A DNA stretch of 63,604 nt from Ruminococcus flavefaciens (GTDB taxonomy: Bacteria > Bacillota > Clostridia > Oscillospirales > Ruminococcaceae), in NCBI GenBank assembly GCA_902762855.1, contig CACWPR010000002.1:1-63604 (forward strand), given 5' to 3'. A program made the translations under genes and the position numbers. Under the pieces are notes generated by a model. It was not told the DNA's origin, ran no database searches, and saw only the letters and a program-made list of their open reading frames with translations. Within the stretch, counting starts at the first letter, position 1; each line of letters opens with the position of its first letter. Shown here piece by piece: positions 1-63,604 of this stretch.

Positions 1-1
1 C

Positions 2-562
2 ATCAGGGAGGCTGGTCTTAAAGAGCCGAGCGATATCGTTGTTTTTTCGGCATTTCCGCCTGATACTTTGTTCTATTCGGAGGGCAGCTACATAAGCGAG
101 GCTAACCGTGGATACCTCAGAGACATATACCTTGCACTTTTCAGCTCAGAGCTTTTTTCAGCTCCTGCTGACATTGCTGACAGATGTGCTGACTTCCTCA
201 TAAAAAACAACAGCGGCGGCGGTGAGCTTGTACTGCCGGATAACAGTGTGATAGGTACTGAACGTACCTACGAGCAGGAGATAATGCTCGGCTTTGCCAA
301 CAACACCATAGAGCTGCTCCGGGGAGATTGGAGCATTTCTGAAAAGTACTCCAGGTCAGCACATGAGAAATGTGTCATAAACAGCAGACTTACGGTGGCC
401 CACGGCTCAGCAGACAAGCTCGTTCCAAAGACTGCCGCTGAGGACTGGAAGAGCTTTTCAGGCGGAGAATACACCTTTACGGAGGTCTCCGGAGACCACA
501 ATATCATAACGAACAATACAGCGGTCTGCACTGATATTATCAGCGGTCTGCTGAAGAGGTGA
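2..562 (+). CDS. Type II thioesterase-like alpha/beta hydrolase, C-terminal part (5' truncated by window edge)
   Basis: The reading frame is open from base 2, so the gene starts upstream of the window; about 186 residues are visible. They resemble the C-terminal half of GrsT/LgrE-type editing thioesterases, which release misloaded carrier proteins of nonribosomal peptide synthetases. Seen directly: a strand followed by HGSADKLVP, the usual place of the catalytic Asp, then SGDHNIITN with the catalytic His. The nucleophile GxSxG motif would lie outside the window. The stop is 4 nt before the carrier-protein start, which indicates one operon. The family call is inference from the Asp/His segments and from the NRPS genes that follow; another alpha/beta hydrolase role is possible. 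Confidence 0.7.
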   Translation: MREAGLKEPSDIVVFSAFPPDTLFYSEGSYISEANRGYLRDIYLALFSSELFSAPADIADRCADFLIKNNSGGGELVLPDNSVIGTERTYEQEIMLGFANNTIELLRGDWSISEKYSRSAHEKCVINSRLTVAHGSADKLVPKTAAEDWKSFSGGEYTFTEVSGDHNIITNNTAVCTDIISGLLKR

Positions 563-566
563 GAAA

Positions 567-806
567 ATGGAAAAAACAGTCATAGCCGGTACACTTAAAA
601 AAATATGGCAGGGGATATTCCCGGCAGCGGACATTGATGAGGACTCTGATTTTTTTGAGCTCGGAGGAACATCGCTGAATGCTGTCAGGCTTTCAGGGGA
701 CCTTAACCGTGAGACAGGCATAGTGCTTGATATTGCCGACATTTATGAGTACAGCGTCCTCTCAGAGCTGGCTGAGCACCTTTCCTGTACGGGAGAGCTG
801 TTATGA
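567..806 (+). CDS. Free-standing peptidyl/acyl carrier protein
   Basis: A 79-residue single-domain carrier protein. The phosphopantetheine attachment motif is FFELGGTSLNAVRL, with the modified Ser in GGTSL. Length and the surrounding helices fit one four-helix PCP/ACP domain. In an NRPS operon it would hold an aminoacyl or intermediate thioester for the adjacent cyclisation domain or thioesterase. A GAGGTG ribosome site precedes the ATG, and the stop overlaps the next start (ATGA), indicating translational coupling. Which substrate it carries cannot be told from sequence. Confidence 0.85.
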   Translation: MEKTVIAGTLKKIWQGIFPAADIDEDSDFFELGGTSLNAVRLSGDLNRETGIVLDIADIYEYSVLSELAEHLSCTGELL

Positions 807-2026
807 AGGGTCCGTTTTTTCTGAATGATGTACAGTACGCTTTCCTCATCGGCATACAGAAGCAGGAAAAGCTGTGCGGTGTATCCTGTCATATCATCGC
901 AGCATTCCGCAGCAGTGGCATAGATGAAGAAAAACTCCGTGATGTCTGGCATAAACTTGCACATCGGCATGAGGTGCTGTCCTCACGCATAATGTCTGAC
1001 GGAACAGTTTTCTTTTCGGATGCTCACGACCCAGACCGTTTTTTCACTGTTGCCAGCGGTGACAGTGAGAGTTATATAAACAGCCTGAAAAACCGCCTTA
1101 TGGATATTGAGGACGGCGGAGCTGCCGAGCTTCATCTGATAAAGGAGGCAGAGGGATGCACTGTCGTTTTTGAGTGCGACTGTGCAGCCTTTGACATTAC
1201 TTCATTGCAGATATTCATACGTGATATGGCGGCAATGTATAACGGGAATGAGGCAGAGCTGCCTGTTGTGCCTGAGGGATTCTTCCCATACGGTGAGGAG
1301 TCGCATCCTGCTGTACCGAGAGCTGTAAAAAAAGCAGACAAGTCTTACTGGACAGAGAGGGCAGGCAGCTTCGGAACTGCGCCCTTTGAAGGCATTGCCG
1401 ACACTTGTGGGACTGACATACCTGCAAAGTACAGCAGCCACAGCTCAGTCATAGGAGCAGACAGTACTGCGTTTATACATGAAACTGCCGAGCGTCTTGG
1501 TGTCACAGAGGAAAACGTGCTGCTTGCACTGTTTTCAAAGGCAGCGGCAAAGGTCTGCGGCAGGGAGCATTTCACTCTTAACATACCTGTGCTTGACAGG
1601 AGCGGAGCTCCTGCCGGACTTGCCGGAACCGCTGCGGATTATACGTCCATAATCATGTTTGACACGGACGTTGGTCCATCTGCGGATACTGACGGGTTTA
1701 TCAGAAAAACGGCGTCTGAGTACGCTGAGGCTCTTGAGCACAGAGCGTTCAGCGGCATAAAAGTACAGCAGCTCTGCGGCGGTGATGCCAGTGGAAATGT
1801 GACATTTTCATCCCATATACATATTGACCTTGGAACTGACCAGATAAGGCAGGCTTTCGGTGAACTGAGCTATATCTACACCGAAACGCCGAACGTTGTC
1901 ATGGACAGCGAATTTTTCAGATGCGGCGATAAGATGCTCCTTAATCTCAGCACCCCGGACGGTGTTCTTCCTGAGGGTACAGAGGAAAGGCTCATCAGTG
2001 AATTGCTTGCTCTGATGCATTCATAA
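803..2026 (+). CDS. Stand-alone NRPS heterocyclisation (Cy) domain protein
   Basis: A 407-residue condensation-superfamily protein made of one domain. Instead of the HHxxxDG motif of condensing domains it carries DCAAFDITS (residues 126-134), which exactly fits the DxxxxDxxS signature of heterocyclisation domains. The N-terminus (DVQYAFLIG, then GVSCHI and RHEVLSSR with a following DG) also matches Cy-domain core motifs. Known Cy domains condense and cyclise Cys, Ser or Thr to thiazoline or oxazoline rings. It overlaps the carrier gene by 4 nt and is followed 12 nt later by a Cy-A-PCP module. Being an independent polypeptide is unusual, since Cy domains normally sit inside multidomain enzymes. 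The ring chemistry of the product is inference. Confidence 0.75.
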   Translation: MKGPFFLNDVQYAFLIGIQKQEKLCGVSCHIIAAFRSSGIDEEKLRDVWHKLAHRHEVLSSRIMSDGTVFFSDAHDPDRFFTVASGDSESYINSLKNRLMDIEDGGAAELHLIKEAEGCTVVFECDCAAFDITSLQIFIRDMAAMYNGNEAELPVVPEGFFPYGEESHPAVPRAVKKADKSYWTERAGSFGTAPFEGIADTCGTDIPAKYSSHSSVIGADSTAFIHETAERLGVTEENVLLALFSKAAAKVCGREHFTLNIPVLDRSGAPAGLAGTAADYTSIIMFDTDVGPSADTDGFIRKTASEYAEALEHRAFSGIKVQQLCGGDASGNVTFSSHIHIDLGTDQIRQAFGELSYIYTETPNVVMDSEFFRCGDKMLLNLSTPDGVLPEGTEERLISELLALMHS

Positions 2027-2038
2027 AGGAGACTGGCT

Positions 2039-5000
2039 ATGAAAAAATTCAAGATGACAGAGCTTCAGAATACCTATCGTCTGGGAATGGACGAATCGGT
2101 ATTTCTGGGCGGTAACTGTCCGTTCATATACATAAGGACTCACATTTCAGACTTTGAGCCTGAGCGTTTCCGTGAGGCACTTATCAAAGTGACAGAGAAC
2201 AATATTCTTCTGCACTGTACTCTCAGTGAGAGCGGTGAGTGGCATGAAAAGGCTGCTGATGCAGATATAGTATACCTTGACGCTGCTGACGCTGACAGTA
2301 TATGCCGTGAGAAAGCAGATGACTTGCTGAGCTCCGGCCTGAGAGCGTATGTAGTCCGGCAGGGAGGCGGAGCAGATGTTCATCTCAAATTCAGCGGACT
2401 TGCTGTTGACGGCATGAGCATAGATATTTTCCTTTCACAGCTCAATAAGGCTTACAGCGGTGAGGAGCTGCCGGTCACAGCAGACTTCAGCGAGTATGTA
2501 CGCAGACTTGAGGAATACCGCAGCTCAGAGGACATCAGCTTTATCAAAGAGGCATTCAGAGACAGGGAATGGGACGATTTTTCACTTCCTGTCCGGCAGG
2601 ACCCGTATTCTGCGTCCGGTCTGAAAAATTCCTGCATCAGACGTACTATAGGCAGTGAGCTTTACGGTCAGGCCGGGAGACTGGCAGATAAACTGGGAGT
2701 GACCGTATTCACTCTTCTTATGACTGTATATTCAAAGGTCATATCACGCTTTTCCGGAGCAAGGAGATTTGTAATGAATATCCCGTGCTCTGCACGAGTA
2801 AGAGATATACAGGGCATAAATGACTCAGTAGGACTTTTTTCAAACTATGCCTGCATCCCCGTTGATGTAACGGCAGGACTTTCTGTAGGGGAGCTTGCAA
2901 AGCGCAGCATCGCCGGCATGGAAATACTGAAAAGGTCAAGATTCGTTCCCGGAAACAGAACAACACAGCTTGCCGGTCTGCCTTCGGGGAATTACTCCTC
3001 AAATGTGATATTTACGATGCTGCCGTTCAGCGATAACTGCGGCGACTTTGCAATGGATGACTGGCGTATCCTGACTAATCAGGCAGTTATCGAGGCTCAT
3101 GTTCTGACACTTGGCGGAGTGCCCTCTATATGCATAAACTATCCTGATGAGCTCTTTGAGGCAAAGGCCGTTGAGGACATAGCAGATATGTTCGTAAGCG
3201 GCATTAAAGCAGCAGTCACTTCCGACGGAGCTGTAAGCACGCTCCCGCTCACATCGGAGACAGTTGAAGTGATAGACAAGGTCAATGCCACAGAGCTTGA
3301 GATCCCGGAAATGACATTGTGCAGTGTGATGCTTGAGGCTTTTGAAAAATACAGTGACAAGACAGCCTGCATTTACATGGACAGGGAGTATACTTATGCT
3401 GATATGTACCGCATGGCAGCGGCTTTGGGTAAACTTACAGGCGGCGGACGTGGAGTGACGACTCTGTTCCTGCCGAAATGCCCTGAACAGTTTGCGGCTG
3501 CATATTCAGTTCTGCTGACTGGAGGAGCATATTTGCCTGCGGATATTTCATATACATCATCATAGCTCAGCTATTGTCTTGAAAAAACAAAATCTGAGAC
3601 AATAATTACGGTAAGATGTCTTGCGGATAAGATACCAAAGGGATATAGCGGAAAGGTAATATTTGCAGACGAAGCTGACCTGACTGAATGGGAGGACTTC
3701 ACACCTGTGCTGCCCGGACCGGATGACCTCTGCATAATCATCAACACGTCAGGTACGACAGGAAAGCCTAAGAGCGTGATGCTAAGCAACAGGAACGTTG
3801 TCAACTGCCTTTACTGCACACCTGATTTTTCAGGCGCTTCCGAAGGAGACCGGCTTATCGCCCTGACGAATTACTGTCACGATATGGCAATATTCGATAT
3901 GGTCGGACTTTTCTTCTACGGCGGATGCACAGTTATCCCAGATGAACAGCAGGCACGTGAACCGCTCAAATGGGTCGGGATGCTGAAAAAATACCGCATC
4001 TCTCTGTGGGAATCCGTCCCCTCGTTCATGGAGATGCTCATGACGGAGCTGGAAACTCAGTGTATAAGAGAGACCTTCACAGATATGAAGTGTATCATGC
4101 ACGGCGGCGAGCATCTTCGTCAGGGAGTGGCATCTTTCATCCGCAGTACATTCCCGAATGCCGCACTTTATAATGTCGGCGGCCCGTCAGAATCAACGAT
4201 CTGGAACATCCGTCACCTCGTTACTGATGAGGACATAAAAAGCGGGACAATCCCATACGGCAGTCCCATGCCGAATATGAAGTATCATGTTTTCAACGAC
4301 GACTTTGAGGAGTGTCCGTTCGGGGTGTCAGGCACCCTTTACTGCTCCGGTACCGGTATCTCCCAGGGCTATATGGGAGCTCCTGATGAGACAGCAAAAA
4401 AGTTTAAGGAACGTGGCGGTGTTGTGTACTACGATACAGGTGACCTCGGTATACGCAGACGTGACGGTATTATCATGATACTGGGCAGGAACGATTTTCA
4501 GGTGAAGATACACGGAAAACGTATCGAGCTTTCCGGCATCGAGCATATTCTTGAGGAGCATGAGAGCGTGATCCGAGCATCGGCAGTATATTCAGAAAAG
4601 GCAGGTAAGCTCGGCGCTGTCTATATCGCATCAGTAGATGTTACATCAGCTGAGCTCACAGCCTATATGAAGGAACGCTGTGCCGGTTACATGATACCTA
4701 AAGTGTTTGTCAGGACGGAGCAGATACCGCTCACGCACAATGGAAAGGCAGACAGAAAAGCCCTGGAGGAAATGATACTGAGCAGTGCTGCAAAGCCATC
4801 TGACGAGAAAAAACAGTCGCCGCAGACAGGCAGCCTGCGTGATGAGATATTGGGACTGTTTGAAGAGGAGCTTGACTGCGATATTGACGATGAGGACGTT
4901 AACTTCTATGAGATAGGCGGAGACTCCCTCACGGCAGTAAGGATAGCTGCAAAGCTGCGTCATATGACAGGCAGAGATATATCAGTATTCAACATGATAA

Positions 5001-5044
5001 ACAGTGATACTATCGGCACTTTTCTTGATGAGCTCTTGGACTGA
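2039..5044 (+). pseudogene. NRPS module Cy-A-PCP interrupted by one in-frame TAG stop (3563-3565)
   Basis: A 1002-codon reading frame with one internal TAG. Residues 1-420 form a Cy-like domain (TELQNTYRLG at the N-terminus; signature position SGLAVDGMS, residues 119-127, so the first Asp of DxxxxDxxS is Ser). The adenylation domain starts near 430; A3 is TSGTTGKPK (570-578), then GGPSES, YDTGDLG and the NGKADR lysine. A carrier domain ends the protein (GGDSL, Ser about 963). The TAG falls between A-domain core YLPADISY and SYCLEKTKSETI, where the homologous segment is normally continuous, and the frame is identical on both sides. It could be a nonsense mutation, a sequencing error, or separate expression of the second part from GTG 3707, which would give a broken A domain. 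The SESTIW segment recalls Cys-activating A domains of Cy modules, but this is weak. Confidence 0.8.
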
Positions 5045-5059
5045 GCGTATCTATACGAT

Positions 5060-5100
5060 AAAACCTTCCCGGACCCGAAGTTCAGGAAGGTTTTATTTTT
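5060..5100 (+). terminator. Rho-independent terminator after NRPS operon
   Basis: A 10-bp stem AAAACCTTCC / GGAAGGTTTT with a 15-nt loop, followed by ATTTTT. It lies 15 nt after the carrier-domain stop and marks the end of the NRPS operon. Confidence 0.85.
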
Positions 5101-5139
5101 GTGGTCTGTACAGGTGACAGATATTATACGCATTTTTGC

Positions 5140-6099
5140 CTATTTATTGCCTTCAATGTCTGATTTCAAAAATCCTTTGCAGGTTTCCTCCATGACAGCT
5201 CTGGCAGCCTCTGGACGGCAGTCAAGTTCACACACGGCAGCGTGATAGTGGCCGCCGCCTCCGTGTACAGCGCATATGTCATTTGCAGAGATGTCTCCGC
5301 TTGTACGTACAGAGCAGCGTGAGCGTCCGTCCGGCAACTCCCGGACAGTTACTCCTATCAGCATTTCCTCATACTGCTCAATATATGAATTTATCCCCTC
5401 CAGCTCTGAGTCGGCAATATCAGCAGTTTTCAGGTCATCAAGTGTGATGATGCCGGTCATCAGCCTGCCTTTGCAGGAAAAGTGAAGGCTCTCTTTCAGC
5501 AGCTCCTCGATAATGCGGCGCCCTGCGGACTTCACAAATATATTTTTTCTGCTGATATTGAATGTATCTGCGCCGAGCTTTTTGAGAGCTGCGGCAGTTT
5601 CAAAGGTCTGAACGCTGGTATCGGCGGTCTGGAAGCAGCGAGTATCCGTAACAAGAGCAGTATACAGCAGGTCAGCTATCTGCTTGGTTATCGTCACATC
5701 CATTTCTCTAAGGAGCTTGAAAATTATCTCACTGCAAGCTCCGCAGTCCTCCTCGACGTATCTATAGTCAGCCTCAATTGAATTGTTTCTGTGGTGGTCT
5801 ATGCAGAAGGTAAAGTGCCTGTCGGAATAATTTCCTGTTCTTATCAGAGATACAGTATCCACTGAAATGTACACCGGCTCTGTGACATCATCCTGCATTG
5901 ATGCATCAGTCATAGGGCGGTGTATATTGGGTACAGGGTCTCTGCCTGTGACCGCACACTTCTTTCCCAGAGACTGAAGCCCCAGCGCAAGTGCAAAGGA
6001 AGAACCGATACAGTCGCCGTCAGGTCTGATGTGATATACAATGACAAACTCGTCGTATGAGCGCAGCTTTTCAGCCATTTCCCCTATTGTTACGTCCAT
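5140..6099 (-). CDS. nrnA: DHH/DHHA1 phosphoesterase, NrnA-like oligoribonuclease / pAp phosphatase
   Basis: A 319-residue protein with the full DHH family layout: HIRPDGDCIGSS near residue 24, an Asp motif SVDTV, the IDHHRNN signature that names the family, and the C-terminal DHHA1 motif HGGGGHYHAA. NrnA proteins degrade 2-5 nt RNA oligomers from the 3' end and dephosphorylate 3'-phosphoadenosine-5'-phosphate in the cytoplasm, using Mn2+ bound by these Asp/His residues. Length matches Bacillus NrnA (about 313). It is convergent with the NRPS operon and has its own promoter (6120-6148); AGAGGTG precedes the ATG. Confidence 0.85.
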   Translation of the reverse strand: MDVTIGEMAEKLRSYDEFVIVYHIRPDGDCIGSSFALALGLQSLGKKCAVTGRDPVPNIHRPMTDASMQDDVTEPVYISVDTVSLIRTGNYSDRHFTFCIDHHRNNSIEADYRYVEEDCGACSEIIFKLLREMDVTITKQIADLLYTALVTDTRCFQTADTSVQTFETAAALKKLGADTFNISRKNIFVKSAGRRIIEELLKESLHFSCKGRLMTGIITLDDLKTADIADSELEGINSYIEQYEEMLIGVTVRELPDGRSRCSVRTSGDISANDICAVHGGGGHYHAAVCELDCRPEAARAVMEETCKGFLKSDIEGNK

Positions 6100-6119
6100 T
6101 TTATCACCTCTTTTCTGCT

Positions 6120-6148
6120 ATTATACCATGCTGTCCCCAAAAATTCAA
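6120..6148 (-). promoter_or_regulatory. Sigma-A type promoter of the nrnA-like gene
   Basis: On the minus strand TTGAAT (6148-6143) and TATAAT (6125-6120) are separated by 17 nt, about 20 nt upstream of the ATG. This and the divergent promoter at 6236 account for the 320-nt gap 6100-6419; no other element is evident there. Confidence 0.75.
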
Positions 6149-6235
6149 TATCCGATAGTCTGTGCTTTTACATACTCAGTAAAACTGCACAGTTAAGAGC
6201 TGAGTTTTTCTAAAAATTGTCATGCATACCGGGTA

Positions 6236-6264
6236 TTGATAGTTGAGATGTTTTATGCTATACT
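6236..6264 (+). promoter_or_regulatory. Sigma-A type promoter of the lipoprotein gene
   Basis: TTGATA (6236-6241), 17-nt spacer, TATACT (6259-6264). The predicted start near 6271 leaves an untranslated leader of about 150 nt before the ATG at 6420, long enough for leader regulation, although no known riboswitch is recognisable. Confidence 0.75.
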
Positions 6265-6419
6265 TATAGTAGATGCTTGAAAAAATCATAACTTGCCTGT
6301 CTGCTGTTATCCTATTGCTTTGGAATTCATAGCGTGAAAGTCAGGAAAAAAGAAATGTTTCAGCATCTTATTGACATTTAATGCCATACGGCACAGACAT
6401 TTTTGAGGAGGAACAAAAA

Positions 6420-7355
6420 ATGAACATGAAAAAAACACTGGTACTTACCCTTGCACTTGCAATGCTCACATCATGCGGACGTGTTGAGAGCATATCTGAT
6501 GATGCAAAAACATCAGGCAGCAGCACCGAAACAACAACAGAGGTGACAACTTCTGATGAGCCAACTACCTCTGCGGAGACTGCAACTGAATCAGCGGAGA
6601 CTTCTGCAAGCAGTACGTCCCAGAATGATGCTCAGGACGAAAACAGCGATGCTGTCACATGGCTGGGCAGGGGAGTTTATATAGCTGTAAAAAACGGAGT
6701 TCCTGACCGGAGCTGGTATGTGTTCTATGATACAGGCAGCGGTAAGACTGCCAATTCTGATACAGGTATGGGTATAGGTTTTACCTGTGAGCAGACTAAA
6801 GACAGTATCACCTTCCATTTCGGAAGCATTGAAGATAACTCAGTAATGACTATGTCCAAGGATGAAGAAGGAAATGTCACCGGAACAATGAACGGTGATT
6901 CATACGTGTTCTATTATCAGTCGGACATGGACCCGGATACATTCAATGCAGCGGAAGTTGACGGCAGGGGAGACATCATAACCGATGATGGTTCCGCATC
7001 TGACGGTGTGATATTGAATTATATCGGTGAATACAGCAACGGCAGGGCTATCATGAATGTACTGCCTGGTCCAAATGGTGCAAGCGTTACTGTAAAGTGG
7101 GCAGGCAGCGCACTGGTATCAAGCACCTGGACAATGGACGGAACTTACACACTGTCAGGGGATGACCTTATCATCACCTACAGCGACTGTGTAAAGACCA
7201 CGACCTCATACAACAGTGACGGTACACTTGAATCAGAAGAGACTGAATATACCGACGGTACAGGAACAATAACCGTTCACTATAACGGCACAGCAGAATG
7301 GGCCGATAATGTAGAAAATGCCGCAGAGGGTGACGAATTTACCCTTCTCAGATAA
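6420..7355 (+). CDS. Secreted lipoprotein with Ser/Thr-rich linker, function unknown
   Basis: A 311-residue protein. The start is taken at 6420 because GAGGAGGA lies 7 nt before it and the sequence then gives a short lipoprotein signal peptide with lipobox LTSC (Cys about residue 19); an upstream in-frame ATG (6381) would destroy this. A low-complexity Thr/Ser/Glu linker (about residues 30-70) tethers the globular part. The remainder contains repeated Trp/Gly/Asp-rich beta segments (for example AEVDGRGDIITDDG and an EYSNGRAIMNVLP stretch) that resemble extracellular beta-sandwich domains, but I recognise no family. It should be membrane-anchored on the outer face. It stands alone between its own promoter and the next one. 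Confidence 0.75.
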   Translation: MNMKKTLVLTLALAMLTSCGRVESISDDAKTSGSSTETTTEVTTSDEPTTSAETATESAETSASSTSQNDAQDENSDAVTWLGRGVYIAVKNGVPDRSWYVFYDTGSGKTANSDTGMGIGFTCEQTKDSITFHFGSIEDNSVMTMSKDEEGNVTGTMNGDSYVFYYQSDMDPDTFNAAEVDGRGDIITDDGSASDGVILNYIGEYSNGRAIMNVLPGPNGASVTVKWAGSALVSSTWTMDGTYTLSGDDLIITYSDCVKTTTSYNSDGTLESEETEYTDGTGTITVHYNGTAEWADNVENAAEGDEFTLLR

Positions 7356-7458
7356 CAATTCCCGCAGCCCTTCATTTTGTCAATGGCCTTTGTCAGAGTG
7401 TACAAATCAATGTATATATATATATATCACAAAATCTCGTGAAACTGTCCGAAAGTTA

Positions 7459-7487
7459 TTGACACTTCTTGCAGAATATGGTATTAT
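7459..7487 (+). promoter_or_regulatory. Sigma-A type promoter of the LPQTG protein gene
   Basis: Consensus TTGACA (7459-7464), 17 nt, TATTAT (7482-7487). Just upstream (about 7412-7426) is a TATATATATA tract of no clear meaning. The leader to the ATG at 7583 is about 90 nt. Confidence 0.8.
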
Positions 7488-7582
7488 ATGCTTAACAGGG
7501 AGCAAGGCCTCAGGCTTTGTCAGGGGTGCCCTGTCCTGATACTGTAAACCGACGATGTCCGCTTTATGAAGGAGTGATTTTT

Positions 7583-8857
7583 ATGAAGGTAACGAAATGC
7601 CTGTCTTTGCTGCTTTCCTTGGCTTTAGGAGCTGCCCCTTGTACAGTACTTCCCATGAGCGTTTCTGCCGCCGATGCAGGATCTGCCGTTTCTGACGATT
7701 CTGTGGATGAGGAAGTTATTTACGGCGATATTAAGTTCGATACCCTCTCCGGAGGTGTCAAGGTTTATGCCGGCGACACCCTTGACCTGAGCGGTGTGCG
7801 TCTCAGGCTCGGTACATATTCCGGATATTATTCTAACTTTGCTTATGTCAGTGATTATAACTGTGCTTTCACAGTTGGTTCCGGAGAATACTCAGAACTG
7901 TATGCCCTGGATGACAGCAATGTTGACCTTACGACTCCGGGAAATTACAATGTTATTATAAAGCCTGTTGCAGGCGCAGTGGGAACCTTCTATACCCAGA
8001 ACAACATGACCAGCTATGGACTTTCTCATCCGGACGGCTATTATGACATATGCATGAAGGGAAATGAAAGCAGTATACCGGTAACTGTTTACGACAAGGA
8101 GACTGCTGCCAATACTCCACTTTATCTGCGGTTTTTTACCGAAAATATCGAGCTGACGGTCAACGAGAGCACATATATTGAGCTTGTAGGTGCTGTTGCA
8201 TCTGATATAAGCTGCGAGATAGCTGATGATTCGATAGCTTCAGTAGCTGATGATTCGACTTCTGAATTCATCGGAATAAACGGCCTCCGGGAAGGCGAGA
8301 CCACTATCACGGTCCGTGCCTCTGACGGCAGGACTTTCACAGAGAATATAAAGGTCTCTCAAAATGAAGTGCTGACGACAACTGAACCCTTGTACACTGC
8401 GACAACAACGACTACTACACTTGCATTTCCGGGAGATACTGAGACCTCTTCAAGATCATCCGAGACCCAGGGGACGACTACTGTAACAAAATGGTGGTCT
8501 GAGTTCGAGACTACGACGACTACTACGGCAGTTTCTTCTATTACAGAAACAACAACTTCTGCAACGGCTGGACCGGGAACTACTCCGGCCGAGACCACAA
8601 CTGTTCCGGATGTAACAACAGCACAGCCTGTTTCAACTGACGCACAGGGCAGACTTGTAGATGAAAACGGAAATGTTATCATCATCAATGGTACATCTGC
8701 GGTCATGACTTCACCGGTATCGACTACTACTGTAACTGAACTTCCGCAGACAGGTCATCCCGGAGTCCGGGGCTCAGCAGTTGTGCTTGCAGTCATTTTG
8801 ACAGCCGGCGGTACCGCATTGGTCATAAGCAGCAGAAAAGAAGATGACGATAAGTAA
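7583..8857 (+). CDS. LPQTG cell-wall-anchored surface protein
   Basis: A 424-residue sortase substrate. The start at 7583 follows GAAGGAG and begins a classical signal peptide (KVTKCLSLLLSLALG, cleavage near VSAADA); the in-frame upstream GTG at 7517 would spoil it. The middle has two extracellular beta-rich parts, the second resembling a bacterial Ig-like fold (about residues 180-265: LTVNESTYIELVG... ending TITVRASDG). A long Thr-rich spacer (about 275-370) reaches through the wall. The C-terminus has LPQTG, a hydrophobic helix and a charged tail. The ligand or role is unknown. The sortase gene directly downstream is the likely anchoring enzyme. Confidence 0.85.
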   Translation: MKVTKCLSLLLSLALGAAPCTVLPMSVSAADAGSAVSDDSVDEEVIYGDIKFDTLSGGVKVYAGDTLDLSGVRLRLGTYSGYYSNFAYVSDYNCAFTVGSGEYSELYALDDSNVDLTTPGNYNVIIKPVAGAVGTFYTQNNMTSYGLSHPDGYYDICMKGNESSIPVTVYDKETAANTPLYLRFFTENIELTVNESTYIELVGAVASDISCEIADDSIASVADDSTSEFIGINGLREGETTITVRASDGRTFTENIKVSQNEVLTTTEPLYTATTTTTTLAFPGDTETSSRSSETQGTTTVTKWWSEFETTTTTTAVSSITETTTSATAGPGTTPAETTTVPDVTTAQPVSTDAQGRLVDENGNVIIINGTSAVMTSPVSTTTVTELPQTGHPGVRGSAVVLAVILTAGGTALVISSRKEDDDK

Positions 8858-8871
8858 ACTCAAATGAACAA

Positions 8872-8916
8872 CAGGGCAGTACCTTACCGCAGCGGCAGGG
8901 TATTGTCCTGTTTTTT
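8872..8916 (+). terminator. Rho-independent terminator after LPQTG gene
   Basis: A 12-bp stem CAGGGCAGTACC / GGTATTGTCCTG with two G-T pairs is followed by six T. It separates the surface protein from the sortase, which has its own promoter. Confidence 0.8.
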
Positions 8917-8946
8917 AACAGCAGACTGAAAGTCAGAGGCAGAATG

Positions 8947-8975
8947 TTGACTTTCCAGGAATGCTGTGGTATGAT
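8947..8975 (+). promoter_or_regulatory. Promoter of the sortase gene
   Basis: TTGACT (8947-8952), 17 nt, TATGAT (8970-8975), about 35 nt upstream of the sortase start. Confidence 0.65.
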
Positions 8976-9010
8976 GATACCATGGCAACTTCATAGTGAG
9001 AAGGATGATA

Positions 9011-9514
9011 ATGAAGAAAAAAGTTTTGCGTATCACCGGCATCGTGATGATAGTCTGCGGAGCGGCAATACTGTCTGTGCTGGCATACATGAAGATAAGC
9101 AGGGAACTGTATCTGCGAAAGCTGCTGAAAGAAAATATCGTCTTTGAGGTCCCCGGACTGGACATAAAGGTCCCTGTGCTGGAGGGGACTGACTCAAAGG
9201 CTTTGCAGGTCTCAGCCGGACATTTTGAAGGCACGGGCTCGCCGGGCCATGGCAATTATTGCATTGCCGGCCATAACAGTACTATATATGCTGAAATTTT
9301 CAATGACCTTGACAAAATAAGTATAGGGGATGTAATGTACCTCTATGACAAGGACGACTCCCGGACCAGGTATACCTATGTTGTCACGGAGTACAGGATA
9401 GTGGAGCCAAGTGAAACAAGTGTCCTCAGAGACTTCGGTGATGACCGGCTCACTGTGATCTCCTGCACTGACGACGGAAAGTTCCGGCAGGTGGTAGTCG
9501 GCATCAGGAAGTGA
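9011..9514 (+). CDS. Class D-like sortase (transpeptidase)
   Basis: A 167-residue protein with one N-terminal transmembrane helix (residues 7-27) and a sortase catalytic domain. The triad is visible: His88 in AGHNS, Cys152 in TVISCTDDG, Arg159 in KFRQ. Sortases cut LPXTG between Thr and Gly and join the protein to cell-wall peptide; the short size and N-terminal anchor suit class D or a short housekeeping type. The start 9011 has GAGAAGG 6 nt upstream; the earlier GTG (8996) and ATG (9005) overlap that site. Its neighbour upstream is an LPQTG protein, and another LPQTG protein lies at 56470. Confidence 0.88.
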   Translation: MKKKVLRITGIVMIVCGAAILSVLAYMKISRELYLRKLLKENIVFEVPGLDIKVPVLEGTDSKALQVSAGHFEGTGSPGHGNYCIAGHNSTIYAEIFNDLDKISIGDVMYLYDKDDSRTRYTYVVTEYRIVEPSETSVLRDFGDDRLTVISCTDDGKFRQVVVGIRK

Positions 9515-9543
9515 ATGTCCAGGAGATACTATAAAACAGTAAA

Positions 9544-9566
9544 GGCGGCTAAGAGCCGCCTTTTTT
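9544..9566 (+). terminator. Rho-independent terminator (sortase / glycerate kinase, convergent)
   Basis: A 7-bp stem GGCGGCT / AGCCGCC with a 3-nt loop and TTTTTT. It sits between the convergent genes and overlaps the last bases of the glycerate kinase frame. Confidence 0.85.
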
Positions 9567-10704
9567 ATGCCTTAAACATCCTTATACATCTGAATACCTG
9601 TTCTGCTGAGTCTGCAAGTGCACTTCGGGCATTGGAGTTCTCCATTGCCTGTTCAAGGGTGCAGATATTGCGAAGAGTCGGGAAAAATGCGCCGATGCCC
9701 TTTTCGATGCAGAGCTCAGCCCCTTTACGGACACCTCCGCAGAAGGCTATGACCGGTATGCCGTACTTTTCAGCTATCCCGGCGACCCCAACAGGAGCCT
9801 TGCCCATGGCAGTCTGACCGTCCAGACAACCCTCACCGGTTATGACTGCGTCTGCATTTCTGATATGTTCCTCCAGCCGGGTCTCACGTATGATAAGCTC
9901 TATACCCGACGTGAGCTCTGCCTTGAGATAGTTCATCAGTGCAAATCCAAGGCCTCCGGCTGCTCCTGCACCTGGTGTATCAGGGGAAGAATCGGGAGCG
10001 ATAGTCCGGGTGACCTCAGCAAAATTCCGCAGACAGCCGTCCATGAATGGGATGTCCCCGGCAGATGCGCCCTTCTGGGGGGAGAATACAGCACTGCATC
10101 CGCTGTCTCCGCAGAGGGGATTTGTTACGTCGCTGGCAACTTGAAAGCTGCACTCCCTGAGCTCCGGTATCACAGCATCGGCTGTCACCTTTGAAAGCCG
10201 GGAAAGCCCCTTTGCTCCGGGACCTATCTGCCGGCCGTCCATGTCAAGAAGGCCGAATCCGAGAGCCTGCAAACAGCCGGCGCCGCCGTCGTTGGTAGCG
10301 CTGCCGCCTATACCGATAATGAACCTCCGGCAGCCACGCTTTACAGCGTCAAGAATGAACTCGCCGGTGCCGTAGGTAGTCGTGACCATGGGGTCACGCT
10401 CGGATGGGGAGAGCAGTGTCAGTCCGGATGCCGCCGCTGTCTCGATAACTGCCGCAGCTCCGGGGAGGAGACCGTATCGGGCAGTTATTTTTCGTCCAAT
10501 GGGGTCAGAGACCTTCGCCTCTGCAAACTCTCCGCCAAGTCCGGACACAAGGGCCTCAACAGTGCCCTCACCGCCGTCGGCTATGGGCAGGACAACTGTC
10601 TCTGCGTCCGGGATCGCCCGCTTTATTCCTTCTGCTGCGGCATTTCCAGCCTGTACTGAGCTGAGACTCCCCTTGAAGGAGTCCATTGCTATGACTATTT
10701 TCAT
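9565..10704 (-). CDS. glxK: Glycerate kinase (GlxK/GarK family)
   Basis: A 379-residue cytoplasmic kinase that phosphorylates D-glycerate. Diagnostic segments: the N-terminal MDSFKGSLSS, IADGGEGTVEAL, the phosphate-binding IGGSATNDGGAG near residue 140, and C-terminal ITGEGCLDGQTAMGKAP. Length equals the family norm (about 380). Its start overlaps the stop of the small upstream gene by ATGA, so the two are coupled. Whether it yields 2- or 3-phosphoglycerate cannot be read from sequence. Confidence 0.92.
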   Translation of the reverse strand: MKIVIAMDSFKGSLSSVQAGNAAAEGIKRAIPDAETVVLPIADGGEGTVEALVSGLGGEFAEAKVSDPIGRKITARYGLLPGAAAVIETAAASGLTLLSPSERDPMVTTTYGTGEFILDAVKRGCRRFIIGIGGSATNDGGAGCLQALGFGLLDMDGRQIGPGAKGLSRLSKVTADAVIPELRECSFQVASDVTNPLCGDSGCSAVFSPQKGASAGDIPFMDGCLRNFAEVTRTIAPDSSPDTPGAGAAGGLGFALMNYLKAELTSGIELIIRETRLEEHIRNADAVITGEGCLDGQTAMGKAPVGVAGIAEKYGIPVIAFCGGVRKGAELCIEKGIGAFFPTLRNICTLEQAMENSNARSALADSAEQVFRCIRMFKA

Positions 10705-10919
10705 TTCTGACCTCCCGTATAGCTGAGACCGTATTTTTTATAGAAATCCACAATGTCCTTTTCACTGCGTACCAGCTCGGCATACATCAGTTTTTTTGTG
10801 GACTTGTCATAGAATCCGATAGTTTTTTCACCAGTGCAGGTGCTTGATTCTACCCTGATGTCACCGGCTGAAAACGGCGGCGGTACAGGGGAGGGGATAT
10901 TCTTTTTAAATATGCTCAT
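10701..10919 (-). CDS. Small conserved-looking hypothetical protein, coupled to glycerate kinase
   Basis: A 72-residue soluble protein of unknown function, rich in charged residues in its second half (DKSTKKLMYAELVRSEKDIVDFYKKYG) after a short N-terminal lysine and proline segment. The ATG at 10919 is chosen because GAGGTG lies 7 nt upstream; an in-frame GTG at 10931 overlaps that site. The ATGA overlap with glycerate kinase shows it is really translated. No family recognised. Confidence 0.65.
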   Translation of the reverse strand: MSIFKKNIPSPVPPPFSAGDIRVESSTCTGEKTIGFYDKSTKKLMYAELVRSEKDIVDFYKKYGLSYTGGQK

Positions 10920-10940
10920 GATAGCTGTCACCTCGTTTCA

Positions 10941-10969
10941 ATTATACCACTTCGGGAAGAGGTTGTAAA
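10941..10969 (-). promoter_or_regulatory. Promoter of the small gene-glycerate kinase operon
   Basis: On the minus strand TTTACA (10969-10964), 17 nt, TATAAT (10946-10941), about 20 nt before the start codon. Confidence 0.7.
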
Positions 10970-10980
10970 TACCTGAGGGA

Positions 10981-11009
10981 TTGACTTTGCCGGTTACTGA
11001 TGATATAAT
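10981..11009 (+). promoter_or_regulatory. Promoter of the receiver-like gene and GNAT gene
   Basis: TTGACT (10981-10986), 17 nt, TATAAT (11004-11009), divergent from the glycerate kinase promoter. Confidence 0.78.
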
Positions 11010-11050
11010 TAGGGTACAGAAATTATCACTTTGTGACAGGAGTGGAATAT

Positions 11051-11794
11051 ATGAAAAAAATTGTGGTCCTTTGTGACAGCAGTGAAAAATTCACGGGACT
11101 TTTTCCGGAAAAATCAGAGTATATAGTTGAGTATTCAAAGTCGGCAGATGTGATGCCTGACACTGACTGTGTACTCATATCACAGGAGTTCATAGGAGAC
11201 AGACTCACTGAGACAGCGGCTTCTCTCAGCAGCCGCAGTATAGCCTTTGGAGTGCTCACCTTTGACAAGTCAGAGGAAAATGAGGAATATCTCCTCGACT
11301 GCGGAGCCGGAAATATATTCGGTCTTCCCATGTCTCCGGTAATTCTTGAAAAACGCATCGCCGTTCTCACAGAAACATCGGACAGGAGAGGAGCTGCGGA
11401 CCCCGGACTGGAGCTTTTCTCGCAGCTTGCTGCCGCTGACCAGAAGTGCGGTGCCTATTCTGTGCCGGAGTCAGTATTCCCTGATGTATACAAACTGGTG
11501 CTCCGTTTGCAGGAGCGTATGGACAAGCCTGCACAGCTTGTGAAGTTCAGCTTTCACACAAGACTTGGCGGTCCCCTTGAACCGGGAATACTTGAAGAGG
11601 CATTCCCCATAGTTCAGAAGTGCCTGAGAAGAGGGGACATCGTAAGTATCTTCGGTCAGTGCCTTTTCGCCATACTCATGGGTGCGGACTCAGAGGGCGG
11701 AAGAGTGGCCGCAGACCGTATCATCAGCACCTATAACGCTCATTTCTGTGACAATATCTACGATATGAGATACATCATGAACGTTATAAAATAA
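11051..11794 (+). CDS. Receiver-like / degenerate GGDEF-like signalling protein
   Basis: A 247-residue protein. The N-terminal 100 residues have an alternating beta-alpha pattern like a response-regulator receiver (KIVVLCDSSEKF, then DTDCVLISQEF), but the acidic pocket and the Lys are not convincingly kept. The C-terminus, LRRGDIVSIFGQCLFAILMG followed by AADRII, has the spacing of a diguanylate cyclase core (RGDIVARYGGDEFAILL) with GGDEF replaced by GQCLF, so it would be inactive. ATG 11051 is preceded by CAGGAG; a GTG at 11033 is less likely. It is followed 13 nt later by a GNAT gene. A catalytically dead sensor role is inference. Confidence 0.5.
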   Translation: MKKIVVLCDSSEKFTGLFPEKSEYIVEYSKSADVMPDTDCVLISQEFIGDRLTETAASLSSRSIAFGVLTFDKSEENEEYLLDCGAGNIFGLPMSPVILEKRIAVLTETSDRRGAADPGLELFSQLAAADQKCGAYSVPESVFPDVYKLVLRLQERMDKPAQLVKFSFHTRLGGPLEPGILEEAFPIVQKCLRRGDIVSIFGQCLFAILMGADSEGGRVAADRIISTYNAHFCDNIYDMRYIMNVIK

Positions 11795-11807
11795 AGCGGG
11801 AGGCACC

Positions 11808-12257
11808 ATGGACATAAGATTTGAACGCCTACAGGAGGCAGATCTTGAAGAGACTCAGCAGATGTGCATAAGAGCCTTTGATGAGAGCTATCCCTCTGAC
11901 AGCGTTAAAAGAGTCTACCGGCGTTTCAAGGACGATCCGCACTACTATTTCATTGTGGGAAAGGTGGGCGGAGAGATAGCGGCATATACTACAATGGCCG
12001 TGCTCTATGACCTATTCGACGGGGAGAATCCCATTGCAACTCTCTGGTACGTCTGCGTGGACGAAAAGTTCAGACGTCAGGGGATAGCCGGGGAGATGCT
12101 GCACTATCTGGAGAATATCGCAGTTGAAATGGGCTGCGAGATGATGGTTCTCACCTGTAATGTGAACAATACCGGTGCCCATGAGCTTTACCGCTCAATG
12201 GGATTCTCCGACAGTATTGATAAGGCATTTGTGAAATATCTGGACGAGCCGAGATAA
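11808..12257 (+). CDS. GNAT family N-acetyltransferase
   Basis: A 149-residue single GNAT domain. The acetyl-CoA pyrophosphate loop is EKFRRQGIAGEM (about residues 85-96, R/QxxGxG/A type), preceded by the strand TLWYVCVD and followed by the typical CNVNNTGAHELYRSMGF segment. It would transfer an acetyl group from acetyl-CoA to an amine; the substrate is unknown. GGGAGG precedes the ATG, and the gene ends at a terminator shared with the convergent HD gene. Confidence 0.88.
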   Translation: MDIRFERLQEADLEETQQMCIRAFDESYPSDSVKRVYRRFKDDPHYYFIVGKVGGEIAAYTTMAVLYDLFDGENPIATLWYVCVDEKFRRQGIAGEMLHYLENIAVEMGCEMMVLTCNVNNTGAHELYRSMGFSDSIDKAFVKYLDEPR

Positions 12258-12259
12258 AA

Positions 12260-12296
12260 AAGCTCCCGCATCCATAATCGGGGTGTGGGAGCTTAG
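12260..12296. terminator. Bidirectional terminator hairpin between GNAT and HD genes
   Basis: Stem AAGCTCCCGCA / TGTGGGAGCTT. The minus-strand side is followed by TTTTTT, so it chiefly stops transcription of the WYL-WYL-HD operon; the plus side lacks a good T tract. Confidence 0.6.
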
Positions 12297-12297
12297 C

Positions 12298-13080
12298 TTA
12301 TTTTTCCGGTACCTTCATTTTCAGAACTGACCGTGCGTAGGCGATAGTCTGACGAAGCTGGCCGTCCTTGTCAATTCCTGCAAGTCTCAGCTTGTGAGCG
12401 TAGGAGAGCAGCTCCTCATTTGCCGGCACCCCTGCATCCTCAAGGTCATTTGCAGTCATGAACGGACGTGACATTATCCTCCGGAAGTCCTCGTACCTCT
12501 CCATGAGAAAAGGCTCTGTGTCGGCACATTGCGGCAATTTTCCAAGGCCGTCACAGAGGGCGAGCTGTATCAGGTCGAATGGCTCCACAGAGGAATCGAA
12601 GAGCTTGTTGGTCTTTTTCAGCTTTGACCTTGCCCGTGCCATGGTGTTAGGTTCCATGTGGAGCTCCGTCATATTCAGGACGTATTTTGTGAGCTCAGGG
12701 CCTGCACTGAGACGTTCGAGGAATGTCTGCACAAGGGGAAGTCCCTCGGTCTCATGGTTGTATGAGTGTACGGTCCCGTCCTCAGATACCGAGGTGCTGA
12801 CTGCCTTTCCGAAGTCGTGACAGAGGGCGGATAGCATGAATCCAAGGGGAAATTTAGCTATGTCACGGCGCTTTGAAGCCTCGTCAAGTGCCATCATCGT
12901 ATGTGTCCAGGTGTCGCCTTCAATGTGGTACAGAATGTTCTGCGGAACTCCTATAAGAGCCTTCAGCTCCGGGAACCATTGGTCAAGTGAATCTGTTCTG
13001 CGGAGTTCCTCAAAGTATTCCGAGGGATTGCCATGAGTCAGAAGCACCTCAGTAAGCTCCTCCATTTTATTACCGGGCAT
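12298..13080 (-). CDS. HD-domain phosphohydrolase, related to the HD part of tRNA nucleotidyltransferases
   Basis: A 260-residue protein. A metal-binding HD signature ALCHDFGKAVSTS is visible (about residue 85), with an earlier His in YHIEGDTWTHTMMAL and a later HNHET-like segment YNHETEGLPL, the order seen in HD domains fused to CCA-adding enzymes that act on 2',3'-cyclic phosphate or 3'-phosphate RNA ends. ATG 13080 is preceded by AGAGGAGG and lies 11 nt inside the end of the WYL gene, so it is coupled to it. Divergent rtcB uses 2',3'-cyclic phosphate ends, so an RNA-end-processing role is plausible but inferred. Confidence 0.75.
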   Translation of the reverse strand: MPGNKMEELTEVLLTHGNPSEYFEELRRTDSLDQWFPELKALIGVPQNILYHIEGDTWTHTMMALDEASKRRDIAKFPLGFMLSALCHDFGKAVSTSVSEDGTVHSYNHETEGLPLVQTFLERLSAGPELTKYVLNMTELHMEPNTMARARSKLKKTNKLFDSSVEPFDLIQLALCDGLGKLPQCADTEPFLMERYEDFRRIMSRPFMTANDLEDAGVPANEELLSYAHKLRLAGIDKDGQLRQTIAYARSVLKMKVPEK

Positions 13081-14071
13081 GACCGTCCTCCTCTCTTTGC
13101 TCCGCAAGCAGCTCTGCCTGCCGTTTGATGCGCTGTCTGGCCTGTTCACGGAGTCCAGGAGGCCCCATTATCTCTATGACCGGACCAAAGCTCAGCAGCC
13201 GTATAAGCAGTTCAGTCTCGTCAAACTGGTCGTACCATAGCTCAACAGTGTACTCGCCGGACTCAAGGTCACGGACTGTATGCTTTTCGTAGGAGGCAAA
13301 TTCCAGCATGAAACGCTCCACACCATTGCGCTGGGGAGTTACCCTTATCACCGCAGGCTCGCTGCACTTCCGGCTTGAAAAGTAGTCGTCTACAGATACC
13401 GGAGTCCGGAAGGTACGGCCGGTATCCACTATTTTTGTCAAGCGGCCTATGTTGATGATGCCGCTGCTCTTTATCCTGTCATTCCGCAGCAGATAGCAGT
13501 ATACCCGGAACCTGCCGTTTTTAGGGGAGTATTCCATTTTCAGCAGCACGAACTTTCCGCTTATATGGTTGCCGTGGCCGGAGGTGAACTCTGCAAATAC
13601 GATCTTCCGTGTCTTTACAGCGTCAAGTGCGGTCCGGAAATTTCTGATGTAATCCTCACTGAGAAAGTCATCACCGTCGGAAAAACGGTCAGTTATCCGG
13701 AATTGCTCTTTGGTGTAAAGAGGGCGGACATCCGAGAGTCTCTCATCAAGCTGTGAGAGCGTATCGCTGTTCATGAACAGTCTTATCCGTGGGTCTGACA
13801 GCTTTGCTTTCAGCCACATCTTCTGCAGCTTTGTCAGCACCTTCACAGGTGCGTTTTTTGTTATCCGGCGCAGCTTGCCCTCAGGAGTGCGGGTGAAAAG
13901 TCCCCAGTCCTCACTGCCGGGGATGAGCTTCTGAGGCAGAAAGAGAACGGAGTCCCGGAAGCCCTCTCTCTGTACTGTTTCACGGACCGTCTTTTCGTCT
14001 GTGACTTCATTTCCCAGCAGCTTTGCCGCTATCCGGAAATATGTGCCGTATATCTCACTGAATATGTTCAT
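13070..14071 (-). CDS. WYL-domain protein without recognisable N-terminal HTH
   Basis: A 333-residue WYL-type protein. The core fold segment is visible as KIVFAEFTSG followed by FRVYCYLLRNDRIKSSGIINIGRL (about residues 175-235) and a C-terminal VELWYDQFDETELLIRLLSFGP. WYL domains sense nucleic-acid or nucleotide ligands and usually regulate DNA-damage or defence genes. No clear winged helix precedes it, so it may act with the HTH-WYL partner encoded just upstream, which it overlaps by 17 nt. ATG 14071 is preferred (GGTGA 6 nt upstream) over 14080. Confidence 0.7.
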   Translation of the reverse strand: MNIFSEIYGTYFRIAAKLLGNEVTDEKTVRETVQREGFRDSVLFLPQKLIPGSEDWGLFTRTPEGKLRRITKNAPVKVLTKLQKMWLKAKLSDPRIRLFMNSDTLSQLDERLSDVRPLYTKEQFRITDRFSDGDDFLSEDYIRNFRTALDAVKTRKIVFAEFTSGHGNHISGKFVLLKMEYSPKNGRFRVYCYLLRNDRIKSSGIINIGRLTKIVDTGRTFRTPVSVDDYFSSRKCSEPAVIRVTPQRNGVERFMLEFASYEKHTVRDLESGEYTVELWYDQFDETELLIRLLSFGPVIEIMGPPGLREQARQRIKRQAELLAEQREEDGHAR

Positions 14072-15329
14072 CGTCATCACCGCCGTACATTCTGTTCATT
14101 CGTACAATATCGCTGTAAAAGCGCTCCCGTATGCTATCGGCTCCGCCCTCTATGCCGACTATCCTCCCTATGAAGGTCTTTGCCCAGTGCATTATCTCAT
14201 TTGGGTCAAAGACATCAGCAGTCAGGGTATAGAGGCGTTCACCGGTCTTTTCAAGGGTACAGCACCGTTTTTCACGCTCCAGACGCTCAATGATATAGGG
14301 CTCTTTTTCCACGTCAGCGAAGAATGTTATCTTCATGGGAGTGACGGTGCCGGTGAACCTCCTCATCCCGAAGGACACTCCGAAAACGTGAGACATATTC
14401 TTCAGGAAGGTCTCATGCAGAGCGTCGTAATCCTCATAAATACCGCCCATTTTTGCGTCCTTCATGTAGTCCAGGCGGAACGCCGAGAACCTTTTCAGCT
14501 CCGGGATATATGCAGCAAGATAGCGTCTGCCGGTCTGCACTGATACAAGGAGCTGCATAGGGACTACCTGGTTTTCGCTGTCAGCAGTTTCAGGAGACCT
14601 TCTGCGTTTTTCGGAAAAGGTGCGAAGTGCAAGGTAACGCTTTTCTTCCATGGCGGAAAGTATTTCAGGGAGGAGAATGTCCTCCAGGGTGTGTATCATG
14701 TAGTTATGCTTTATGTAGAACAGGTCATTTTTCAGGCCTGCCGCTTTTAGGATGCTGTTGCCGATAATGCCGAAGGTCCGGGTCTCAGAAAAGAAACGCA
14801 GAGCATCATCAAGACCTTTGAATTTTTTGACAAAGCTCTCTGTACAGTCCTTTGATAGGGAGTAATACAGCGTCTTGCCTTGCTTTTCAGAGCTGATGAT
14901 GCCCTCCTCTGTGTACTCCTTCAGTTTGTTGCGGACAGTCTGCTCATCGAAAAGCTGAGCGTAGTCGTTGTTCAGAAGGTCAACTATCTCTTTGAGCGTC
15001 ATGCTCTGGCCGTCATGGAGGATGTCCGTTATCAGGAAGTGCAGACGGATGTCATTATCAGTGAAGCTCTTGGAGTAATAGGCGCTGTACAGCGGATTTT
15101 CGTGGATATGTCCGCTGTCAACGGATATAGATACGCTCCGTCCACGGAGAGAATCGTCGTAGCGCATAAAGTCGCCCATCCAGCTTTCAACACGGCGTTT
15201 TTCGTCGCCGTAGGTCCTGACGCTCTTGCGGTCAAAATCGCTGCGTACCTTGCAGCCATATATGAAAAAGTCACGGACATAGTCACGGGTCTTACCGAAA
15301 TTTTTTATAAGCTCTGAAAATCCGGCCAT
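14055..15329 (-). CDS. WYL-domain transcriptional regulator with winged HTH
   Basis: A 424-residue protein. Residues about 85-165 form a winged helix (LHFLITDILHDGQS, LKEIVDLLNND, TVRNKLKEYTEEGII, SSEKQGKTLYYSLSKD). A WYL-like sensor follows (VPMQLLVSVQTGRRYLAAYI and a later TFFADVEKEPYIIERLEREK, WCX-like). It is the first gene of the minus-strand WYL-WYL-HD operon and is divergent from rtcB across 137 nt, the usual place for a regulator of an RNA-repair locus. AAGGAAGGAG precedes the ATG. Direct control of rtcB is inference. Confidence 0.75.
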   Translation of the reverse strand: MAGFSELIKNFGKTRDYVRDFFIYGCKVRSDFDRKSVRTYGDEKRRVESWMGDFMRYDDSLRGRSVSISVDSGHIHENPLYSAYYSKSFTDNDIRLHFLITDILHDGQSMTLKEIVDLLNNDYAQLFDEQTVRNKLKEYTEEGIISSEKQGKTLYYSLSKDCTESFVKKFKGLDDALRFFSETRTFGIIGNSILKAAGLKNDLFYIKHNYMIHTLEDILLPEILSAMEEKRYLALRTFSEKRRRSPETADSENQVVPMQLLVSVQTGRRYLAAYIPELKRFSAFRLDYMKDAKMGGIYEDYDALHETFLKNMSHVFGVSFGMRRFTGTVTPMKITFFADVEKEPYIIERLEREKRCCTLEKTGERLYTLTADVFDPNEIMHWAKTFIGRIVGIEGGADSIRERFYSDIVRMNRMYGGDDDEHIQ

Positions 15330-15355
15330 ATTTTTCAGCTCCTTCCTTCATTTAT

Positions 15356-15384
15356 AGTTTAACAGAAAAAATGTGTTTTTGCAA
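15356..15384 (-). promoter_or_regulatory. Promoter of the WYL-WYL-HD operon
   Basis: On the minus strand TTGCAA (15384-15379), 17 nt, TAAACT (15361-15356). The start would lie about 20 nt before the ATG. On the other strand rtcB has a TATACT (15439-15444) but no good -35, which would suit activation by a regulator. Confidence 0.55.
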
Positions 15385-15466
15385 TACGGTCCGGAGTGTG
15401 TGCAGAAAAAAATATATGATTATTTCCGTTTCCTGTGTTATACTTGAGTCAAGCTAAAGGAAAGAA

Positions 15467-16711
15467 GTGAAGAAAATGTTCGTACATTACAAGAAGAATG
15501 AAAATATGCTCCCCATAAAGATATGGCAGACCGATGCGGAGGCTGTGGGGGAGAAGTGCATAGAGCAGGCTGAACACCTTGCAAAGCTGCCGTTTGCTCA
15601 CAAGTGGATAGCTCTTATGCCTGATACCCACGCAGGCAAGGGAATGCCTATCGGCGGAGTTATCGCCTGCGAGGACGTTGTTATCCCGAATGCAGTCGGA
15701 GTTGATATTGGCTGCGGAATGGCTTACATTCAGACAAATATCCCTGTTGCAGTGCTCCGTGAGACTATTACCGGCAGCGGAAATCTTGTGCAGACTATCT
15801 GCGGTGACATCCTGAGAAATATCCCTACAGGATTTGCACATTACAAGACTCCTCAGCAGTCGGAAGTACTTGACAGGGCAAAGGCAGAAATGGGACGCTA
15901 TGAAGCTGACAAGGAACTCATCCCCCAGATAGAGGAGGGCTACTTCCAGGCAGGTACTCTCGGCGGAGGAAATCATTTCATAGAGCTCCAGCAGGACGAT
16001 AACGGAATGTGCGGCATAATGCTCCACTCCGGAAGCCGTCACTTCGGAAATATAGTGGGACAGTACTTCAATAAAATAGCCCATGAGCTCAACGACAAGT
16101 GGTTCTCTCAGGTACCCGGAGAGTGGAATCTCCCATTTCTTCCGGTGGATACTGATGAGGGAAAGAGATACCTTCTGTGGATGCAGCTCTGCATGGATTT
16201 TGCCTATGAGAACCGGAAAATAATGCTGGAAAAGGTAAAGGCTATTTTCTTTAAGCACGTTGAAAAGCACACAGGCATCGTTCCTGAGTTTTCAGGTGAG
16301 ATAAACTGCCACCATAACTATGCGGCTCTCGAAAATCACTTCGGAAAGAATGTCTGGGTACACAGAAAGGGCGCTATCCGTGCCCGTGAAGGTGACATGG
16401 GAATTATTCCCGGAGCTATGGGCTCATACAGCTACATAGTTCGTGGAAAGGGCTGCCCCGACAGCTTTATGTCCTCATCCCACGGGGCAGGCAGAGCCTA
16501 CTCCCGGACTGCTGCACTTGATAAGTTCTCCGTTGAATCTGTAATGGTGGACTTAAAGGAGCAGAATGTGGTCCTTGCAAAGAACAAGAAGTCTGACGTC
16601 GCTGAGGAATCACGGTTCGCATATAAGGACATCAACGATGTCATGTCCAATCAGACTGACCTTACAGAGCCTGTAAAAAGACTCTTCACAGTCGGTGTTA
16701 TAAAGGGTTGA
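15467..16711 (+). CDS. rtcB: RtcB-type RNA ligase
   Basis: A 414-residue protein covering the whole RtcB fold. RtcB joins RNA 2',3'-cyclic phosphate or 3'-phosphate ends to 5'-OH ends through a GMP-histidine intermediate with Mn2+. Visible motifs: MPDTHAGKGMPIGGV, GVDIGCGM (metal Cys), GGGNHFIE, LHSGSRHFG, GAMGSYSYIVRGKG, and SSSHGAGRAYSR with the guanylated His. Start GTG 15467 has AAAGG 6 nt upstream; ATG 15476 is an alternative. About 500 nt separate its stop from the Ro-like gene; that space holds a structured RNA array rather than protein genes. The length is that of the shorter RtcB2-like clade. Confidence 0.96.
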   Translation: MKKMFVHYKKNENMLPIKIWQTDAEAVGEKCIEQAEHLAKLPFAHKWIALMPDTHAGKGMPIGGVIACEDVVIPNAVGVDIGCGMAYIQTNIPVAVLRETITGSGNLVQTICGDILRNIPTGFAHYKTPQQSEVLDRAKAEMGRYEADKELIPQIEEGYFQAGTLGGGNHFIELQQDDNGMCGIMLHSGSRHFGNIVGQYFNKIAHELNDKWFSQVPGEWNLPFLPVDTDEGKRYLLWMQLCMDFAYENRKIMLEKVKAIFFKHVEKHTGIVPEFSGEINCHHNYAALENHFGKNVWVHRKGAIRAREGDMGIIPGAMGSYSYIVRGKGCPDSFMSSSHGAGRAYSRTAALDKFSVESVMVDLKEQNVVLAKNKKSDVAEESRFAYKDINDVMSNQTDLTEPVKRLFTVGVIKG

Positions 16712-16714
16712 TAT

Positions 16715-16781
16715 TTCGTCACTGACAGCAGACAGAGGCAGTTCATTCAAGAACGGGTTCAACTCCCAGAAAAGTGACGAG
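16715..16781 (+). ncRNA. RNA module 1 with T-loop-like hairpin
   Basis: Closing helix TTCGTCACT / AGTGACGAG (9 bp, one wobble), ACAGCA at 16725-16730, hairpin GTTC-ATTCAA-GAAC, then GGG-TTCAACT-CCC (16755-16767), whose 7-nt loop matches a tRNA T loop although the stem has only 3 bp. Confidence 0.6.
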
Positions 16782-16784
16782 TTT

Positions 16785-16833
16785 AAGGCACAAACAGCAG
16801 TCAACATTATCCTGTCAAGATAAAACGTGCCTT
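16785..16833 (+). ncRNA. RNA module 2 with anticodon-arm-like hairpin and trailing T run
   Basis: Helix AAGGCAC / GTGCCTT, ACAGCA at 16794-16799, and an inner 5-bp stem TTATC / GATAA with 7-nt loop CTGTCAA, the geometry of an anticodon arm. GTTTTTT follows the 3' strand, so it might also end or attenuate the rtcB transcript. Confidence 0.6.
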
Positions 16834-16838
16834 GTTTT

Positions 16839-16889
16839 TTAGAGTTCACGGCATGACCGGAAGTTATGCCGCTGAACGATCTTCTCTAA
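16839..16889 (+). ncRNA. Spacer hairpin between modules 2 and 4
   Basis: TTAGAG / CTCTAA outer pairs and an inner helix TTCACGGCAT / ATGCCGCTGAA (one bulge) with loop GACCGGAAGTT. It lacks ACAGCA and so is not counted with the six repeated modules; its outer strand overlaps the start of module 4 by 2 nt, so the two may compete. Confidence 0.5.
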
Positions 16890-16942
16890 GACGTGCACTG
16901 CATTTTTTTCATTATTTATTGAAATTATCATTTACACGTCTT
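16888..16942 (+). ncRNA. RNA module 4
   Basis: Perfect 8-bp helix AAGACGTG / CACGTCTT flanked by T and G, variant motif ACTGCA at 16897-16902, and an AT-rich inner hairpin TTTCA / TGAAA. Confidence 0.55.
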
Positions 16943-16951
16943 GTATTCTTT

Positions 16952-17000
16952 AAGGCGCACACAGCAGTTACAGTACATATGGAATTGTATATTGCGTCTT
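16952..17000 (+). ncRNA. RNA module 5
   Basis: Helix AAGGCGCA / TGCGTCTT (8 bp, one wobble), ACAGCA at 16961-16966, inner stem GTACA / TGTAT. Compared with module 2, the A-T pair of the helix is G-C here, a compensatory change. Confidence 0.6.
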
Positions 17001-17009
17001 GTTCGTTCA

Positions 17010-17102
17010 GTCACCATACGGCTCTTACAGCATTATTTCTTGGGACGCAGAGAGCTTTCCTACGGGTCAAAGCACTGTGAAAAAATGAGCCGTGAAGGTG
17101 AC
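17010..17102 (+). ncRNA. RNA module 6, longest closing helix with internal loop
   Basis: GTCACC / GGTGAC, internal loop AT / GAA, then ACGGCTC / GAGCCGT: 13 bp in all, the form of a Ro-binding Y-RNA stem. ACAGCA at 17027-17032 here pairs partly with CTGTGA (17075-17080). An inner hairpin GCTTT / AAAGC encloses ACGGGT. Confidence 0.6.
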
Positions 17103-17115
17103 CGTCATCAAAAAT

Positions 17116-17195
17116 AAGTCAGCAACAGCAAAAAGATAAATGGTTATTGCAGGTCCGAATCCTGCCCTGCGGCAGCGTATGGTAAATGCTGACTT
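17116..17195 (+). ncRNA. RNA module 7 with T-arm-like hairpin, ending just before the Ro-like gene's ribosome site
   Basis: Perfect 9-bp helix AAGTCAGCA / TGCTGACTT, ACAGCA at 17125-17130, and GCAGG-TCCGAAT-CCTGC (17149-17165), a 5-bp stem with 7-nt loop like a tRNA T arm. It is not a full tRNA: no 5' strand matches the bases after the arm. AAAGGAG of the next gene begins 2 nt downstream. An alternative hairpin CAGCGT / ATGCTG (17173-17191) would break the closing helix. Confidence 0.65.
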
Positions 17196-17210
17196 GAAAG
17201 GAGTATCACT

Positions 17211-18680
17211 ATGCTTAACTATTTAAAGAATGAAGCAAATTCAACATATACAGAGAACGGTGCACTGGCTTACCGTTCAACACAGTCTTTCTGCCTGGAT
17301 ATGTTCTTCAAGGCAGGAGCTATGCGTAATTCCTCCGCAAAGGAAATTGCGGACACAGTTGCCCGTGCCTATGCTGAGGACCCCGACAAGACAATGAAGC
17401 TGATATTCTTCGCCCGTGACGCAAGAGGCGGACTGGGTGAGAGACGTTTCTTCCGCATAGCGGTATCTGCTCTCATGGAGCTCGCTCCTGAGGCTGTCCG
17501 CAGAAATCTCGAATTCTTCCCTGAGTACGGCCGTTTTGACGACCTGTTCGTTCTGCTGGGAACTCCTCTTGAAAAGGATGTGGCAGAGATAACTGACACT
17601 CAGCTCCGCTTTGACAAGGCTTCTATGGCCACAGGCGGAAAGGTATCTCTTCTGGCAAAGTGGATGCCCTCAGTTAATACCTCCTCAAAGGAGACACGGA
17701 ATATGGGCAGACATCTTGCAGGACTGCTGGGAATGTCCGAGGCTGAGTACAGAAAGACACTGTCTGCACTCCGCAAGTATGGCGATATCCTGGAGAACCG
17801 CCTCCGTGAGCGTGACTACACTTTCAGATATGAGGTGCAGCCCTCATGCGCTATGTTCAAGTACCGAAAGGCATTCATCCGCAATGACGGAGAGCGCTAC
17901 ACTGAGTTCCTGAATAGGGTAAATTCCGGTGAGACTAAGCTCAATGCAGACCGCCTGTATCCATACGACATAGTCCGCAAGGCTATAGACGGGGATATTT
18001 CTGAGACTGAAAGACTGTCTCTGGACACTGCCTGGAAGTCACTTCCTGACCTGACAGCAGCAAAGGGTGAAAACGCTATTGCAGTTGTTGACGGTTCCGG
18101 TTCAATGTACGGCGGCTGTGGCATACGTCCTATAGATGCGGCTCTGTCCCTGGGCATATACTTTGCAGAACACAATACCGGTGCTTTTGCAAACCACTTC
18201 ATCACCTTCTCTCAGACTCCCCGTCTGGTTGAAATAAAGGGCAGGGACATCGTTGAAAAGGCAAGGTACTGCCGTACCTTTAATGAGATAGCAAACACTG
18301 ACCTGGAAGCAGTTTTCAAGCTGATACTCAAGACTGCTATAAAGAACCATGTCCCTCAGTCTGAGCTGCCTGCAAAGATATACATAATCTCTGATATGCA
18401 GTTCGACTTCTGCGTAACCGGCGGTAATAACGATGTGCTGTTCCATGCGGTCAGAAAGCTCTACCGTCAGTACGGCTACAAGCTGCCTGAGGTGATATTC
18501 TGGAACGTTAACAGCCGTTCAGACGCAATGCCTGTTACTCGCTCCGAGACCGGTGCTGCACTGGTCTCCGGCTACTCTCCTGCGGTATTCGATATGGTGA
18601 TAGGCGGTGAGTGTTCACCTGAGAAGGTCATGGACCATATCCTCTCCTCGGAGAGATACGCCTGCATCACTGCTGTATAA
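17211..18680 (+). CDS. Ro60/TROVE-like vWA protein, DUF2828 type
   Basis: A 489-residue cytoplasmic protein. The N-terminal two thirds is helical with the motif LIFFARDARGGLGERRFFR (64-82) and FPEYGRFDDL (103-112), typical of DUF2828 and similar in layout to the HEAT-like ring of Ro60 proteins. The C-terminal third is a von Willebrand A domain with a complete MIDAS Asp-Gly-Ser-Gly-Ser (294-298) and the downstream ISDMQFDF Asp motif. Ro proteins bind Y RNAs and misfolded RNAs and help exoribonucleases. The gene follows rtcB and an RNA array, the arrangement of bacterial Ro/Y-RNA/RtcB loci. AAAGGAG lies 7 nt before the ATG. The DUF2828 versus TROVE label is from memory of motifs; RNA binding is inference. 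Confidence 0.8.
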   Translation: MLNYLKNEANSTYTENGALAYRSTQSFCLDMFFKAGAMRNSSAKEIADTVARAYAEDPDKTMKLIFFARDARGGLGERRFFRIAVSALMELAPEAVRRNLEFFPEYGRFDDLFVLLGTPLEKDVAEITDTQLRFDKASMATGGKVSLLAKWMPSVNTSSKETRNMGRHLAGLLGMSEAEYRKTLSALRKYGDILENRLRERDYTFRYEVQPSCAMFKYRKAFIRNDGERYTEFLNRVNSGETKLNADRLYPYDIVRKAIDGDISETERLSLDTAWKSLPDLTAAKGENAIAVVDGSGSMYGGCGIRPIDAALSLGIYFAEHNTGAFANHFITFSQTPRLVEIKGRDIVEKARYCRTFNEIANTDLEAVFKLILKTAIKNHVPQSELPAKIYIISDMQFDFCVTGGNNDVLFHAVRKLYRQYGYKLPEVIFWNVNSRSDAMPVTRSETGAALVSGYSPAVFDMVIGGECSPEKVMDHILSSERYACITAV

Positions 18681-18689
18681 GACACGCAA

Positions 18690-18722
18690 AAGGCCTCCTG
18701 TTTTGCAGGAGGTCTTATTATT
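18690..18722 (+). terminator. Rho-independent terminator after the Ro-like gene
   Basis: Stem AAGGCCTCCTG / CAGGAGGTCTT with a short T-rich loop, then TATTATTT. Confidence 0.75.
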
Positions 18723-18791
18723 TCAATTCAAGCCGCATCTCCGCCGTGGACCGGCTCCGGGACTCCCTTGCACTGTCATGTACGAAGTCCT

Positions 18792-18820
18792 TTGACATTT
18801 TACGCTGTTGATGCTATAAT
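18792..18820 (+). promoter_or_regulatory. Perfect-consensus promoter of the ABC-F gene
   Basis: TTGACA (18792-18797), 17 nt, TATAAT (18815-18820). Transcription would start near 18827, after the first possible ATG of the frame (18826), which rules out that start and supports TTG 18880. Confidence 0.88.
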
Positions 18821-18879
18821 AGTCTTTGGCAGACTCTTCAGGCCTGCCTTATCATTTGCGCTTAAAAGGAGCGGTCAGC

Positions 18880-20673
18880 TTGATATTATTATCTGCACAG
18901 AATATTTCTAAAACATATATGGAACGCAAGGTGCTGGATGATGTGTCCTTCTTCCTGAATGAGGGTGACAAAGTCGGCATCATAGGCATCAATGGCACCG
19001 GAAAGTCCACATTGCTGAAAATACTTGCCGGTGCCGAGGAAGCAGACGGCGGCGATGTCATCAGGACCAAAGGCATAAGAATATCCTACCTTCCACAGAT
19101 ACCGGAATTCGACGACAGCGGCAATATACTTGAACAGGTAATGTCACATCTGCCTGCTGACCTGAAAGAGTCGAAGGAGTACGAGGCTAAGTCCATACTT
19201 GACAAGCTGGAGCTCCCGGACTACAGCCGTGACATCAGCACACTTTCCGGCGGAGAAAAGCGCCGGGCGGCTATTGCGGCTGCACTGATACAGCCAAGTG
19301 AAGTCCTTCTTCTGGACGAGCCTACCAACCACATCGACAATGAAACTGCTCAGATGCTGGAGGACCTTCTTCTGAAATACCGTGGAGCTATCGTCATGGT
19401 GACTCATGACCGGTACTTCCTCAATAAGATATGCCGAAGGATAGTTGAGGTAGACAGGGGAAAGATATATTCCTGCGAGGGGAGCTACAGTCAGTACCTT
19501 GAATACAAGGCTCAGCGTGAGGCTGATGCCGAGGCGGCAGAGCGAAAGAACAGGTCACTTTACCGCCGTGAGCTTGAATGGATAAGCAGGGGAGCCCGTG
19601 CAAGGGGGACAAAGTCCAGGGACAGGATAGAGCGCTTTGAGGCGCTGAAAAACCGTGAGGTCCCGGTGGAGGCGGAGAAATTACAGCTTCAGTCCGTGTC
19701 CACAAGACTTGGCAAAAAGACTATTGAGATAGAGAATATCAGCAAGTCAGCAGATGGCAGACCGCTCATTACTGACTTTTCATACATCATCTCCCGTGAT
19801 GCCAGGATAGGCATTGTAGGACACAACGGCGCCGGCAAGAGCACCTTCCTCAGGATGCTCACCGGAGAGGTCCGGCCTGACTCCGGCACAATAACTTTGG
19901 GAGACACGGTAAATATCGGCTACTTCTCTCAGGAGTGCGAGTCAATGGACCCGTCCATGCGTGTGATAGAGTACATACGTGAGACTGCCGACCGTGTGCA
20001 GACTCCTGACGGCACAGTGACTGCATCACAGATGCTGGAGCGATTTCTGTTCACCTCCGAGCTTCAGTGGAACCGTATAGAGAAGCTCTCAGGAGGAGAG
20101 AGGAAAAGACTTTATCTGCTGAAAATACTCATGACAGCTCCGAATATCCTCCTTCTGGACGAGCCTACCAATGACCTTGATATTGCCACTCTGACCATAC
20201 TTGAGGACTATCTTGAGAATTTCAGCGGAGCAGTTATAGCTGTTTCCCATGACCGGTACTTCCTTGACAAAATGGCCGATGAGATATTTGAATTCCGTGA
20301 TGGACAGTGCATAAGGTACAACGGCAATTACAGTGACTATGCAGAGAGAGTCCGTGCTGAAAGAGAGCCTGCCTCAGAACGTCCAAAGAAGAAAACGGAC
20401 AAGAAGGAGCGTGTGTTCATCGGAAAGACAAAGCTCCGCTTCTCCTTCAAGGAACAGAGGGAGTTCGACACTATCGACGACGACATAGCCGCTCTTGAAC
20501 AGCAGATAGCTGATACAGAAAAGGCAATATCCGCAAACAGCTCGGACTATGTGAAATTGCAGGAGCTCTCCGACAAAAAGACGGAGCTTGAAACTCAGCT
20601 TGACGCTAAAATGGAACGCTGGGTCTACCTCAACGACCTTGCAGAGCGCATAGCAAGGGGAGAGACAGTCTGA
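18880..20673 (+). CDS. ABC-F ATPase, Uup/YfmR type
   Basis: A 597-residue soluble protein with two ABC ATPase domains and no membrane part. First domain: GINGTGKST, LSGGEKRR, LLDEPTNHID; second: GHNGAGKST, LSGGERKR, LLDEPTNDLD. Between them lies the charged ABC-F linker; the C-terminus (about 515-597) is a coiled coil of the ABC_tran_CTD type found in Uup and YfmR. Such proteins bind the ribosomal E site to resolve stalled translation. The start is a TTG at 18880 with AAAAGGAGC upstream; the longer frame from 18826 begins before the transcript. The second ABC-F gene is convergent. Confidence 0.9.
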   Translation: MILLSAQNISKTYMERKVLDDVSFFLNEGDKVGIIGINGTGKSTLLKILAGAEEADGGDVIRTKGIRISYLPQIPEFDDSGNILEQVMSHLPADLKESKEYEAKSILDKLELPDYSRDISTLSGGEKRRAAIAAALIQPSEVLLLDEPTNHIDNETAQMLEDLLLKYRGAIVMVTHDRYFLNKICRRIVEVDRGKIYSCEGSYSQYLEYKAQREADAEAAERKNRSLYRRELEWISRGARARGTKSRDRIERFEALKNREVPVEAEKLQLQSVSTRLGKKTIEIENISKSADGRPLITDFSYIISRDARIGIVGHNGAGKSTFLRMLTGEVRPDSGTITLGDTVNIGYFSQECESMDPSMRVIEYIRETADRVQTPDGTVTASQMLERFLFTSELQWNRIEKLSGGERKRLYLLKILMTAPNILLLDEPTNDLDIATLTILEDYLENFSGAVIAVSHDRYFLDKMADEIFEFRDGQCIRYNGNYSDYAERVRAEREPASERPKKKTDKKERVFIGKTKLRFSFKEQREFDTIDDDIAALEQQIADTEKAISANSSDYVKLQELSDKKTELETQLDAKMERWVYLNDLAERIARGETV

Positions 20674-20689
20674 CCTGACAGGTAAACAG

Positions 20690-20722
20690 AAAGCACCTTT
20701 CGTAGTGAAAGGTGCTTTTTTT
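20690..20722. terminator. Bidirectional terminator between two ABC-F genes
   Basis: 12-bp stem AAAGCACCTTTC / GAAAGGTGCTTT with TTTT on the plus side and an A/T-rich flank on the other, between convergent genes. Confidence 0.85.
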
Positions 20723-22275
20723 CATATTATCTTAGTAGACCATTCCTCGATGTTCCAGATGTTGTCTGCAATGTCCATATAGAAATCCGGTTCATGGCTC
20801 ACCATGAGGACGGTTCCCTTGTAGTCCTTTATGGCTTTTTTCAGGGACTCCTTTGCATCAACGTCAAGGTGGTTGGTAGGCTCGTCCAGTACCAGGAGGT
20901 TTATTTCTTTCAGCATTATCCTGCATATCCTGACCTTTGCGTTTTCGCCGCCGGAGAGTACTCTCATCTGTGAAGTGATGTGCTCTGTGGTCAGTCCGCA
21001 CTGTGCAAGAGCTGCACGGACCTCTGCATTTGTCATTGAGGGATATTCCTCCCAGATAACGTCCAGTGCAGTCTTTGAGGTGGACTCCTCCTCCTGCTCG
21101 AAGTAGCCGTACTCGACGAACTGGTCGTGTTCAACGTAGCCTGAGAGCGGCGGAATGATTTTCAGAAGAGTTTTGAGGAGAGTTGACTTTCCTATGCCGT
21201 TGACTCCACGAATGGCTATTTTCTGACCATTTTCCACCTTTACAGATATTGGCTTGGTAAGTGGCTCATCGTAGCCGAGAACTATGTCCTTGCAGTCTAT
21301 TACCACACGGCCGGGAGTACGTGCCTTCCGGAATGAGAAGGTAGGCTTCGGCTTTTCACGCATGAGAGTTATCTTGTCCATTTTGTCCAGCTTTTTCTGA
21401 CGGGACTTGGCCATGTTAGTGGTAGCGACTCTTGCCTTGTTGCGGGCGATGAAGTCCTCCAGGTCTGCTATCTCCTTCTGCTGTTTCTCATAGGCCTGTT
21501 CTATCTGCTTCTTTTTGAGCTCATACATCCTTGTGAAGTTGTCGTAGTCACCGGTGTATCGGGTCATAACGGCATTTTCAACATGGTAGACCACGTTTAT
21601 GACGCTGTTCATGAAGGGAACGTCATGTGATACCAGTATGAAGGCGTTTTCGTAGTTCTGGAGAAAGTTTGTCAGCCAGCGGATATGGTTCTCATCGAGG
21701 AAGTTTGTAGGCTCGTCCAGAATGAGTATCATCGGGTTTTCCAGCAGTACCTTTGCAAGAAGTACCTTAGCTCGCTGACCGCCTGAGAGCTCCGCAACAT
21801 CTCTGTCAAGGCCTATCTCGTTAAGTCCGAGTCCGTTTGCGTACTCGGATATTTTTGCGTCGATAGTGTAGAAGCCGCTGTAGTCGAGGATGCTCTGTAT
21901 CTCCCCGACATCCTCCATGAGCTGAGTCATTTCCTCCTCGGAGCAGTCTGACATCTTATCGTAAAGGGAAAGCATTTCCTTTTCCAGTTCTGAGAGGTGG
22001 TCAAAGGCCTCACGGAGGACATCACGGATGGACTTTCCCTTTGCAAGTGTGCTGTACTGGTCGAGGTAGCCGGTAGTAATGTGGCGGCACCATTCTATTT
22101 TTCCCTCGTCGGGCTGGAGCTTGCCCATGATTATGTTAAGAAATGTGGACTTTCCTTCGCCGTTGGCGCCTACAAGACCGACGTGTTCACCTTTGAGAAG
22201 GCGGAAAGATGCGTCGTTGAGTATCTGTCTTGCGCCAAAGCCGTGGGTAACGTGTTCAACATTGAGTATACTCAT
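20722..22275 (-). CDS. ABC-F family ATPase (YbiT/YkpA-like)
   Basis: A 517-residue tandem ATPase without membrane segments. Walker A GANGEGKST, signature LSGGQRAK, Walker B ILILDEPTNFLD in the first half; GVNGIGKST, LSGGENAK, LLVLDEPTNHLD in the second; a basic coiled-coil linker ARVATTNMAKSRQKKLDK joins them. It has no C-terminal extension, like YbiT-type translation factors and also several antibiotic-resistance ABC-Fs; sequence alone does not separate these. A good -10 TATAAT about 60 nt upstream and an AGGAT ribosome site precede it. Confidence 0.9.
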   Translation of the reverse strand: MSILNVEHVTHGFGARQILNDASFRLLKGEHVGLVGANGEGKSTFLNIIMGKLQPDEGKIEWCRHITTGYLDQYSTLAKGKSIRDVLREAFDHLSELEKEMLSLYDKMSDCSEEEMTQLMEDVGEIQSILDYSGFYTIDAKISEYANGLGLNEIGLDRDVAELSGGQRAKVLLAKVLLENPMILILDEPTNFLDENHIRWLTNFLQNYENAFILVSHDVPFMNSVINVVYHVENAVMTRYTGDYDNFTRMYELKKKQIEQAYEKQQKEIADLEDFIARNKARVATTNMAKSRQKKLDKMDKITLMREKPKPTFSFRKARTPGRVVIDCKDIVLGYDEPLTKPISVKVENGQKIAIRGVNGIGKSTLLKTLLKIIPPLSGYVEHDQFVEYGYFEQEEESTSKTALDVIWEEYPSMTNAEVRAALAQCGLTTEHITSQMRVLSGGENAKVRICRIMLKEINLLVLDEPTNHLDVDAKESLKKAIKDYKGTVLMVSHEPDFYMDIADNIWNIEEWSTKII

Positions 22276-22496
22276 TTTATCCTCCGAATAGTTCCTTTTA
22301 TTGTTGTGATATAGTAATTATAACACATATCAGCACAAAAAACAAGACCGTCTATCCGGCGGCTCGGCAGTTGCTGAACGGTACGTTTATAAAACGTAGA
22401 ATACACGTTGACCGACTATATAAGGCTGACAGAGATACTTGAAAATTGGTACTCCAATTTCACGGCAAATGTCATTGACAGATAAGCTCCATAATG

Positions 22497-22525
22497 TTGA
22501 AAAATAACGGCATTCATGATATAAT
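22497..22525 (+). promoter_or_regulatory. Promoter of the zinc-ribbon four-gene cassette
   Basis: TTGAAA (22497-22502), 17 nt, TATAAT (22520-22525), about 50 nt before the first ATG. The gap 22276-22579 otherwise holds only the divergent ABC-F promoter and shows no further gene or RNA. Confidence 0.75.
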
Positions 22526-22579
22526 TGTGGTATAAAATTATGATTCTATGTACGTTTTCTATAAAATGGAGGTGAGCTT

Positions 22580-23542
22580 ATGTTCTGTCAGAAATGCGGA
22601 AAGAAGATAAATGACGATGACATTTTCTGTGCTTACTGCGGCGAGTCCACGAGTGAAGAAACGATGCCGTCAGGCCAGCAGCCGACACCGGTCATGCAGC
22701 CCTATCAGGCTAACCCATTTATCGGCGGAGGTCAGCCGGAGGTGCCGTCTAAAAAGGGAAAGGGACTTATAATAACTGTCACGGTACTTGCAGTGCTCCT
22801 TGCGGCCGCTGTGGGAACGGTGCTCTTTCTCCTGCTGAAGGATGATGACAGCGGCTCCTCAAGAAAAAAGAGCAGCTCCTCTTCATCGGAGAATGTCAGT
22901 GAGGAGGCAGTGACGGACTTGCCTGAAACGGTGATCTACACTTCAACGGAGACCACAACAACTGAAACTTCGACTGCGGCCACAACTTCGACTACTATGA
23001 CTGCTACTACCGAAACGGAGACTACTACTGTGACTACCGAGCCGCAGACTGAGCCTCCCTCACTATCTGATGACACTGAGGCAATGAACGAGGCAATGTT
23101 CTACTCCACAGATGAAAGGCCTGTCTTTGAGGAATTTGATTGGTGCTACGGCCAGTCAGGAATGGTTACATCGCATCCTCAGGATGCTGAGCCGATAACC
23201 GACCCTCTTGGTTTCAACGGAGGCTGGAAGGCAATGATGATATACAATGACGGCTCCTTCCTTCGAGAGATAAATAATTTCAATATAATTACAGACGGTA
23301 CCTCTGCCAGCCTGTCTATCGACTGGTACTACGGGGAGATGCCGAACACAGAGCCATTCTTTATGGAGGATTCAGATGATACACTCTTCACTGGCGAGGT
23401 CATCGAAAACGGCATATCCGTTGACGGACCTGCACAGCTTATTCTGAACGACTTCTGGAAGGCTGACGGCAAGGAGTACGCACTCGGAACAATGAATCTT
23501 ATGTATGGATATACTGCTTACGTAGCAATGGTCAGAAAGTAG
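22580..23542 (+). CDS. Membrane-anchored zinc-ribbon protein with extracellular domain
   Basis: A 320-residue protein. An N-terminal cytosolic zinc ribbon (CQKCGKK then CAYCGE) is followed by a Pro/Gln linker, one transmembrane helix (about residues 63-87), a Ser-rich stretch, a Thr/Glu-rich stalk (about 118-155) and an extracellular beta-rich domain of about 150 residues that I do not recognise (for example DWCYGQSGMV and SLSIDWYYGEMP). This double-sided layout suggests an envelope protein. It is the first of four co-oriented genes; the next begins 10 nt after its stop. Confidence 0.75.
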   Translation: MFCQKCGKKINDDDIFCAYCGESTSEETMPSGQQPTPVMQPYQANPFIGGGQPEVPSKKGKGLIITVTVLAVLLAAAVGTVLFLLLKDDDSGSSRKKSSSSSSENVSEEAVTDLPETVIYTSTETTTTETSTAATTSTTMTATTETETTTVTTEPQTEPPSLSDDTEAMNEAMFYSTDERPVFEEFDWCYGQSGMVTSHPQDAEPITDPLGFNGGWKAMMIYNDGSFLREINNFNIITDGTSASLSIDWYYGEMPNTEPFFMEDSDDTLFTGEVIENGISVDGPAQLILNDFWKADGKEYALGTMNLMYGYTAYVAMVRK

Positions 23543-23552
23543 GTCGGCGGAA

Positions 23553-24938
23553 ATGTTAGGTGAAAAAATAGACTATATACTCAGAGGCCTTGAAACTGAT
23601 ATTTCGGAGATAGCAAAGTATGCCGGAGCTACACGCTCTGCGTTCAGTCATCTCCGGGGAGGTTCAAGGAATTACGACAGGAGCAGCAGGACAGTCCGGA
23701 GATTCGCAGACGGACTTTGCACCTATGCAGAAATGACGGAAAAGACAGATACTCTATGCCGGATGATATCCTCAGATGGTCTTTCCGGAAACGAACTGCG
23801 GAGTGCGGCTGTTGAGTGGCTTTTTTCAGGTGAGCCTCCATTACATAAACAGGAGCGTCCGGACCCGGTGCTCTTCGGAAAGAAACTAAGTGCCCTCATG
23901 GAGCTTGCCGGAGTCTCAGGCAGCAAGCTGAGCAGGGAGCTCAACATAGACGCATCCTATATCAGCCGTATGCGGAGCGGAGAGCGTATGCCGAACAAAA
24001 AGGACCAGCTCATCTCCAGGATGTGCTCATGCCTTGCAATGAGGATAAGGGACAGCCGCCGGCTGAAAGAGCTGGGGGAGGTCATAGGGGTGCCGGAGGA
24101 ATATATTTCCGCAGACTCTGCCGCCGGAAATATATTTGAATGGCTCTGCGGACAGGAGGACTCAGAGGATGTAAGTACAGTAAAGGCACTGATAAGGACC
24201 ATAGAGTCACTTCCTGACTCTTTCCCGGATGCATCTGCGGATATAGCTCCGGAGCTGGTCAGCCCGATGATAGTTACTGCCGGAGAGTATACCGGCGACG
24301 AAGGACTGCGGTCTGCCGTTATAAGGTTCCTTGCTGAGGCGTCAGAGCAGAGAGCTCCTGAGCTCCTGCTGTATTCCGACCGGGACATGGACTGGATAGA
24401 CGGAGACTTCCGGAAGATCTGGTCAGCGCTTATGCTCAGATGCGTAAGGTCCGGGGTCATGATAAAGATAATCCACAATGTTGAAAGAAGTGCGGCCGAG
24501 ATGATAAAGGCCATAACGAACTGGCTGCCTATCTATATGACAGGAATGGTGACCTCATGGTACAATACTGTACCTAAGGGCAGCAGGTTCAGCAATACTT
24601 TTTTCCTCATGCCGGGAAAGTCCTGCATTGAAGGAAACTGCATATGCGGAATGGAAGAAATGTCGGAGTACCGCTATATCACCGACGCTGAGAAGCTCCG
24701 CATCAGGGGACTTTATTTTGACAAGCTCATGGAGGACAGCCGTCCGCTTATCAGGTTTTCAACAGGTCCCGGCGCCGCTGTGGGAAACTACTCGGTGTAC
24801 AACATCGGACACATACAGATATGTATTGGAAAAAGAGAGGTGATAGTAAACAAGCTGACCGGTCATTTAATAAATTTCAGGATAACGCATCCCATACTGT
24901 GCAGAGCTTTCAGGAGTTTTGCTGAGAGCATAGTCTGA
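23553..24938 (+). CDS. Double helix-turn-helix regulator with an unrecognised C-terminal domain
   Basis: A 461-residue cytoplasmic protein. The N-terminus looks like two XRE-type HTH repeats: residues about 12-45 (DISEIAKYAGATRSAFSHL) and 108-140 (SGSKLSRELNIDASYISRMR). A middle helical region leads to a C-terminal part (about 255-450) with alternating strands and helices, including LLLYSDRDMDWI, MIKIIHNVER and a Cys pair NCICG. It may be an effector or ligand-sensing module; I do not recognise it. It lies between two membrane zinc-ribbon genes and may regulate the cassette (inference). Confidence 0.6.
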   Translation: MLGEKIDYILRGLETDISEIAKYAGATRSAFSHLRGGSRNYDRSSRTVRRFADGLCTYAEMTEKTDTLCRMISSDGLSGNELRSAAVEWLFSGEPPLHKQERPDPVLFGKKLSALMELAGVSGSKLSRELNIDASYISRMRSGERMPNKKDQLISRMCSCLAMRIRDSRRLKELGEVIGVPEEYISADSAAGNIFEWLCGQEDSEDVSTVKALIRTIESLPDSFPDASADIAPELVSPMIVTAGEYTGDEGLRSAVIRFLAEASEQRAPELLLYSDRDMDWIDGDFRKIWSALMLRCVRSGVMIKIIHNVERSAAEMIKAITNWLPIYMTGMVTSWYNTVPKGSRFSNTFFLMPGKSCIEGNCICGMEEMSEYRYITDAEKLRIRGLYFDKLMEDSRPLIRFSTGPGAAVGNYSVYNIGHIQICIGKREVIVNKLTGHLINFRITHPILCRAFRSFAESIV

Positions 24939-24967
24939 CAGCAGGGACCATGAAAGGAGATGTTGAT

Positions 24968-25504
24968 ATGTCTGAAAATATTTGTCGTAACTGCGGAGCA
25001 GAGCTTCTTCCCGGAGCTAAATTCTGCTCGAAGTGCAGAGCGGCTGTGGAAGTCCCGGCAGCGGAGACCTGCAGGGCCTGCGGAGCGCAGCTCCTTCCCG
25101 GAGCGAGATTTTGTTCAAAGTGCAGGACCTCAGTGGAAAACTCCGGATACGAGGAAGCTCAGCCTGTGTTATCTATGACAGCGGGCAAGAAAAAGTCCAT
25201 GACAAGGCCTGTCAGCATTATCCTGACAGCGGCCTGCATAGTCCTTGCGACACTTTGCGCTGTTATTATCCCGAAGAGGATAAAGGAGGTCAGTAAGCAG
25301 GAGGAGCCTGAGGAATATATAGTTGCCGGGGACGAGCTCACTGATGAGCAGATAGAAGAATATCAGCGGATAAATGCCGCTGTTGACAATGACACTCTCT
25401 TCGAGGAAGTCACCGAGGGCGAGACTATCATGAATTACGAGGACGCCGTTGGTTACTACGAATGGATGAACCGTGATGAAAGCGAGGTCGATGAAGATGA
25501 CTGA
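24968..25504 (+). CDS. Double zinc-ribbon single-pass membrane protein
   Basis: A 178-residue protein with two near-identical zinc ribbons in the first 60 residues (CRNCGAELLPGAKFCSKC and CRACGAQLLPGARFCSKC), evidently an internal duplication, then one transmembrane helix (about 82-102) and an acidic extracellular tail ending NRDESEVDEDD. ATG 24968 has AAAGGAG 8 nt upstream. The stop overlaps the next gene by 8 nt. The role is unknown; zinc-ribbon membrane proteins of this form are common near large surface proteins. Confidence 0.75.
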   Translation: MSENICRNCGAELLPGAKFCSKCRAAVEVPAAETCRACGAQLLPGARFCSKCRTSVENSGYEEAQPVLSMTAGKKKSMTRPVSIILTAACIVLATLCAVIIPKRIKEVSKQEEPEEYIVAGDELTDEQIEEYQRINAAVDNDTLFEEVTEGETIMNYEDAVGYYEWMNRDESEVDEDD

Positions 25505-28322
25505 AAAACGCTCAGGGAAAAAACTGATCACAGCGCTCATCGCTGTTCTCATCCTGCTGGCATTCCTCTTCACATCTCTTGGCTATCCGGGATTTATGCT
25601 GAAAAAGTTCAGAGCTAAGACTCCTGACCCGGTCATAACCACACCGGAGCAGCTCCTTGAGAGCCTTCCGGACGGAGAGCTGCCTGAGAGGCTTATCCTT
25701 ACGGGAAACAGTGCTCCGTTTACTATAACTCCACAGCCGGGAGTGACCATATCTGCTGAGGAAAATGCCCTTGACACAGACCGGGAGTTCACTCTTACTC
25801 CCTGCGGAGCAGAAAAGGTGCAGGAGCTCAACAGCGTGCTCGATGAAAACAACTGCGGTATGGACCTTGTAAAGCTGTGGGAGCTTGACGCCGGCCTTGC
25901 TGACGACGAGTACCTTCCCGGCACCTATCATGTGGACATCGACCTTGATGAAATAGGTATCTGGGAGGAGAACTACCCGCTGGTGCAGGTATGCCGCATC
26001 GACGATTCCGGCAAGTGGTACGAGTATGCCTCTACTATTGAAAACGGGCATCTGAGTTTTGATTCCGCACAGAATTCCCTTTTGGGAGTCATAGTCATAA
26101 CTTCACTGACAGTCATAGGCGGAGTAGGCATCAACGAGTACGGCTCCGGAGAGTTTCTTTTCGGATTTGATGCTATGAGCTGCTTTGAGAAGGGCGTCGG
26201 AGCAGACAAGTCAACAGACCTGGGAAAAAAGCTGTTCAATCTGAAAATTTCCTATTCCGAGTCAGTGGAGACAGCGAGAGTCAACGTCGCAAGTGCCATA
26301 AAGAGCGTCAAAAAGTCCAAGGCTGCTGACATTGAAAAGCGTACAAATGAGCTGCTGAAGGGAAAATACGGAAATGTGACTTCCGGAGATAAATACGAGG
26401 CTGACAAGGCGCAATATACCATTCAGGCAAGAAACGAGATAGTATACGGCAGTGATGAATACAAAAATGCAGCCGCCGAGCTCAGCCTTGCAATGAAAAA
26501 GGAAGGTCTGAAAATGGACCTTACTGAGCAATTCGGAAAGCTGTGCCTTGATGCATATAATTTTCACAAGGAAGTAACGAAGGTGAAGTGGCCGGAATAT
26601 GTTGTGGACGTCTATCTGAAAAAAGACTATTTCCAGAGCGGAGTCACAGTCAGCACACTGCCTTTCGGACACTGTTATGTTGTTATAAAGGGAGCTCCTC
26701 TGATGACGGGAGTTGATGAGGGCGAGACTCTTATCACCATTATCCACGAACTGCTCCATGTAAGTCAGAGGGAGTACCGCTCAAAGCTCACGGCGAATGT
26801 AAAGTTCGACGAGGCTACCGCACAGATGGTGGAGTTCGACGCATTTGCACATTTCAGTCCCTCCGGAAAGGTCAAGAAACTGGCTACAGAGAATGCCAAC
26901 GACCTGCAATACTACTTCGTGCCGTTTGACTCTAAAAAGACCTACATTGACGGAGTCAAGAAAAATCCCGGAGCAAGTAACGGAGAGCTGGGCTATCCGC
27001 TTTATCATTTCGTTAAATTCATGCAGAACAACTATAACAGCCAGATGTCCTACCCTCAGCTTTTCCAGGTATACAGCGGATGCAGTACACTTGCAGGTTT
27101 TACTGACATAATGAAAGCGGCCTATAATATGGACGATAAGGCTCTGACGGCCGCATACAAGAAATTTGCCAAGGAATATCAGACTCGTTTCTACGGAATG
27201 ACCGCAGGCTGGTATGCAGACCGCTCCAAGGCGGTGGAGTGGGCCATGTCCTCAAAGGGCTTTGACAAGCAGGGTGACCACGCAGTCATAAAGAATCAGG
27301 CCTATCAGTTATTTGTCAGGAGGATATACCCGATAAAGCCGCCGGAGGGAAGAAATCAGGAGGTGAGCGTACTGCTTGCCTACGATGAGAATTACAAGGA
27401 GCTCACAGATTTCGAGATGATACCTGTAGGCAATAAGGACTACATGAATACCAGGCATGGTATAATGTACAAGCCTAAGAATTACTACAGCATGAAGAAC
27501 GTCTACACCCTTGAGATAGACGGAGGCGCTAATACAGAGGACGTCACCAGCGGCTATACAGTATGGACTCTGTTTGCTCCGGAGCCAGTTGGAGAGGTGA
27601 CGGTCAGTGAGGGAATGCTCAATTTCAAACTGCCTGAGAAGTCAGATGCAGCAAAGTCAGGTTACATCGACGGCTACAGAGTAACCATTGACTGTCTTGA
27701 TGACGGCAGAAAGACCGTGAAGTACTACAAAGTCAGCGGCTCAGGGAAGGACATATCACTAAATGCAAAGAATCTCTGCGAAAAGGACACTGACCCTAAG
27801 GAAGCACATTTCAGGATAAGCATATGCGAATACATAAAGGAGGCTAACGGAAGGCGCTCCTTCGGTCCGGAATCAGACCCCATAAACAGCATTGTGGACA
27901 CCATGAACGAGACTCTTGCAGAAATGGGAGCTCAGGACGGTGTTATTACCGTGGCTCTTGGCTGGCAGACTGCCGATGACCTTGACCTCCACGTAGTGAC
28001 TCCGGACGGTTCGGAGATATATTACGGCAACAAGTCAGCCGGCGGAGGTACTCTTGACGTTGATATGCAGGTAAGTGACATTGTGTCCAACCCGGCAGAG
28101 CACATAGTTTTCCCGGCACCTGCGGAGGGTACATATAAAGTAAGCGTCGTTAACTTTACAGACAGAACAGATGGCGTTGATTCTCCCTTTGTTGTGGTGC
28201 TGAAAATAGGTGACCAGATAAAGACCTTTGAACTTACTGTCGGCGGATACAGTACATCTGTATGCTCCTTCACCTACGGTGCGCCGGAAGGTGATGAAAA
28301 GGGGAATGAATATCTTGACTGA
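25497..28322 (+). CDS. Large membrane-anchored protein with HExxH metallopeptidase-like motif and DUF2135-like C-terminal domain
   Basis: A 941-residue protein: N-terminal transmembrane helix (about 9-30), an extracellular region with Gly/Val-rich hydrophobic patch LGVIVITSLTVIGGVGI (about 193-210), then a zinc-peptidase signature TIIHELLHVSQ (about 415-425) with a possible third ligand Glu in FDEATAQM, as in gluzincins. A fibronectin-like region follows near 695-780 and the last 120 residues (ITVALGWQTADDLDLHVV, YYGNKSAGGGTLDVDMQ, GTYKVSVVNF) match the DUF2135/YfaP type. ATG 25497 is preferred because GAGG lies 9 nt upstream. It probably acts on extracellular protein or cell-wall partners; proteolysis is unproved. 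Confidence 0.65.
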   Translation: MTEKRSGKKLITALIAVLILLAFLFTSLGYPGFMLKKFRAKTPDPVITTPEQLLESLPDGELPERLILTGNSAPFTITPQPGVTISAEENALDTDREFTLTPCGAEKVQELNSVLDENNCGMDLVKLWELDAGLADDEYLPGTYHVDIDLDEIGIWEENYPLVQVCRIDDSGKWYEYASTIENGHLSFDSAQNSLLGVIVITSLTVIGGVGINEYGSGEFLFGFDAMSCFEKGVGADKSTDLGKKLFNLKISYSESVETARVNVASAIKSVKKSKAADIEKRTNELLKGKYGNVTSGDKYEADKAQYTIQARNEIVYGSDEYKNAAAELSLAMKKEGLKMDLTEQFGKLCLDAYNFHKEVTKVKWPEYVVDVYLKKDYFQSGVTVSTLPFGHCYVVIKGAPLMTGVDEGETLITIIHELLHVSQREYRSKLTANVKFDEATAQMVEFDAFAHFSPSGKVKKLATENANDLQYYFVPFDSKKTYIDGVKKNPGASNGELGYPLYHFVKFMQNNYNSQMSYPQLFQVYSGCSTLAGFTDIMKAAYNMDDKALTAAYKKFAKEYQTRFYGMTAGWYADRSKAVEWAMSSKGFDKQGDHAVIKNQAYQLFVRRIYPIKPPEGRNQEVSVLLAYDENYKELTDFEMIPVGNKDYMNTRHGIMYKPKNYYSMKNVYTLEIDGGANTEDVTSGYTVWTLFAPEPVGEVTVSEGMLNFKLPEKSDAAKSGYIDGYRVTIDCLDDGRKTVKYYKVSGSGKDISLNAKNLCEKDTDPKEAHFRISICEYIKEANGRRSFGPESDPINSIVDTMNETLAEMGAQDGVITVALGWQTADDLDLHVVTPDGSEIYYGNKSAGGGTLDVDMQVSDIVSNPAEHIVFPAPAEGTYKVSVVNFTDRTDGVDSPFVVVLKIGDQIKTFELTVGGYSTSVCSFTYGAPEGDEKGNEYLD

Positions 28323-28332
28323 TATAACAAAT

Positions 28333-28362
28333 AACGGGACCTCATAACGGGGTCCCGTTTAT
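28333..28362 (+). terminator. Rho-independent terminator after the cassette
   Basis: Stem AACGGGACC / GGTCCCGTT with TTTATTT; it also lies at the 3' end of the convergent lipoprotein gene. Confidence 0.75.
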
Positions 28363-28368
28363 TTCTGT

Positions 28369-28956
28369 TCAATCCGTAACGAACCTGTCCAGGAACATAT
28401 CGTAGACACTTTTTCCTTGGTCCTTAGGGTCAAGGTCAACGTCCTTGGCACTGCTGCTGAGTGATGAACCGGCAGGAAGAAAGTCATAGGCGATGTTGTG
28501 CTGGACCCATTCATAGGCCATATCATCGGCAGTGCGCCATCCGGAATAGTCGGCGCTGTGTATAGGGTGGGTATCAGCGAGAGCCTGACATACCAGAGTT
28601 ATGCTTTCGAGGTCCTGTATCCTGTATGAGTCGATGACCCGCCAGTTGTCAGTCCAGTACAAGGCTGTGAATTCCTCACCGTCCCAGGTGAAGGTGTATG
28701 TGCTCCCGGAGCCGTCAGTGTCACAAAGACCTATGGACTCCGCAGGGGAAAGGGACTCAGTTGCAGACGAAGTGACCTCCATGGTGGTGAGCTCTTCCTT
28801 CTGAATGTTCTCCGGAGCTGTAAGCTCCGCCGTTGTATCGGCAGCAGTTTCCGTGACCTCTTCCGGTGAGTCTCCGGGCACAGCGCTGTCAACATTTTTG
28901 CAGCCGGAAAGGGCAGCAACTGCCCCGGCTATGATAAGTAATGCTGGATATTTCAT
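28369..28956 (-). CDS. Lipoprotein, function unknown
   Basis: A 195-residue lipoprotein. The start at 28956 (GAGGAAAC upstream) gives a signal peptide YPALLIIAGAVAALSGC with the lipobox Cys near 19. A Thr/Glu-rich linker (about 25-75) precedes a small globular part with aromatic strands (SGSTYTFTWDGEEFTALYW) and a conserved-looking YEWVQHNIAYDF helix. A longer frame from 29154 runs into the preceding gene and is rejected. No enzyme motif is visible. Confidence 0.72.
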   Translation of the reverse strand: MKYPALLIIAGAVAALSGCKNVDSAVPGDSPEEVTETAADTTAELTAPENIQKEELTTMEVTSSATESLSPAESIGLCDTDGSGSTYTFTWDGEEFTALYWTDNWRVIDSYRIQDLESITLVCQALADTHPIHSADYSGWRTADDMAYEWVQHNIAYDFLPAGSSLSSSAKDVDLDPKDQGKSVYDMFLDRFVTD

Positions 28957-29023
28957 ATGTTTCCTCAGTCTGATGTGATTATTATTGCGGCTGCTGTTTC
29001 CTCGTGGACCTGTTCCTGCAGCG

Positions 29024-30466
29024 TCATACCTCCGCAGGTCTGACAGAGTAGGCTTTTTTACCGCCGTGACCGCCGAATATCTGCCAGTTCCCAACTCCGA
29101 GACGCTGGAACAGGGCAGTTCTTTCATCGGCACATAGTAACTTGTCGGTGTCAACGGAGGTCATGAGGATAGGCGCATATCGGTTATATTGAGCCTGCTG
29201 TGCAGTCATATCCTTCATATTTATGAAGATGTCGCCTGTAAAGGCAAGGTCGTGAGTGAAGTCGATGAGCACGGACTCTCCGGCAAGGTGGCCGCCTTTG
29301 CCCTCATAAAGCTCGAAGTGGAGCTCACCAAAATCGAAGTATCCGGTCTGTTCAAGGGGCTGAGTTATCTCCCGGCTGTCACCGACTACAGTCAGCTTTT
29401 CGGGAGAAAGCCTTCCGTAGGAGGTCAGTACCTTGCATATGCGGATATACGGCTTGTGGAGCGGATTGCGCTCACGGAAGCCGTCGTCGCCGGAGCTTTC
29501 AAGAGTCAGGCACTTCGCAGTTCTTGCACTTGCATAAACTGTATCAAAAAGCGGCAGCAGACCGCAGTGGTCAACGTCTGCATGGGTCACGAAGGCTTTT
29601 TTAGTGATGTTGTCGAAGTCCGGGATGATGCTGCGGAACAAACGCAGCATCTCGTCCTTGTAGCAGGCATAGCCGGTATCGACGAACAGGTACTCGCCGC
29701 AGCTCTTTATAATGGCAGTATTGCTTCCACAGGGCGGTTCTATGAGAGTGATAGAAGTGTTGTCAGTTATTGTATGCTCTGTCACTCTCGGAGAGAAGCT
29801 GTCTCCACGTGATGCAGCAAGGAGCTCGGCAAACCGGCTTATACTGTCAAAGGTCCTGTAAGGTGAAACACCGGACTCGTCAAGTATCTGCATAGCCAGA
29901 TTGGTGTTGACCATTAGCTCGCTGCGGGCGTCGCCGGATATCTCCATTGAGGAGGAGAGCTGGCTGACGAATGTGTTGTAGAAAAAGCTGTTGTCATATA
30001 TCTTGTCTGCATGGTTATAGTCTATTACCCTGAGACTGCATATCTTTTTAGCCTCGTCGATAAAAGCGTTTATCTTGTTGGGGTCGTCAACGATGAGACC
30101 CATTTTGAAAAGCTGGTACTCAGTGCCGTTTTCCTGTGAACTGATATAAGAGATATTGAAGCTGAAATCGCTGATAAGTTCAAGGATAGCAGTTACGCTG
30201 CCAGGCTCGTCCCTAAGCTGGAATTCAAGGAGGACGACACTTCGGTTCTCCTCGTCGCATTGGAGGTAGCCTATTGCTCTGAGCTCTTCTGCCGCCTTTG
30301 CAAGCTGGTCAGCAGTTCCCTCAGCGTCTATGAACAGCATATGTGAGTCAACGGCCTTGTTGTAGCTGACTCTTGTTATGTTGACTCCGAGGGCTGCAAA
30401 GCACCTGGAGGCTTTAAGAAATGCGCCGATATGGTTCGGCATTTTAGTAACAAATGTACGGTTCAT
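29024..30466 (-). CDS. Tandem ACT domains fused to a metallo-beta-lactamase fold
   Basis: A 480-residue cytoplasmic protein. Residues 1-70 and 75-150 are two ACT ligand-binding domains (HIGAFLKASRCFAALGVNI; DEPGSVTAILELISDFSFNISYISS), modules that bind amino acids or similar ligands. The C-terminal part (about 235-480) is a metallo-beta-lactamase hydrolase with THADVDHCG (HxDxDH), FDFGELHFELYEGKGGHLAGES and the late GDIFINM and GGHGG segments. Joining ACT sensing to an MBL hydrolase is an uncommon architecture; the substrate is unknown. ATG 30466 is chosen for its spacing to AAAGG. Confidence 0.75.
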   Translation of the reverse strand: MNRTFVTKMPNHIGAFLKASRCFAALGVNITRVSYNKAVDSHMLFIDAEGTADQLAKAAEELRAIGYLQCDEENRSVVLLEFQLRDEPGSVTAILELISDFSFNISYISSQENGTEYQLFKMGLIVDDPNKINAFIDEAKKICSLRVIDYNHADKIYDNSFFYNTFVSQLSSSMEISGDARSELMVNTNLAMQILDESGVSPYRTFDSISRFAELLAASRGDSFSPRVTEHTITDNTSITLIEPPCGSNTAIIKSCGEYLFVDTGYACYKDEMLRLFRSIIPDFDNITKKAFVTHADVDHCGLLPLFDTVYASARTAKCLTLESSGDDGFRERNPLHKPYIRICKVLTSYGRLSPEKLTVVGDSREITQPLEQTGYFDFGELHFELYEGKGGHLAGESVLIDFTHDLAFTGDIFINMKDMTAQQAQYNRYAPILMTSVDTDKLLCADERTALFQRLGVGNWQIFGGHGGKKAYSVRPAEV

Positions 30467-30539
30467 TATCATCATCCTTTTCGGTGAATATATATGATTA
30501 TAGCATAAAACCGCCGTAAAATCAATCTGTTGCCAAGCG

Positions 30540-30568
30540 TTGACAATATTATGCTGAAATGGTATAAT
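30540..30568 (+). promoter_or_regulatory. Perfect-consensus promoter of the LRR-dockerin gene
   Basis: TTGACA (30540-30545), 17 nt, TATAAT (30563-30568); leader about 85 nt. Confidence 0.88.
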
Positions 30569-30658
30569 ATAAACATAGGAATATTGGGGAAGGGCATCTT
30601 TCCTGACAAATGAAACAACAGCAATAAAGTCCGGACTGCCCGGACGGAAGGGGAAACT

Positions 30659-32227
30659 ATGAAAAAAGCAGTATCATTTATCATTTCCGCAGCAATGGTC
30701 TGCGGAACGGCACAGCAGTTCGCAGCACCAGTATGGGCCGGTGAGTCATCTACCTATGTGGAGTACCACGACGAGGTGAGAGCTGAAACAGAAAATGAAT
30801 TTCCGGACCCTTACGCAAGGTATACACAGGTCACAGAGGGAAGTCTTGTTTTCAATGTATATGACGAGTTTGCTTTACTTGAAGAGTGTACAGATACCGA
30901 CGCAGAAGAAGTGACTATACCTGATACTGTGGAGGGTGTACCTGTAGTTGGCATTATCGGCAAGCCTTTCGGATTCTGCCATAAGCTGACGGCTATACAC
31001 ATCCCTGACGGCTTTACTCACTTTAGCTGGTTCAACCTCATTTGTACTGTACTTGTACCTCTTGGCAGCGAAGAAGAGCCTATGCCGACTGTTTTGGCAG
31101 TAACAGTGTCCGATACCAATCCTGACTTTACTGTGAAGGACGGCCTGTTATACAGCAAGGACATGAAAACTCTTATCGGCTGTCCTCCGGCAATAGATAT
31201 GAAGGAGCTGACTATCTCTGAGGAGACTGAAACTATCGGTGACTATGCCTTTGTAGAGTGTATGTCTCTTGAAAAGGCCGTTATCCCGGAGACTGTCAAG
31301 CATATCAACAGGAACGCTTTTACGGGATGCTTCGGACTGGAAAGCGCAGAGCTGCCAAGTACTATAACAAAGCTCTCCGGAGATATGTTTTATTCATGCA
31401 CCTCCCTTAAAGAGGTAAAGTTCAACGGAGAGATCTCAGTTATAGGAATGGGAGTATTCAACGAGTGTACCTCTCTGACAGAATTTGAGATACCCGACAC
31501 TGTGACCACAATAGGTTCTGCCGCATTTGAAGGCTCAGGATGCATAGAGAATGTTGACGGCATCCACTATGTTGGTAACTGGGCAGTCGGCAGTGACAGC
31601 GATATTGAAAAGGCTGAGATAAGGGAAGGCACCATAGGCATTGCGGAGATGTCGTTCATGGTACGCAAGGATATGAAGAGTCTTGATATACCCTGGTCAG
31701 TCATTTATGTGGGAGACATATGCTTTACCGGCCTCAGCAGCGGAGAGAGAGCTGAGATACACAACAGGAGCCCGTACATCAATGAGCTGACCTTTGCAGT
31801 AAGCAAGAATTCCACAGATATATACATTTACGACCCACAGTGTGATATTTTCGACAGCGAGAAAACCATACCTGCGGAGTTCAAGTATCTTGCACCTGAA
31901 AATGCGGGAGAATATCCCGGCGATGTTGACCTCGTCGAAGAGAAGTACCTTGCAGGACAGGTGGCTATCCACGGCTATGAGGGCTCTACAGCCCAGGAGT
32001 ACGCCGAGAAATACGGCCGCCGCTTTATCCCGATAGAGCTGCTTCCCGGAGATGCAAACTGCGATGATAAATTCAACATTTCCGATGTTGTAATATTCCA
32101 GAAGTGGCTCCTTGGTTCCTCAGACCAGCGCATTCCGGTATGGCAGAATGCCGACGTCTGTGCCGACGGAGTGCTTGATGCCTTTGACCTTGGGCTGATG
32201 AAGAAAAAGCTCATATCTGCTGAATGA
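30659..32227 (+). CDS. Secreted LRR (BspA-type) protein with C-terminal dockerin
   Basis: A 522-residue secreted protein. A signal peptide (KKAVSFIISAAMVCGTAQQF, cleavage near WAGES) is followed by BspA-type leucine-rich repeats, for example EETETIGDYAFVECMSLEKA and LSGDMFYSCTSLKEV, each about 23 residues. The last 65 residues form a type I dockerin with two calcium loops, GDANCDDKFNISDVVIFQKW and NADVCADGVLDAFDLGLMKK. Dockerins dock onto cohesins of scaffoldins, so this protein would join a cellulosome. LRR regions may bind host or plant surfaces (inference). Confidence 0.9.
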   Translation: MKKAVSFIISAAMVCGTAQQFAAPVWAGESSTYVEYHDEVRAETENEFPDPYARYTQVTEGSLVFNVYDEFALLEECTDTDAEEVTIPDTVEGVPVVGIIGKPFGFCHKLTAIHIPDGFTHFSWFNLICTVLVPLGSEEEPMPTVLAVTVSDTNPDFTVKDGLLYSKDMKTLIGCPPAIDMKELTISEETETIGDYAFVECMSLEKAVIPETVKHINRNAFTGCFGLESAELPSTITKLSGDMFYSCTSLKEVKFNGEISVIGMGVFNECTSLTEFEIPDTVTTIGSAAFEGSGCIENVDGIHYVGNWAVGSDSDIEKAEIREGTIGIAEMSFMVRKDMKSLDIPWSVIYVGDICFTGLSSGERAEIHNRSPYINELTFAVSKNSTDIYIYDPQCDIFDSEKTIPAEFKYLAPENAGEYPGDVDLVEEKYLAGQVAIHGYEGSTAQEYAEKYGRRFIPIELLPGDANCDDKFNISDVVIFQKWLLGSSDQRIPVWQNADVCADGVLDAFDLGLMKKKLISAE

Positions 32228-32266
32228 GCAGCGGAGGACTTTGTGCAGATAACGATATAAAAGAGC

Positions 32267-32300
32267 TGCCCCGGAGCGAAAACTCGTTCCGGGGCATTTG
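32267..32300 (+). terminator. Terminator hairpin after LRR-dockerin gene
   Basis: Stem TGCCCCGGA / TCCGGGGCA with a weak TTTG tail. Confidence 0.55.
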
Positions 32301-32326
32301 CATATGCTGACCTATAGGATAATTAT

Positions 32327-32857
32327 TCAGTCATTCAGAATAATATCCATTGCTTCACTGATAATATCCTCAAGCTCTTTTGAACCGTCGATAACGTTAT
32401 CGGAAGCTGACAAATGGTATTTTACCATGTGAGTATAAGCTGGTCTTGCAGATGTCAGATATGTTTCCATTTCACAGCGTATCTCATCGGCAGCAGCTTC
32501 TTTCATATCTCTGAGAACTCTTCTGGCCATTGCGATATCCAATGGTGTATCAATGAATATACAGCAGTCCAGGTAGTCTCTTATCATATCATGCTGGTAT
32601 CCAAAGGGGTAGTCAAGCAGCAGAAAGTCATATCTTCCGCAGCTTATCATACGTTCAATATCCGCTTTTAACGGGGACAGGTCCCAGACGTTGACGTCAG
32701 CTCCTTCTGATAACCATTCTGAAAAATCAAGGACTTCTCCCTTGAATGAGTAGTTGTCAAAGTGAAGGGAGGCTGCGTTGGGCAGACGGTCTTTCAGGGC
32801 GCTGACAACAGTGGTTTTCCCGCCTGCTGTTACAGCGGCTATAGCTATTATTTTCAT
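32327..32857 (-). CDS. P-loop NTPase resembling uridine kinase
   Basis: A 176-residue P-loop protein. The Walker A region AAVTAGGKTTVVSAL is near the N-terminus, with the first Gly replaced by Ala; HFDNYSF resembles the substrate Asp of uridine kinases, and LLDYPFG supplies Walker B, followed by a lid helix ARRVLRDMKEA. It probably phosphorylates a nucleoside or similar small molecule. It lies 10 nt downstream of the alcohol dehydrogenase gene, in the same operon. Confidence 0.75.
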   Translation of the reverse strand: MKIIAIAAVTAGGKTTVVSALKDRLPNAASLHFDNYSFKGEVLDFSEWLSEGADVNVWDLSPLKADIERMISCGRYDFLLLDYPFGYQHDMIRDYLDCCIFIDTPLDIAMARRVLRDMKEAAADEIRCEMETYLTSARPAYTHMVKYHLSASDNVIDGSKELEDIISEAMDIILND

Positions 32858-32867
32858 GGCAGGCTGT

Positions 32868-34035
32868 TCAAAGGCTGTTTTTCAGTATCTGAACGACTTC
32901 GTCACGGCTGAGGACCTTGTAGCCGCCGGTCAGTATAATAGTACCGTCAGCGATGCCCTCTATCATGTCCTCAGATGCGCCAAGGTCGGAGATGTTCATG
33001 ATAAGGCCGAGCTCCTTCATCCAGCCTTCCATAGCGGCAAGGCCTTCCTCAGCGAGCTGCTGGTCGGACTTGCCCTCCGGGGAGATGCCCCATACCTCAC
33101 GTGCAAAACGTGCGAACTTTTTCAGTCCATAGGGCATGATGTACCTGTAATAGGGGAGTGATACAGCAGCCAGAGTCATTCCGTGAGTAGCGTCAGTGTA
33201 GGCTCCTACAGACTGTCCCAGCATATGTACCATCCAGTCAGTTGACTTTCCACGGGAAACAAGGGTATTCAGCGCCCATGTAGCAGTCCACATGATGTTG
33301 GAGCGGGCCTCGTAGTTCTGAGGGTCCTTTACTGCGATGCGGCTTGAATGTATCAGGGACTTCATCAGACCTTCGCTGATGTAGTCGGAGGTGTTGTCGT
33401 CCTCACCGGAGAAGTACTGCTCGCAGATGTGGTTCATTATGTCGTAGATACCGGCAGTCATCTGGTACTTAGGCAGTGTCATGGTATATGTGGGGTCAAG
33501 TACAGAGAACTTCGGCATGACCTCGTCCCCCGAAAACGTGACCTATTTTAAGATGCTGTTCGTGGTTGGATATAACTGCACCTGCATTCATCTCAGAGCC
33601 TGTTCCTGCCATAGTGAGAACGCAGCCCACAGGGACTATCTCACAGGAGGGCTCCTCAAATCGGATGTAGTACTTCTGCCAGGGGTCCTCGTCGCAGTGG
33701 ACTGAAACGGACACAGCCTTTGAGTAGTCGCAGACCGAGCCGCCGCCTACAGCAAGGATGAAGTCTGTCCTGTGCTTTCTGGCAGTTTCCACACCCTCAT
33801 AGAGCTTTTCGAGAGTGGGGTTTGGCATTACTCCGGGGACCTCTGCAACGTTCTTTCCGCAGTCATTCAGTACAGCGATGATACTGTCGTAGAGACCATT
33901 CTTTTTAATGGAGCCTCCTCCGTAAACAAGGAGGACATTGTCGCCGTACTTTTTGAGCTCATCCTTCAGGGAGCTGATGGCGTTCTCACCGAAATAGAGC
34001 TTTGTGGGGTTGTGATAGCTGAAATTTCCTAACAT
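32868..34035 (-). pseudogene. Iron-containing NADH/NADPH-dependent alcohol dehydrogenase (BdhA/YqhD-like), one-base frameshift
   Basis: Two consecutive frames encode one protein of about 388 residues. The N-terminal part has YGGGSIKKNGLYD, AVGGGSVCDYSKAV and AGTGSEMNAGAVI; the C-terminal part has MPKFSVLDPTYTMTLPKYQM and the His metal ligands. They meet at a run of five C (33527-33531 on the plus strand). Deleting one of them restores KIGHVFGDEVMPKFSVLD, the expected continuation, so a +1 insertion is nearly certain. Either a sequencing error or true inactivation. ATG 34035 has AGGAGG. These enzymes reduce aldehydes to alcohols. Confidence 0.88.
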
Positions 34036-34048
34036 AGTCTGCCTCCTG

Positions 34049-34513
34049 TTATGCCATATTAGCAAGTGCCTGGAATTCGGCGCCTCTGGGGTTGACTATG
34101 CCCTCGGTGATAACTGCACCGGGAGCGCTGTTTTTGAGGTTATCGACAGCCTTTCCGAAACCGCTGCCGCCGGATGTTGCAAAGAGGACTATCTTCTTTC
34201 CGGAGAAGTCAGCGCTTTCGAGGAAGGTATTGATTATTGTAGGAGCGATGTACCACCAAACGGGGAATCCCACGAAGATAGTGTCATAGTCTGAGAGGTC
34301 GGGAGCTGGGGCGGCTATAGCAGGTCGGGAGCTGTGGTCGCTCATCTCGATGCTGCTTCTGGACTGTTTGTTCTGCCAGTTCAGGTCCTCGCTTGTATAG
34401 GGGACTTCCGGTTTTATCTCAAAAATGTCGGCACCTGCTTTCTCAGCGAGTATCTTCGCTGTTTCTGCGGTTTTTCCGCTTGCTGAAAAATATGCTACTA
34501 ATGCTTTGCTCAT
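34049..34513 (-). CDS. Flavodoxin family protein
   Basis: A 154-residue flavodoxin-fold protein. FMN phosphate-binding loop [15 protein letters not shown] near residue 9, aromatic [16 protein letters not shown] (about 85) and a second loop [11 protein letters not shown]. It carries electrons or reduces quinones and related substrates. It is the first gene of the flavodoxin-ADH-kinase operon, driven by the operator-flanked promoter upstream. Spacing to the ADH gene is 13 nt. Confidence 0.88.
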
Positions 34514-34568
34514 GGTAGATTCCTCCTTTTAAATATATGACACGGCAGTATATGGCCGTGCAGAAGTC

Positions 34569-34620
34569 TGACACAGTGTCATTATTATCATTATACGATA
34601 TTATTGACACCGTGTCAATA
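34569..34620 (-). promoter_or_regulatory. Consensus promoter with two palindromic operators
   Basis: On the minus strand TTGACA (34618-34613), 17 nt, TATAAT (34595-34590). A perfect 19-bp palindrome, TATTGACACCGTGTCAATA (34602-34620), covers the -35; a second perfect palindrome TGACACAGTGTCA (34569-34581) lies after the start site. The half-site TGACAC is shared, so one dimeric repressor probably binds both. Confidence 0.82.
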
Positions 34621-34712
34621 TATTTTCCCTACGATTTAAAAAATCAGCATTTCGCATAATCCGGAGCGGCTGATTTTGTGAGAAATGTCCCTGGAACTTA
34701 CTTAGAGTTTTA

Positions 34713-34741
34713 TTGAAAAAAGTCCGGCGATATGGTATAAT
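34713..34741 (+). promoter_or_regulatory. Promoter of the membrane-flavodoxin fusion gene
   Basis: TTGAAA (34713-34718), 17 nt, TATAAT (34736-34741), 25 nt before the ATG. No TGACAC operator is seen here. Confidence 0.78.
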
Positions 34742-34766
34742 AGAAAAAATTGCTGAGGAGGTATTT

Positions 34767-35873
34767 ATGGATAAGACAATAATAAAAAACCGTGCCGGAA
34801 CAGCGGTAGATGTGCTGATGTATGCGATACTCCTTGTGCAGATGCTCTACGTGTTTGCCGGGAATACGCTCCATGAGATACTTGGCATCATATTTTTTGT
34901 ATGTCTGGTATGCCATATCGTCCTTAAACGGAAATATTTCCGGAGCTTTTTCAGCAGTGTGAAAAAAACTCCCGTCCGGAAATTCTCTGATGCTGTAACA
35001 GTACTGCTTTTTATAAGCATAATAGTACTCATGGTGAGCAGCATGGGAGTTTCAAGGTTTATTTTTCCGTGGTTCAAAGCCTTCGGAAGGGCGGATATCC
35101 ACAGGTATCTTGCAACATCAGTGCTGACTCTGTCAGTGCTTCACGGAGGTATGCATGGCTATATGCGTACAAAGCGGAAAAAGACCGCAGCAGCACTTAT
35201 AGCCGCAGGCTGTGCAGGAGCCATAGCAGTTGGACTGGCATTGGTGCCGTACCTCAACCGGCATTTTAAGGAAGTGAAGATAGACTATGAAAAGGCGGTC
35301 AGCGGTGAAAAAGTACAGTGGAAAGGTGAAAAGCCGCTTGTGGTGTACTTCACGAGATTAGGGAATACGGACTTTGAGGATGATACTGACGCAGTCTCCG
35401 GAGCTTCACTGATGCTTGCAGACGGTGAGCTCATGGGAAATACACAGTTACTTGCGGCGATGATAGATAATGCAGTTGACTGTGACGTCAGGGCTATAAC
35501 ACTGACAGGGGAGAAGTACCCGTCCAGCTACGGAGATACAGTTTCTGCTGCGAGTGATGAGCTGAAAGACAAGGCCAGACCGGCTATCGAGCCGATCGAC
35601 GTTTCCGGCTATGATACGGTGATACTGGTATATCCGCTCTGGTGGGGAACAGTACCCATGCCGGTGGCGACGTTCCTTGAAAGCGGAGACTTCACAGGTA
35701 AGACATTGTATCTTGTGGCAACTCAGGGCAGCAGCGGATATGGTTCGAGCGTAAGCGATATTGAGGGTATGGCCGAGGGTGCCGATGTGAAAAAAGCGAT
35801 GAGCATTTATTGTGACGACATCCCGGATTCACGGAAAAAAATAGGAGAATGGCTTGAAGAGATAAACAAATAA
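34767..35873 (+). CDS. Membrane (DUF4405-like, possibly haem-binding) domain fused to flavodoxin
   Basis: A 368-residue protein. Residues 1-165 hold four or five transmembrane helices with His in positions facing the membrane (GNTLHEILGIIFFVCLVCHI; DIHRYLATSVLTLSVLHGGMHGYM), like DUF4405/ferric-reductase-type haem modules. A linker helix leads to a flavodoxin (about 195-368: LVVYFTRLGNTD, YPLWWGTVPMPVATFL, ATQGSSGYGSS). This suggests electron transfer between cytosolic flavin and membrane haem, possibly to an external acceptor (inference). ATG 34767 follows GAGGAGG. Confidence 0.75.
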   Translation: MDKTIIKNRAGTAVDVLMYAILLVQMLYVFAGNTLHEILGIIFFVCLVCHIVLKRKYFRSFFSSVKKTPVRKFSDAVTVLLFISIIVLMVSSMGVSRFIFPWFKAFGRADIHRYLATSVLTLSVLHGGMHGYMRTKRKKTAAALIAAGCAGAIAVGLALVPYLNRHFKEVKIDYEKAVSGEKVQWKGEKPLVVYFTRLGNTDFEDDTDAVSGASLMLADGELMGNTQLLAAMIDNAVDCDVRAITLTGEKYPSSYGDTVSAASDELKDKARPAIEPIDVSGYDTVILVYPLWWGTVPMPVATFLESGDFTGKTLYLVATQGSSGYGSSVSDIEGMAEGADVKKAMSIYCDDIPDSRKKIGEWLEEINK

Positions 35874-35877
35874 CGTG

Positions 35878-35902
35878 CAGCGCCGCCTTTAAGGTGGCGC
35901 TG
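35878..35902 (+). terminator. Terminator hairpin after fusion gene
   Basis: Stem CAGCGCCGCC / GGTGGCGCTG with a short T/A loop; the T tract (TTCTG) is poor. Confidence 0.5.
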
Positions 35903-35950
35903 TTCTGTCCTTGTGTAAAAAATATTCCGGTGATTTGTGCAAAATGTATA

Positions 35951-35979
35951 TTGACAATTTTGATTGAAAGCGATATAAT
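35951..35979 (+). promoter_or_regulatory. Perfect-consensus promoter of the radical SAM gene
   Basis: TTGACA (35951-35956), 17 nt, TATAAT (35974-35979), about 50 nt before the ATG. Confidence 0.88.
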
Positions 35980-36029
35980 TGAATCAAATCTAATTTTAAT
36001 GGGCTAACTATATCCAGTGAGGTGTACTT

Positions 36030-37124
36030 ATGGAAAGAAAAGACCTTCAGAAATACCTTGGCAACGGGGTAAAGAACATCGTGAAAAATGCCGTGAAGTC
36101 CGTTTTCAGCGACCCAAGAGAGACTGCATTTGTAATGCGGTTCTCAGCAGTTTCCGCAAAGGCTTCCGCTAAAAGAGAAAAATTTGAGGAACAGGGGGAG
36201 CATATCCCGCCGTTCCTCATTGCAAGTATAACAAGTGCCTGTAACCTCCACTGCAAGGGCTGTTATTCCCGTCAGAACAATGCCACATCGGACTGTGCTC
36301 CCAAGGACCAGCTCTCTGCCGAGGAATGGGACCGTATCTTCACAGAGGCCGAAGAACTGGGCATCAGCTTTATCCTTCTTGCAGGAGGGGAACCCCTCAT
36401 GCGCCGTGACGTCCTGGAAAAGGCTGCCGGTCATCCGGATATAGTTTTTCCTGTGTTCACTAACGGAGTTTTCGTCAGCAAGGAATACTTTGAGCTCTTC
36501 GACAAACACCGTAACATCATCCCGGTGCTCAGCATCGAAGGAGACCGGGAGGCTACAGACCAGCGCCGGGGCAAGGGCATCTATGACCGTCAGACGGCAA
36601 ATATGGCGGAATTGAAGCGCATCGGCACTCTTTCCGGAGCGTCGGTGACCGTGACTAAGAACAACCTTGACCTTGTTATGTCGGACCGTTATATCGAGGG
36701 ACTTTCTGCTCTTGGCAGCCGGCTCGTTATTTTCGTGGAATATGTCCCTGCAGACGGCAGCTCCGCAGATATTGCTCCTGATGATGAGGACAGAGCCTAC
36801 ATGGAGCAGAGAATGGATGCACTCTGTGAGAAGTACCAGGAGATGATACTTCTGAGTTTCCCCGGAGATGAAAAGTCCAGCGGAGGATGCCTTGCCGCTG
36901 GACGTGGATTCTTTCATATCAATTCACATGGGGATGCCGAGCCATGTCCTTTCTCGCCGTATTCCGACACCAACATAAGGGACTGTACCCTGAGAGATGC
37001 ACTGAAGTCGGGACTTTTCCGGAAGCTCAATGACTCCGGCATACTCATGCAGGACCACACCGGCGGCTGTGTACTTTTCCAGCACAGGGAGTTTGTGGAG
37101 GATTCAGCCGCAGGGGTCCATTGA
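36030..37124 (+). CDS. Radical SAM protein with SPASM-like tail
   Basis: A 364-residue protein with the 4Fe-4S cluster motif CNLHCKGC (CxxxCxxC, about residues 70-77), followed by GGEPLM (SAM binding) and SIEGDREATDQRRG. The C-terminal region has AEPCPFSPYSDTNIRD and a late Cys, a reduced SPASM-like iron-sulfur region. Family members modify peptides or metabolites by radical chemistry. No precursor peptide or partner gene is evident next to it; it is convergent with the GH26 gene, 4 nt apart. Confidence 0.88.
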   Translation: MERKDLQKYLGNGVKNIVKNAVKSVFSDPRETAFVMRFSAVSAKASAKREKFEEQGEHIPPFLIASITSACNLHCKGCYSRQNNATSDCAPKDQLSAEEWDRIFTEAEELGISFILLAGGEPLMRRDVLEKAAGHPDIVFPVFTNGVFVSKEYFELFDKHRNIIPVLSIEGDREATDQRRGKGIYDRQTANMAELKRIGTLSGASVTVTKNNLDLVMSDRYIEGLSALGSRLVIFVEYVPADGSSADIAPDDEDRAYMEQRMDALCEKYQEMILLSFPGDEKSSGGCLAAGRGFFHINSHGDAEPCPFSPYSDTNIRDCTLRDALKSGLFRKLNDSGILMQDHTGGCVLFQHREFVEDSAAGVH

Positions 37125-37128
37125 CGGA

Positions 37129-39573
37129 TCATTCAGTCTTGAAGATATTTCTGACCAGATTGTAGAAATGTGGCTGGATGCTGTTATTGTCGTGACCGCC
37201 TCCGGGAATGGGGTTCCAGATGTGGTCAACTCGGTTTGCTGAGAGCATATTGTGGTAGTTCTCAGGGTTATTACCGACAACACCGTCGAATACCGCACCG
37301 CTGATGAGCACCATGTAGGGCATTTCTGAGAATCTCATCTCGCTGGTGCTGAGCATACCGGGAGCAAGTCCGGGAGCAGTGCATACACTGCCCACATATC
37401 CGAACTTATCGCACATTTTCACACCGATGTAGAATGACTCCCTTGCACCCATTGAGAATCCGCTAATGGCAGTATTCTCACGGCCGGTCTTGACGGAGAA
37501 ATTCTGCTCTATCCACGGCATCAGGTCTGTCCGGAGGTCATAGATGAAGTTGTCGTAATTCTGATTATTTACAGCGTCCATGCCGGTGCAGTAGGGCATA
37601 TCCTTGCTGGTGTAGATTTAGGGGAACACCACTATCATTTTCTCAGCCTCGCCCTTTGCGGTAAGGTTTCCGATGATGTTCTGGAGACCGGAATCTGGGT
37701 CAGAGAGAGTAGTCTCGTCGTTCCAGTAGCCGTGGAGCATATACAGCACCGGGTACTTTTCGTTCTCATTATAACCGGCAGGGAGAAGGACTCTGACTGG
37801 AGTCATTCGCTCTCTGGTAGTGGAGTAGTAGGTACAGCTACGCATTTCGCCGTAGTCAACATCTGCTGACCAGTTTGCAGCGCCGGCGGGAAGGCTGTCA
37901 ACGATATTTCCGCTGGCTTTTTTCACGTACTCAGCCGGTGTTATTACGGGACCCTCAGCAGTCCCGCTTTCTTTTTCTATGAGCATACGTCTCATAAGTG
38001 CAAGGTCGAAGGAGTCGAGCCTGCTGTCCTCACAGAGGTCACCGGCAGAGCTGTCAGCCAGCTTTGCATCAGGAGCTGCCAGCAGCCATTTCTGAAGGGC
38101 AACTATGTCTGCAATGCTGAATGAGCCGTCACCGTTTACGTCTCCCCGGACCTTTTCCTGCTCAGGCTGAGCGGAGCTGTAGTGGTAGACATCCGGGAGC
38201 TCATCAAGGGTCAGGAGGTAGTCGCTGTTGTAGACCTTGTTCAGGTATGAGGCGGTATTTATTTCATTGCTGTCGATGAATGATGTATGCCAGGTCATGA
38301 ACCACAGCCACCTTGAGCCGTCGGCTCTGAGCTTTTCCGGGTCCGGGATAGGGCCGTTCTCATGGAGGCAGACCGGTTTATCAGCGACCTGTGCAGTTTT
38401 CTGGTACATACCAAGGAGTGAGTCAGTGTGGTTGACATATGTATCAGCGCCGATGATGTCAACATACTCATCACCGGGGTACCAGCCGGAGTTTACATCG
38501 CCGCAGTAGCCGAGGTTCCAGATGAGGTTGTCAAGTCCCCAGTAGTTTGTGTATCTGTCGTACATTATGCGCCAGAGCTTTTTGAAGTTCTCAGCACCGC
38601 CCTTGCCCCACCAGAACCATTTTCCGTCAAACTCGTGGAAGGGTCTCCAGATAACAGGGACACCAGCAGCTTTCAGCTCTGAGAGGGCCTTAGCGCCCTT
38701 GTCCATGCCGGAGATAAGGGCATTATATTCCGGAGTTCCCTCAGTGAGCGCCTTGTCCCAGTTGAGCTGAGTATTCATTGATTCAGTATGACTTCCGCTG
38801 AAATCGCTGCCGCAGTGCCAGCATATAGTAACGATGCCGCCCTTGCTGTACCAGGACTTTGCACGGCGATTGCAGCCGGAGAAGTCGTCGCCCATATAAT
38901 CCAGTCCACGGAGAGCAGGGTACTTTCCGCTTGCGTTTTTGATTATATTGAACTCGTAGTCCTCGCTGCCCATCCAGGTAGACTCCTGCTGGCCGGATAT
39001 AACATAATTGCCGTATGTGTCGCAGAGAAAGCTGTAAAGTGACTGAGCCTCCGCAGATGCATTTGGATTAGAGAGCCTGCCGCTGACCTTTGAAGGGGAG
39101 CTGCCGGCATCCTCTACAGTGAGGCTGTCCAGGTAGGTCCAGCCCCATGAGCCCTGTACGGTAACGGTGTTCACACCGGCGGAGAGGCTTGCAGTGAGAC
39201 TTACAGTGCTGAACTTTCCGTCACCGGTGTATTCGCAGAATATCTGCCCGGCATTGCGGCCGTTTACTAAAACGTCCTGATTTTTTCCTGCCTCGTCATA
39301 TGGCTGACTATAGCGGATAGTGAGTTTTTTTGCTCCGGCAGAAGCAGCATTTACGCTCAGGGTCACAGAGTCACCGGAGTCTTTCAGGTCAACGGCTTTT
39401 CCCCCTGACGCACCGGAAAGGCTTACTGCTGATGTGGGAGAGTCGCCGGTATCGTAGATAGTGCCGGACTCAAATTCGTAGGTATCACCTGCGGCCTGGG
39501 AATCCAGCGGAGCAAGAGAGAGAGAGCTTAATGTAAGAGCAGCTGTTAGAATAGCGGAAAAGAATTTTTTCAT
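37129..39573 (-). pseudogene. Secreted CBM-GH26-dockerin-esterase enzyme, split by in-frame TAA (37618-37620)
   Basis: A signal peptide (1-27), CBM35-like carbohydrate-binding module (30-155), GH26 domain (165-465) with acid/base Glu314 in WRPFHEFDG and nucleophile Glu405 in LHENGP, a type I dockerin (477-534) and a CE1-like esterase from 565. GH26 enzymes cut beta-mannan. The esterase is interrupted at codon 652 after IVVFP; the same frame continues with YTSKDMPYCTGMD, the catalytic Ser in SGFSMG and a final His region GGGHD. The truncated protein keeps mannanase and dockerin but loses the esterase active site. ATG 39573 has GGAGG. Sequencing error is possible. Confidence 0.88.
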
Positions 39574-39695
39574 GGTAAACCTCCTGTAAATTATTGTGGT
39601 TAATACTTCGTTCACAATTCTATAACTATATGATACACCATATCATCCCAGGGAGGAATGATTTCTTGGACAAAAAAACTTTCTTTTTGGACCAT

Positions 39696-39724
39696 TTGAC
39701 AAAATGAAGGATGTCTGCTATACT
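39696..39724 (+). promoter_or_regulatory. Promoter of the AraC-type sensor regulator
   Basis: TTGACA (39696-39701), 17 nt, TATACT (39719-39724). Direct TTGGAC repeats upstream (39666 and 39687) in the space shared with the GH26 gene may be operators. Confidence 0.8.
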
Positions 39725-39767
39725 GTAACCAAAAGACATTCCGGCACACCGGAGAAGGGGATCGAAT

Positions 39768-41987
39768 ATGGAGAGTATAGGCAGGATAGGACTAATAATG
39801 CCTGAGATAACTGACCCGCTGGACTACGAGCTTCTTGGGGGAGTTTTCAGCCAGGCGAAGGAACTTGGGTATGATGTTATAGTTTACACCGGAGTTATAA
39901 ACTCCATGAGCAGTGAGAAACGGGACAATTACATAGAAGGCTTCGAGAATATCTATTCACTTGTCTGCAAGAGCAGCCTGGACGGTATTATCTTTGCGGC
40001 AGACCGGTTCCGCAGCGAGCTTGCACAGAAAGAAATATCAAATTATATTGCACAAGCCGGAGTGCCTGCCCTGGCCCTGGAATATGACAAGGGCGGGATG
40101 CCTCAGATAATATCCGAGCAGCACAGCGGAGCCTATGCCATGACCTCCCATCTGATAGAGGTACACGGGTGCAGGAAGGTCTGGTGTTTTGCTGGGTTCC
40201 CGGACCATGAACCATCAAAGATGCGGCTTCAGGGATACCTTGACGCAATGGCTGACCATGGCCTTGAGGTGGATGAAAACTCTGTCCGATACGGCCATTA
40301 CTGGAGGGACATCCCTGAGCAGACAGCACGGGATATAGCCGAGGGAAGGCTGCCCTGCCCGGACGGGGCAGTTTGTCTGAACGACTCGATGGCCATATAC
40401 TTCACAAACGAACTCATCCGGAACGGTATTGCGGTACCGGAGAAAGTGAAGGTCACAGGCTATGACGGGATGTGGTATTCCGCCCTTCATGACCCGATAA
40501 TGACAACAGTCGGCGGACGTGACAGACAGTTCGGAGAACAGGCGGTACAACGGCTTTATGAGATGATGACTGGCCGGACCTGCAAGCCTTTCGGCAGCAG
40601 ACAGACTGTTCGCATAGGCACGAGCTGCGGATGTGATTATAACAAAGTTGCTGCGGACCGAAGCCTTCTGGGTTCACTTGAAAAGCACGTAGTCCACCAG
40701 CTTTTCAGAGGCTTTGAGAAGAAGAGCTTTCTGCGGATAGACTTCATCAGCAGTATGTCCGAAGCTGAAAGTGTGAAGGGGCTCATGGATGCCGCAGACA
40801 GGGCCGGACATATTCTTCCCGGCTGGAAATGGCTGGACATAGCGCTTTGCGAGGACTGGCAGCCAGACTTTGACAACCCCTCTGCCTACCGACAGCACAG
40901 CTTTCCTGACCGTATGTACCTTGCGCTGTCGAAACGGTACGGGGAGAATGAGCAGAGCGGTTATTACTACCCAACTGCCGATATAATACCTGCACTCGGA
41001 CGTCCCCACCAGCCTCTCATAACCGTGCTGACATCCATGCACTGTGCCGGACAGATATTCGGCTACACAGCAATGGCCTATGACTCACCGGATTCAATTG
41101 AGCTTGACGATTACTTTGTAAACTGGAACGATGCCATATGCAGCGGACTTCATTCACTGCAAAAGCGGCAGTACGTAAATTATGTCCGGCAGCAAATGGA
41201 GTCACTTTCCACAACAGACACCATGACTGGTCTGCTGAACCGCCGTGGATTCACGGAGAAGCTCCCTGACAGGCTGAGCCGCCTACGCAGTGAGGGGATG
41301 CTGCACAGTCTGCTGCTCATAAGCTGGCTGGATGCTCCTGAGGCCTTTGACCCGGCAGTATTGATAGCAAACGCAATAAAGGCAGCGGCCATCGGACAGC
41401 TTTGCGGACGGCTCGGTGACTTCATTTTCGGTATCCTCCTCACTTCATCAGATGCCGCCAGTATCGCCTCAGCACTCAGTGATGAGCTCGGTGCCTCACT
41501 TGGAAATCCTGCACTTATCCCGGAGCTTATCACTGATGAAATGGTGATAGAGGGAACTGCACCTGCCGACGTTGAAAAGGAAGTTGCGGAGCTATGTCTG
41601 TCATTCACAGAACGGCGTACAGCGGAACTCAACAGGAATTCTGCCTATCGTGAGGAGATGTACTCACTCCGCCGCAGCATCATGACAGCTCCCGAACTTG
41701 ACTGGAACATCCCTGACATATCAAGGGAGCTCGGAATAAGCAAGACTCATCTTTCAAGGCTTTACAAGGAGCTTTTCTCCACAAGTATAAAGGAAGACAT
41801 CATCCTTTCAAGGATGAACCGTGCGGCACAGCTTTTAAGTCACACGGACCTGAGAGTAGGGGAGATAGCTGAGCAGTGCGGATACAACAACGAGAATCAT
41901 TTTATGCGGCAGTTCAAGGAAAAGAAGGGAATGACCGCATTGCAGTACCGACGTGCCGGGAACAAAGCTTCGGGGAATGAATTGTAA
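39768..41987 (+). CDS. Periplasmic-binding-protein-like sensor with degenerate GGDEF-like region and AraC HTH
   Basis: A 739-residue cytoplasmic regulator. Residues 1-285 form a LacI-type sugar-binding fold without the LacI HTH (IGLIMPEITDPLDYELLGGV, VKVTGYDGMWY). A central part resembles a GGDEF entry (DTMTGLLNRRGFTEKL, about 485) without an active GGDEF. The last 100 residues are an AraC HTH (ISRELGISKTHLSRLYKELF; IAEQCGYNNENHFMRQFKE). It is divergent from the GH26 gene, so it probably senses a sugar and controls mannan use (inference). Confidence 0.85.
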   Translation: MESIGRIGLIMPEITDPLDYELLGGVFSQAKELGYDVIVYTGVINSMSSEKRDNYIEGFENIYSLVCKSSLDGIIFAADRFRSELAQKEISNYIAQAGVPALALEYDKGGMPQIISEQHSGAYAMTSHLIEVHGCRKVWCFAGFPDHEPSKMRLQGYLDAMADHGLEVDENSVRYGHYWRDIPEQTARDIAEGRLPCPDGAVCLNDSMAIYFTNELIRNGIAVPEKVKVTGYDGMWYSALHDPIMTTVGGRDRQFGEQAVQRLYEMMTGRTCKPFGSRQTVRIGTSCGCDYNKVAADRSLLGSLEKHVVHQLFRGFEKKSFLRIDFISSMSEAESVKGLMDAADRAGHILPGWKWLDIALCEDWQPDFDNPSAYRQHSFPDRMYLALSKRYGENEQSGYYYPTADIIPALGRPHQPLITVLTSMHCAGQIFGYTAMAYDSPDSIELDDYFVNWNDAICSGLHSLQKRQYVNYVRQQMESLSTTDTMTGLLNRRGFTEKLPDRLSRLRSEGMLHSLLLISWLDAPEAFDPAVLIANAIKAAAIGQLCGRLGDFIFGILLTSSDAASIASALSDELGASLGNPALIPELITDEMVIEGTAPADVEKEVAELCLSFTERRTAELNRNSAYREEMYSLRRSIMTAPELDWNIPDISRELGISKTHLSRLYKELFSTSIKEDIILSRMNRAAQLLSHTDLRVGEIAEQCGYNNENHFMRQFKEKKGMTALQYRRAGNKASGNEL

Positions 41988-42071
41988 ACTTTTTGTGAAC
42001 GGCAGCATCTTAACAAAATACAAACATTTATATGTTATCATAGCGTCAGAAAACAGCTCAGAGGTGATATT

Positions 42072-43115
42072 ATGAAAAAGAACCTTTCAGGACTTTACAA
42101 ATTCATCGTATTCTTTCTGCTCATTTCATTTGTTGTAACCTGTTCATTCATACTTTTCCTGCACTTTCTTGATTTTGACATAAAGCAGCTCTGGGCAGCG
42201 GCACCGGTGACATTCGGCAACGTGATATTCATAACACTCATCTTCTGGCTTCTGGACTCCCTGCGTATGAAAATATTCACAGAGCGTCCTATAAAACGCA
42301 TAACAAGGGGACTTGAGAAGATAGCTAACGGTGAATTTTCTGCAAGGATAGCATTTTTTCCAAGTATATCAGGAATGGCTCAGTACAATGAGATAATAGA
42401 ATATGTCAATAAAATGGCACAGGAGCTATCAGGTGTGGAGACTCTCCGGACGGACTTTGTGTCCAACGTTTCCCACGAGATGAAAACTCCCCTTGCAGTA
42501 ATACAGAACTATGCCTCACTGCTGAAAAGCGGCTCTGTGACCGACTCCGAGCGTATGGAGTATGCAGCGGCGATAGAGGACTCAACGAAGCGGCTGTCAT
42601 CGTTGGTGGTGAACATCCTCAAGCTCAACAAGCTGGAGAATCAGCAGATATATCCGCAGTCGCAGACCTATGACCTCTCCGAGCAGCTCTGCGGATGCCT
42701 ACTTGAATATGAGAGCGAATGGGAGCGGAAGAACATTGAGATAGATACTGATATAGCCGATGAGGTAAAGGTCTTTGCAGACCCGGAGCTCCTTAGTGTA
42801 GTATGGAACAATCTCATTTCCAATGCGCTCAAATTCACAGATGAAGGTGGAAAGGTCAGCCTTAGCCTTCATGAAGAGGACGGACGTGCAGTGGTCTCTG
42901 TCAGTGATACCGGATGCGGTATGGACAGCAGTACGGGGCGGCACATCTTTGAGAAATTCTATCAGGGAGACACCTCACATTCAGCAAAGGGCAACGGTCT
43001 CGGACTTGCTCTTGCAAAGCGGATAATAGACATCACAAATGCAGAGATAACTGTTGAGAGCGAGCTTGGAAAGGGCAGTACTTTCACGGTAAGACTTCCG
43101 AAAGGAGTGGGATGA
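42072..43115 (+). CDS. Sensor histidine kinase (HAMP, HisKA, HATPase)
   Basis: A 347-residue kinase. Two transmembrane helices (about 11-30, 45-63) enclose a short outer loop, then a HAMP-like segment (ERPIKRITRGLEKIANGEF), HisKA with VSNVSHEMKTPLAV (His about 137) and HATPase motifs NLISNALKFTDEGG, DTGCGM and GNGLGLALAKRI. No response regulator adjoins it on the same strand; the next gene is a small membrane protein coupled by ATGA overlap. It may sense envelope stress; the partner is not in this neighbourhood. Confidence 0.9.
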   Translation: MKKNLSGLYKFIVFFLLISFVVTCSFILFLHFLDFDIKQLWAAAPVTFGNVIFITLIFWLLDSLRMKIFTERPIKRITRGLEKIANGEFSARIAFFPSISGMAQYNEIIEYVNKMAQELSGVETLRTDFVSNVSHEMKTPLAVIQNYASLLKSGSVTDSERMEYAAAIEDSTKRLSSLVVNILKLNKLENQQIYPQSQTYDLSEQLCGCLLEYESEWERKNIEIDTDIADEVKVFADPELLSVVWNNLISNALKFTDEGGKVSLSLHEEDGRAVVSVSDTGCGMDSSTGRHIFEKFYQGDTSHSAKGNGLGLALAKRIIDITNAEITVESELGKGSTFTVRLPKGVG

Positions 43116-43498
43116 TGGATAAGAAATTCAGCTACACTTACTCAGCCTCACGCAATGCCGAGGTAGGTGAGATAAGGAAGAAGTATGCCGCTGCTCCAAA
43201 GACCGATGACAAGCTGAAGCATCTCAGGGAGCTTGACAAAAAGGCGGAGCTCCCCGGTACGATAGCAGCCATGATAACGGGAGTCATAGGCACTCTGATG
43301 CTGATAAATGGGATCATCTGCATTATCCGTGGGGAACGCATTACGGCAGGGGTCATACTTGGAATTGCAGGGATAGGCTTTATGGGACTTGCCCTGCCAG
43401 TGTTCTATAAGATAACGGCACATCAGAGAGCAAGGATAGCTCCGGAGGTGCTCAAACTCTGCGACGAGATAGAGAATGGAACGGCTGATGAAAGCTGA
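43112..43498 (+). CDS. Small two-helix membrane protein coupled to the histidine kinase
   Basis: A 128-residue protein with an N-terminal charged region, two transmembrane helices (about 48-68 and 74-96) and a cytosolic tail. It overlaps the kinase stop, so the pair are translated together. It may modulate the sensor; no family recognised. Confidence 0.7.
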   Translation: MMDKKFSYTYSASRNAEVGEIRKKYAAAPKTDDKLKHLRELDKKAELPGTIAAMITGVIGTLMLINGIICIIRGERITAGVILGIAGIGFMGLALPVFYKITAHQRARIAPEVLKLCDEIENGTADES

Positions 43499-43507
43499 CA
43501 AAAAATA

Positions 43508-43550
43508 ACACCGTACAAGGCCATGAAAGGGTCCTGTACGGTGTTTTTCA
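43508..43550 (+). terminator. Rho-independent terminator after kinase operon (convergent)
   Basis: 10-bp stem ACACCGTACA / TGTACGGTGT with an inner GG/CC extension and TTTTT tail. Confidence 0.88.
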
Positions 43551-44168
43551 ATTTCTTATTGACCGGACTGTGAAGGTCCCGGCGGTCAGGATGACTGACA
43601 TGAGCACCAGCCATTTCTTTTCGGCAAAGCTGCCGGAGCTCATGGAAAAAATGTAAAAAATCCCCAATTTGTCTTTCAGCAGGAAGTTCGTGATGAAGTA
43701 TATGACAGCGGACATATAGCCTGTGATAGTATCGTCACTGACTGCGGCACCGAAGAGTCCCACAGCACCCAAAACGGCAGCGCTTGCGGCTGAGCCTGTA
43801 AAATGCCGGAAGGTCACGGCGGAGCCGCAGTGACGCATATACAGCACAAAGGCACCGATAAGTGATAGCAGAACTGCCATAGCCATAAGCAGTCTCAGCA
43901 GGCAAATAAGGGAGTAGCTGGTCTTTTTAGAGCGTACCACATCCCTGATGCTCTCGTTCTGCTCCGGCATAAAAACGGGAGTCAGCAGAATTATCCCGAT
44001 GAGCGGGACCAGCATTTCAAGGGGCTGAGCAGCCTGTTTTGAGTCGAGGTATCTTATGCTGAACAGCAGGGGAGAGGCCAGTATCACTGCCAGAGCCAGA
44101 AGGTAGTGAACGAGAAAATTATGCTTTGCGTCTGAGCAGACTACCTTTGCCAAACAGCCTGATGCCAT
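43548..44168 (-). CDS. Multi-pass membrane protein, ABC permease partner
   Basis: A 206-residue integral membrane protein with about six helices (for example LALAVILASPLLF, MLVPLIGIILLTPVF, LLMAMAVLLSLIGAFVLY). It is the last gene of the RR-HK-ABC-permease operon. ATG 44168 follows GGAGGGGAG and lies 50 nt inside the end of the preceding permease gene. It is probably a second permease or accessory subunit. Confidence 0.75.
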   Translation of the reverse strand: MASGCLAKVVCSDAKHNFLVHYLLALAVILASPLLFSIRYLDSKQAAQPLEMLVPLIGIILLTPVFMPEQNESIRDVVRSKKTSYSLICLLRLLMAMAVLLSLIGAFVLYMRHCGSAVTFRHFTGSAASAAVLGAVGLFGAAVSDDTITGYMSAVIYFITNFLLKDKLGIFYIFSMSSGSFAEKKWLVLMSVILTAGTFTVRSIRN

Positions 44169-45351
44169 TGAACGCTCCCCTCCTTTTTGTTTCATATACA
44201 AACACAGTCAGTGTCACCATAGCAAGTGAGAACACGATGTAAAAAATGCGGTTGAAAACGAACTGACTGTGATACGTCATGAATATATCTCTTCCGAAAA
44301 CGGTATTGTGGCGGCATATCAGTGTAAAACTGCGTATTTTTCCGTAGAGCTGACCGCTGCCTGTGAGGAGGCTCAGGAACCAGGATAAGAACTGAACTAT
44401 CACAGCAGTGCCGCCTGAAAACAGCTCAGTGAACAGCATACCCACAGCCGCAGCTTCCATGATGTTAGGCACCAGCCAGAATGAAGGCAGAGTAAACAAA
44501 GCAGTCATACTGATATTGCTGCCGTAAATAGAAACAGCCTGTATCTGGGCAATTATCATAGTGATGAGAAGCGGAAGGAACATTGCGGTGATAAGTGCGG
44601 CATATCTTGTGAAAACCAGCCGGAAGGAGGAGATTTTCCTTGAATACACAAGGTCGGACATTCTTCTTCGCCTGTCCTCAGACGTAAGAGCTGCGGCCAC
44701 GAATACTGGGAGTATAGCAGCGTCGATGCCGGTATAGTCGCTGAAAAGTCTTGCAAGGGCGCCGGTCACCCGGTCCTTATTAGTGAAATTATCGTACTCC
44801 TCCAGTGCCTCCTCTTTAGTCATCGGGACCTGTGAGAATTTAAATATCAGGTCATCAGGCTTGTAGGAGGAGCCTCCACCGAGGGTCTTGTTCACCTTTT
44901 TCATTATCTCCAGGAACCTGTCGTAGGTCAGACTGCTGCTTACCGGTACACTGTCAATGATGTATCCATTATACTCATGTAATCCGTCATAAGAAGTGTA
45001 ATGTTCAGCATTGTCTCTGAGTTTTGTAAGTTCCTCCATAGAGAGTCCGGTCATTTCAGTAAGAGCGTCCTCGATGACTTCCTGTTTCTTTTCATTGAGG
45101 GTGACAGACTTATAGAAACCGAATGGATAGCAGATGTAAAGGTTGGCGAAATAGTCCTCAGCAAGAGACAGGGCGGCACCGCTCATTATCAGGTCATGGT
45201 CCTCCACAGCCTTTGTTTCTCCGAAAGGCGGTCCCACCTCGGTCCTGCAGTCGGAGAAGTACTGGGTGAAGAAGAAAAGAGCGACTATCACGCAGTAGAT
45301 GAGATAGGTCATTGACCTTGCAATACGTTTACAATCCTTGAAGAAGATCAT
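44119..45351 (-). CDS. ABC transporter permease (410 aa)
   Basis: An N-terminal transmembrane helix (SMTYLIYCVIVALFFFTQYF), a large outer domain of about 160 residues, then five C-terminal helices, the layout of ABC-2 type exporters. It overlaps the ATPase gene by 4 nt (ATGA), so the two are coupled. The likely job is drug, peptide or lipid export; the substrate is unknown. Confidence 0.8.
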   Translation of the reverse strand: MIFFKDCKRIARSMTYLIYCVIVALFFFTQYFSDCRTEVGPPFGETKAVEDHDLIMSGAALSLAEDYFANLYICYPFGFYKSVTLNEKKQEVIEDALTEMTGLSMEELTKLRDNAEHYTSYDGLHEYNGYIIDSVPVSSSLTYDRFLEIMKKVNKTLGGGSSYKPDDLIFKFSQVPMTKEEALEEYDNFTNKDRVTGALARLFSDYTGIDAAILPVFVAAALTSEDRRRRMSDLVYSRKISSFRLVFTRYAALITAMFLPLLITMIIAQIQAVSIYGSNISMTALFTLPSFWLVPNIMEAAAVGMLFTELFSGGTAVIVQFLSWFLSLLTGSGQLYGKIRSFTLICRHNTVFGRDIFMTYHSQFVFNRIFYIVFSLAMVTLTVFVYETKRRGAFNGIRLFGKGSLLRRKA

Positions 45352-46247
45352 ATATCCTCACCTCCGGTGACGTCGCAGCCGCTGCTGTGCAGGCAGTACA
45401 TATATGCGCCTTCAAGGTCAGGCTCAGTCTGGACCGTATTAGGCAGGTCGGGCTCCGGGTCGGAAACTATCCGGACTGTGGTATAGTCATTCTGAGCGAG
45501 CATACCGGTGACGATGTACTCTTTTTTGAGTTGGGGCAGAAAGCGTTTTTCTACGTTTGCAGTGTAGACATGACCTCTGGCATTTTCGATGAGTTCACTG
45601 ACAGTTCCTTTCCAGAGTATGCGGCCGGAGTCCATAACGGCTATTTTTTCGCAGGTGGCCTCCACATCCCCGACGATGTGCGTAGACAGAAGCACGATCC
45701 TGTCCTCAGCCAGCTCGCAGAGGAGGTTCCTGAAGCGTATCCTTTCTTCCGGGTCAAGTCCGGCAGTGGGCTCGTCAACTATGAGGACTTTGGGGTCATG
45801 GATAATAGCCTGAGCGATGCCAAGACGACGCTTCATACCACCGGAGAGCTCTTTAACTTTTTTCCGGCGGTGCTCCGTGAGGTTAACACGCTTCAGCAGG
45901 GACTCCACCCGTTCCTTGCGGAGCTTTGAGGGCATACCGGAGAGGGCGCCCAGGTAATCAAGGGCCTCATCGGTCCTCATATTCGGGTACATTGAAAATT
46001 CCTGTGGGAGGTAACCGGTCATGGCACGAATCTCCGAAGCATTTTCAACAGGCACTCCGCAGACGGTAATTTCGCCGCTGTTTTTTTTGTGGAGAGCAGC
46101 AAGGGTCTTCATGAGGGTTGTCTTGCCGGCACCGTTCCTGCCCAGGAGCCCGAACATACCTTTTTCGATAGTCAGGCTGATGTCAGATAGTGCCTGTTTT
46201 TTTCCGTAGAACTTATCCACATTTTTTATAATTATACAGTCATTCAT
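45348..46247 (-). CDS. ABC transporter ATP-binding protein
   Basis: A 299-residue single ATPase domain with Walker A GRNGAGKTT, Q-loop YLPQEF, signature LSGGMKRR, Walker B VLIVDEPTAGLD and His switch STHIV. The C-terminal 80 residues resemble the regulatory tail of CcmA/NatA-type exporters. ATG 46247 with GGAGG 9 nt upstream is chosen over 46274. A hairpin attenuator lies just upstream. Confidence 0.92.
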   Translation of the reverse strand: MNDCIIIKNVDKFYGKKQALSDISLTIEKGMFGLLGRNGAGKTTLMKTLAALHKKNSGEITVCGVPVENASEIRAMTGYLPQEFSMYPNMRTDEALDYLGALSGMPSKLRKERVESLLKRVNLTEHRRKKVKELSGGMKRRLGIAQAIIHDPKVLIVDEPTAGLDPEERIRFRNLLCELAEDRIVLLSTHIVGDVEATCEKIAVMDSGRILWKGTVSELIENARGHVYTANVEKRFLPQLKKEYIVTGMLAQNDYTTVRIVSDPEPDLPNTVQTEPDLEGAYMYCLHSSGCDVTGGEDI

Positions 46248-46257
46248 TTCACAGCCT

Positions 46258-46292
46258 CCAAAAAATAATGACATGAGTTTTCCTCATGTCAT
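46258..46292 (-). terminator. Intra-operon hairpin between kinase and ABC genes (possible attenuator)
   Basis: On the minus strand ATGACATGAG, loop of 5 nt, CTCATGTCAT, then TATTTTTT directly followed by the GGAGG ribosome site of the ABC gene. It would lower transporter expression relative to the two-component genes, or serve as an operator (inference). Confidence 0.65.
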
Positions 46293-46318
46293 AATGATAA
46301 TGGGCATATTTCAACTTT

Positions 46319-47455
46319 TTATCTACTTTCTGATTTTTTTGCAGAAAAGGCTGCAGATACTGAGCCGCCGCCCGTACTGGAGTTGGCTACTGAAATATCA
46401 CCGCCGCACTTTCTGCACAGCAGCCGGCAGATGTAGAGACCGAGACCAAAGTGTACCTTATCGTCAGTATTTTCGTCACGGTAGAATGGCTGCCAGGCCT
46501 TGCGGAGGGCCTCATCTGAGAACCCTTTTCCGTTGTCGGTGACTGTTATGGTCAGCCTTTCGGCATCCGCAGAAACGCTGCACTCTATGTTATTTTCGGT
46601 GTACCGCAGAGCGTTACCGAGGAGATTCTCGAACACCTGCATGACCAGTCCGGTGTCGGTGTAAACAGTCATGTCCGCCGGGCCATCTGCCGAAAAGCTG
46701 AATCCGGTCTCTCCGCAGAGCAGAGAGCCGGTTTCCCGGAGCTGACCGCATATACTTCCGAAAGAGCAGCATTCCTGCTCAGGGATAATATCCTCCAGCT
46801 TGTGGAGTCCGGACATCTTTTCGGTATAGCGTTCAAGTCTGCCCACCTGTACAGACATTTTCCTGATAATATCGGCCTGTTTTTCCGGACTCAGCCTTTC
46901 TCCGAACTTTTCAGCAAGTTCCGTATAGCCTTTCAGAACGGTCACAGGAGTTCTGAGGTCATGGGAAAAAGCGGAATTCAGCCTTTTGCGTTCTTCAAGG
47001 GACTTCCACAGCTCGTAGTTGCTGTCATAGAGACCTTTTTTCATTTCCTCAAATGAACGGCAAAGCATACCCAGTTCATTATCTGAGTGACATTCGACCT
47101 TGAAGTCAAGATCGTCGGAGAGTATTTTTTCCGCAGCCTGAGTGAGGACGTCAACAGGCTCTTTTATTTCCTTGTGATAGAATATTTTTACCGTGACCAA
47201 AAGGCAGAGAACAGACCACAACGGTATCAGCAGGAATTTTCCGTACCTGACAGCGAGATATATCCTGTTAGCGGAAACGCTTTTGTCGGGGGGGCCGCTG
47301 TTCACTGAAAGACCTGAAAGTCTTGCATCGGACCAGGCCTCCAGGTATCCGGAAACTGTGCAGATAAGCAGTACACCGGCAGCGCATACAGCAAAGCATA
47401 CAGCGAGGTACCTGGAAAGTGAGGAGGGGATAGACTTTCTTTTCACTTTACCCAT
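46319..47455 (-). CDS. Sensor histidine kinase, VanS/BceS-like
   Basis: A 378-residue kinase with two transmembrane helices (about 15-38, 70-90), a HAMP-like stretch (KEIKEPVDVLTQAAEKILSD), HisKA NSAFSHDLRTPVTVLKGY (His about 170) and HATPase motifs NLLGNALRYTEN, DNGKGF, GLGLYICRLL. It overlaps the response regulator by 13 nt. Together they likely control the downstream exporter. Confidence 0.92.
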   Translation of the reverse strand: MGKVKRKSIPSSLSRYLAVCFAVCAAGVLLICTVSGYLEAWSDARLSGLSVNSGPPDKSVSANRIYLAVRYGKFLLIPLWSVLCLLVTVKIFYHKEIKEPVDVLTQAAEKILSDDLDFKVECHSDNELGMLCRSFEEMKKGLYDSNYELWKSLEERKRLNSAFSHDLRTPVTVLKGYTELAEKFGERLSPEKQADIIRKMSVQVGRLERYTEKMSGLHKLEDIIPEQECCSFGSICGQLRETGSLLCGETGFSFSADGPADMTVYTDTGLVMQVFENLLGNALRYTENNIECSVSADAERLTITVTDNGKGFSDEALRKAWQPFYRDENTDDKVHFGLGLYICRLLCRKCGGDISVANSSTGGGSVSAAFSAKKSESR

Positions 47456-48114
47456 TTGTATCCTACTCCCCAGACTGTAGCGATGTGTTTATCCTCACCG
47501 AACTTTCCCAGCTTAGCACGTATGCGGCGGATATGCTCTGCGATAACGGAGCTGTCGCCCTCAGCGTCGTAGCCCCATATCTTCTCATAGATGCGTTCCT
47601 TGTCAAAGACCTGACCGGTATTAAGAGAAAGGAGCTCTATAATGCGGAACTCCTTGTTGGCGAGCTCCACCGGAGCGTCACCGACGGTAAGGGACTTTTC
47701 TGTATAGTCAATGACTGTATTGCCGAAGAACCGGACATTTTTCGCAGAGTTCACACGGTGGTCCCGTCTGATATGAGCTGCGACACGAGCACCCAGCTCA
47801 TCCAGCGAGAATGGTTTGATGATGTAGTCATCTCCGCCGGCAGCAAATCCCTTTATTTTATCCTGGTCATCGACTTTTGCAGTCAGGAATAGGATAGGGC
47901 AGTTAACGTGGTCTCTTATAGCGGAGCATACCTGAAATCCGTCTGTACCGGGCATATTCACATCAAGAAGGATAAGGTCCGGGGACTTGGCAGCGGATTC
48001 AATAGCCTGGGTCCCGTTATAAGCCGTATAGACCAGGTATCCGCCCAGCTTGAAATAGTCTTTTAGGAGCTCCACAACGTCCTTTTCATCGTCAGCAACA
48101 AGAATACTGTACAT
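47443..48114 (-). CDS. OmpR/VanR-family response regulator
   Basis: A 223-residue two-domain regulator. The receiver has acidic residues in VADDEKD, the phosphorylated Asp in LILLDVNMPG (about 53) and Lys in IIKPFSLDELG; the C-terminal winged helix (about 125-223) ends in IWGYDAEGDSS, EHIRRIRAKLG and VWGVGYKW. ATG 48114 lies 8 nt after GGAG; an in-frame TTG at 48120 is too close to it. First gene of the operon. Confidence 0.95.
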   Translation of the reverse strand: MYSILVADDEKDVVELLKDYFKLGGYLVYTAYNGTQAIESAAKSPDLILLDVNMPGTDGFQVCSAIRDHVNCPILFLTAKVDDQDKIKGFAAGGDDYIIKPFSLDELGARVAAHIRRDHRVNSAKNVRFFGNTVIDYTEKSLTVGDAPVELANKEFRIIELLSLNTGQVFDKERIYEKIWGYDAEGDSSVIAEHIRRIRAKLGKFGEDKHIATVWGVGYKWVK

Positions 48115-48221
48115 TTTCAACGCTCCTTTCCGTGATATTGTAAATAGTAAAGTTCAACTTTTTATCAACTCCTATATTATACCCTTTAGCGCAGAGAATG
48201 TCAAATTCTGTTGTTCCGGAC

Positions 48222-48250
48222 TTGTATTTAAGGGAAAAATAGGTTATAAT
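48222..48250 (+). promoter_or_regulatory. Promoter of the AGCS symporter gene
   Basis: TTGTAT (48222-48227), 17 nt, TATAAT (48245-48250), 30 nt before the ATG, leaving no room for a riboswitch. Confidence 0.7.
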
Positions 48251-48279
48251 AGGAGCATAACTTTTATCAGGAGGAAGCC

Positions 48280-49698
48280 ATGCTCAATAAAATATTCAGT
48301 TTCTTTAACTCAGTTGATGGAGTCATGTACTATCCGGTGCTTATCATCGTACTTGCTGCGGCGGGACTGTTTTTTTCATTCAGGACACGGTTTGCACAGG
48401 TGAGACTTTTCGGGGAGGCCTGCCGGCTCATAAAGGAGAAGCCAGCCGGTGACCAGAAGGTATCGTCCTTTCAGGCATTGATAGTATCCACAGCGTCAAG
48501 AGTTGGAACGGGCAACATTGTCGGTGTATCGACAGCTATCTGTCTCGGAGGACCGGGAGCCTGTTTCTGGATGCGGGTCATGTGTATTATCGGAGCGGCA
48601 TCGGCATTCATAGAGAGTACACTTGCACAGATATACAAGTGTAAGGATGAAAAAGGGAACTGCTATGGCGGTCCTGCATACTATATCGAGAAGGCTCTGC
48701 ATCTGCCTATAATAGCGGCAATATTCTGTATTTTCCTTATAGCTACATATGCCTTCGGATTCAATCTGCTCTGCTCATACAATCTACAGTCAACCTTTGA
48801 GGCATACGACTTCTACGACAGCACCATTACTCCCGTAATAGTCGGAGCAGTTCTTGCCGTCATAGTTGGATACTGTGTAATGGGCGGAGGAAAGAGGATA
48901 ATCAGCATAACCGAAAAGGTAGTCCCTGTAATGGGCATACTCTATGTATTCATCTCACTTGTGATAATAGGCGCACATTTCACCAATATCCCTCATATGT
49001 TTGCGCTCATATTCAAGGATGCCTTCAACTTCCGTACAATGATCGGAGGACTTGGCGGTTCATGTCTTGTGTATGGTATCAAGAGAGGACTTTACTCAAA
49101 CGAAGCAGGAGTAGGTTCAGCACCTAATGCCTCCGCTTCCGCAGACGTTACTCACCCGGCAAAGCAGGGACTTGTCCAGACTGTATCCGTATACATCGAC
49201 ACACTTCTTCTCTGCACAGCAACAGCACTAATGTGCCTGAGCTCAGGAACAGCCTATAACGAAGAGGTGTCCGGAGCTCCCTATGTTCAGGACTCTATCT
49301 CTACAGTTTTCGGAAAAGCGGGACCGGTGTTCATCACAGCAGCTATGATACTTTTTGCCTTTACGACGCTTATCGGAAATCTTTACTATGTTGACAATGC
49401 TCTGACATATTTGAACAGGAAATGTCCACCCTCAAAGAAGTTCATGACAGCATTCTACATAGCCTGTATAGCAGTGATATTTTTCGGAGCCATAACTCCG
49501 ATGGACTTTGCCTGGACAATGGCAGACATTACAATGGGTGGAATGACACTCATAAACATCCCATGCTGTTTTATGCTTTCCAGGAATGCAGTGGACACGC
49601 TCCGGGATTATGAAAAGCAGAAGAGAGAAGGAAAGGACCCTGTATTCCATGCCGAGGACATCGGGCTTGACTCTTCAGGGCTCAGCTTCTGGAAGTGA
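48280..49698 (+). CDS. Sodium:alanine/glycine symporter (AGCS family)
   Basis: A 472-residue transporter with about 11 transmembrane helices. The signature of the family is visible: SSFQALIVSTASRVGTGNIVGV near residue 60 and the later YSNEAGVGSAPNASASADV. These proteins import alanine, glycine or similar amino acids with Na+ across the cell membrane. It is followed 26 nt later by a cyclase-family hydrolase, probably co-transcribed. Confidence 0.93.
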   Translation: MLNKIFSFFNSVDGVMYYPVLIIVLAAAGLFFSFRTRFAQVRLFGEACRLIKEKPAGDQKVSSFQALIVSTASRVGTGNIVGVSTAICLGGPGACFWMRVMCIIGAASAFIESTLAQIYKCKDEKGNCYGGPAYYIEKALHLPIIAAIFCIFLIATYAFGFNLLCSYNLQSTFEAYDFYDSTITPVIVGAVLAVIVGYCVMGGGKRIISITEKVVPVMGILYVFISLVIIGAHFTNIPHMFALIFKDAFNFRTMIGGLGGSCLVYGIKRGLYSNEAGVGSAPNASASADVTHPAKQGLVQTVSVYIDTLLLCTATALMCLSSGTAYNEEVSGAPYVQDSISTVFGKAGPVFITAAMILFAFTTLIGNLYYVDNALTYLNRKCPPSKKFMTAFYIACIAVIFFGAITPMDFAWTMADITMGGMTLINIPCCFMLSRNAVDTLRDYEKQKREGKDPVFHAEDIGLDSSGLSFWK

Positions 49699-49724
49699 TG
49701 ATATGAGCAGGAGGCGGAAGATAT

Positions 49725-50309
49725 ATGATAATAGACATATCGCAGGAAGTTTTTTCATGTAAGGTCTATCCGGGAGACCCGTCACCGGAAATGGAGCGTC
49801 TGCTCAGCACAGACAACGGCGACGTCTGCAACCTTACAGCCTTTTCGATGTGTGCTCATAACGGTACACATATAGACGCTCCCTTTCATTTTTACGGGGA
49901 GGGAAAGACCGTTGACCGCATGGGCCTGGAGCCGTTTGTAGGCGACTGTTATGTAGCACGTCACAGCGGAGAGGTCACAGGCGAGGATGCAGCCGGTATA
50001 CTTGCAAGGGCAGAGAGGGCAGGAGCCTCAAGTCGCATCCTCATAGGCGGAGATGCAGTTGTCACTGCCGGAGCGGCGAAGGTATTTGCAGATGCGAAGG
50101 TGCTTCTGCTTGGAAATGAGAGCCAGACGGTGGGGCCGGAGGATGCACCTATGGAAGTACATCTCATCCTGCTTGGTGCAGAGACAGTCCTTCTTGAAGG
50201 CATCGTACTTAAAGATGTTCCGGAGGGACGTTACTTTCTCAGTGCCGCACCTCTTGACCTTGCAGGCTGTGACGGAGCGCCGTGCAGAGCCTATCTTATC
50301 AGCAGATAA
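49725..50309 (+). CDS. Cyclase / kynurenine formamidase-family metal hydrolase
   Basis: A 194-residue enzyme with the family motif HNGTHIDAPFHF (HxGTHxDxPxHF, about residues 45-56), whose His and Asp bind a divalent metal, and the N-terminal DISQEVFSCKVYPGDPSP. The family includes KynB formamidases and isatin hydrolases. Absence of other tryptophan-degrading genes nearby makes a KynB role uncertain. AGGAGG precedes the start. Confidence 0.85.
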   Translation: MIIDISQEVFSCKVYPGDPSPEMERLLSTDNGDVCNLTAFSMCAHNGTHIDAPFHFYGEGKTVDRMGLEPFVGDCYVARHSGEVTGEDAAGILARAERAGASSRILIGGDAVVTAGAAKVFADAKVLLLGNESQTVGPEDAPMEVHLILLGAETVLLEGIVLKDVPEGRYFLSAAPLDLAGCDGAPCRAYLISR

Positions 50310-50311
50310 TA

Positions 50312-50345
50312 AAAAAATGCCGTCCTTCGCAGGGCGGCATTATTG
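50312..50345 (-). terminator. Terminator of the beta-helix dockerin gene
   Basis: Stem ATGCCGCCC / GGACGGCAT on the minus strand followed by seven T; on the plus side only TATTGC follows. Confidence 0.75.
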
Positions 50346-50373
50346 CTATTAAGGCGGACCTCAAATGAGCCGG

Positions 50374-51930
50374 TCAGTCTATGAACCAGGCCTCAGTCAG
50401 TTCAACTGCGCTCTTATCGAGCTTTCCGGAGCTGTCCATGTAGTCCCAGACCTCAACGTCTGCTCTTGTGACAGACTCAGGGAGTTCAAGCGTAAGAACA
50501 GCCTCGCCCTGTGCGTCCAGCGTGACCTTGTCAATGGAGAGCTGTATCCACTTGCCTGACTTTCCGGTGTCCTCATTCAAGAAATTCGGGTCCCAGTACC
50601 CCCAGCCGATATTCATGGAGTTTTCCGGTCCGGCTTTCAGTCTCACATACAGGGTACGTCCGCCGAGACCGTCTGTAAAACGCCACTTTCCGGTATCCTC
50701 CGCATTATAGTTGACATATATCTTTGCTTCGGAGCTCTTTCCGGAGGCCATGAGCTTTCTGAGCATACACATATCATAGGCATCAAGCCTGCCGTCCTCG
50801 CAAAGGTCGGCATTTTTCCATGACAGCCAGCCCTTTGCCGGGTCACCGAGAAGGAATCGCTGCAATGCTGAAACATCAGTCAGGTCAACAAGGCCGTCAG
50901 CGTTTGTATCGCCGGACATAGATATATCCAGAACATCTGCTACTTTATTACCGGTGACGGCAGGGCAAACCGGTTCACTTTCGTTTCTGAAAGCATATGA
51001 AACACAGTTCCAGCCTTTGACAAGGGGGATGTCCTCTGAATCCATATAAAACTTATTGTCATAAATACGGCTGTTCTGTCCCCAGCCGTCAACAGCCATA
51101 TAGAGGTCAACAGCATACAGTACTTTTTCATTTCCGTTCTGGTATCCTATATTATTCCGGACTATGACATTGTTGCCCTTTACCTCGATAAAGCTGTCTG
51201 CACCGTTCAGGCCCTTGATGCCGGAGCCGTCAAAGATGCAGTCCTCCACAAGAGCACCGATGGTATATTCCTTGATGTCAACGCAGTCTGCCCCGACATT
51301 GGAGATGCGGCAATTTCTGACTGTATTGTAGTGGCAGTCAAAGCCATATTCGGTGGTACCCTTTGCACTGCCGATATAAATACCTTCACCGTACTGTGGG
51401 CTGACAGTTCCGCAGTCGTGGATATAGCAGTTTTCGATGAGGCAGTTGGACGTATCATCTCTCAGGTGGATTCCCTCTGTGCCGGTATTATAAACCTCAC
51501 ATCCGATAATATTGGAATTGCTTCCCTTATCAAGGATGATGCCCTGAGCAGCTTCGCAGGCGACGATGTTTTCAATGTTCCAGTATTCACCCATAATGTG
51601 AAGAGCTATTTTATTCTCCTGGGACACGCCGCACAGGACGGCAGGGTCATCCGGGTCTGCACTGCAAATGGTAATAGGCTGTTCAGCGGTACCGCTCGAC
51701 TCCGAGAAAAAAGCGGCCCAGTTTCCTTTCCAGACGTCATTCTGATAAGTTCCGGGAGCGAGGATGAGTTTATCTCCGGGCTTAGCATCAGCAAGAGCGT
51801 CAAGGAGCTGCTCTGTTGTTGAGATATTCACCTCACGGGTACCGTCAGCATCCACAGAAAGAGGGACGCTGCTGTACATAATGGCGGCAGCGGTCATGAT
51901 AGCAGAAAAACGAAGCATACGTTTTTTCAT
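50374..51930 (-). CDS. Secreted parallel beta-helix (pectate lyase-like) protein with dockerin and C-terminal module
   Basis: A 518-residue protein: signal peptide (MKKRMLRFSAIMTAAAIMYS, cleavage near VDADG), a right-handed beta-helix (about 30-330) with repeats such as NIIGCEVYNTGTEGIHL, CLIENCYIHDCG and YNTVRNCRISNVGADCVDIK, a type I dockerin (about 335-400: GDTNADGLVDLTDVSALQR and NADLCEDGRLDAYDMCML) and a C-terminal beta-sandwich possibly binding carbohydrate. The fold is that of pectate lyases and related polysaccharide enzymes (PL9-like); catalytic residues not firmly identified. GGAGG precedes ATG 51930. Confidence 0.82.
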   Translation of the reverse strand: MKKRMLRFSAIMTAAAIMYSSVPLSVDADGTREVNISTTEQLLDALADAKPGDKLILAPGTYQNDVWKGNWAAFFSESSGTAEQPITICSADPDDPAVLCGVSQENKIALHIMGEYWNIENIVACEAAQGIILDKGSNSNIIGCEVYNTGTEGIHLRDDTSNCLIENCYIHDCGTVSPQYGEGIYIGSAKGTTEYGFDCHYNTVRNCRISNVGADCVDIKEYTIGALVEDCIFDGSGIKGLNGADSFIEVKGNNVIVRNNIGYQNGNEKVLYAVDLYMAVDGWGQNSRIYDNKFYMDSEDIPLVKGWNCVSYAFRNESEPVCPAVTGNKVADVLDISMSGDTNADGLVDLTDVSALQRFLLGDPAKGWLSWKNADLCEDGRLDAYDMCMLRKLMASGKSSEAKIYVNYNAEDTGKWRFTDGLGGRTLYVRLKAGPENSMNIGWGYWDPNFLNEDTGKSGKWIQLSIDKVTLDAQGEAVLTLELPESVTRADVEVWDYMDSSGKLDKSAVELTEAWFID

Positions 51931-51939
51931 GTTGAGCAC

Positions 51940-52248
51940 CTCCGGATGTCAAAAGTCGTTCAATAATATATGCCAATGTTTTTTAGCCAGGAAGTCATAG
52001 TTCCTAAGAATTTAGTTCTTTATGTCCAGGCCTCGTAAAACATATCTTATATATATATATTATATCACGGATAAGGCTGTTAGTCAAACAAAAAGAGCGA
52101 AAGCTGATTTACTTTGTCGATAGTGCACAAAATGTGGAAAAATTTTTGGCTGAAAAATGACCCATTTGGCCCATGTATTTTTTGAATGGATATGGTACAA
52201 TAAAGGTGTGTAAATAAATCCCCTCATATTTCAAAAGGAGTGATCTAT
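51940..52248. other. AT-rich divergent intergenic region
   Basis: About 300 nt between the divergent dockerin and LRR genes, with a TATATATATATATTATAT tract (about 52048-52066). A -10-like TACAAT lies near 52197 for the plus gene without a convincing -35. I see no gene or structured RNA. Confidence 0.5.
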
Positions 52249-54978
52249 ATGAAAAAATTGATGAAACGCACTGCTGCGGCAGTCCTCTCGCTGGCGATAA
52301 TTGGCGGAGCTGTTCCGCCTGTAGCGGGAGTTTCACCGCTGAAAAAACCCTCTGTCACAGCAAATGCTGCTGATAATATCTATTTCGACAGTGAGACAGG
52401 TGTGCTGACTCTCGACGGAGAGATAGCTAACTTGGACTATTTCTGGAATTTGTATGCTCAGGACGATCAAAAAATTATTCTTGATATCAAAGAGATCGTA
52501 GCTACGGAAAATTGTGTTCTTAATAAGGATTGCAGTAATTTTTGTGAGCTGATACGTTCAGCGGAAACTAATCTGTCTATAAAATATGGTTATAAGAGCC
52601 AACTATGGAAAATTGACCTTTCAAAAGCCGATGCAAGCAAGGTCGAATCGGCTTACGATATGTTTGAGGATATGGGGAATCTTAAAACAGTTATTCTCCC
52701 TGACTTCAGCAGCGGCAATCTTAAAGATGTTTCCGGTATGTTTAGTGGCTGTACCAGCCTTACCTCACTGAATCTCAGCAAAATGAATACAAGCAATGTG
52801 ACTAACAGCCATGCGATGTTTTCAAGGTGTGAAAATCTGAAAACGATAACAGTTTCCTCCTTATGGAACTTGGATAAAGCTACAGATTCTGATTGGATGT
52901 TTAATAAATGTGGAAAACTCGTCGGCGGATACGGAACTCAGTGTGACTTGATAGGAGCCTATGATAAAGAGTATGCCCGCATTGATCTTCCTGGTTATCC
53001 GGGTTATCTTACATCCAATTCCAAAGACACAATAATAGAAGGAGAAGTATACACCCTTGATCCTGAAACAGGACCGGTAGATGACATCGTTATAAGCTAT
53101 GATAATGCACTGGTCCTTAATGATGTCTATGTGCAGTTCGATGACCGCTATGAACAAGGCTGGGGCATAAAGAAAGTTTCAGGAATATACAGATTCAATG
53201 AAACCCAAAGCTCTGGTTATTACTACAAAATACCGGATTATGATCTGGAAAATGTTAATGTCTATACTCTTGCAAACATAGTTGACGGCTCTATGGAGCC
53301 TGATGAACTTGACATCGACTGCGTGAGATACGGCGATGAGCTGACAGATTCTATCATTGCAGGTATTGAGATAACCACCGGTACCGGAACAGCGGACGAT
53401 CCGTATATACTCGAACCCTATACGCTTGTCCTGCCAAAGGTGAATAAAGTTGAGTGCATAGATGATTCTGCACTTCGCTTCAATATGCTGCTGCCCCATA
53501 ACATTGATTCAGTGACTTTCAGCGGCGCTGACGGTGATGTGACCTACACAAGAGAAAATGACTTTGATGCTGCAAATATAGAGTCATATTTCTACAGCTT
53601 TGACTATCCCTTCACCCTTGCAAATGCCTCTGAGCCTGTGTCAGTTACTGTTACAGCGTATGGCGAACCAGCTCGTATCGTAAAAACCATAATACAAAAT
53701 GAGGACGGCTGGAACGGTAAATGGTACAATGCAGATACATCCGGAGATACATATGTACCTAAGGATTACATACAGAAGAGTTATCTTGCCAAATTTGTAA
53801 ACGGCGATTATATGCTTGGTGATGTTAGTGGTAACGGTAGGATTACTAGTAAAGATGTAAAATTGCTGTATGAATATGTTAACGATCAGACCGGTTTTTC
53901 GGCATCAGAAAAAGAATACATTGAAACAGTCGGAGACATTTTCTGTCCCGGTGACGGCGTAGACGAAAAGGATTGCTCAATGCTGAGTTATGCTTATGAT
54001 GAACAACATCTATCTCATAAATGGGGCCCATTCCCAGTGTATGGCAACGTACCTGAGTATGATGAAACACTGGTATCAACGGGAGAATATCTCTACGGCG
54101 AAAACTATGTAATAGGTGCATCTCTTACCCTTGACGGCTCTATCGGTGTGAACTTCCAGGTTAACCTTGGCGAAAACGCTAAAAAGGCAGTCCTTGACGG
54201 ACCCTCCGGCGAGGTAGTCATAACCGACTTCGATAACTACAAGCATAAAGGTTATGGCAGCGGATATGACAGCCAAGATGAAGAATGGTTTTATGCAATA
54301 TATTATGACGGCTCCTATATGCTGAGCTACTATGTTGATGCAACTCAGATGAACGACAAGGTAACACTCAGGCTCTATGATGAGAATGACAACCTCCTCG
54401 ACATCAGAAATTCAAGCTATGTCCTCGACGATGACAAGACTATCGAGTACTCTATTGCTGACTACATAAGCAATTACAAGTCCAATAACAAGTATACAGA
54501 TGCGCTGGTAAATTCTCTTGACAATTACTGCAAGGCAGCATCCAACTATTTCAACGGCACAGACTACAGCATTGAGGGTATTGAAGATATAAATACCGAT
54601 GAGCTGGATGAGTTAGCCGGCAGTCTTGACAGCAGTATAAAACTCTCTCTTGTACTTGATTCAAAGACCAGTATGCGAGTTTATTCCGATAACAGCACTA
54701 TCAAGCTGGACGGTAATAAACCGGAACTGCAAACCAGCAAATACGGCAATTTTTACGAGATACCCAACATTGCCGCCCATGAACTCACTGAGCTCCATAC
54801 ACTGACAATGGACGACGACGGACCGGTAAAGTACAGTTTCAGCCCGATGATATATGTAAAGCGAGTTCTGGAAAACCCGGATGCCAGCGAAGAGCTGAAG
54901 AACGTGGCTAAGTCTATTTACGTTTACGCAATGGCTGCGAAGAATATAAACAGCATAGAAGGTGGAGTGTGGGGTTAA
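52249..54978 (+). CDS. Secreted LRR (BspA/DUF285-type) protein with dockerin-like region
   Basis: A 909-residue secreted protein. Signal peptide (KKLMKRTAAAVLSLAIIGGA, cleavage near TANAADN); DUF285 repeats such as LKDVSGMFSGCTSLTSLNLS and SNVTNSHAMFSRC; a middle region of unknown type; one dockerin-like segment (LGDVSGNGRITSKDVKLLYE and DGVDEKDCSMLSYA, about 525-590) whose second calcium loop is imperfect; and a C-terminal domain of about 300 residues seen in other gut surface proteins (VIGASLTLDGSIGVNFQVNL). Presumably extracellular binding. ATG 52249 has AAAGGAG upstream. Confidence 0.82.
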   Translation: MKKLMKRTAAAVLSLAIIGGAVPPVAGVSPLKKPSVTANAADNIYFDSETGVLTLDGEIANLDYFWNLYAQDDQKIILDIKEIVATENCVLNKDCSNFCELIRSAETNLSIKYGYKSQLWKIDLSKADASKVESAYDMFEDMGNLKTVILPDFSSGNLKDVSGMFSGCTSLTSLNLSKMNTSNVTNSHAMFSRCENLKTITVSSLWNLDKATDSDWMFNKCGKLVGGYGTQCDLIGAYDKEYARIDLPGYPGYLTSNSKDTIIEGEVYTLDPETGPVDDIVISYDNALVLNDVYVQFDDRYEQGWGIKKVSGIYRFNETQSSGYYYKIPDYDLENVNVYTLANIVDGSMEPDELDIDCVRYGDELTDSIIAGIEITTGTGTADDPYILEPYTLVLPKVNKVECIDDSALRFNMLLPHNIDSVTFSGADGDVTYTRENDFDAANIESYFYSFDYPFTLANASEPVSVTVTAYGEPARIVKTIIQNEDGWNGKWYNADTSGDTYVPKDYIQKSYLAKFVNGDYMLGDVSGNGRITSKDVKLLYEYVNDQTGFSASEKEYIETVGDIFCPGDGVDEKDCSMLSYAYDEQHLSHKWGPFPVYGNVPEYDETLVSTGEYLYGENYVIGASLTLDGSIGVNFQVNLGENAKKAVLDGPSGEVVITDFDNYKHKGYGSGYDSQDEEWFYAIYYDGSYMLSYYVDATQMNDKVTLRLYDENDNLLDIRNSSYVLDDDKTIEYSIADYISNYKSNNKYTDALVNSLDNYCKAASNYFNGTDYSIEGIEDINTDELDELAGSLDSSIKLSLVLDSKTSMRVYSDNSTIKLDGNKPELQTSKYGNFYEIPNIAAHELTELHTLTMDDDGPVKYSFSPMIYVKRVLENPDASEELKNVAKSIYVYAMAAKNINSIEGGVWG

Positions 54979-55030
54979 CAATTACCTTGATGCATTAACT
55001 GCGACTGAATTATCTGAAAGGAGTTTTAAG

Positions 55031-55126
55031 ATGAAAGAAAAGTATACTACCCCCGAAATGGATATAGTTGAGTTCGAGAGTGAGGACGTTATTACAACAA
55101 GCGTTCCCGAAGTTGAACCACAGTAA
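55031..55126 (+). CDS. 31-residue peptide gene (MKEKYTTPEMDIVEFE... type)
   Basis: A 31-codon ORF with a strong ribosome site (GAAAGGAG) before ATG, directly after the LRR gene and followed at once by a strong terminator. The peptide begins MKEKYTTPEMDIVEFESEDV and ends in ITTSVPEVEPQ. Short peptides with a PEM-I-V-FE...DVITTS pattern recur in clostridial genomes as far as I know, but their role is unclear (possible precursor or signal peptide). Codon and context evidence for expression is good; no modification enzyme is adjacent. Confidence 0.72.
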   Translation: MKEKYTTPEMDIVEFESEDVITTSVPEVEPQ

Positions 55127-55136
55127 ATAAAAACAA

Positions 55137-55168
55137 CAGGCAGCCTTGAACGGCTGCCTGATTTTTTT
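55137..55168 (+). terminator. Rho-independent terminator after the peptide gene
   Basis: 9-bp stem CAGGCAGCC / GGCTGCCTG followed by ATTTTTTT. Confidence 0.92.
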
Positions 55169-55463
55169 GATCACAGCACAAAACTCAATGTCATTAATTT
55201 TGTTATACCCAAACAGCACAGTGTCTGTGCCCCCGATTAACGGGGGCACTCGTTTTACTCGTTCACTTTGTACGAAACTGTCAGTCTGCTATCGCATCCG
55301 GCAGTGTCATCAATTATGTCGCAGTTAAAGACTCCGGGTGGGCGTATGTGGGTCACGTTGACGCTCACAAGCTCGTTAACATTGTACAGACTGATAGTCT
55401 GTTTGGGTTATGGCAGTATTTTGCTGTCTGCATTTTACGGTTCAGTTTTCTGAGCCGTTTTTT
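55169..55463. other. Untranslated region ending in a second terminator
   Basis: No convincing ORF. A hairpin CCCCCGATTAACGGGGG lies near 55230 and a terminator ACGGTTCAG / CTGAGCCGT followed by TTTTTTG at 55437-55464. This suggests a short transcript here, possibly non-coding. The stretch 55465-55704 shows no further feature apart from AT-rich promoter-like sequence. Confidence 0.35.
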
Positions 55464-55704
55464 GTTATTCTGTTATAGAAAGTGCCGGGAAATTGGTTTT
55501 CCCCTGACTATTCAAAATGAACATATACAGAAGAGATAATTTGTTTAGTTTACTGATTGAAAACAATCTTCCGCCGATTGTTCATGTTGTACAATTATCT
55601 GTAAAAAAGATGTTCGATTTAACGGTTTACAGCAGCCGTTGTTTTGTGTATAATATAATTACAGTATGATGAATGTATTTTATAAATATTCAGGGGTGAT
55701 TATA

Positions 55705-56450
55705 ATGGTTTGATTTATTTATTTGCATTAAACTTGTTCATATAGTTTTAAAAGCGAAGCACAGTCCTCGCTGATTATTGGCGAATGCACATATGGTGGT
55801 AGATGGGAAGACCTAAATAATTATGATGATACAATTGTAATTAATGAAACCCGTGCAAGCCAAAACAGCAATTCTAATTTACGAACTATTCCATAAAGCT
55901 ATGATATTACCACAAACATTCTACTGCTCAGTATTTTCCTCCTGTTGGAAATCAAGGTGAAATAAATTCTTGTTCAGGCTGGGCGACAACATATTATCAA
56001 TTCACATAGGCTGGGATATTGAAACTAATGTTGATAACCAAAAAGTCGTTGTGCGGAGTCACTCTGATCCGAGTAATCGAGGCGGCCATTATATGGCAGT
56101 AGTTGGATATGATGATAATTTTGAGGTTACCGTAGGCGGACAAACATTGACTGGAGCGTTTAAACTTGTAAACTCAGCAGGCTGTTCAGAATTATTTATT
56201 AGAATTGATCGATTTTTCAAGTTTACAGAAATTTTTAGCTGACTATAACAGCGACGGAACTGTTAATATGAGTGATGTTATATGCATGGTACAGCATATT
56301 TCAGAAATAAATGGATCTCGATTCTCATTATACGACAATTTACCCGGACTTGACTATTCACTGGCAGATTTTATTGAAAATGAATTGAATATATCTATAT
56401 CGGATTTTATTGATGAAAACAGCTATATTTTAAATGAATCCAATGTTTAA
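55705..56450 (+). pseudogene. Remnant of a secreted papain-like (C1) cysteine peptidase with dockerin
   Basis: A start codon (ATG 55705 after AGGGGTG) is followed at once by a stop. Broken pieces in different frames follow: an unidentified segment at 55744, the papain catalytic Cys region FPPVGNQGEINSCSGWATT (about 55926-55982), the catalytic His region RGGHYMAVVGYDD (about 56083), KLVNSAG, and a dockerin-like DYNSDGTVNMSDVICMVQHI (about 56240-56300). About 100 residues between the Cys and His regions and the Trp region after NSAG are missing. This is an old, multiply deleted gene. Confidence 0.8.
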
Positions 56451-56469
56451 TATTAAAGGAGGTAATACT

Positions 56470-57978
56470 ATGAAAAAACTTATATCCTGCATCCTGTCTG
56501 CTGCAATAGCGGCCGGAACTGCTATTACCATGGCGGTATCTGCGGAGGAAGGTTCAAATGGCATCTCCGGATATACCTTTGACGAAATAATGAGCATGAG
56601 CGACTATGAGCTCCTCAGCATGAAAGACCAGCTTACATACGATGACGAGACTTGCAGTGGACACTCCAATTCCACCTTTCCCTATACGATTTCGGGATTG
56701 TACTCCGACAGCCTCCTTGCCGCAAGGTACAAGGACAGTATAATCGTATCCGACACCAGTCTGACTGTCTGCTATGCGATCTCACAGGAGGTCACCGATG
56801 AACAGCTTGCAGACCTTTATGAGAGAGTTGACTTCATTGACTGTGACGGCATACCGGGGACAAAATATGTGACTTCCGTTGACAAGACAGCACAGCTTCT
56901 GAACGTTCCTGCCGACATCATAAGCAGTGCCTATCTTCTTAATGATTATAGGTACCGTTCAAGGGAGGATACCTTAGATTTGGTCATAAACGGCATAGCA
57001 TATGCAGGGGTCGAGGTGAAATATGACATCAGCGCCTACGGAGAGGAGAACGCTGAAAAGTTCATTGCGTCGGTCCTCCTTTACACCGACCAGCGCACGA
57101 ATCCGGCTGTTGCCTTCCGGTGGCCAGACTACCATGGCGCCGGAGCCTCCCCTGTTTTTACTGACTATTCCTTAAATGAGCTCATGGCTATGGACGACGA
57201 TACATTGAAGGCCTTCACTGACCCGGTATCCGGTTTTGAAAACGTTCAGACAGTTGGTGAGCTATACTCCGAAATGCTGGAAGAATCACCTCTCAAGCTC
57301 ATATACGAAAACCTGGGCCGTGTAACGGCGGTGATAAAGCTGAAGGACGAGGAAACTTTCCAGTCACTTTACAGGACAAAGTACTACACCGGAGCGTCCG
57401 GAGAGCCGGTTGAGGCCACCGTAATGACAAAAGAAGCCGTCGCAGAGTTCCTGGGACTTCCGCCTGAGATAATATTCAGAGTCTATGAGGATGAACTCAC
57501 CGAAAACTCTGTTGTAGTGGAAATGAATATCTCCATGTACGGCAGCGAGAACGTGGAAAAATTTTTCGCTCTGGCCGATATGAGGCTGGATGAGAATTTT
57601 AACTCCGGTATACTCAGCCATTACTATGAACACTGGGGAGCAGTCCCTGAGGAAACTACTACTACCACCACTTCCACAGTCACCACAACTACGACTGTGA
57701 CTACCACAGTCACAACTACACAGACAACTTCCTCTTCAACTCAGACAGATGAGACAGTAACATCCACTTCCACTGAAACCTCGACCACAACTACAGAGGG
57801 TACAGGCACCGTAAGCACTTCATCAGATACAACTACCGTCACACAGACCGACGAACCAGGAACACTTCCCCAGACCGGTTATTCCGGCAGATATAAGGCA
57901 ATAGCCTGTATCGCCGTACTTATGACACTTACCGGTTCTGCAATAGTTGTGAAGTCAGGCAAGGGCGAAGAAAACTGA
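56470..57978 (+). CDS. LPQTG cell-wall-anchored surface protein
   Basis: A 502-residue sortase substrate. Signal peptide KKLISCILSAAIAAGTAITM with cleavage after AVSA; two copies of a related extracellular segment, each with an MSDYELLSM/MDDDTLKAF-like start and VDKTAQLLNVPADII / MTKEAVAEFLGLPPEII (about 30-215 and 225-400), so an internal duplication; a Thr-rich spacer (400-465); LPQTG, hydrophobic helix and charged tail. ATG 56470 follows AAAGGAGG. The ligand is unknown. Confidence 0.85.
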   Translation: MKKLISCILSAAIAAGTAITMAVSAEEGSNGISGYTFDEIMSMSDYELLSMKDQLTYDDETCSGHSNSTFPYTISGLYSDSLLAARYKDSIIVSDTSLTVCYAISQEVTDEQLADLYERVDFIDCDGIPGTKYVTSVDKTAQLLNVPADIISSAYLLNDYRYRSREDTLDLVINGIAYAGVEVKYDISAYGEENAEKFIASVLLYTDQRTNPAVAFRWPDYHGAGASPVFTDYSLNELMAMDDDTLKAFTDPVSGFENVQTVGELYSEMLEESPLKLIYENLGRVTAVIKLKDEETFQSLYRTKYYTGASGEPVEATVMTKEAVAEFLGLPPEIIFRVYEDELTENSVVVEMNISMYGSENVEKFFALADMRLDENFNSGILSHYYEHWGAVPEETTTTTTSTVTTTTTVTTTVTTTQTTSSSTQTDETVTSTSTETSTTTTEGTGTVSTSSDTTTVTQTDEPGTLPQTGYSGRYKAIACIAVLMTLTGSAIVVKSGKGEEN

Positions 57979-58008
57979 CAGAGTCTCCAGAATAAATAAT
58001 AACTAAAA

Positions 58009-58040
58009 ACAGGTCCCGTGCATAACACGGGACCCTTTCT
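58009..58040. terminator. Terminator between LPQTG gene and ABC operon
   Basis: 9-bp stem GGTCCCGTG / CACGGGACC, 5-nt loop, then CTTTCTTTT; convergent genes on both sides. Confidence 0.85.
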
Positions 58041-58041
58041 T

Positions 58042-59775
58042 TTATAGTCTCCAGGAGGCAGCTTCACGTCTGCTCTCAACAAAATTCCTGTATATGCCTT
58101 CCTCACTCATAAGAGATTCGTGAGTTCCCTTCTGAGCTATCCTGCCGCTGTCAATTACAAGTATCTGGTCGGCATGACGCACGGTTTTCAGCCTGTGAGC
58201 TATCATTATTATGGTTTTCTCCTTTGTCAGGGCCTCTATTGCTTTCATTAGCTCGGCTTCGTTTTCGGGGTCAACATTTGCGGTAGCCTCGTCAAGAACG
58301 ATTATCGGAGCATCCTTCATTATAGCACGGGCAATGGAGATACGCTGCTTTTCACCGCCTGAAAGTGAAGCACCGCCTTCACCGATGACAGTGTCGTATC
58401 CATCCGGAAGCGCCATAATAAAGTCGTGACAGCAGGCTTTTTTGGCCGCATCTATGACCTTTTCCATAGGAGCGTCCGGCTGTCCGAATCGGATATTGTT
58501 TGCTATAGTGTCCGCAAAGAGATATACCCTCTGGAACACAAAGCTGTAATTCTTCATAAGAGCGTCCATGCTGTAGTCCCGGACATCTTTCCCTCCCAGT
58601 GTGACTCTGCCCTCATCAACATCCCAGAAACGTGAAAGCAGAGAGGTGAGGGTAGTCTTTCCGCCGCCGGAGGGTCCGACGATAGCAGTTGTTGTATGTT
58701 CAGGTATATCCACTGAAATTCCGTCTATTATCCTGCGCTTTTCATAGGCAAAACTGATATTCTCAGCAGTTATGCTGCAATTCTCAGGGACTTCATCTCC
58801 GCCGGCAATGTCCATCTGTGGAGTATCCAGTATCTCCTGTGCCTGTCTGACGCTTACGTCGACGGTTCTCAGCAGTGCGGAGTACTGTCCGGCAGTGTCG
58901 AGCTGTGCATAGATGAGGTAGGAGCTGATTATCATTATGACAGCGGTCAGCAGGTCCATGCTGCCGTCAATGTGCAGAAGTACAGATGCAAGCACAATAA
59001 CAGTTCCTACGGCTTTCAGCCAGAAGCTCTGCATCGTCATGTAAGGGATGAGTTTGAGCTCCATTGCGGAATTGGCCTGTTCGTTCTGGTCTATAGCCTT
59101 GTTGAACTCACGGCTCCTTTCGCCGGTGAGGCGGAAGGTCTTTACCTCAAAAATTCCCTGGATATATTCGATGACCTTTGCTACAAGTGCAGAGTCTTTT
59201 TCCAGCTTCTGCTTTGCCATGCCTGATGAGACCTTCATCATACCGCTGTTTATGGCGAAGAATATTACGAGTCCGCCGCAGAGGATGAGTCCGATACGCC
59301 AGTCATAGAACAGTATCATTGCAGTGATGACTGCTGTTGTGAGGAGTCCGGAGCAAACTATCATAACTACTCTTGTTGCGACGTTTTCGAGGTTCTGCAT
59401 GGTGTTGGTAGTTACGGACATTATGCGTCCGAGGCTGTTTTCGTTGTAGTACCCCATAGGAAGATAGCGCAGATGCTCAGCAAGCTGCATACGCTTGTTG
59501 GCGCAGGTATTGTAGCCGCCTTCGGTCTGGAGCATCGTGGCCTTTGCCTTGAATGAACCGGAGCCGATAATGCTCACCAGCATTATGCCAAGGCAGGTAA
59601 GGCAGGTCTTACCTGTAACATCATCATCGAGAAGAGCCTTGACCATGCAGGCTATAGCAGGTATTTTCAGAGCCTCGAACATTGCCTGGAAAAGACTCAG
59701 GACTATAGAGGCATAGAAGCGTTTTCGGTCTTCTTTATCACAGAAATCAAAGAAGTTTTTCAGTATCTTAAACAT
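58042..59775 (-). CDS. ABC transporter, fused permease-ATPase, second half of a heterodimer
   Basis: A 577-residue half-transporter. Six transmembrane helices (about 1-310; ABC_membrane type) precede an ATPase with GPSGGGKTT, LSGGEKQR, IIVLDEATANVD and IAHRL. It overlaps the partner gene by 8 nt (ATG within its last codons). Similar AraC-associated pairs include YbtP/YbtQ and IrtA/IrtB, siderophore importers, though multidrug exporters look the same. The substrate is unknown. ATG 59775 is chosen over the 59850 start, which lies in the partner gene. Confidence 0.9.
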   Translation of the reverse strand: MFKILKNFFDFCDKEDRKRFYASIVLSLFQAMFEALKIPAIACMVKALLDDDVTGKTCLTCLGIMLVSIIGSGSFKAKATMLQTEGGYNTCANKRMQLAEHLRYLPMGYYNENSLGRIMSVTTNTMQNLENVATRVVMIVCSGLLTTAVITAMILFYDWRIGLILCGGLVIFFAINSGMMKVSSGMAKQKLEKDSALVAKVIEYIQGIFEVKTFRLTGERSREFNKAIDQNEQANSAMELKLIPYMTMQSFWLKAVGTVIVLASVLLHIDGSMDLLTAVIMIISSYLIYAQLDTAGQYSALLRTVDVSVRQAQEILDTPQMDIAGGDEVPENCSITAENISFAYEKRRIIDGISVDIPEHTTTAIVGPSGGGKTTLTSLLSRFWDVDEGRVTLGGKDVRDYSMDALMKNYSFVFQRVYLFADTIANNIRFGQPDAPMEKVIDAAKKACCHDFIMALPDGYDTVIGEGGASLSGGEKQRISIARAIMKDAPIIVLDEATANVDPENEAELMKAIEALTKEKTIIMIAHRLKTVRHADQILVIDSGRIAQKGTHESLMSEEGIYRNFVESRREAASWRL

Positions 59776-61519
59776 CTTCTTCACCGTCCTTTGCTGAGAT
59801 ATGTGCTTTCCACATTGAGCTGTAGAGACCGCCCTTTGCCAGGAGCTCACTGTGAGTGCCTTCTTCTTCTATATTGCCGTCCTTAATGACATAGAGCCTG
59901 TCAGCGTTCTTGACTGTGGAAAGTCTGTGTGCGATAACGATGAAAGTTTTGCCCTCTACCAGCTTTGCCACGCTGCGCTGGATAACTGCTTCATTTTCAG
60001 GGTCCGTGTAAGCAGTGGCCTCGTCGAGGATGATAATGTCTGCATTTTTGAGCATTGCCCTTGCAATAGCGATCCGCTGACGCTCACCGCCGGAAAGATG
60101 TCCTCCGGAGGTGCCGACTACTGTGTCATAGCCCTTTTCAAGTCCCATTATGAAATCATGGCATCCGCATTTTTTTGCAGCCTCCTCGACTTCACTGTCA
60201 GTAGCAGACTGTCTGCCAAGCCGTATGTTTTCACGTACTGACAGGTCAAAGAGAAAGTTGTCCTGAGAAACATAGGCTATCCTGCTGTTGAAGTCGTCAC
60301 TGGGGATGTCCTTTATGTTTACTCCGCCAAGAGTAATACTTCCGCTGTCAACGTCCCAGAGACTTGCTATCAGTCTTGCAGCAGTGGATTTTCCGCTGCC
60401 TGAGGGTCCAACGAGAGCTATGAATTCCCCACTGTGTATAGTCATTGAAATGCCGTGGAGTATCTCCTTGTCAGAATAACTGAACCGGACGTCATCAAGT
60501 ACAATGTCACCGCCGCTGAAGGGATGAGTCAGATTTTCCGGACGAACCATTTCCGGAGCATCAATGATGTTTCTGACCTCAGTTACGATAGTGTCCATTT
60601 GTGCGATGTCGTCGGAATATGACATTACTCTGATGAGCGGTTCGATGAGTCCGACTGTAAGTATTATGACCGTGATGAAGTCGGCAGCAGTAATTGTGCC
60701 GTGTATAGCCATTATGCCTCCTATTGGAAGAACTGACAGCATAGTGGCCGGCATTATACACATTGCAAAGGTCATGTACACATTGCAGGAGCGCATCCAG
60801 TCAACAAAGCTGGCAGCGCTTTCCTTGGCAGCAGCGGCAAACTTCTCATAGCTTGACTGTGCCTTGCCGAAAACCTTTATTACCTCGATACCGTTGATAT
60901 ACTCAGTGGTGACTGCGTTAAGACTCTTAGTTGCCCGGACAGTCCTGCCATAGTTTTCTTCGTAGCCGAACATCATCAGGCAGTAGCACACAATGCCAAG
61001 TGGGACTGTTATAAGAGCAGCAAGTCCGAGCTTCCAGCTTACAATAAACGTGCAGATGAGAATTATCACCGGAGCTCCTATACCAGTGGTAAACTCCGGA
61101 AGAATGTGGGCAAGGGTAGTTTCGATACTGTCGATACGCTCAACTATTGTGCTTTTGAGCGCACCGGAAGGCTGGCTTATAACGTCACCAAGAGGCATTT
61201 TTGCCAGCTTGTCAAGGGCCTTTTTGCGTATTACTGCAAGGGTGTGGAATGTAGCAAGATGTGAGTTTGCAGTTGAAAGGGCGTGGAACAGAGAATGTCC
61301 CAGCCAGAGTGCGGTAATAATGGCGCAGTTGGTGATATACGAGCTTTTGTCTGTGCTTCCGTCCAAAAGGTCCCTCACTATCTTTGCGATGAAATAGTAC
61401 GGCACTATGCCGCATATCATACTCAGTGCCGCAAGGAACACACTTACAATGAATTTGCCTTTTCGCTCACCGGACTGGCTCAAAAGCCAGCCGAAGGAGC
61501 CGTTCTTGTCTTTTCCCAT
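59768..61519 (-). CDS. ABC transporter, fused permease-ATPase, first half of a heterodimer
   Basis: A 583-residue half-transporter with six N-terminal transmembrane helices and ATPase motifs GPSGSGKST, LSGGERQR, IIILDEATAYTD and IAHRLSTV. Its start overlaps the AraC stop by 1 nt (TAATG), with AGGAGGA upstream. Together with the following gene it makes a four-domain pump; the overlap ties expression to the AraC regulator. Confidence 0.9.
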   Translation of the reverse strand: MGKDKNGSFGWLLSQSGERKGKFIVSVFLAALSMICGIVPYYFIAKIVRDLLDGSTDKSSYITNCAIITALWLGHSLFHALSTANSHLATFHTLAVIRKKALDKLAKMPLGDVISQPSGALKSTIVERIDSIETTLAHILPEFTTGIGAPVIILICTFIVSWKLGLAALITVPLGIVCYCLMMFGYEENYGRTVRATKSLNAVTTEYINGIEVIKVFGKAQSSYEKFAAAAKESAASFVDWMRSCNVYMTFAMCIMPATMLSVLPIGGIMAIHGTITAADFITVIILTVGLIEPLIRVMSYSDDIAQMDTIVTEVRNIIDAPEMVRPENLTHPFSGGDIVLDDVRFSYSDKEILHGISMTIHSGEFIALVGPSGSGKSTAARLIASLWDVDSGSITLGGVNIKDIPSDDFNSRIAYVSQDNFLFDLSVRENIRLGRQSATDSEVEEAAKKCGCHDFIMGLEKGYDTVVGTSGGHLSGGERQRIAIARAMLKNADIIILDEATAYTDPENEAVIQRSVAKLVEGKTFIVIAHRLSTVKNADRLYVIKDGNIEEEGTHSELLAKGGLYSSMWKAHISAKDGEEDV

Positions 61520-62499
61520 TAGGATTCCTCCTGCCTTTTTCGGTAATTCTGGGGTGTCATGCCCATAATGTCACGGAATGCTGCTGAAAATTTTGAAGGG
61601 TTGTCATAACCGAACCGCTGTGCAGTTTCTGCGATAGTCAGTTCGCTGTCGGAGATGAGCATTGCAGCGGCGGATTTCATTTTAAAGCTCTTGATGTACT
61701 GGTAGATAGGAGCTCCGTACACTGCTCTGAAAACCTTACGCAGAGCAGCAGGCGGCATACCGGATATATCAGAGAGCTCGCTGACGGTGAACGACTTTCC
61801 CAACCGGCTCGTTATCAGCGAATGTACATCCTTTACCTTTTCGGTCTGGCTGGCAGGAAAGTACTGCCGCTGCTCCGTCTGCATCTCAGGGTCAATGTCG
61901 CCCAGTAAAAGCAGCAGCTCCACGGTTTTGGCTCTGAAATATTCCAGCCTGACGCTTTTAGGCGGGTGATACAGCTGCGAGAATAGCAGATTCAAACGCT
62001 CATCTGCTCTTATGATGAACTCCTTTTCATCATGGCAGAATCTTTCGCTGAGTGCATCAAGGTCCAGCCTGAGCGTGGGAAAATAACTCCTCAGTGACTC
62101 CTCAGCAAGGCCCTGCATGAAGCCTATCGTCATGCCATGATAGTGGGACAGCGGCAGCTCCACCCGGCCCTTATGGTGTATCCTTCTGTCGATACGGAGG
62201 TCACCTGCCTCCATGTAATATCGTCCTCCAAAGGCATTTTCATGCTCTATGCGCCCTTCACGGCAGTGGTCTATGCACAGTACTGTCTCAGCGTTTTGAT
62301 ACTCCGATACACAGCTTTTCAGGTGGAAGTCGTTGTACATCAGGTAGACTCCCTCAAAAACACGGTACATCGTCATAAAACCCTCTCCGGAGTCGTCGTC
62401 GAGCCTCAGGACTCTGCACTCGCCCTCTGCGGCTATCTCATGGACGTTTGAACCGAAGCCGGCCTTGTCAAGGGTCTCAAAGATGTCCTTGAATATCAT
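61519..62499 (-). CDS. AraC-family regulator, PchR-like
   Basis: A 326-residue protein: an N-terminal sensing part (about 1-200), then a C-terminal AraC HTH (VSELSDISGMPPAALRKVFRAVY and IAETAQRFGYDNPSKFSAAFRD, GMTPQNYRK). The overall layout matches PchR/YbtA regulators, which control iron-siderophore transporters. It heads the operon with the two ABC genes. No clear ribosome site precedes ATG 62499, and an IS481-like element begins within about 50 nt upstream. Confidence 0.85.
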   Translation of the reverse strand: MIFKDIFETLDKAGFGSNVHEIAAEGECRVLRLDDDSGEGFMTMYRVFEGVYLMYNDFHLKSCVSEYQNAETVLCIDHCREGRIEHENAFGGRYYMEAGDLRIDRRIHHKGRVELPLSHYHGMTIGFMQGLAEESLRSYFPTLRLDLDALSERFCHDEKEFIIRADERLNLLFSQLYHPPKSVRLEYFRAKTVELLLLLGDIDPEMQTEQRQYFPASQTEKVKDVHSLITSRLGKSFTVSELSDISGMPPAALRKVFRAVYGAPIYQYIKSFKMKSAAAMLISDSELTIAETAQRFGYDNPSKFSAAFRDIMGMTPQNYRKRQEES

Positions 62500-62544
62500 T
62501 TGTAGTGCTACAATAGATATTGGACAAAAATGAAAAAAAGAATA

Positions 62545-62660
62545 GAGAGATAGACGAAAATCTGTTAGAATAAAGTTACCACACCAAATTCAAGTCAGCG
62601 AAAATCTGTTAGAATAAAGTTACCACACCAAATTCAAGTCAGAAAGAAGGTCTATCTCTC
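62545..62660 (+). repeat. Inverted repeat GAGAGATAGAC / GTCTATCTCTC around the IS leader
   Basis: Perfect 11-bp inverted repeat at 62545-62555 and 62650-62660. The right arm ends exactly before the transposase ATG and covers part of its AAGAAGG ribosome site, so the hairpin could hide the start codon region. Confidence 0.7.
62555..62642 (+). repeat. Two perfect tandem copies of a 44-bp unit
   Basis: Units 62555-62598 and 62599-62642 are identical. The unit begins CGAAAATCTGTTAGAATAAA and ends in CAAATTCAAGTCAG. It is probably a duplicated IS end; only two copies, so no CRISPR. Confidence 0.88.
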
Positions 62661-63590
62661 ATGAATAGTATAACACAAGACATGAAGTTTCGTCAATCCC
62701 TGATGAAGTATGCAGAGAAATATGGTGTAAGCAGAGCAAGCCGAAAATATAATAAAACCCGCTCATACATATATTTCTGGAAAAGCCGCTGGGATGGAAG
62801 TGTGGAATCCCTGGCAGCACAGTCCAAAAAACCGCATCATCATCCTAACGAACATACAGAAGCTGAGATAAAGCTGATAAAGGATCACCGCAGAAGATGC
62901 CCTAACCTTGAATTGCCTGAATTGTGGCACAGGCTTAGAAAAAAAGGCTATAGCCGCTGCATAACAAGCCTTTATCGTGTAATGAAGAAATATGGTATGC
63001 TTCCTCAGAAAAAGGAAAAGAAAAAGCGGATAATTAAGCCTTATGAACAGATGACACACGCAGGCGAGCGTGTTCAGATAGATGTTAAAGTTGTTCCGAG
63101 GAAGTGCATAGCTGATAAGGAATTAAAGCTCTACCAGTATACCGCAATAGACGAATATACTCGCTTGCGTTTTCTGTACGGATATGAAGAACAAAGCACC
63201 TATTCTTCGTCAGACTTTGCGGAACGTGCTGTAAAATGGTTCAAAAAGCATGGTATCACTGTTGAATGTATTCAGACTGATAACGGTTTTGAGTTCACAA
63301 ACCGCTTCTCACCAAGTAAGAAAGACAAGAAGACTATGTTTGAGAATAAACTTGCTGAACTCGGTATAAAGCATAAGCTTATCCGTCCGTATACTCCAAG
63401 GCATAATGGCAAGGTTGAACGCAGTCACCGAGAGGATCATAATAAATTCTACTCATGTCACAGCTTTTTCTCGTGTGCCGATTTGAACGCACAGTTAACT
63501 GTGCGTTCAAATCGAACCAATAACCGTCCTATGCGTCCTCTTAAATGGCTTTCGCCTATCGAATTCTTTCATGCTCACTGTACAATATGA
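62661..63590 (+). CDS. IS481-type transposase (DDE integrase core)
   Basis: A 309-residue transposase. An N-terminal HTH (YGVSRASRKYNKTRSYIYFW) is followed by an rve core: first Asp in VQIDVKVVP, second in IQTDNGFEFTN, and Glu in GKVERSHREDH, the DDE triad. Length is in the IS481 range. The C-terminal part contains a 36-bp perfect palindrome that changes the usual QLxxYNxxxNNRPMRPL region to QLTVRSNRTNNRPMRPL. ATG 62661. Confidence 0.9.
   Translation: MNSITQDMKFRQSLMKYAEKYGVSRASRKYNKTRSYIYFWKSRWDGSVESLAAQSKKPHHHPNEHTEAEIKLIKDHRRRCPNLELPELWHRLRKKGYSRCITSLYRVMKKYGMLPQKKEKKKRIIKPYEQMTHAGERVQIDVKVVPRKCIADKELKLYQYTAIDEYTRLRFLYGYEEQSTYSSSDFAERAVKWFKKHGITVECIQTDNGFEFTNRFSPSKKDKKTMFENKLAELGIKHKLIRPYTPRHNGKVERSHREDHNKFYSCHSFFSCADLNAQLTVRSNRTNNRPMRPLKWLSPIEFFHAHCTI
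63479..63514. repeat. 36-bp perfect palindrome inside the transposase gene
   Basis: Arms of 18 bp (CGATTTGAACGCACAGTT and its exact complement) meet without a spacer at 63496/63497. Confidence 0.95.
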
Positions 63591-63604
63591 TTGACAAACT
63601 TACA

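Follow-up and report, generated by a model that had tools for sequence, protein, structure and literature searches.

What is encoded by the DNA that separates the RNA ligase gene rtcB from the gene of a Ro-like protein in Ruminococcus flavefaciens? The locus lies in a stretch of 63,604 nucleotides (contig CACWPR010000002.1, positions 1 to 63,604; hereafter the window), and a preliminary description of it had proposed an array of RNA modules tied to the Ro-like gene and related to Y RNAs. Tagged modules at homologous loci support this proposal, and the architecture of the modules, their covariation and their linkage to DUF2828 genes are observed across Clostridia and phages.

Six tagged modules between rtcB and the Ro-like gene

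Six RNA modules occupy positions 16716–17196 on the + strand and follow a common rule: 7-bp helix, 2 nt, ACAGCA, insert, 3′ strand, and G. The helix is perfect in each of the six, and the inserts measure 27–58 nt. The tag positions in the preliminary description (16725, 16794, 16897, 16961, 17027, and 17125) are all correct, including the one variant, ACTGCA at 16897, among five copies of ACAGCA. The tag was also rightly placed after the 5′ strand of the helix, but the gap between them, given as 0–2 nt, is exactly 2 nt in all six; it was misread because linker nucleotides also pair in places and make the helix look longer.

The 499-nt interval contains five copies of ACAGCA, where 5000 shuffles of 2-base blocks give 0.23 (maximum 3), and full-geometry ACAGCA modules number five against 0.002 (maximum 1). 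Elsewhere in the window, 59 sites on the + strand and 34 on the − strand yield a single geometric match, at 2477.

All six modules have strict geometry, and four of them (1, 2, 4, and 5) are also reported by R1, a covariance model described below. Module 1 (16716..16781, tag at 16725) carries the tRNA T-arm GGGTTCAACTCCC in its insert (16755–16767) and is matched by R1 at E 2.8e-4, a rough value like all E-values of this model. The insert of module 2 (16785..16834, tag at 16794; 46.9 bits with R1) has the motif TATCCTGTCAAGATAA. Module 3 (16888..16943), which has the ACTGCA variant, is unreported by R1, and module 4 (16952..17001, tag at 16961) scores 34.9 bits. Module 5 (17018..17094, tag at 17027; 28.7 bits) has a longer insert of the CAGAGAGCTT class and an additional outer helix at 17010–17102. 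In module 6 (17116..17196, tag at 17125; unreported by R1) the T-arm GCAGGTCCGAATCCTGC (17149–17165) is followed by a capped stem, and the ATG of the Ro-like gene lies 14 nt beyond the end of the module. Between modules 2 and 3 there is an extra hairpin without a tag (about 16839..16889, + strand; fold z-score −4.9).

No ORF of at least 100 aa, the length to which the search was limited, was found within the array, in line with the earlier view that no credible ORF covers the region. ARAGORN called no tRNA in it, and a coding or tRNA origin of the array was rejected on these two grounds. An Rfam scan up to E = 5 likewise gave no match in the array and one unrelated match inside the Ro-like gene.

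The Ro-like protein and the genes around it

The Ro-like gene (17211..18680, + strand) encodes a protein of 489 aa with DUF2828 and a DUF7788 vWA-like domain. At E ≤ 0.001 only PF25043 and PF11443 (1.6e-33) are matched in Pfam, and phrog_850 (PHROG 850, "RNA-binding protein") is matched at 3.8e-135. The protein is predicted to fold as a Ro60-type ring, HEAT-like, with a vWA domain, as in Ro60/TROVE. By sequence, no match to Pfam TROVE (PF05731) was found in it, a TROVE search of G000 found nothing, and a search of the PDB gave nothing convincing, with no Ro chain matching its sequence profile. Of the earlier assignment to DUF2828/TROVE, DUF2828 is thus borne out by Pfam, together with DUF7788, whereas TROVE holds for the predicted fold and not for the sequence. 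DUF2828 is an unnamed family, and the papers listed under this term are, by title, on plants; the tag common to its RNAs allows a direct binding test of the Ro-like protein. PADLOC assigned no defence family to the Ro-like protein or RtcB.

The rtcB gene (15467..16711; PF01139, E 7e-107) lies upstream of the array on the same strand. Its adjacency, noted earlier, is real here but not obligatory: among the best 80 of 138 homologous genome loci RtcB was found within the flanks of 44 (38 of the 59 that have 2.5 kb on both sides), and it was not found in the available flanks of 80 viral loci (best 80 of at least 548). The constant partner of the modules is the Ro-like gene and not rtcB. A second RtcB type, 27–32% identical to that of the window, adjoins DUF2828 in loci L107, L108, L112, L116, L117, L119, and L120, either downstream of the gene or between it and the array.

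Two divergent genes precede rtcB on the − strand. One encodes a WYL-domain regulator (14055..15329; PADLOC WYL 2.8e-9, Pfam WYL just below cut-off) and the other a WYL/WCX regulator (13070..14080; PF25583 8e-6, PADLOC WYL 7e-10), with homologues in 58 and 52, respectively, of the best 80 of 138 genome loci. A consensus scan for terminators gave no + strand site between rtcB and the Ro-like gene and one hairpin after the latter (18690..18716, + strand), the number of such sites being near the shuffle mean. A promoter scan of 15200–18850 gave two promoter-like sites against a shuffle mean of 4.1, and none before rtcB or the array. At 18792–18820 there is a perfect promoter-like site of the sigma-70 type (12 of 12; the second hexamer is preceded by TG) in front of an ABC-type ATPase ORF at 18826.

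Covariation of the helix

Alignment A1 contains 49 modules of the window and its relatives, picked by pairing. All seven pairs of the helix change on both sides, with 77 double-change cells against 16.7 in shuffles, so that the covarying inner pairs of the preliminary description reappear in a wider sample. Of the 336 cells of A1, 99.7% are paired, a share that falls to 30–53% when the 3′ strand is slid along. Since these modules were chosen by pairing, the weight of the argument rests on the flank, permuted-motif and hexamer controls; the strict scans used below require perfect pairing, and their paired percentages prove nothing. The controls comprised other hexamers, permuted motifs, shuffles, the antisense strand and sites outside the array.

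Linkage to DUF2828 genes in bacteria

In a first set of 60 genomes the gene was found in 22, including the source genome. The window and 19 of 20 fetched loci were used, leaving out L042, whose sequence begins within the gene at the end of a contig. In these, 105 modules were called, of which 94 are in register (6 or 7 pairs, then G) and 11 were dropped; single loci have up to seven modules. Within 600 nt upstream of the gene, 69 of 94 ACAGCA sites have a perfect helix followed by G, and none has a helix without G. Elsewhere in these loci or on their other strand, 1 of 153 sites has helix and G, and six have a helix without G. In 200 shuffles the mean was 0.5 (maximum 3).

As the preliminary description had suggested, a covariance model was built from the modules and their relatives and run on genomes. 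The model, R1, derives from 49 of the 94 modules (insert up to 46 nt, exact motif), including modules 1, 2, and 4 of the window, and its matches accompany the gene. At E ≤ 0.01 it has matches in 21 of 22 gene-bearing genomes, the exception being G016, whose copy is truncated by the end of a contig. The 38 genomes that lack the gene have none at this level; four of them have matches at 0.03–0.2. Three carriers have further R1 matches at E ≤ 0.01 that do not lie by the gene, namely G012 (three, at a contig end), G027 (one), and G002 (one). The second tagged set of G012 lies at a contig end (L103, 228–515), and the other set of this genome is at the Ro-like gene on a different contig.

A survey of the class covered 391 genomes, with DUF2828 over cut-off in 16 and below it in four more. 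Among loci over cut-off, modules, with tag variants allowed, were found upstream of the gene in the window and in 14 of 15 newly fetched loci; in the 15th (L121 of G323, homologue 28% identical) R1 reports two modules directly upstream. Modules thus stand beside the gene in 16 of 16 genomes with DUF2828 over cut-off. G236, the sole one opened of the four below cut-off, has neither gene nor module at the locus. At E ≤ 0.01 R1 has matches in 12 of the 16 carriers and in 7 of the 375 genomes without DUF2828 over cut-off. Five of these seven have single matches. The other two, G343 and G352, have several modules near contig ends, which look like real arrays; no Ro-like ORF was found in the available DNA around these ends.

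The largest bacterial sample is a set of named genomes (best 80 of 138 relatives; many metagenome-assembled), which by record titles includes R. flavefaciens, R. albus, other Oscillospiraceae, Anaerocolumna, and others. A strict module lies within 1.5 kb of the gene in all 80 loci, and 74 have two or more, against a mean of 0.8 modules (maximum 6) for 59 permuted motifs in the same loci. When hexamers are ranked by their occurrence in module geometry in these best 80 of 138, ACAGCA comes first (286 of 458 sites), followed by GCAGCA (20 of 145). On the upstream sense strand of these loci 284 of 285 modules were found, and the antisense strand has 1 at 155 sites. The locus pairs L204/L209, L205/L324, and L265/L266 are near-copies, so that the counts given in this report are not all independent.

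The orientation bears on a rival explanation, which we regard as unlikely: that the modules are a cis-acting leader, i.e., protein-binding hairpins in the rtcB-ro mRNA through which the Ro-like protein represses or stabilizes its own message. Genome modules do lie upstream on the coding strand, and the last module may be very close to the gene, as in the window or in the 25 of the best 80 of 138 genome loci where the distance is at most 25 nt. In the remaining 55, however, the distance is larger (median of all 80 loci 45 nt, maximum 570 nt), and in L108 and L112 an rtcB gene sits between the array and the Ro-like gene. Moreover, five phages have modules on the other side of the gene, downstream of it (mycobacteriophages UPIE and DyoEdafos, Staphylococcus phage 6ec, Escherichia phage EC6, and Klebsiella phage KP13-26), and several copies together with the permuted tRNA cores described below surpass the needs of an operator.

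Phages, plasmids and a second tag

The Ro-like protein was matched in 682 of 50,697 phage records, in 677 of them over at least 80% of its length. Among the first 19 phage and plasmid loci opened, modules were found by R1 or by the strict scan in 16 and were not found by these means in Vibrio phage Va3, Fusobacterium phage phiKSUM, and Aeromonas phage avDM12-TAAL. The modules are not confined to Ruminococcus but occur in other Clostridia and in phages. Homologous loci, in which helices or ACAGCA might have proved absent, carry both, and because homologous bacterial and phage genes share the tagged hairpins, these are likely the partner RNAs of the Ro-like protein. The tag may serve as a marker for noncoding RNAs beside the gene in phages, e.g., Felixounavirus EC6 and Listeria phage P100.

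In a set of viral contigs (best 80 of at least 548 relatives) strict ACAGCA modules occur in 44 loci (115 of 275 sites), in another 18 CAGCAA takes the place of ACAGCA in this geometry, and the last 18 have neither tag. A looser scan (linker 0–3, 2.5 kb) gives 58 of 80; this number lacks a separate control and is not relied on here. CAGCAA modules account for 68 of 348 sites in 19 of these best 80 viral loci, for example in L265 (2856–2990) and L275 (2863–2991), and the viral permuted-motif maximum of 68 is CAGCAA itself. A shifted register of ACAGCA was rejected as their origin: the nucleotide before CAGCAA is mostly T or G (T 51, G 12, A 4, C 1; n = 68), and CAGCAA is a variant of its own. 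In genome loci (best 80 of 138) it is at background, with 3 of 319 sites.

When 86 distinct proteins (76 viral and 10 bacterial) are placed on a tree by a quick method, all 17 CAGCAA rows fall in one clade of 20 with an SH-aLRT of 100, the remaining three being without tag, and the tag changes once. This single change fits plain inheritance as much as it fits a protein that reads the tag. Protein lineage and tag change together in the CAGCAA clade, and the tag would thereby make each such RNA findable in sequence.

The DUF2828 gene is situated among tRNA genes in the phage loci L205, L211, L212, L215, L216, and L220, and in Listeria phage P100 (L205) it also has a tRNA splicing ligase and an RNA ligase in its vicinity. 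No near match to the P100 gene was found in the E. coli genomes searched.

T-arms and permuted tRNA cores in the inserts

T-arms, defined by 5 bp and a tRNA-type 7-nt loop, are present in 48 of 294 genome inserts against 0.2 in shuffles (43 of 80 loci, best 80 of 138; the other 37 have none by the 5-bp rule) and in 19 of 147 viral inserts against 0.16 (best 80 of at least 548 loci). Since 246 of the 294 genome inserts are without a T-arm, tRNA mimicry accounts for a part of the modules only. The preliminary description makes no mention of the T-arms of modules 1 and 6.

Longer inserts show more of the tRNA. Among 685 geometric matches in 195 loci there are 129 inserts of at least 70 nt, and 16 of these have, in order, a T-arm, acceptor 3′ strand, loop, acceptor 5′ strand, 1–2 nt, and a D-arm with GG, against a shuffle expectation of 0.07. 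Fifteen of the 16 are from phages, plasmids or viruses and one is bacterial (L185, Anaerocolumna); they include one copy pair, L204/L209. As judged from sequence, these 16 inserts are circularly permuted tRNA cores, the tagged helix replacing the anticodon arm. A module of G343 (L332, 2943–3052) has a tRNA-like insert in the normal, unpermuted order, with what by eye resembles an anticodon-arm hairpin; no Ro-like ORF was found in the 3.9-kb contig of L332.

It is distinctly unlikely that the modules are decoys or sponges, that is, tRNA-like baits for tRNA-cutting toxins or host defence nucleases which the Ro-like protein merely stabilizes. T-arms and permuted tRNA cores would suit such baits, several opened phage loci sit among tRNA genes, and a role as competitive inhibitor is floated for YrlA in the accessible part of PMC7790460, but the anticodon arm, which is the target of anticodon nucleases, is the very part replaced, and the majority of inserts do not resemble tRNA.

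The same types of insert are found in different species. Within 1.5 kb upstream in the best 80 of 138 genome loci, the T-arm pattern of the module-6 type is found in 35, the module-1 type pattern in 27, and the module-2 motif in 11. The tandem combination of a constant part with a variable insert would also be that of CRISPR-like guide RNAs, with helix and ACAGCA as the repeat and the inserts as exchangeable spacers, but this is very improbable given the recurrence of insert types, for which the array was not assigned to this group, and the lack of an adaptation gene among six neighbouring proteins scanned with Pfam.

Comparison with YrlA

YrlA (RF02553) is the closest of the RNAs compared. 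Like the modules it has a terminal helix that closes the RNA domain and is encoded next to a Ro-type gene (for the modules, one of the Ro type by predicted fold), with rtcB in the operon at many loci, and its consensus order of T-arm, capped acceptor stem and D-arm is that of the 16 permuted modules. The modules also have the paired 5′/3′ closing helix by which bacterial Y RNAs in general are recognized. On the other hand, the RF02553 consensus has no ACAGCA and its basal helix is different and interrupted, whereas the modules form arrays of up to seven, have mostly inserts that are not tRNA-like, and are linked to DUF2828 and not to TROVE.

On five phage loci the best RF02553 score was 44.9 bits (L211, 3631–3754) against a gathering threshold of 69; with no window match up to E = 5 either, the modules were not assigned to YrlA. 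At E ≤ 0.5 the RF02553 model reports no permuted module in L204, L214, or L219. In 101 genomes of the phylum scores reached 40.8 bits and none was over cut-off; the widespread genome scores of 27–41 bits are taken as neighbouring tRNA genes, and as such scores are given widely, sub-threshold YrlA matches are not used as proof. As a control, six TROVE-linked loci of the phylum were scanned: YrlA-like matches were found in four, and the strict scan found no tagged module on the sense strand of any. The tagged RNAs are likely a distinct branch of bacterial Y RNAs.

In 2014 Chen et al. reportedly identified likely Y RNAs close to Ro60 in bacteria and phages, more than 250 species in all, with at least one tRNA-like RNA in each. 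According to the available part of PMC12282133, these Ro60-near Y RNAs include those of mycobacteriophages. The set may comprise the tRNA-like modules seen here in phages UPIE and DyoEdafos, and part of the phage set may already be listed in earlier Y RNA work. The ACAGCA motif is not named in the literature searched, which has the main Y RNA papers outside its scope and carries no claim of absence from print.

Proposed function of the array

We consider it probable that the modules are a tandem set of Y-RNA-like noncoding RNAs, predicted to be bound by the downstream DUF2828 protein via the 7-bp helix and ACAGCA. Helix and tag would form the docking site of the DUF2828 ring, and the insert would be an effector arm that tethers or gates it. 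A MazF-type ACA cleavage site was considered as another meaning of the tag. Individual RNAs would be released by cleavage of a single rtcB-array-ro transcript; RtcB would act as the ligase of this operon, and the WYL proteins would be its likely switch. YrlA, in the accessible part of PMC8394870, is a tRNA mimic bound by Rsr that tethers PNPase, its stem binding Rsr and its tRNA-like part PNPase. By analogy with this pairing, the array may give one ring protein several interchangeable adapters for the repair or decay of damaged RNA.

More tentatively, and with rather less than even confidence, we propose that DUF2828 and the ACAGCA RNAs constitute a modular RNP platform separate from Ro60/YrlA, which has one ring, one docking tag, and an effector cassette of tRNA-core mimics and other folds, and which would serve RNA repair and resistance to tRNA-cutting host defences in Clostridia and phages. 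The effector parts of the RNA modules that stand in parallel beside one Ro-type gene, up to seven of them, are open to comparison.

Related loci in Salmonella and Listeria phage CKA15

The Salmonella rsr-yrlBA-rtcBA operon, as described in the available part of PMC7790460, resembles the R. flavefaciens locus in having a Ro protein, Y RNA and RtcB together with a divergent regulator. The R. flavefaciens locus differs from it in its tandem tagged array and in having DUF2828 in place of the TROVE-family Rsr; a divergent RtcR (sigma-54 activator) was not found there, both divergent genes encoding WYL/WCX proteins.

In Listeria phage CKA15 three ACAGCA modules lie directly upstream of the DUF2828-type gene CKA15_055 (record positions 25,289–25,552). 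On the same strand as CKA15_055 and no more than 2 kb upstream of it, three non-coding regions with very high transcription have been proposed as Y RNAs, no ACAGCA-type motif being named for them in the available text, and the CKA15_055 protein was detected in purified virions with 20 peptides and 57.1% coverage (PMC12282133, in part). The transcription data found for loci of this kind are confined to these regions. The most transcribed non-coding region of this phage, at 26,236–26,727, contains no ACAGCA module. It corresponds to L324, 4477–4968 (OR088597.1, 26,236–26,727), and, at a length of about 490 nt, may represent a structured RNA in its own right next to this Ro-like gene.
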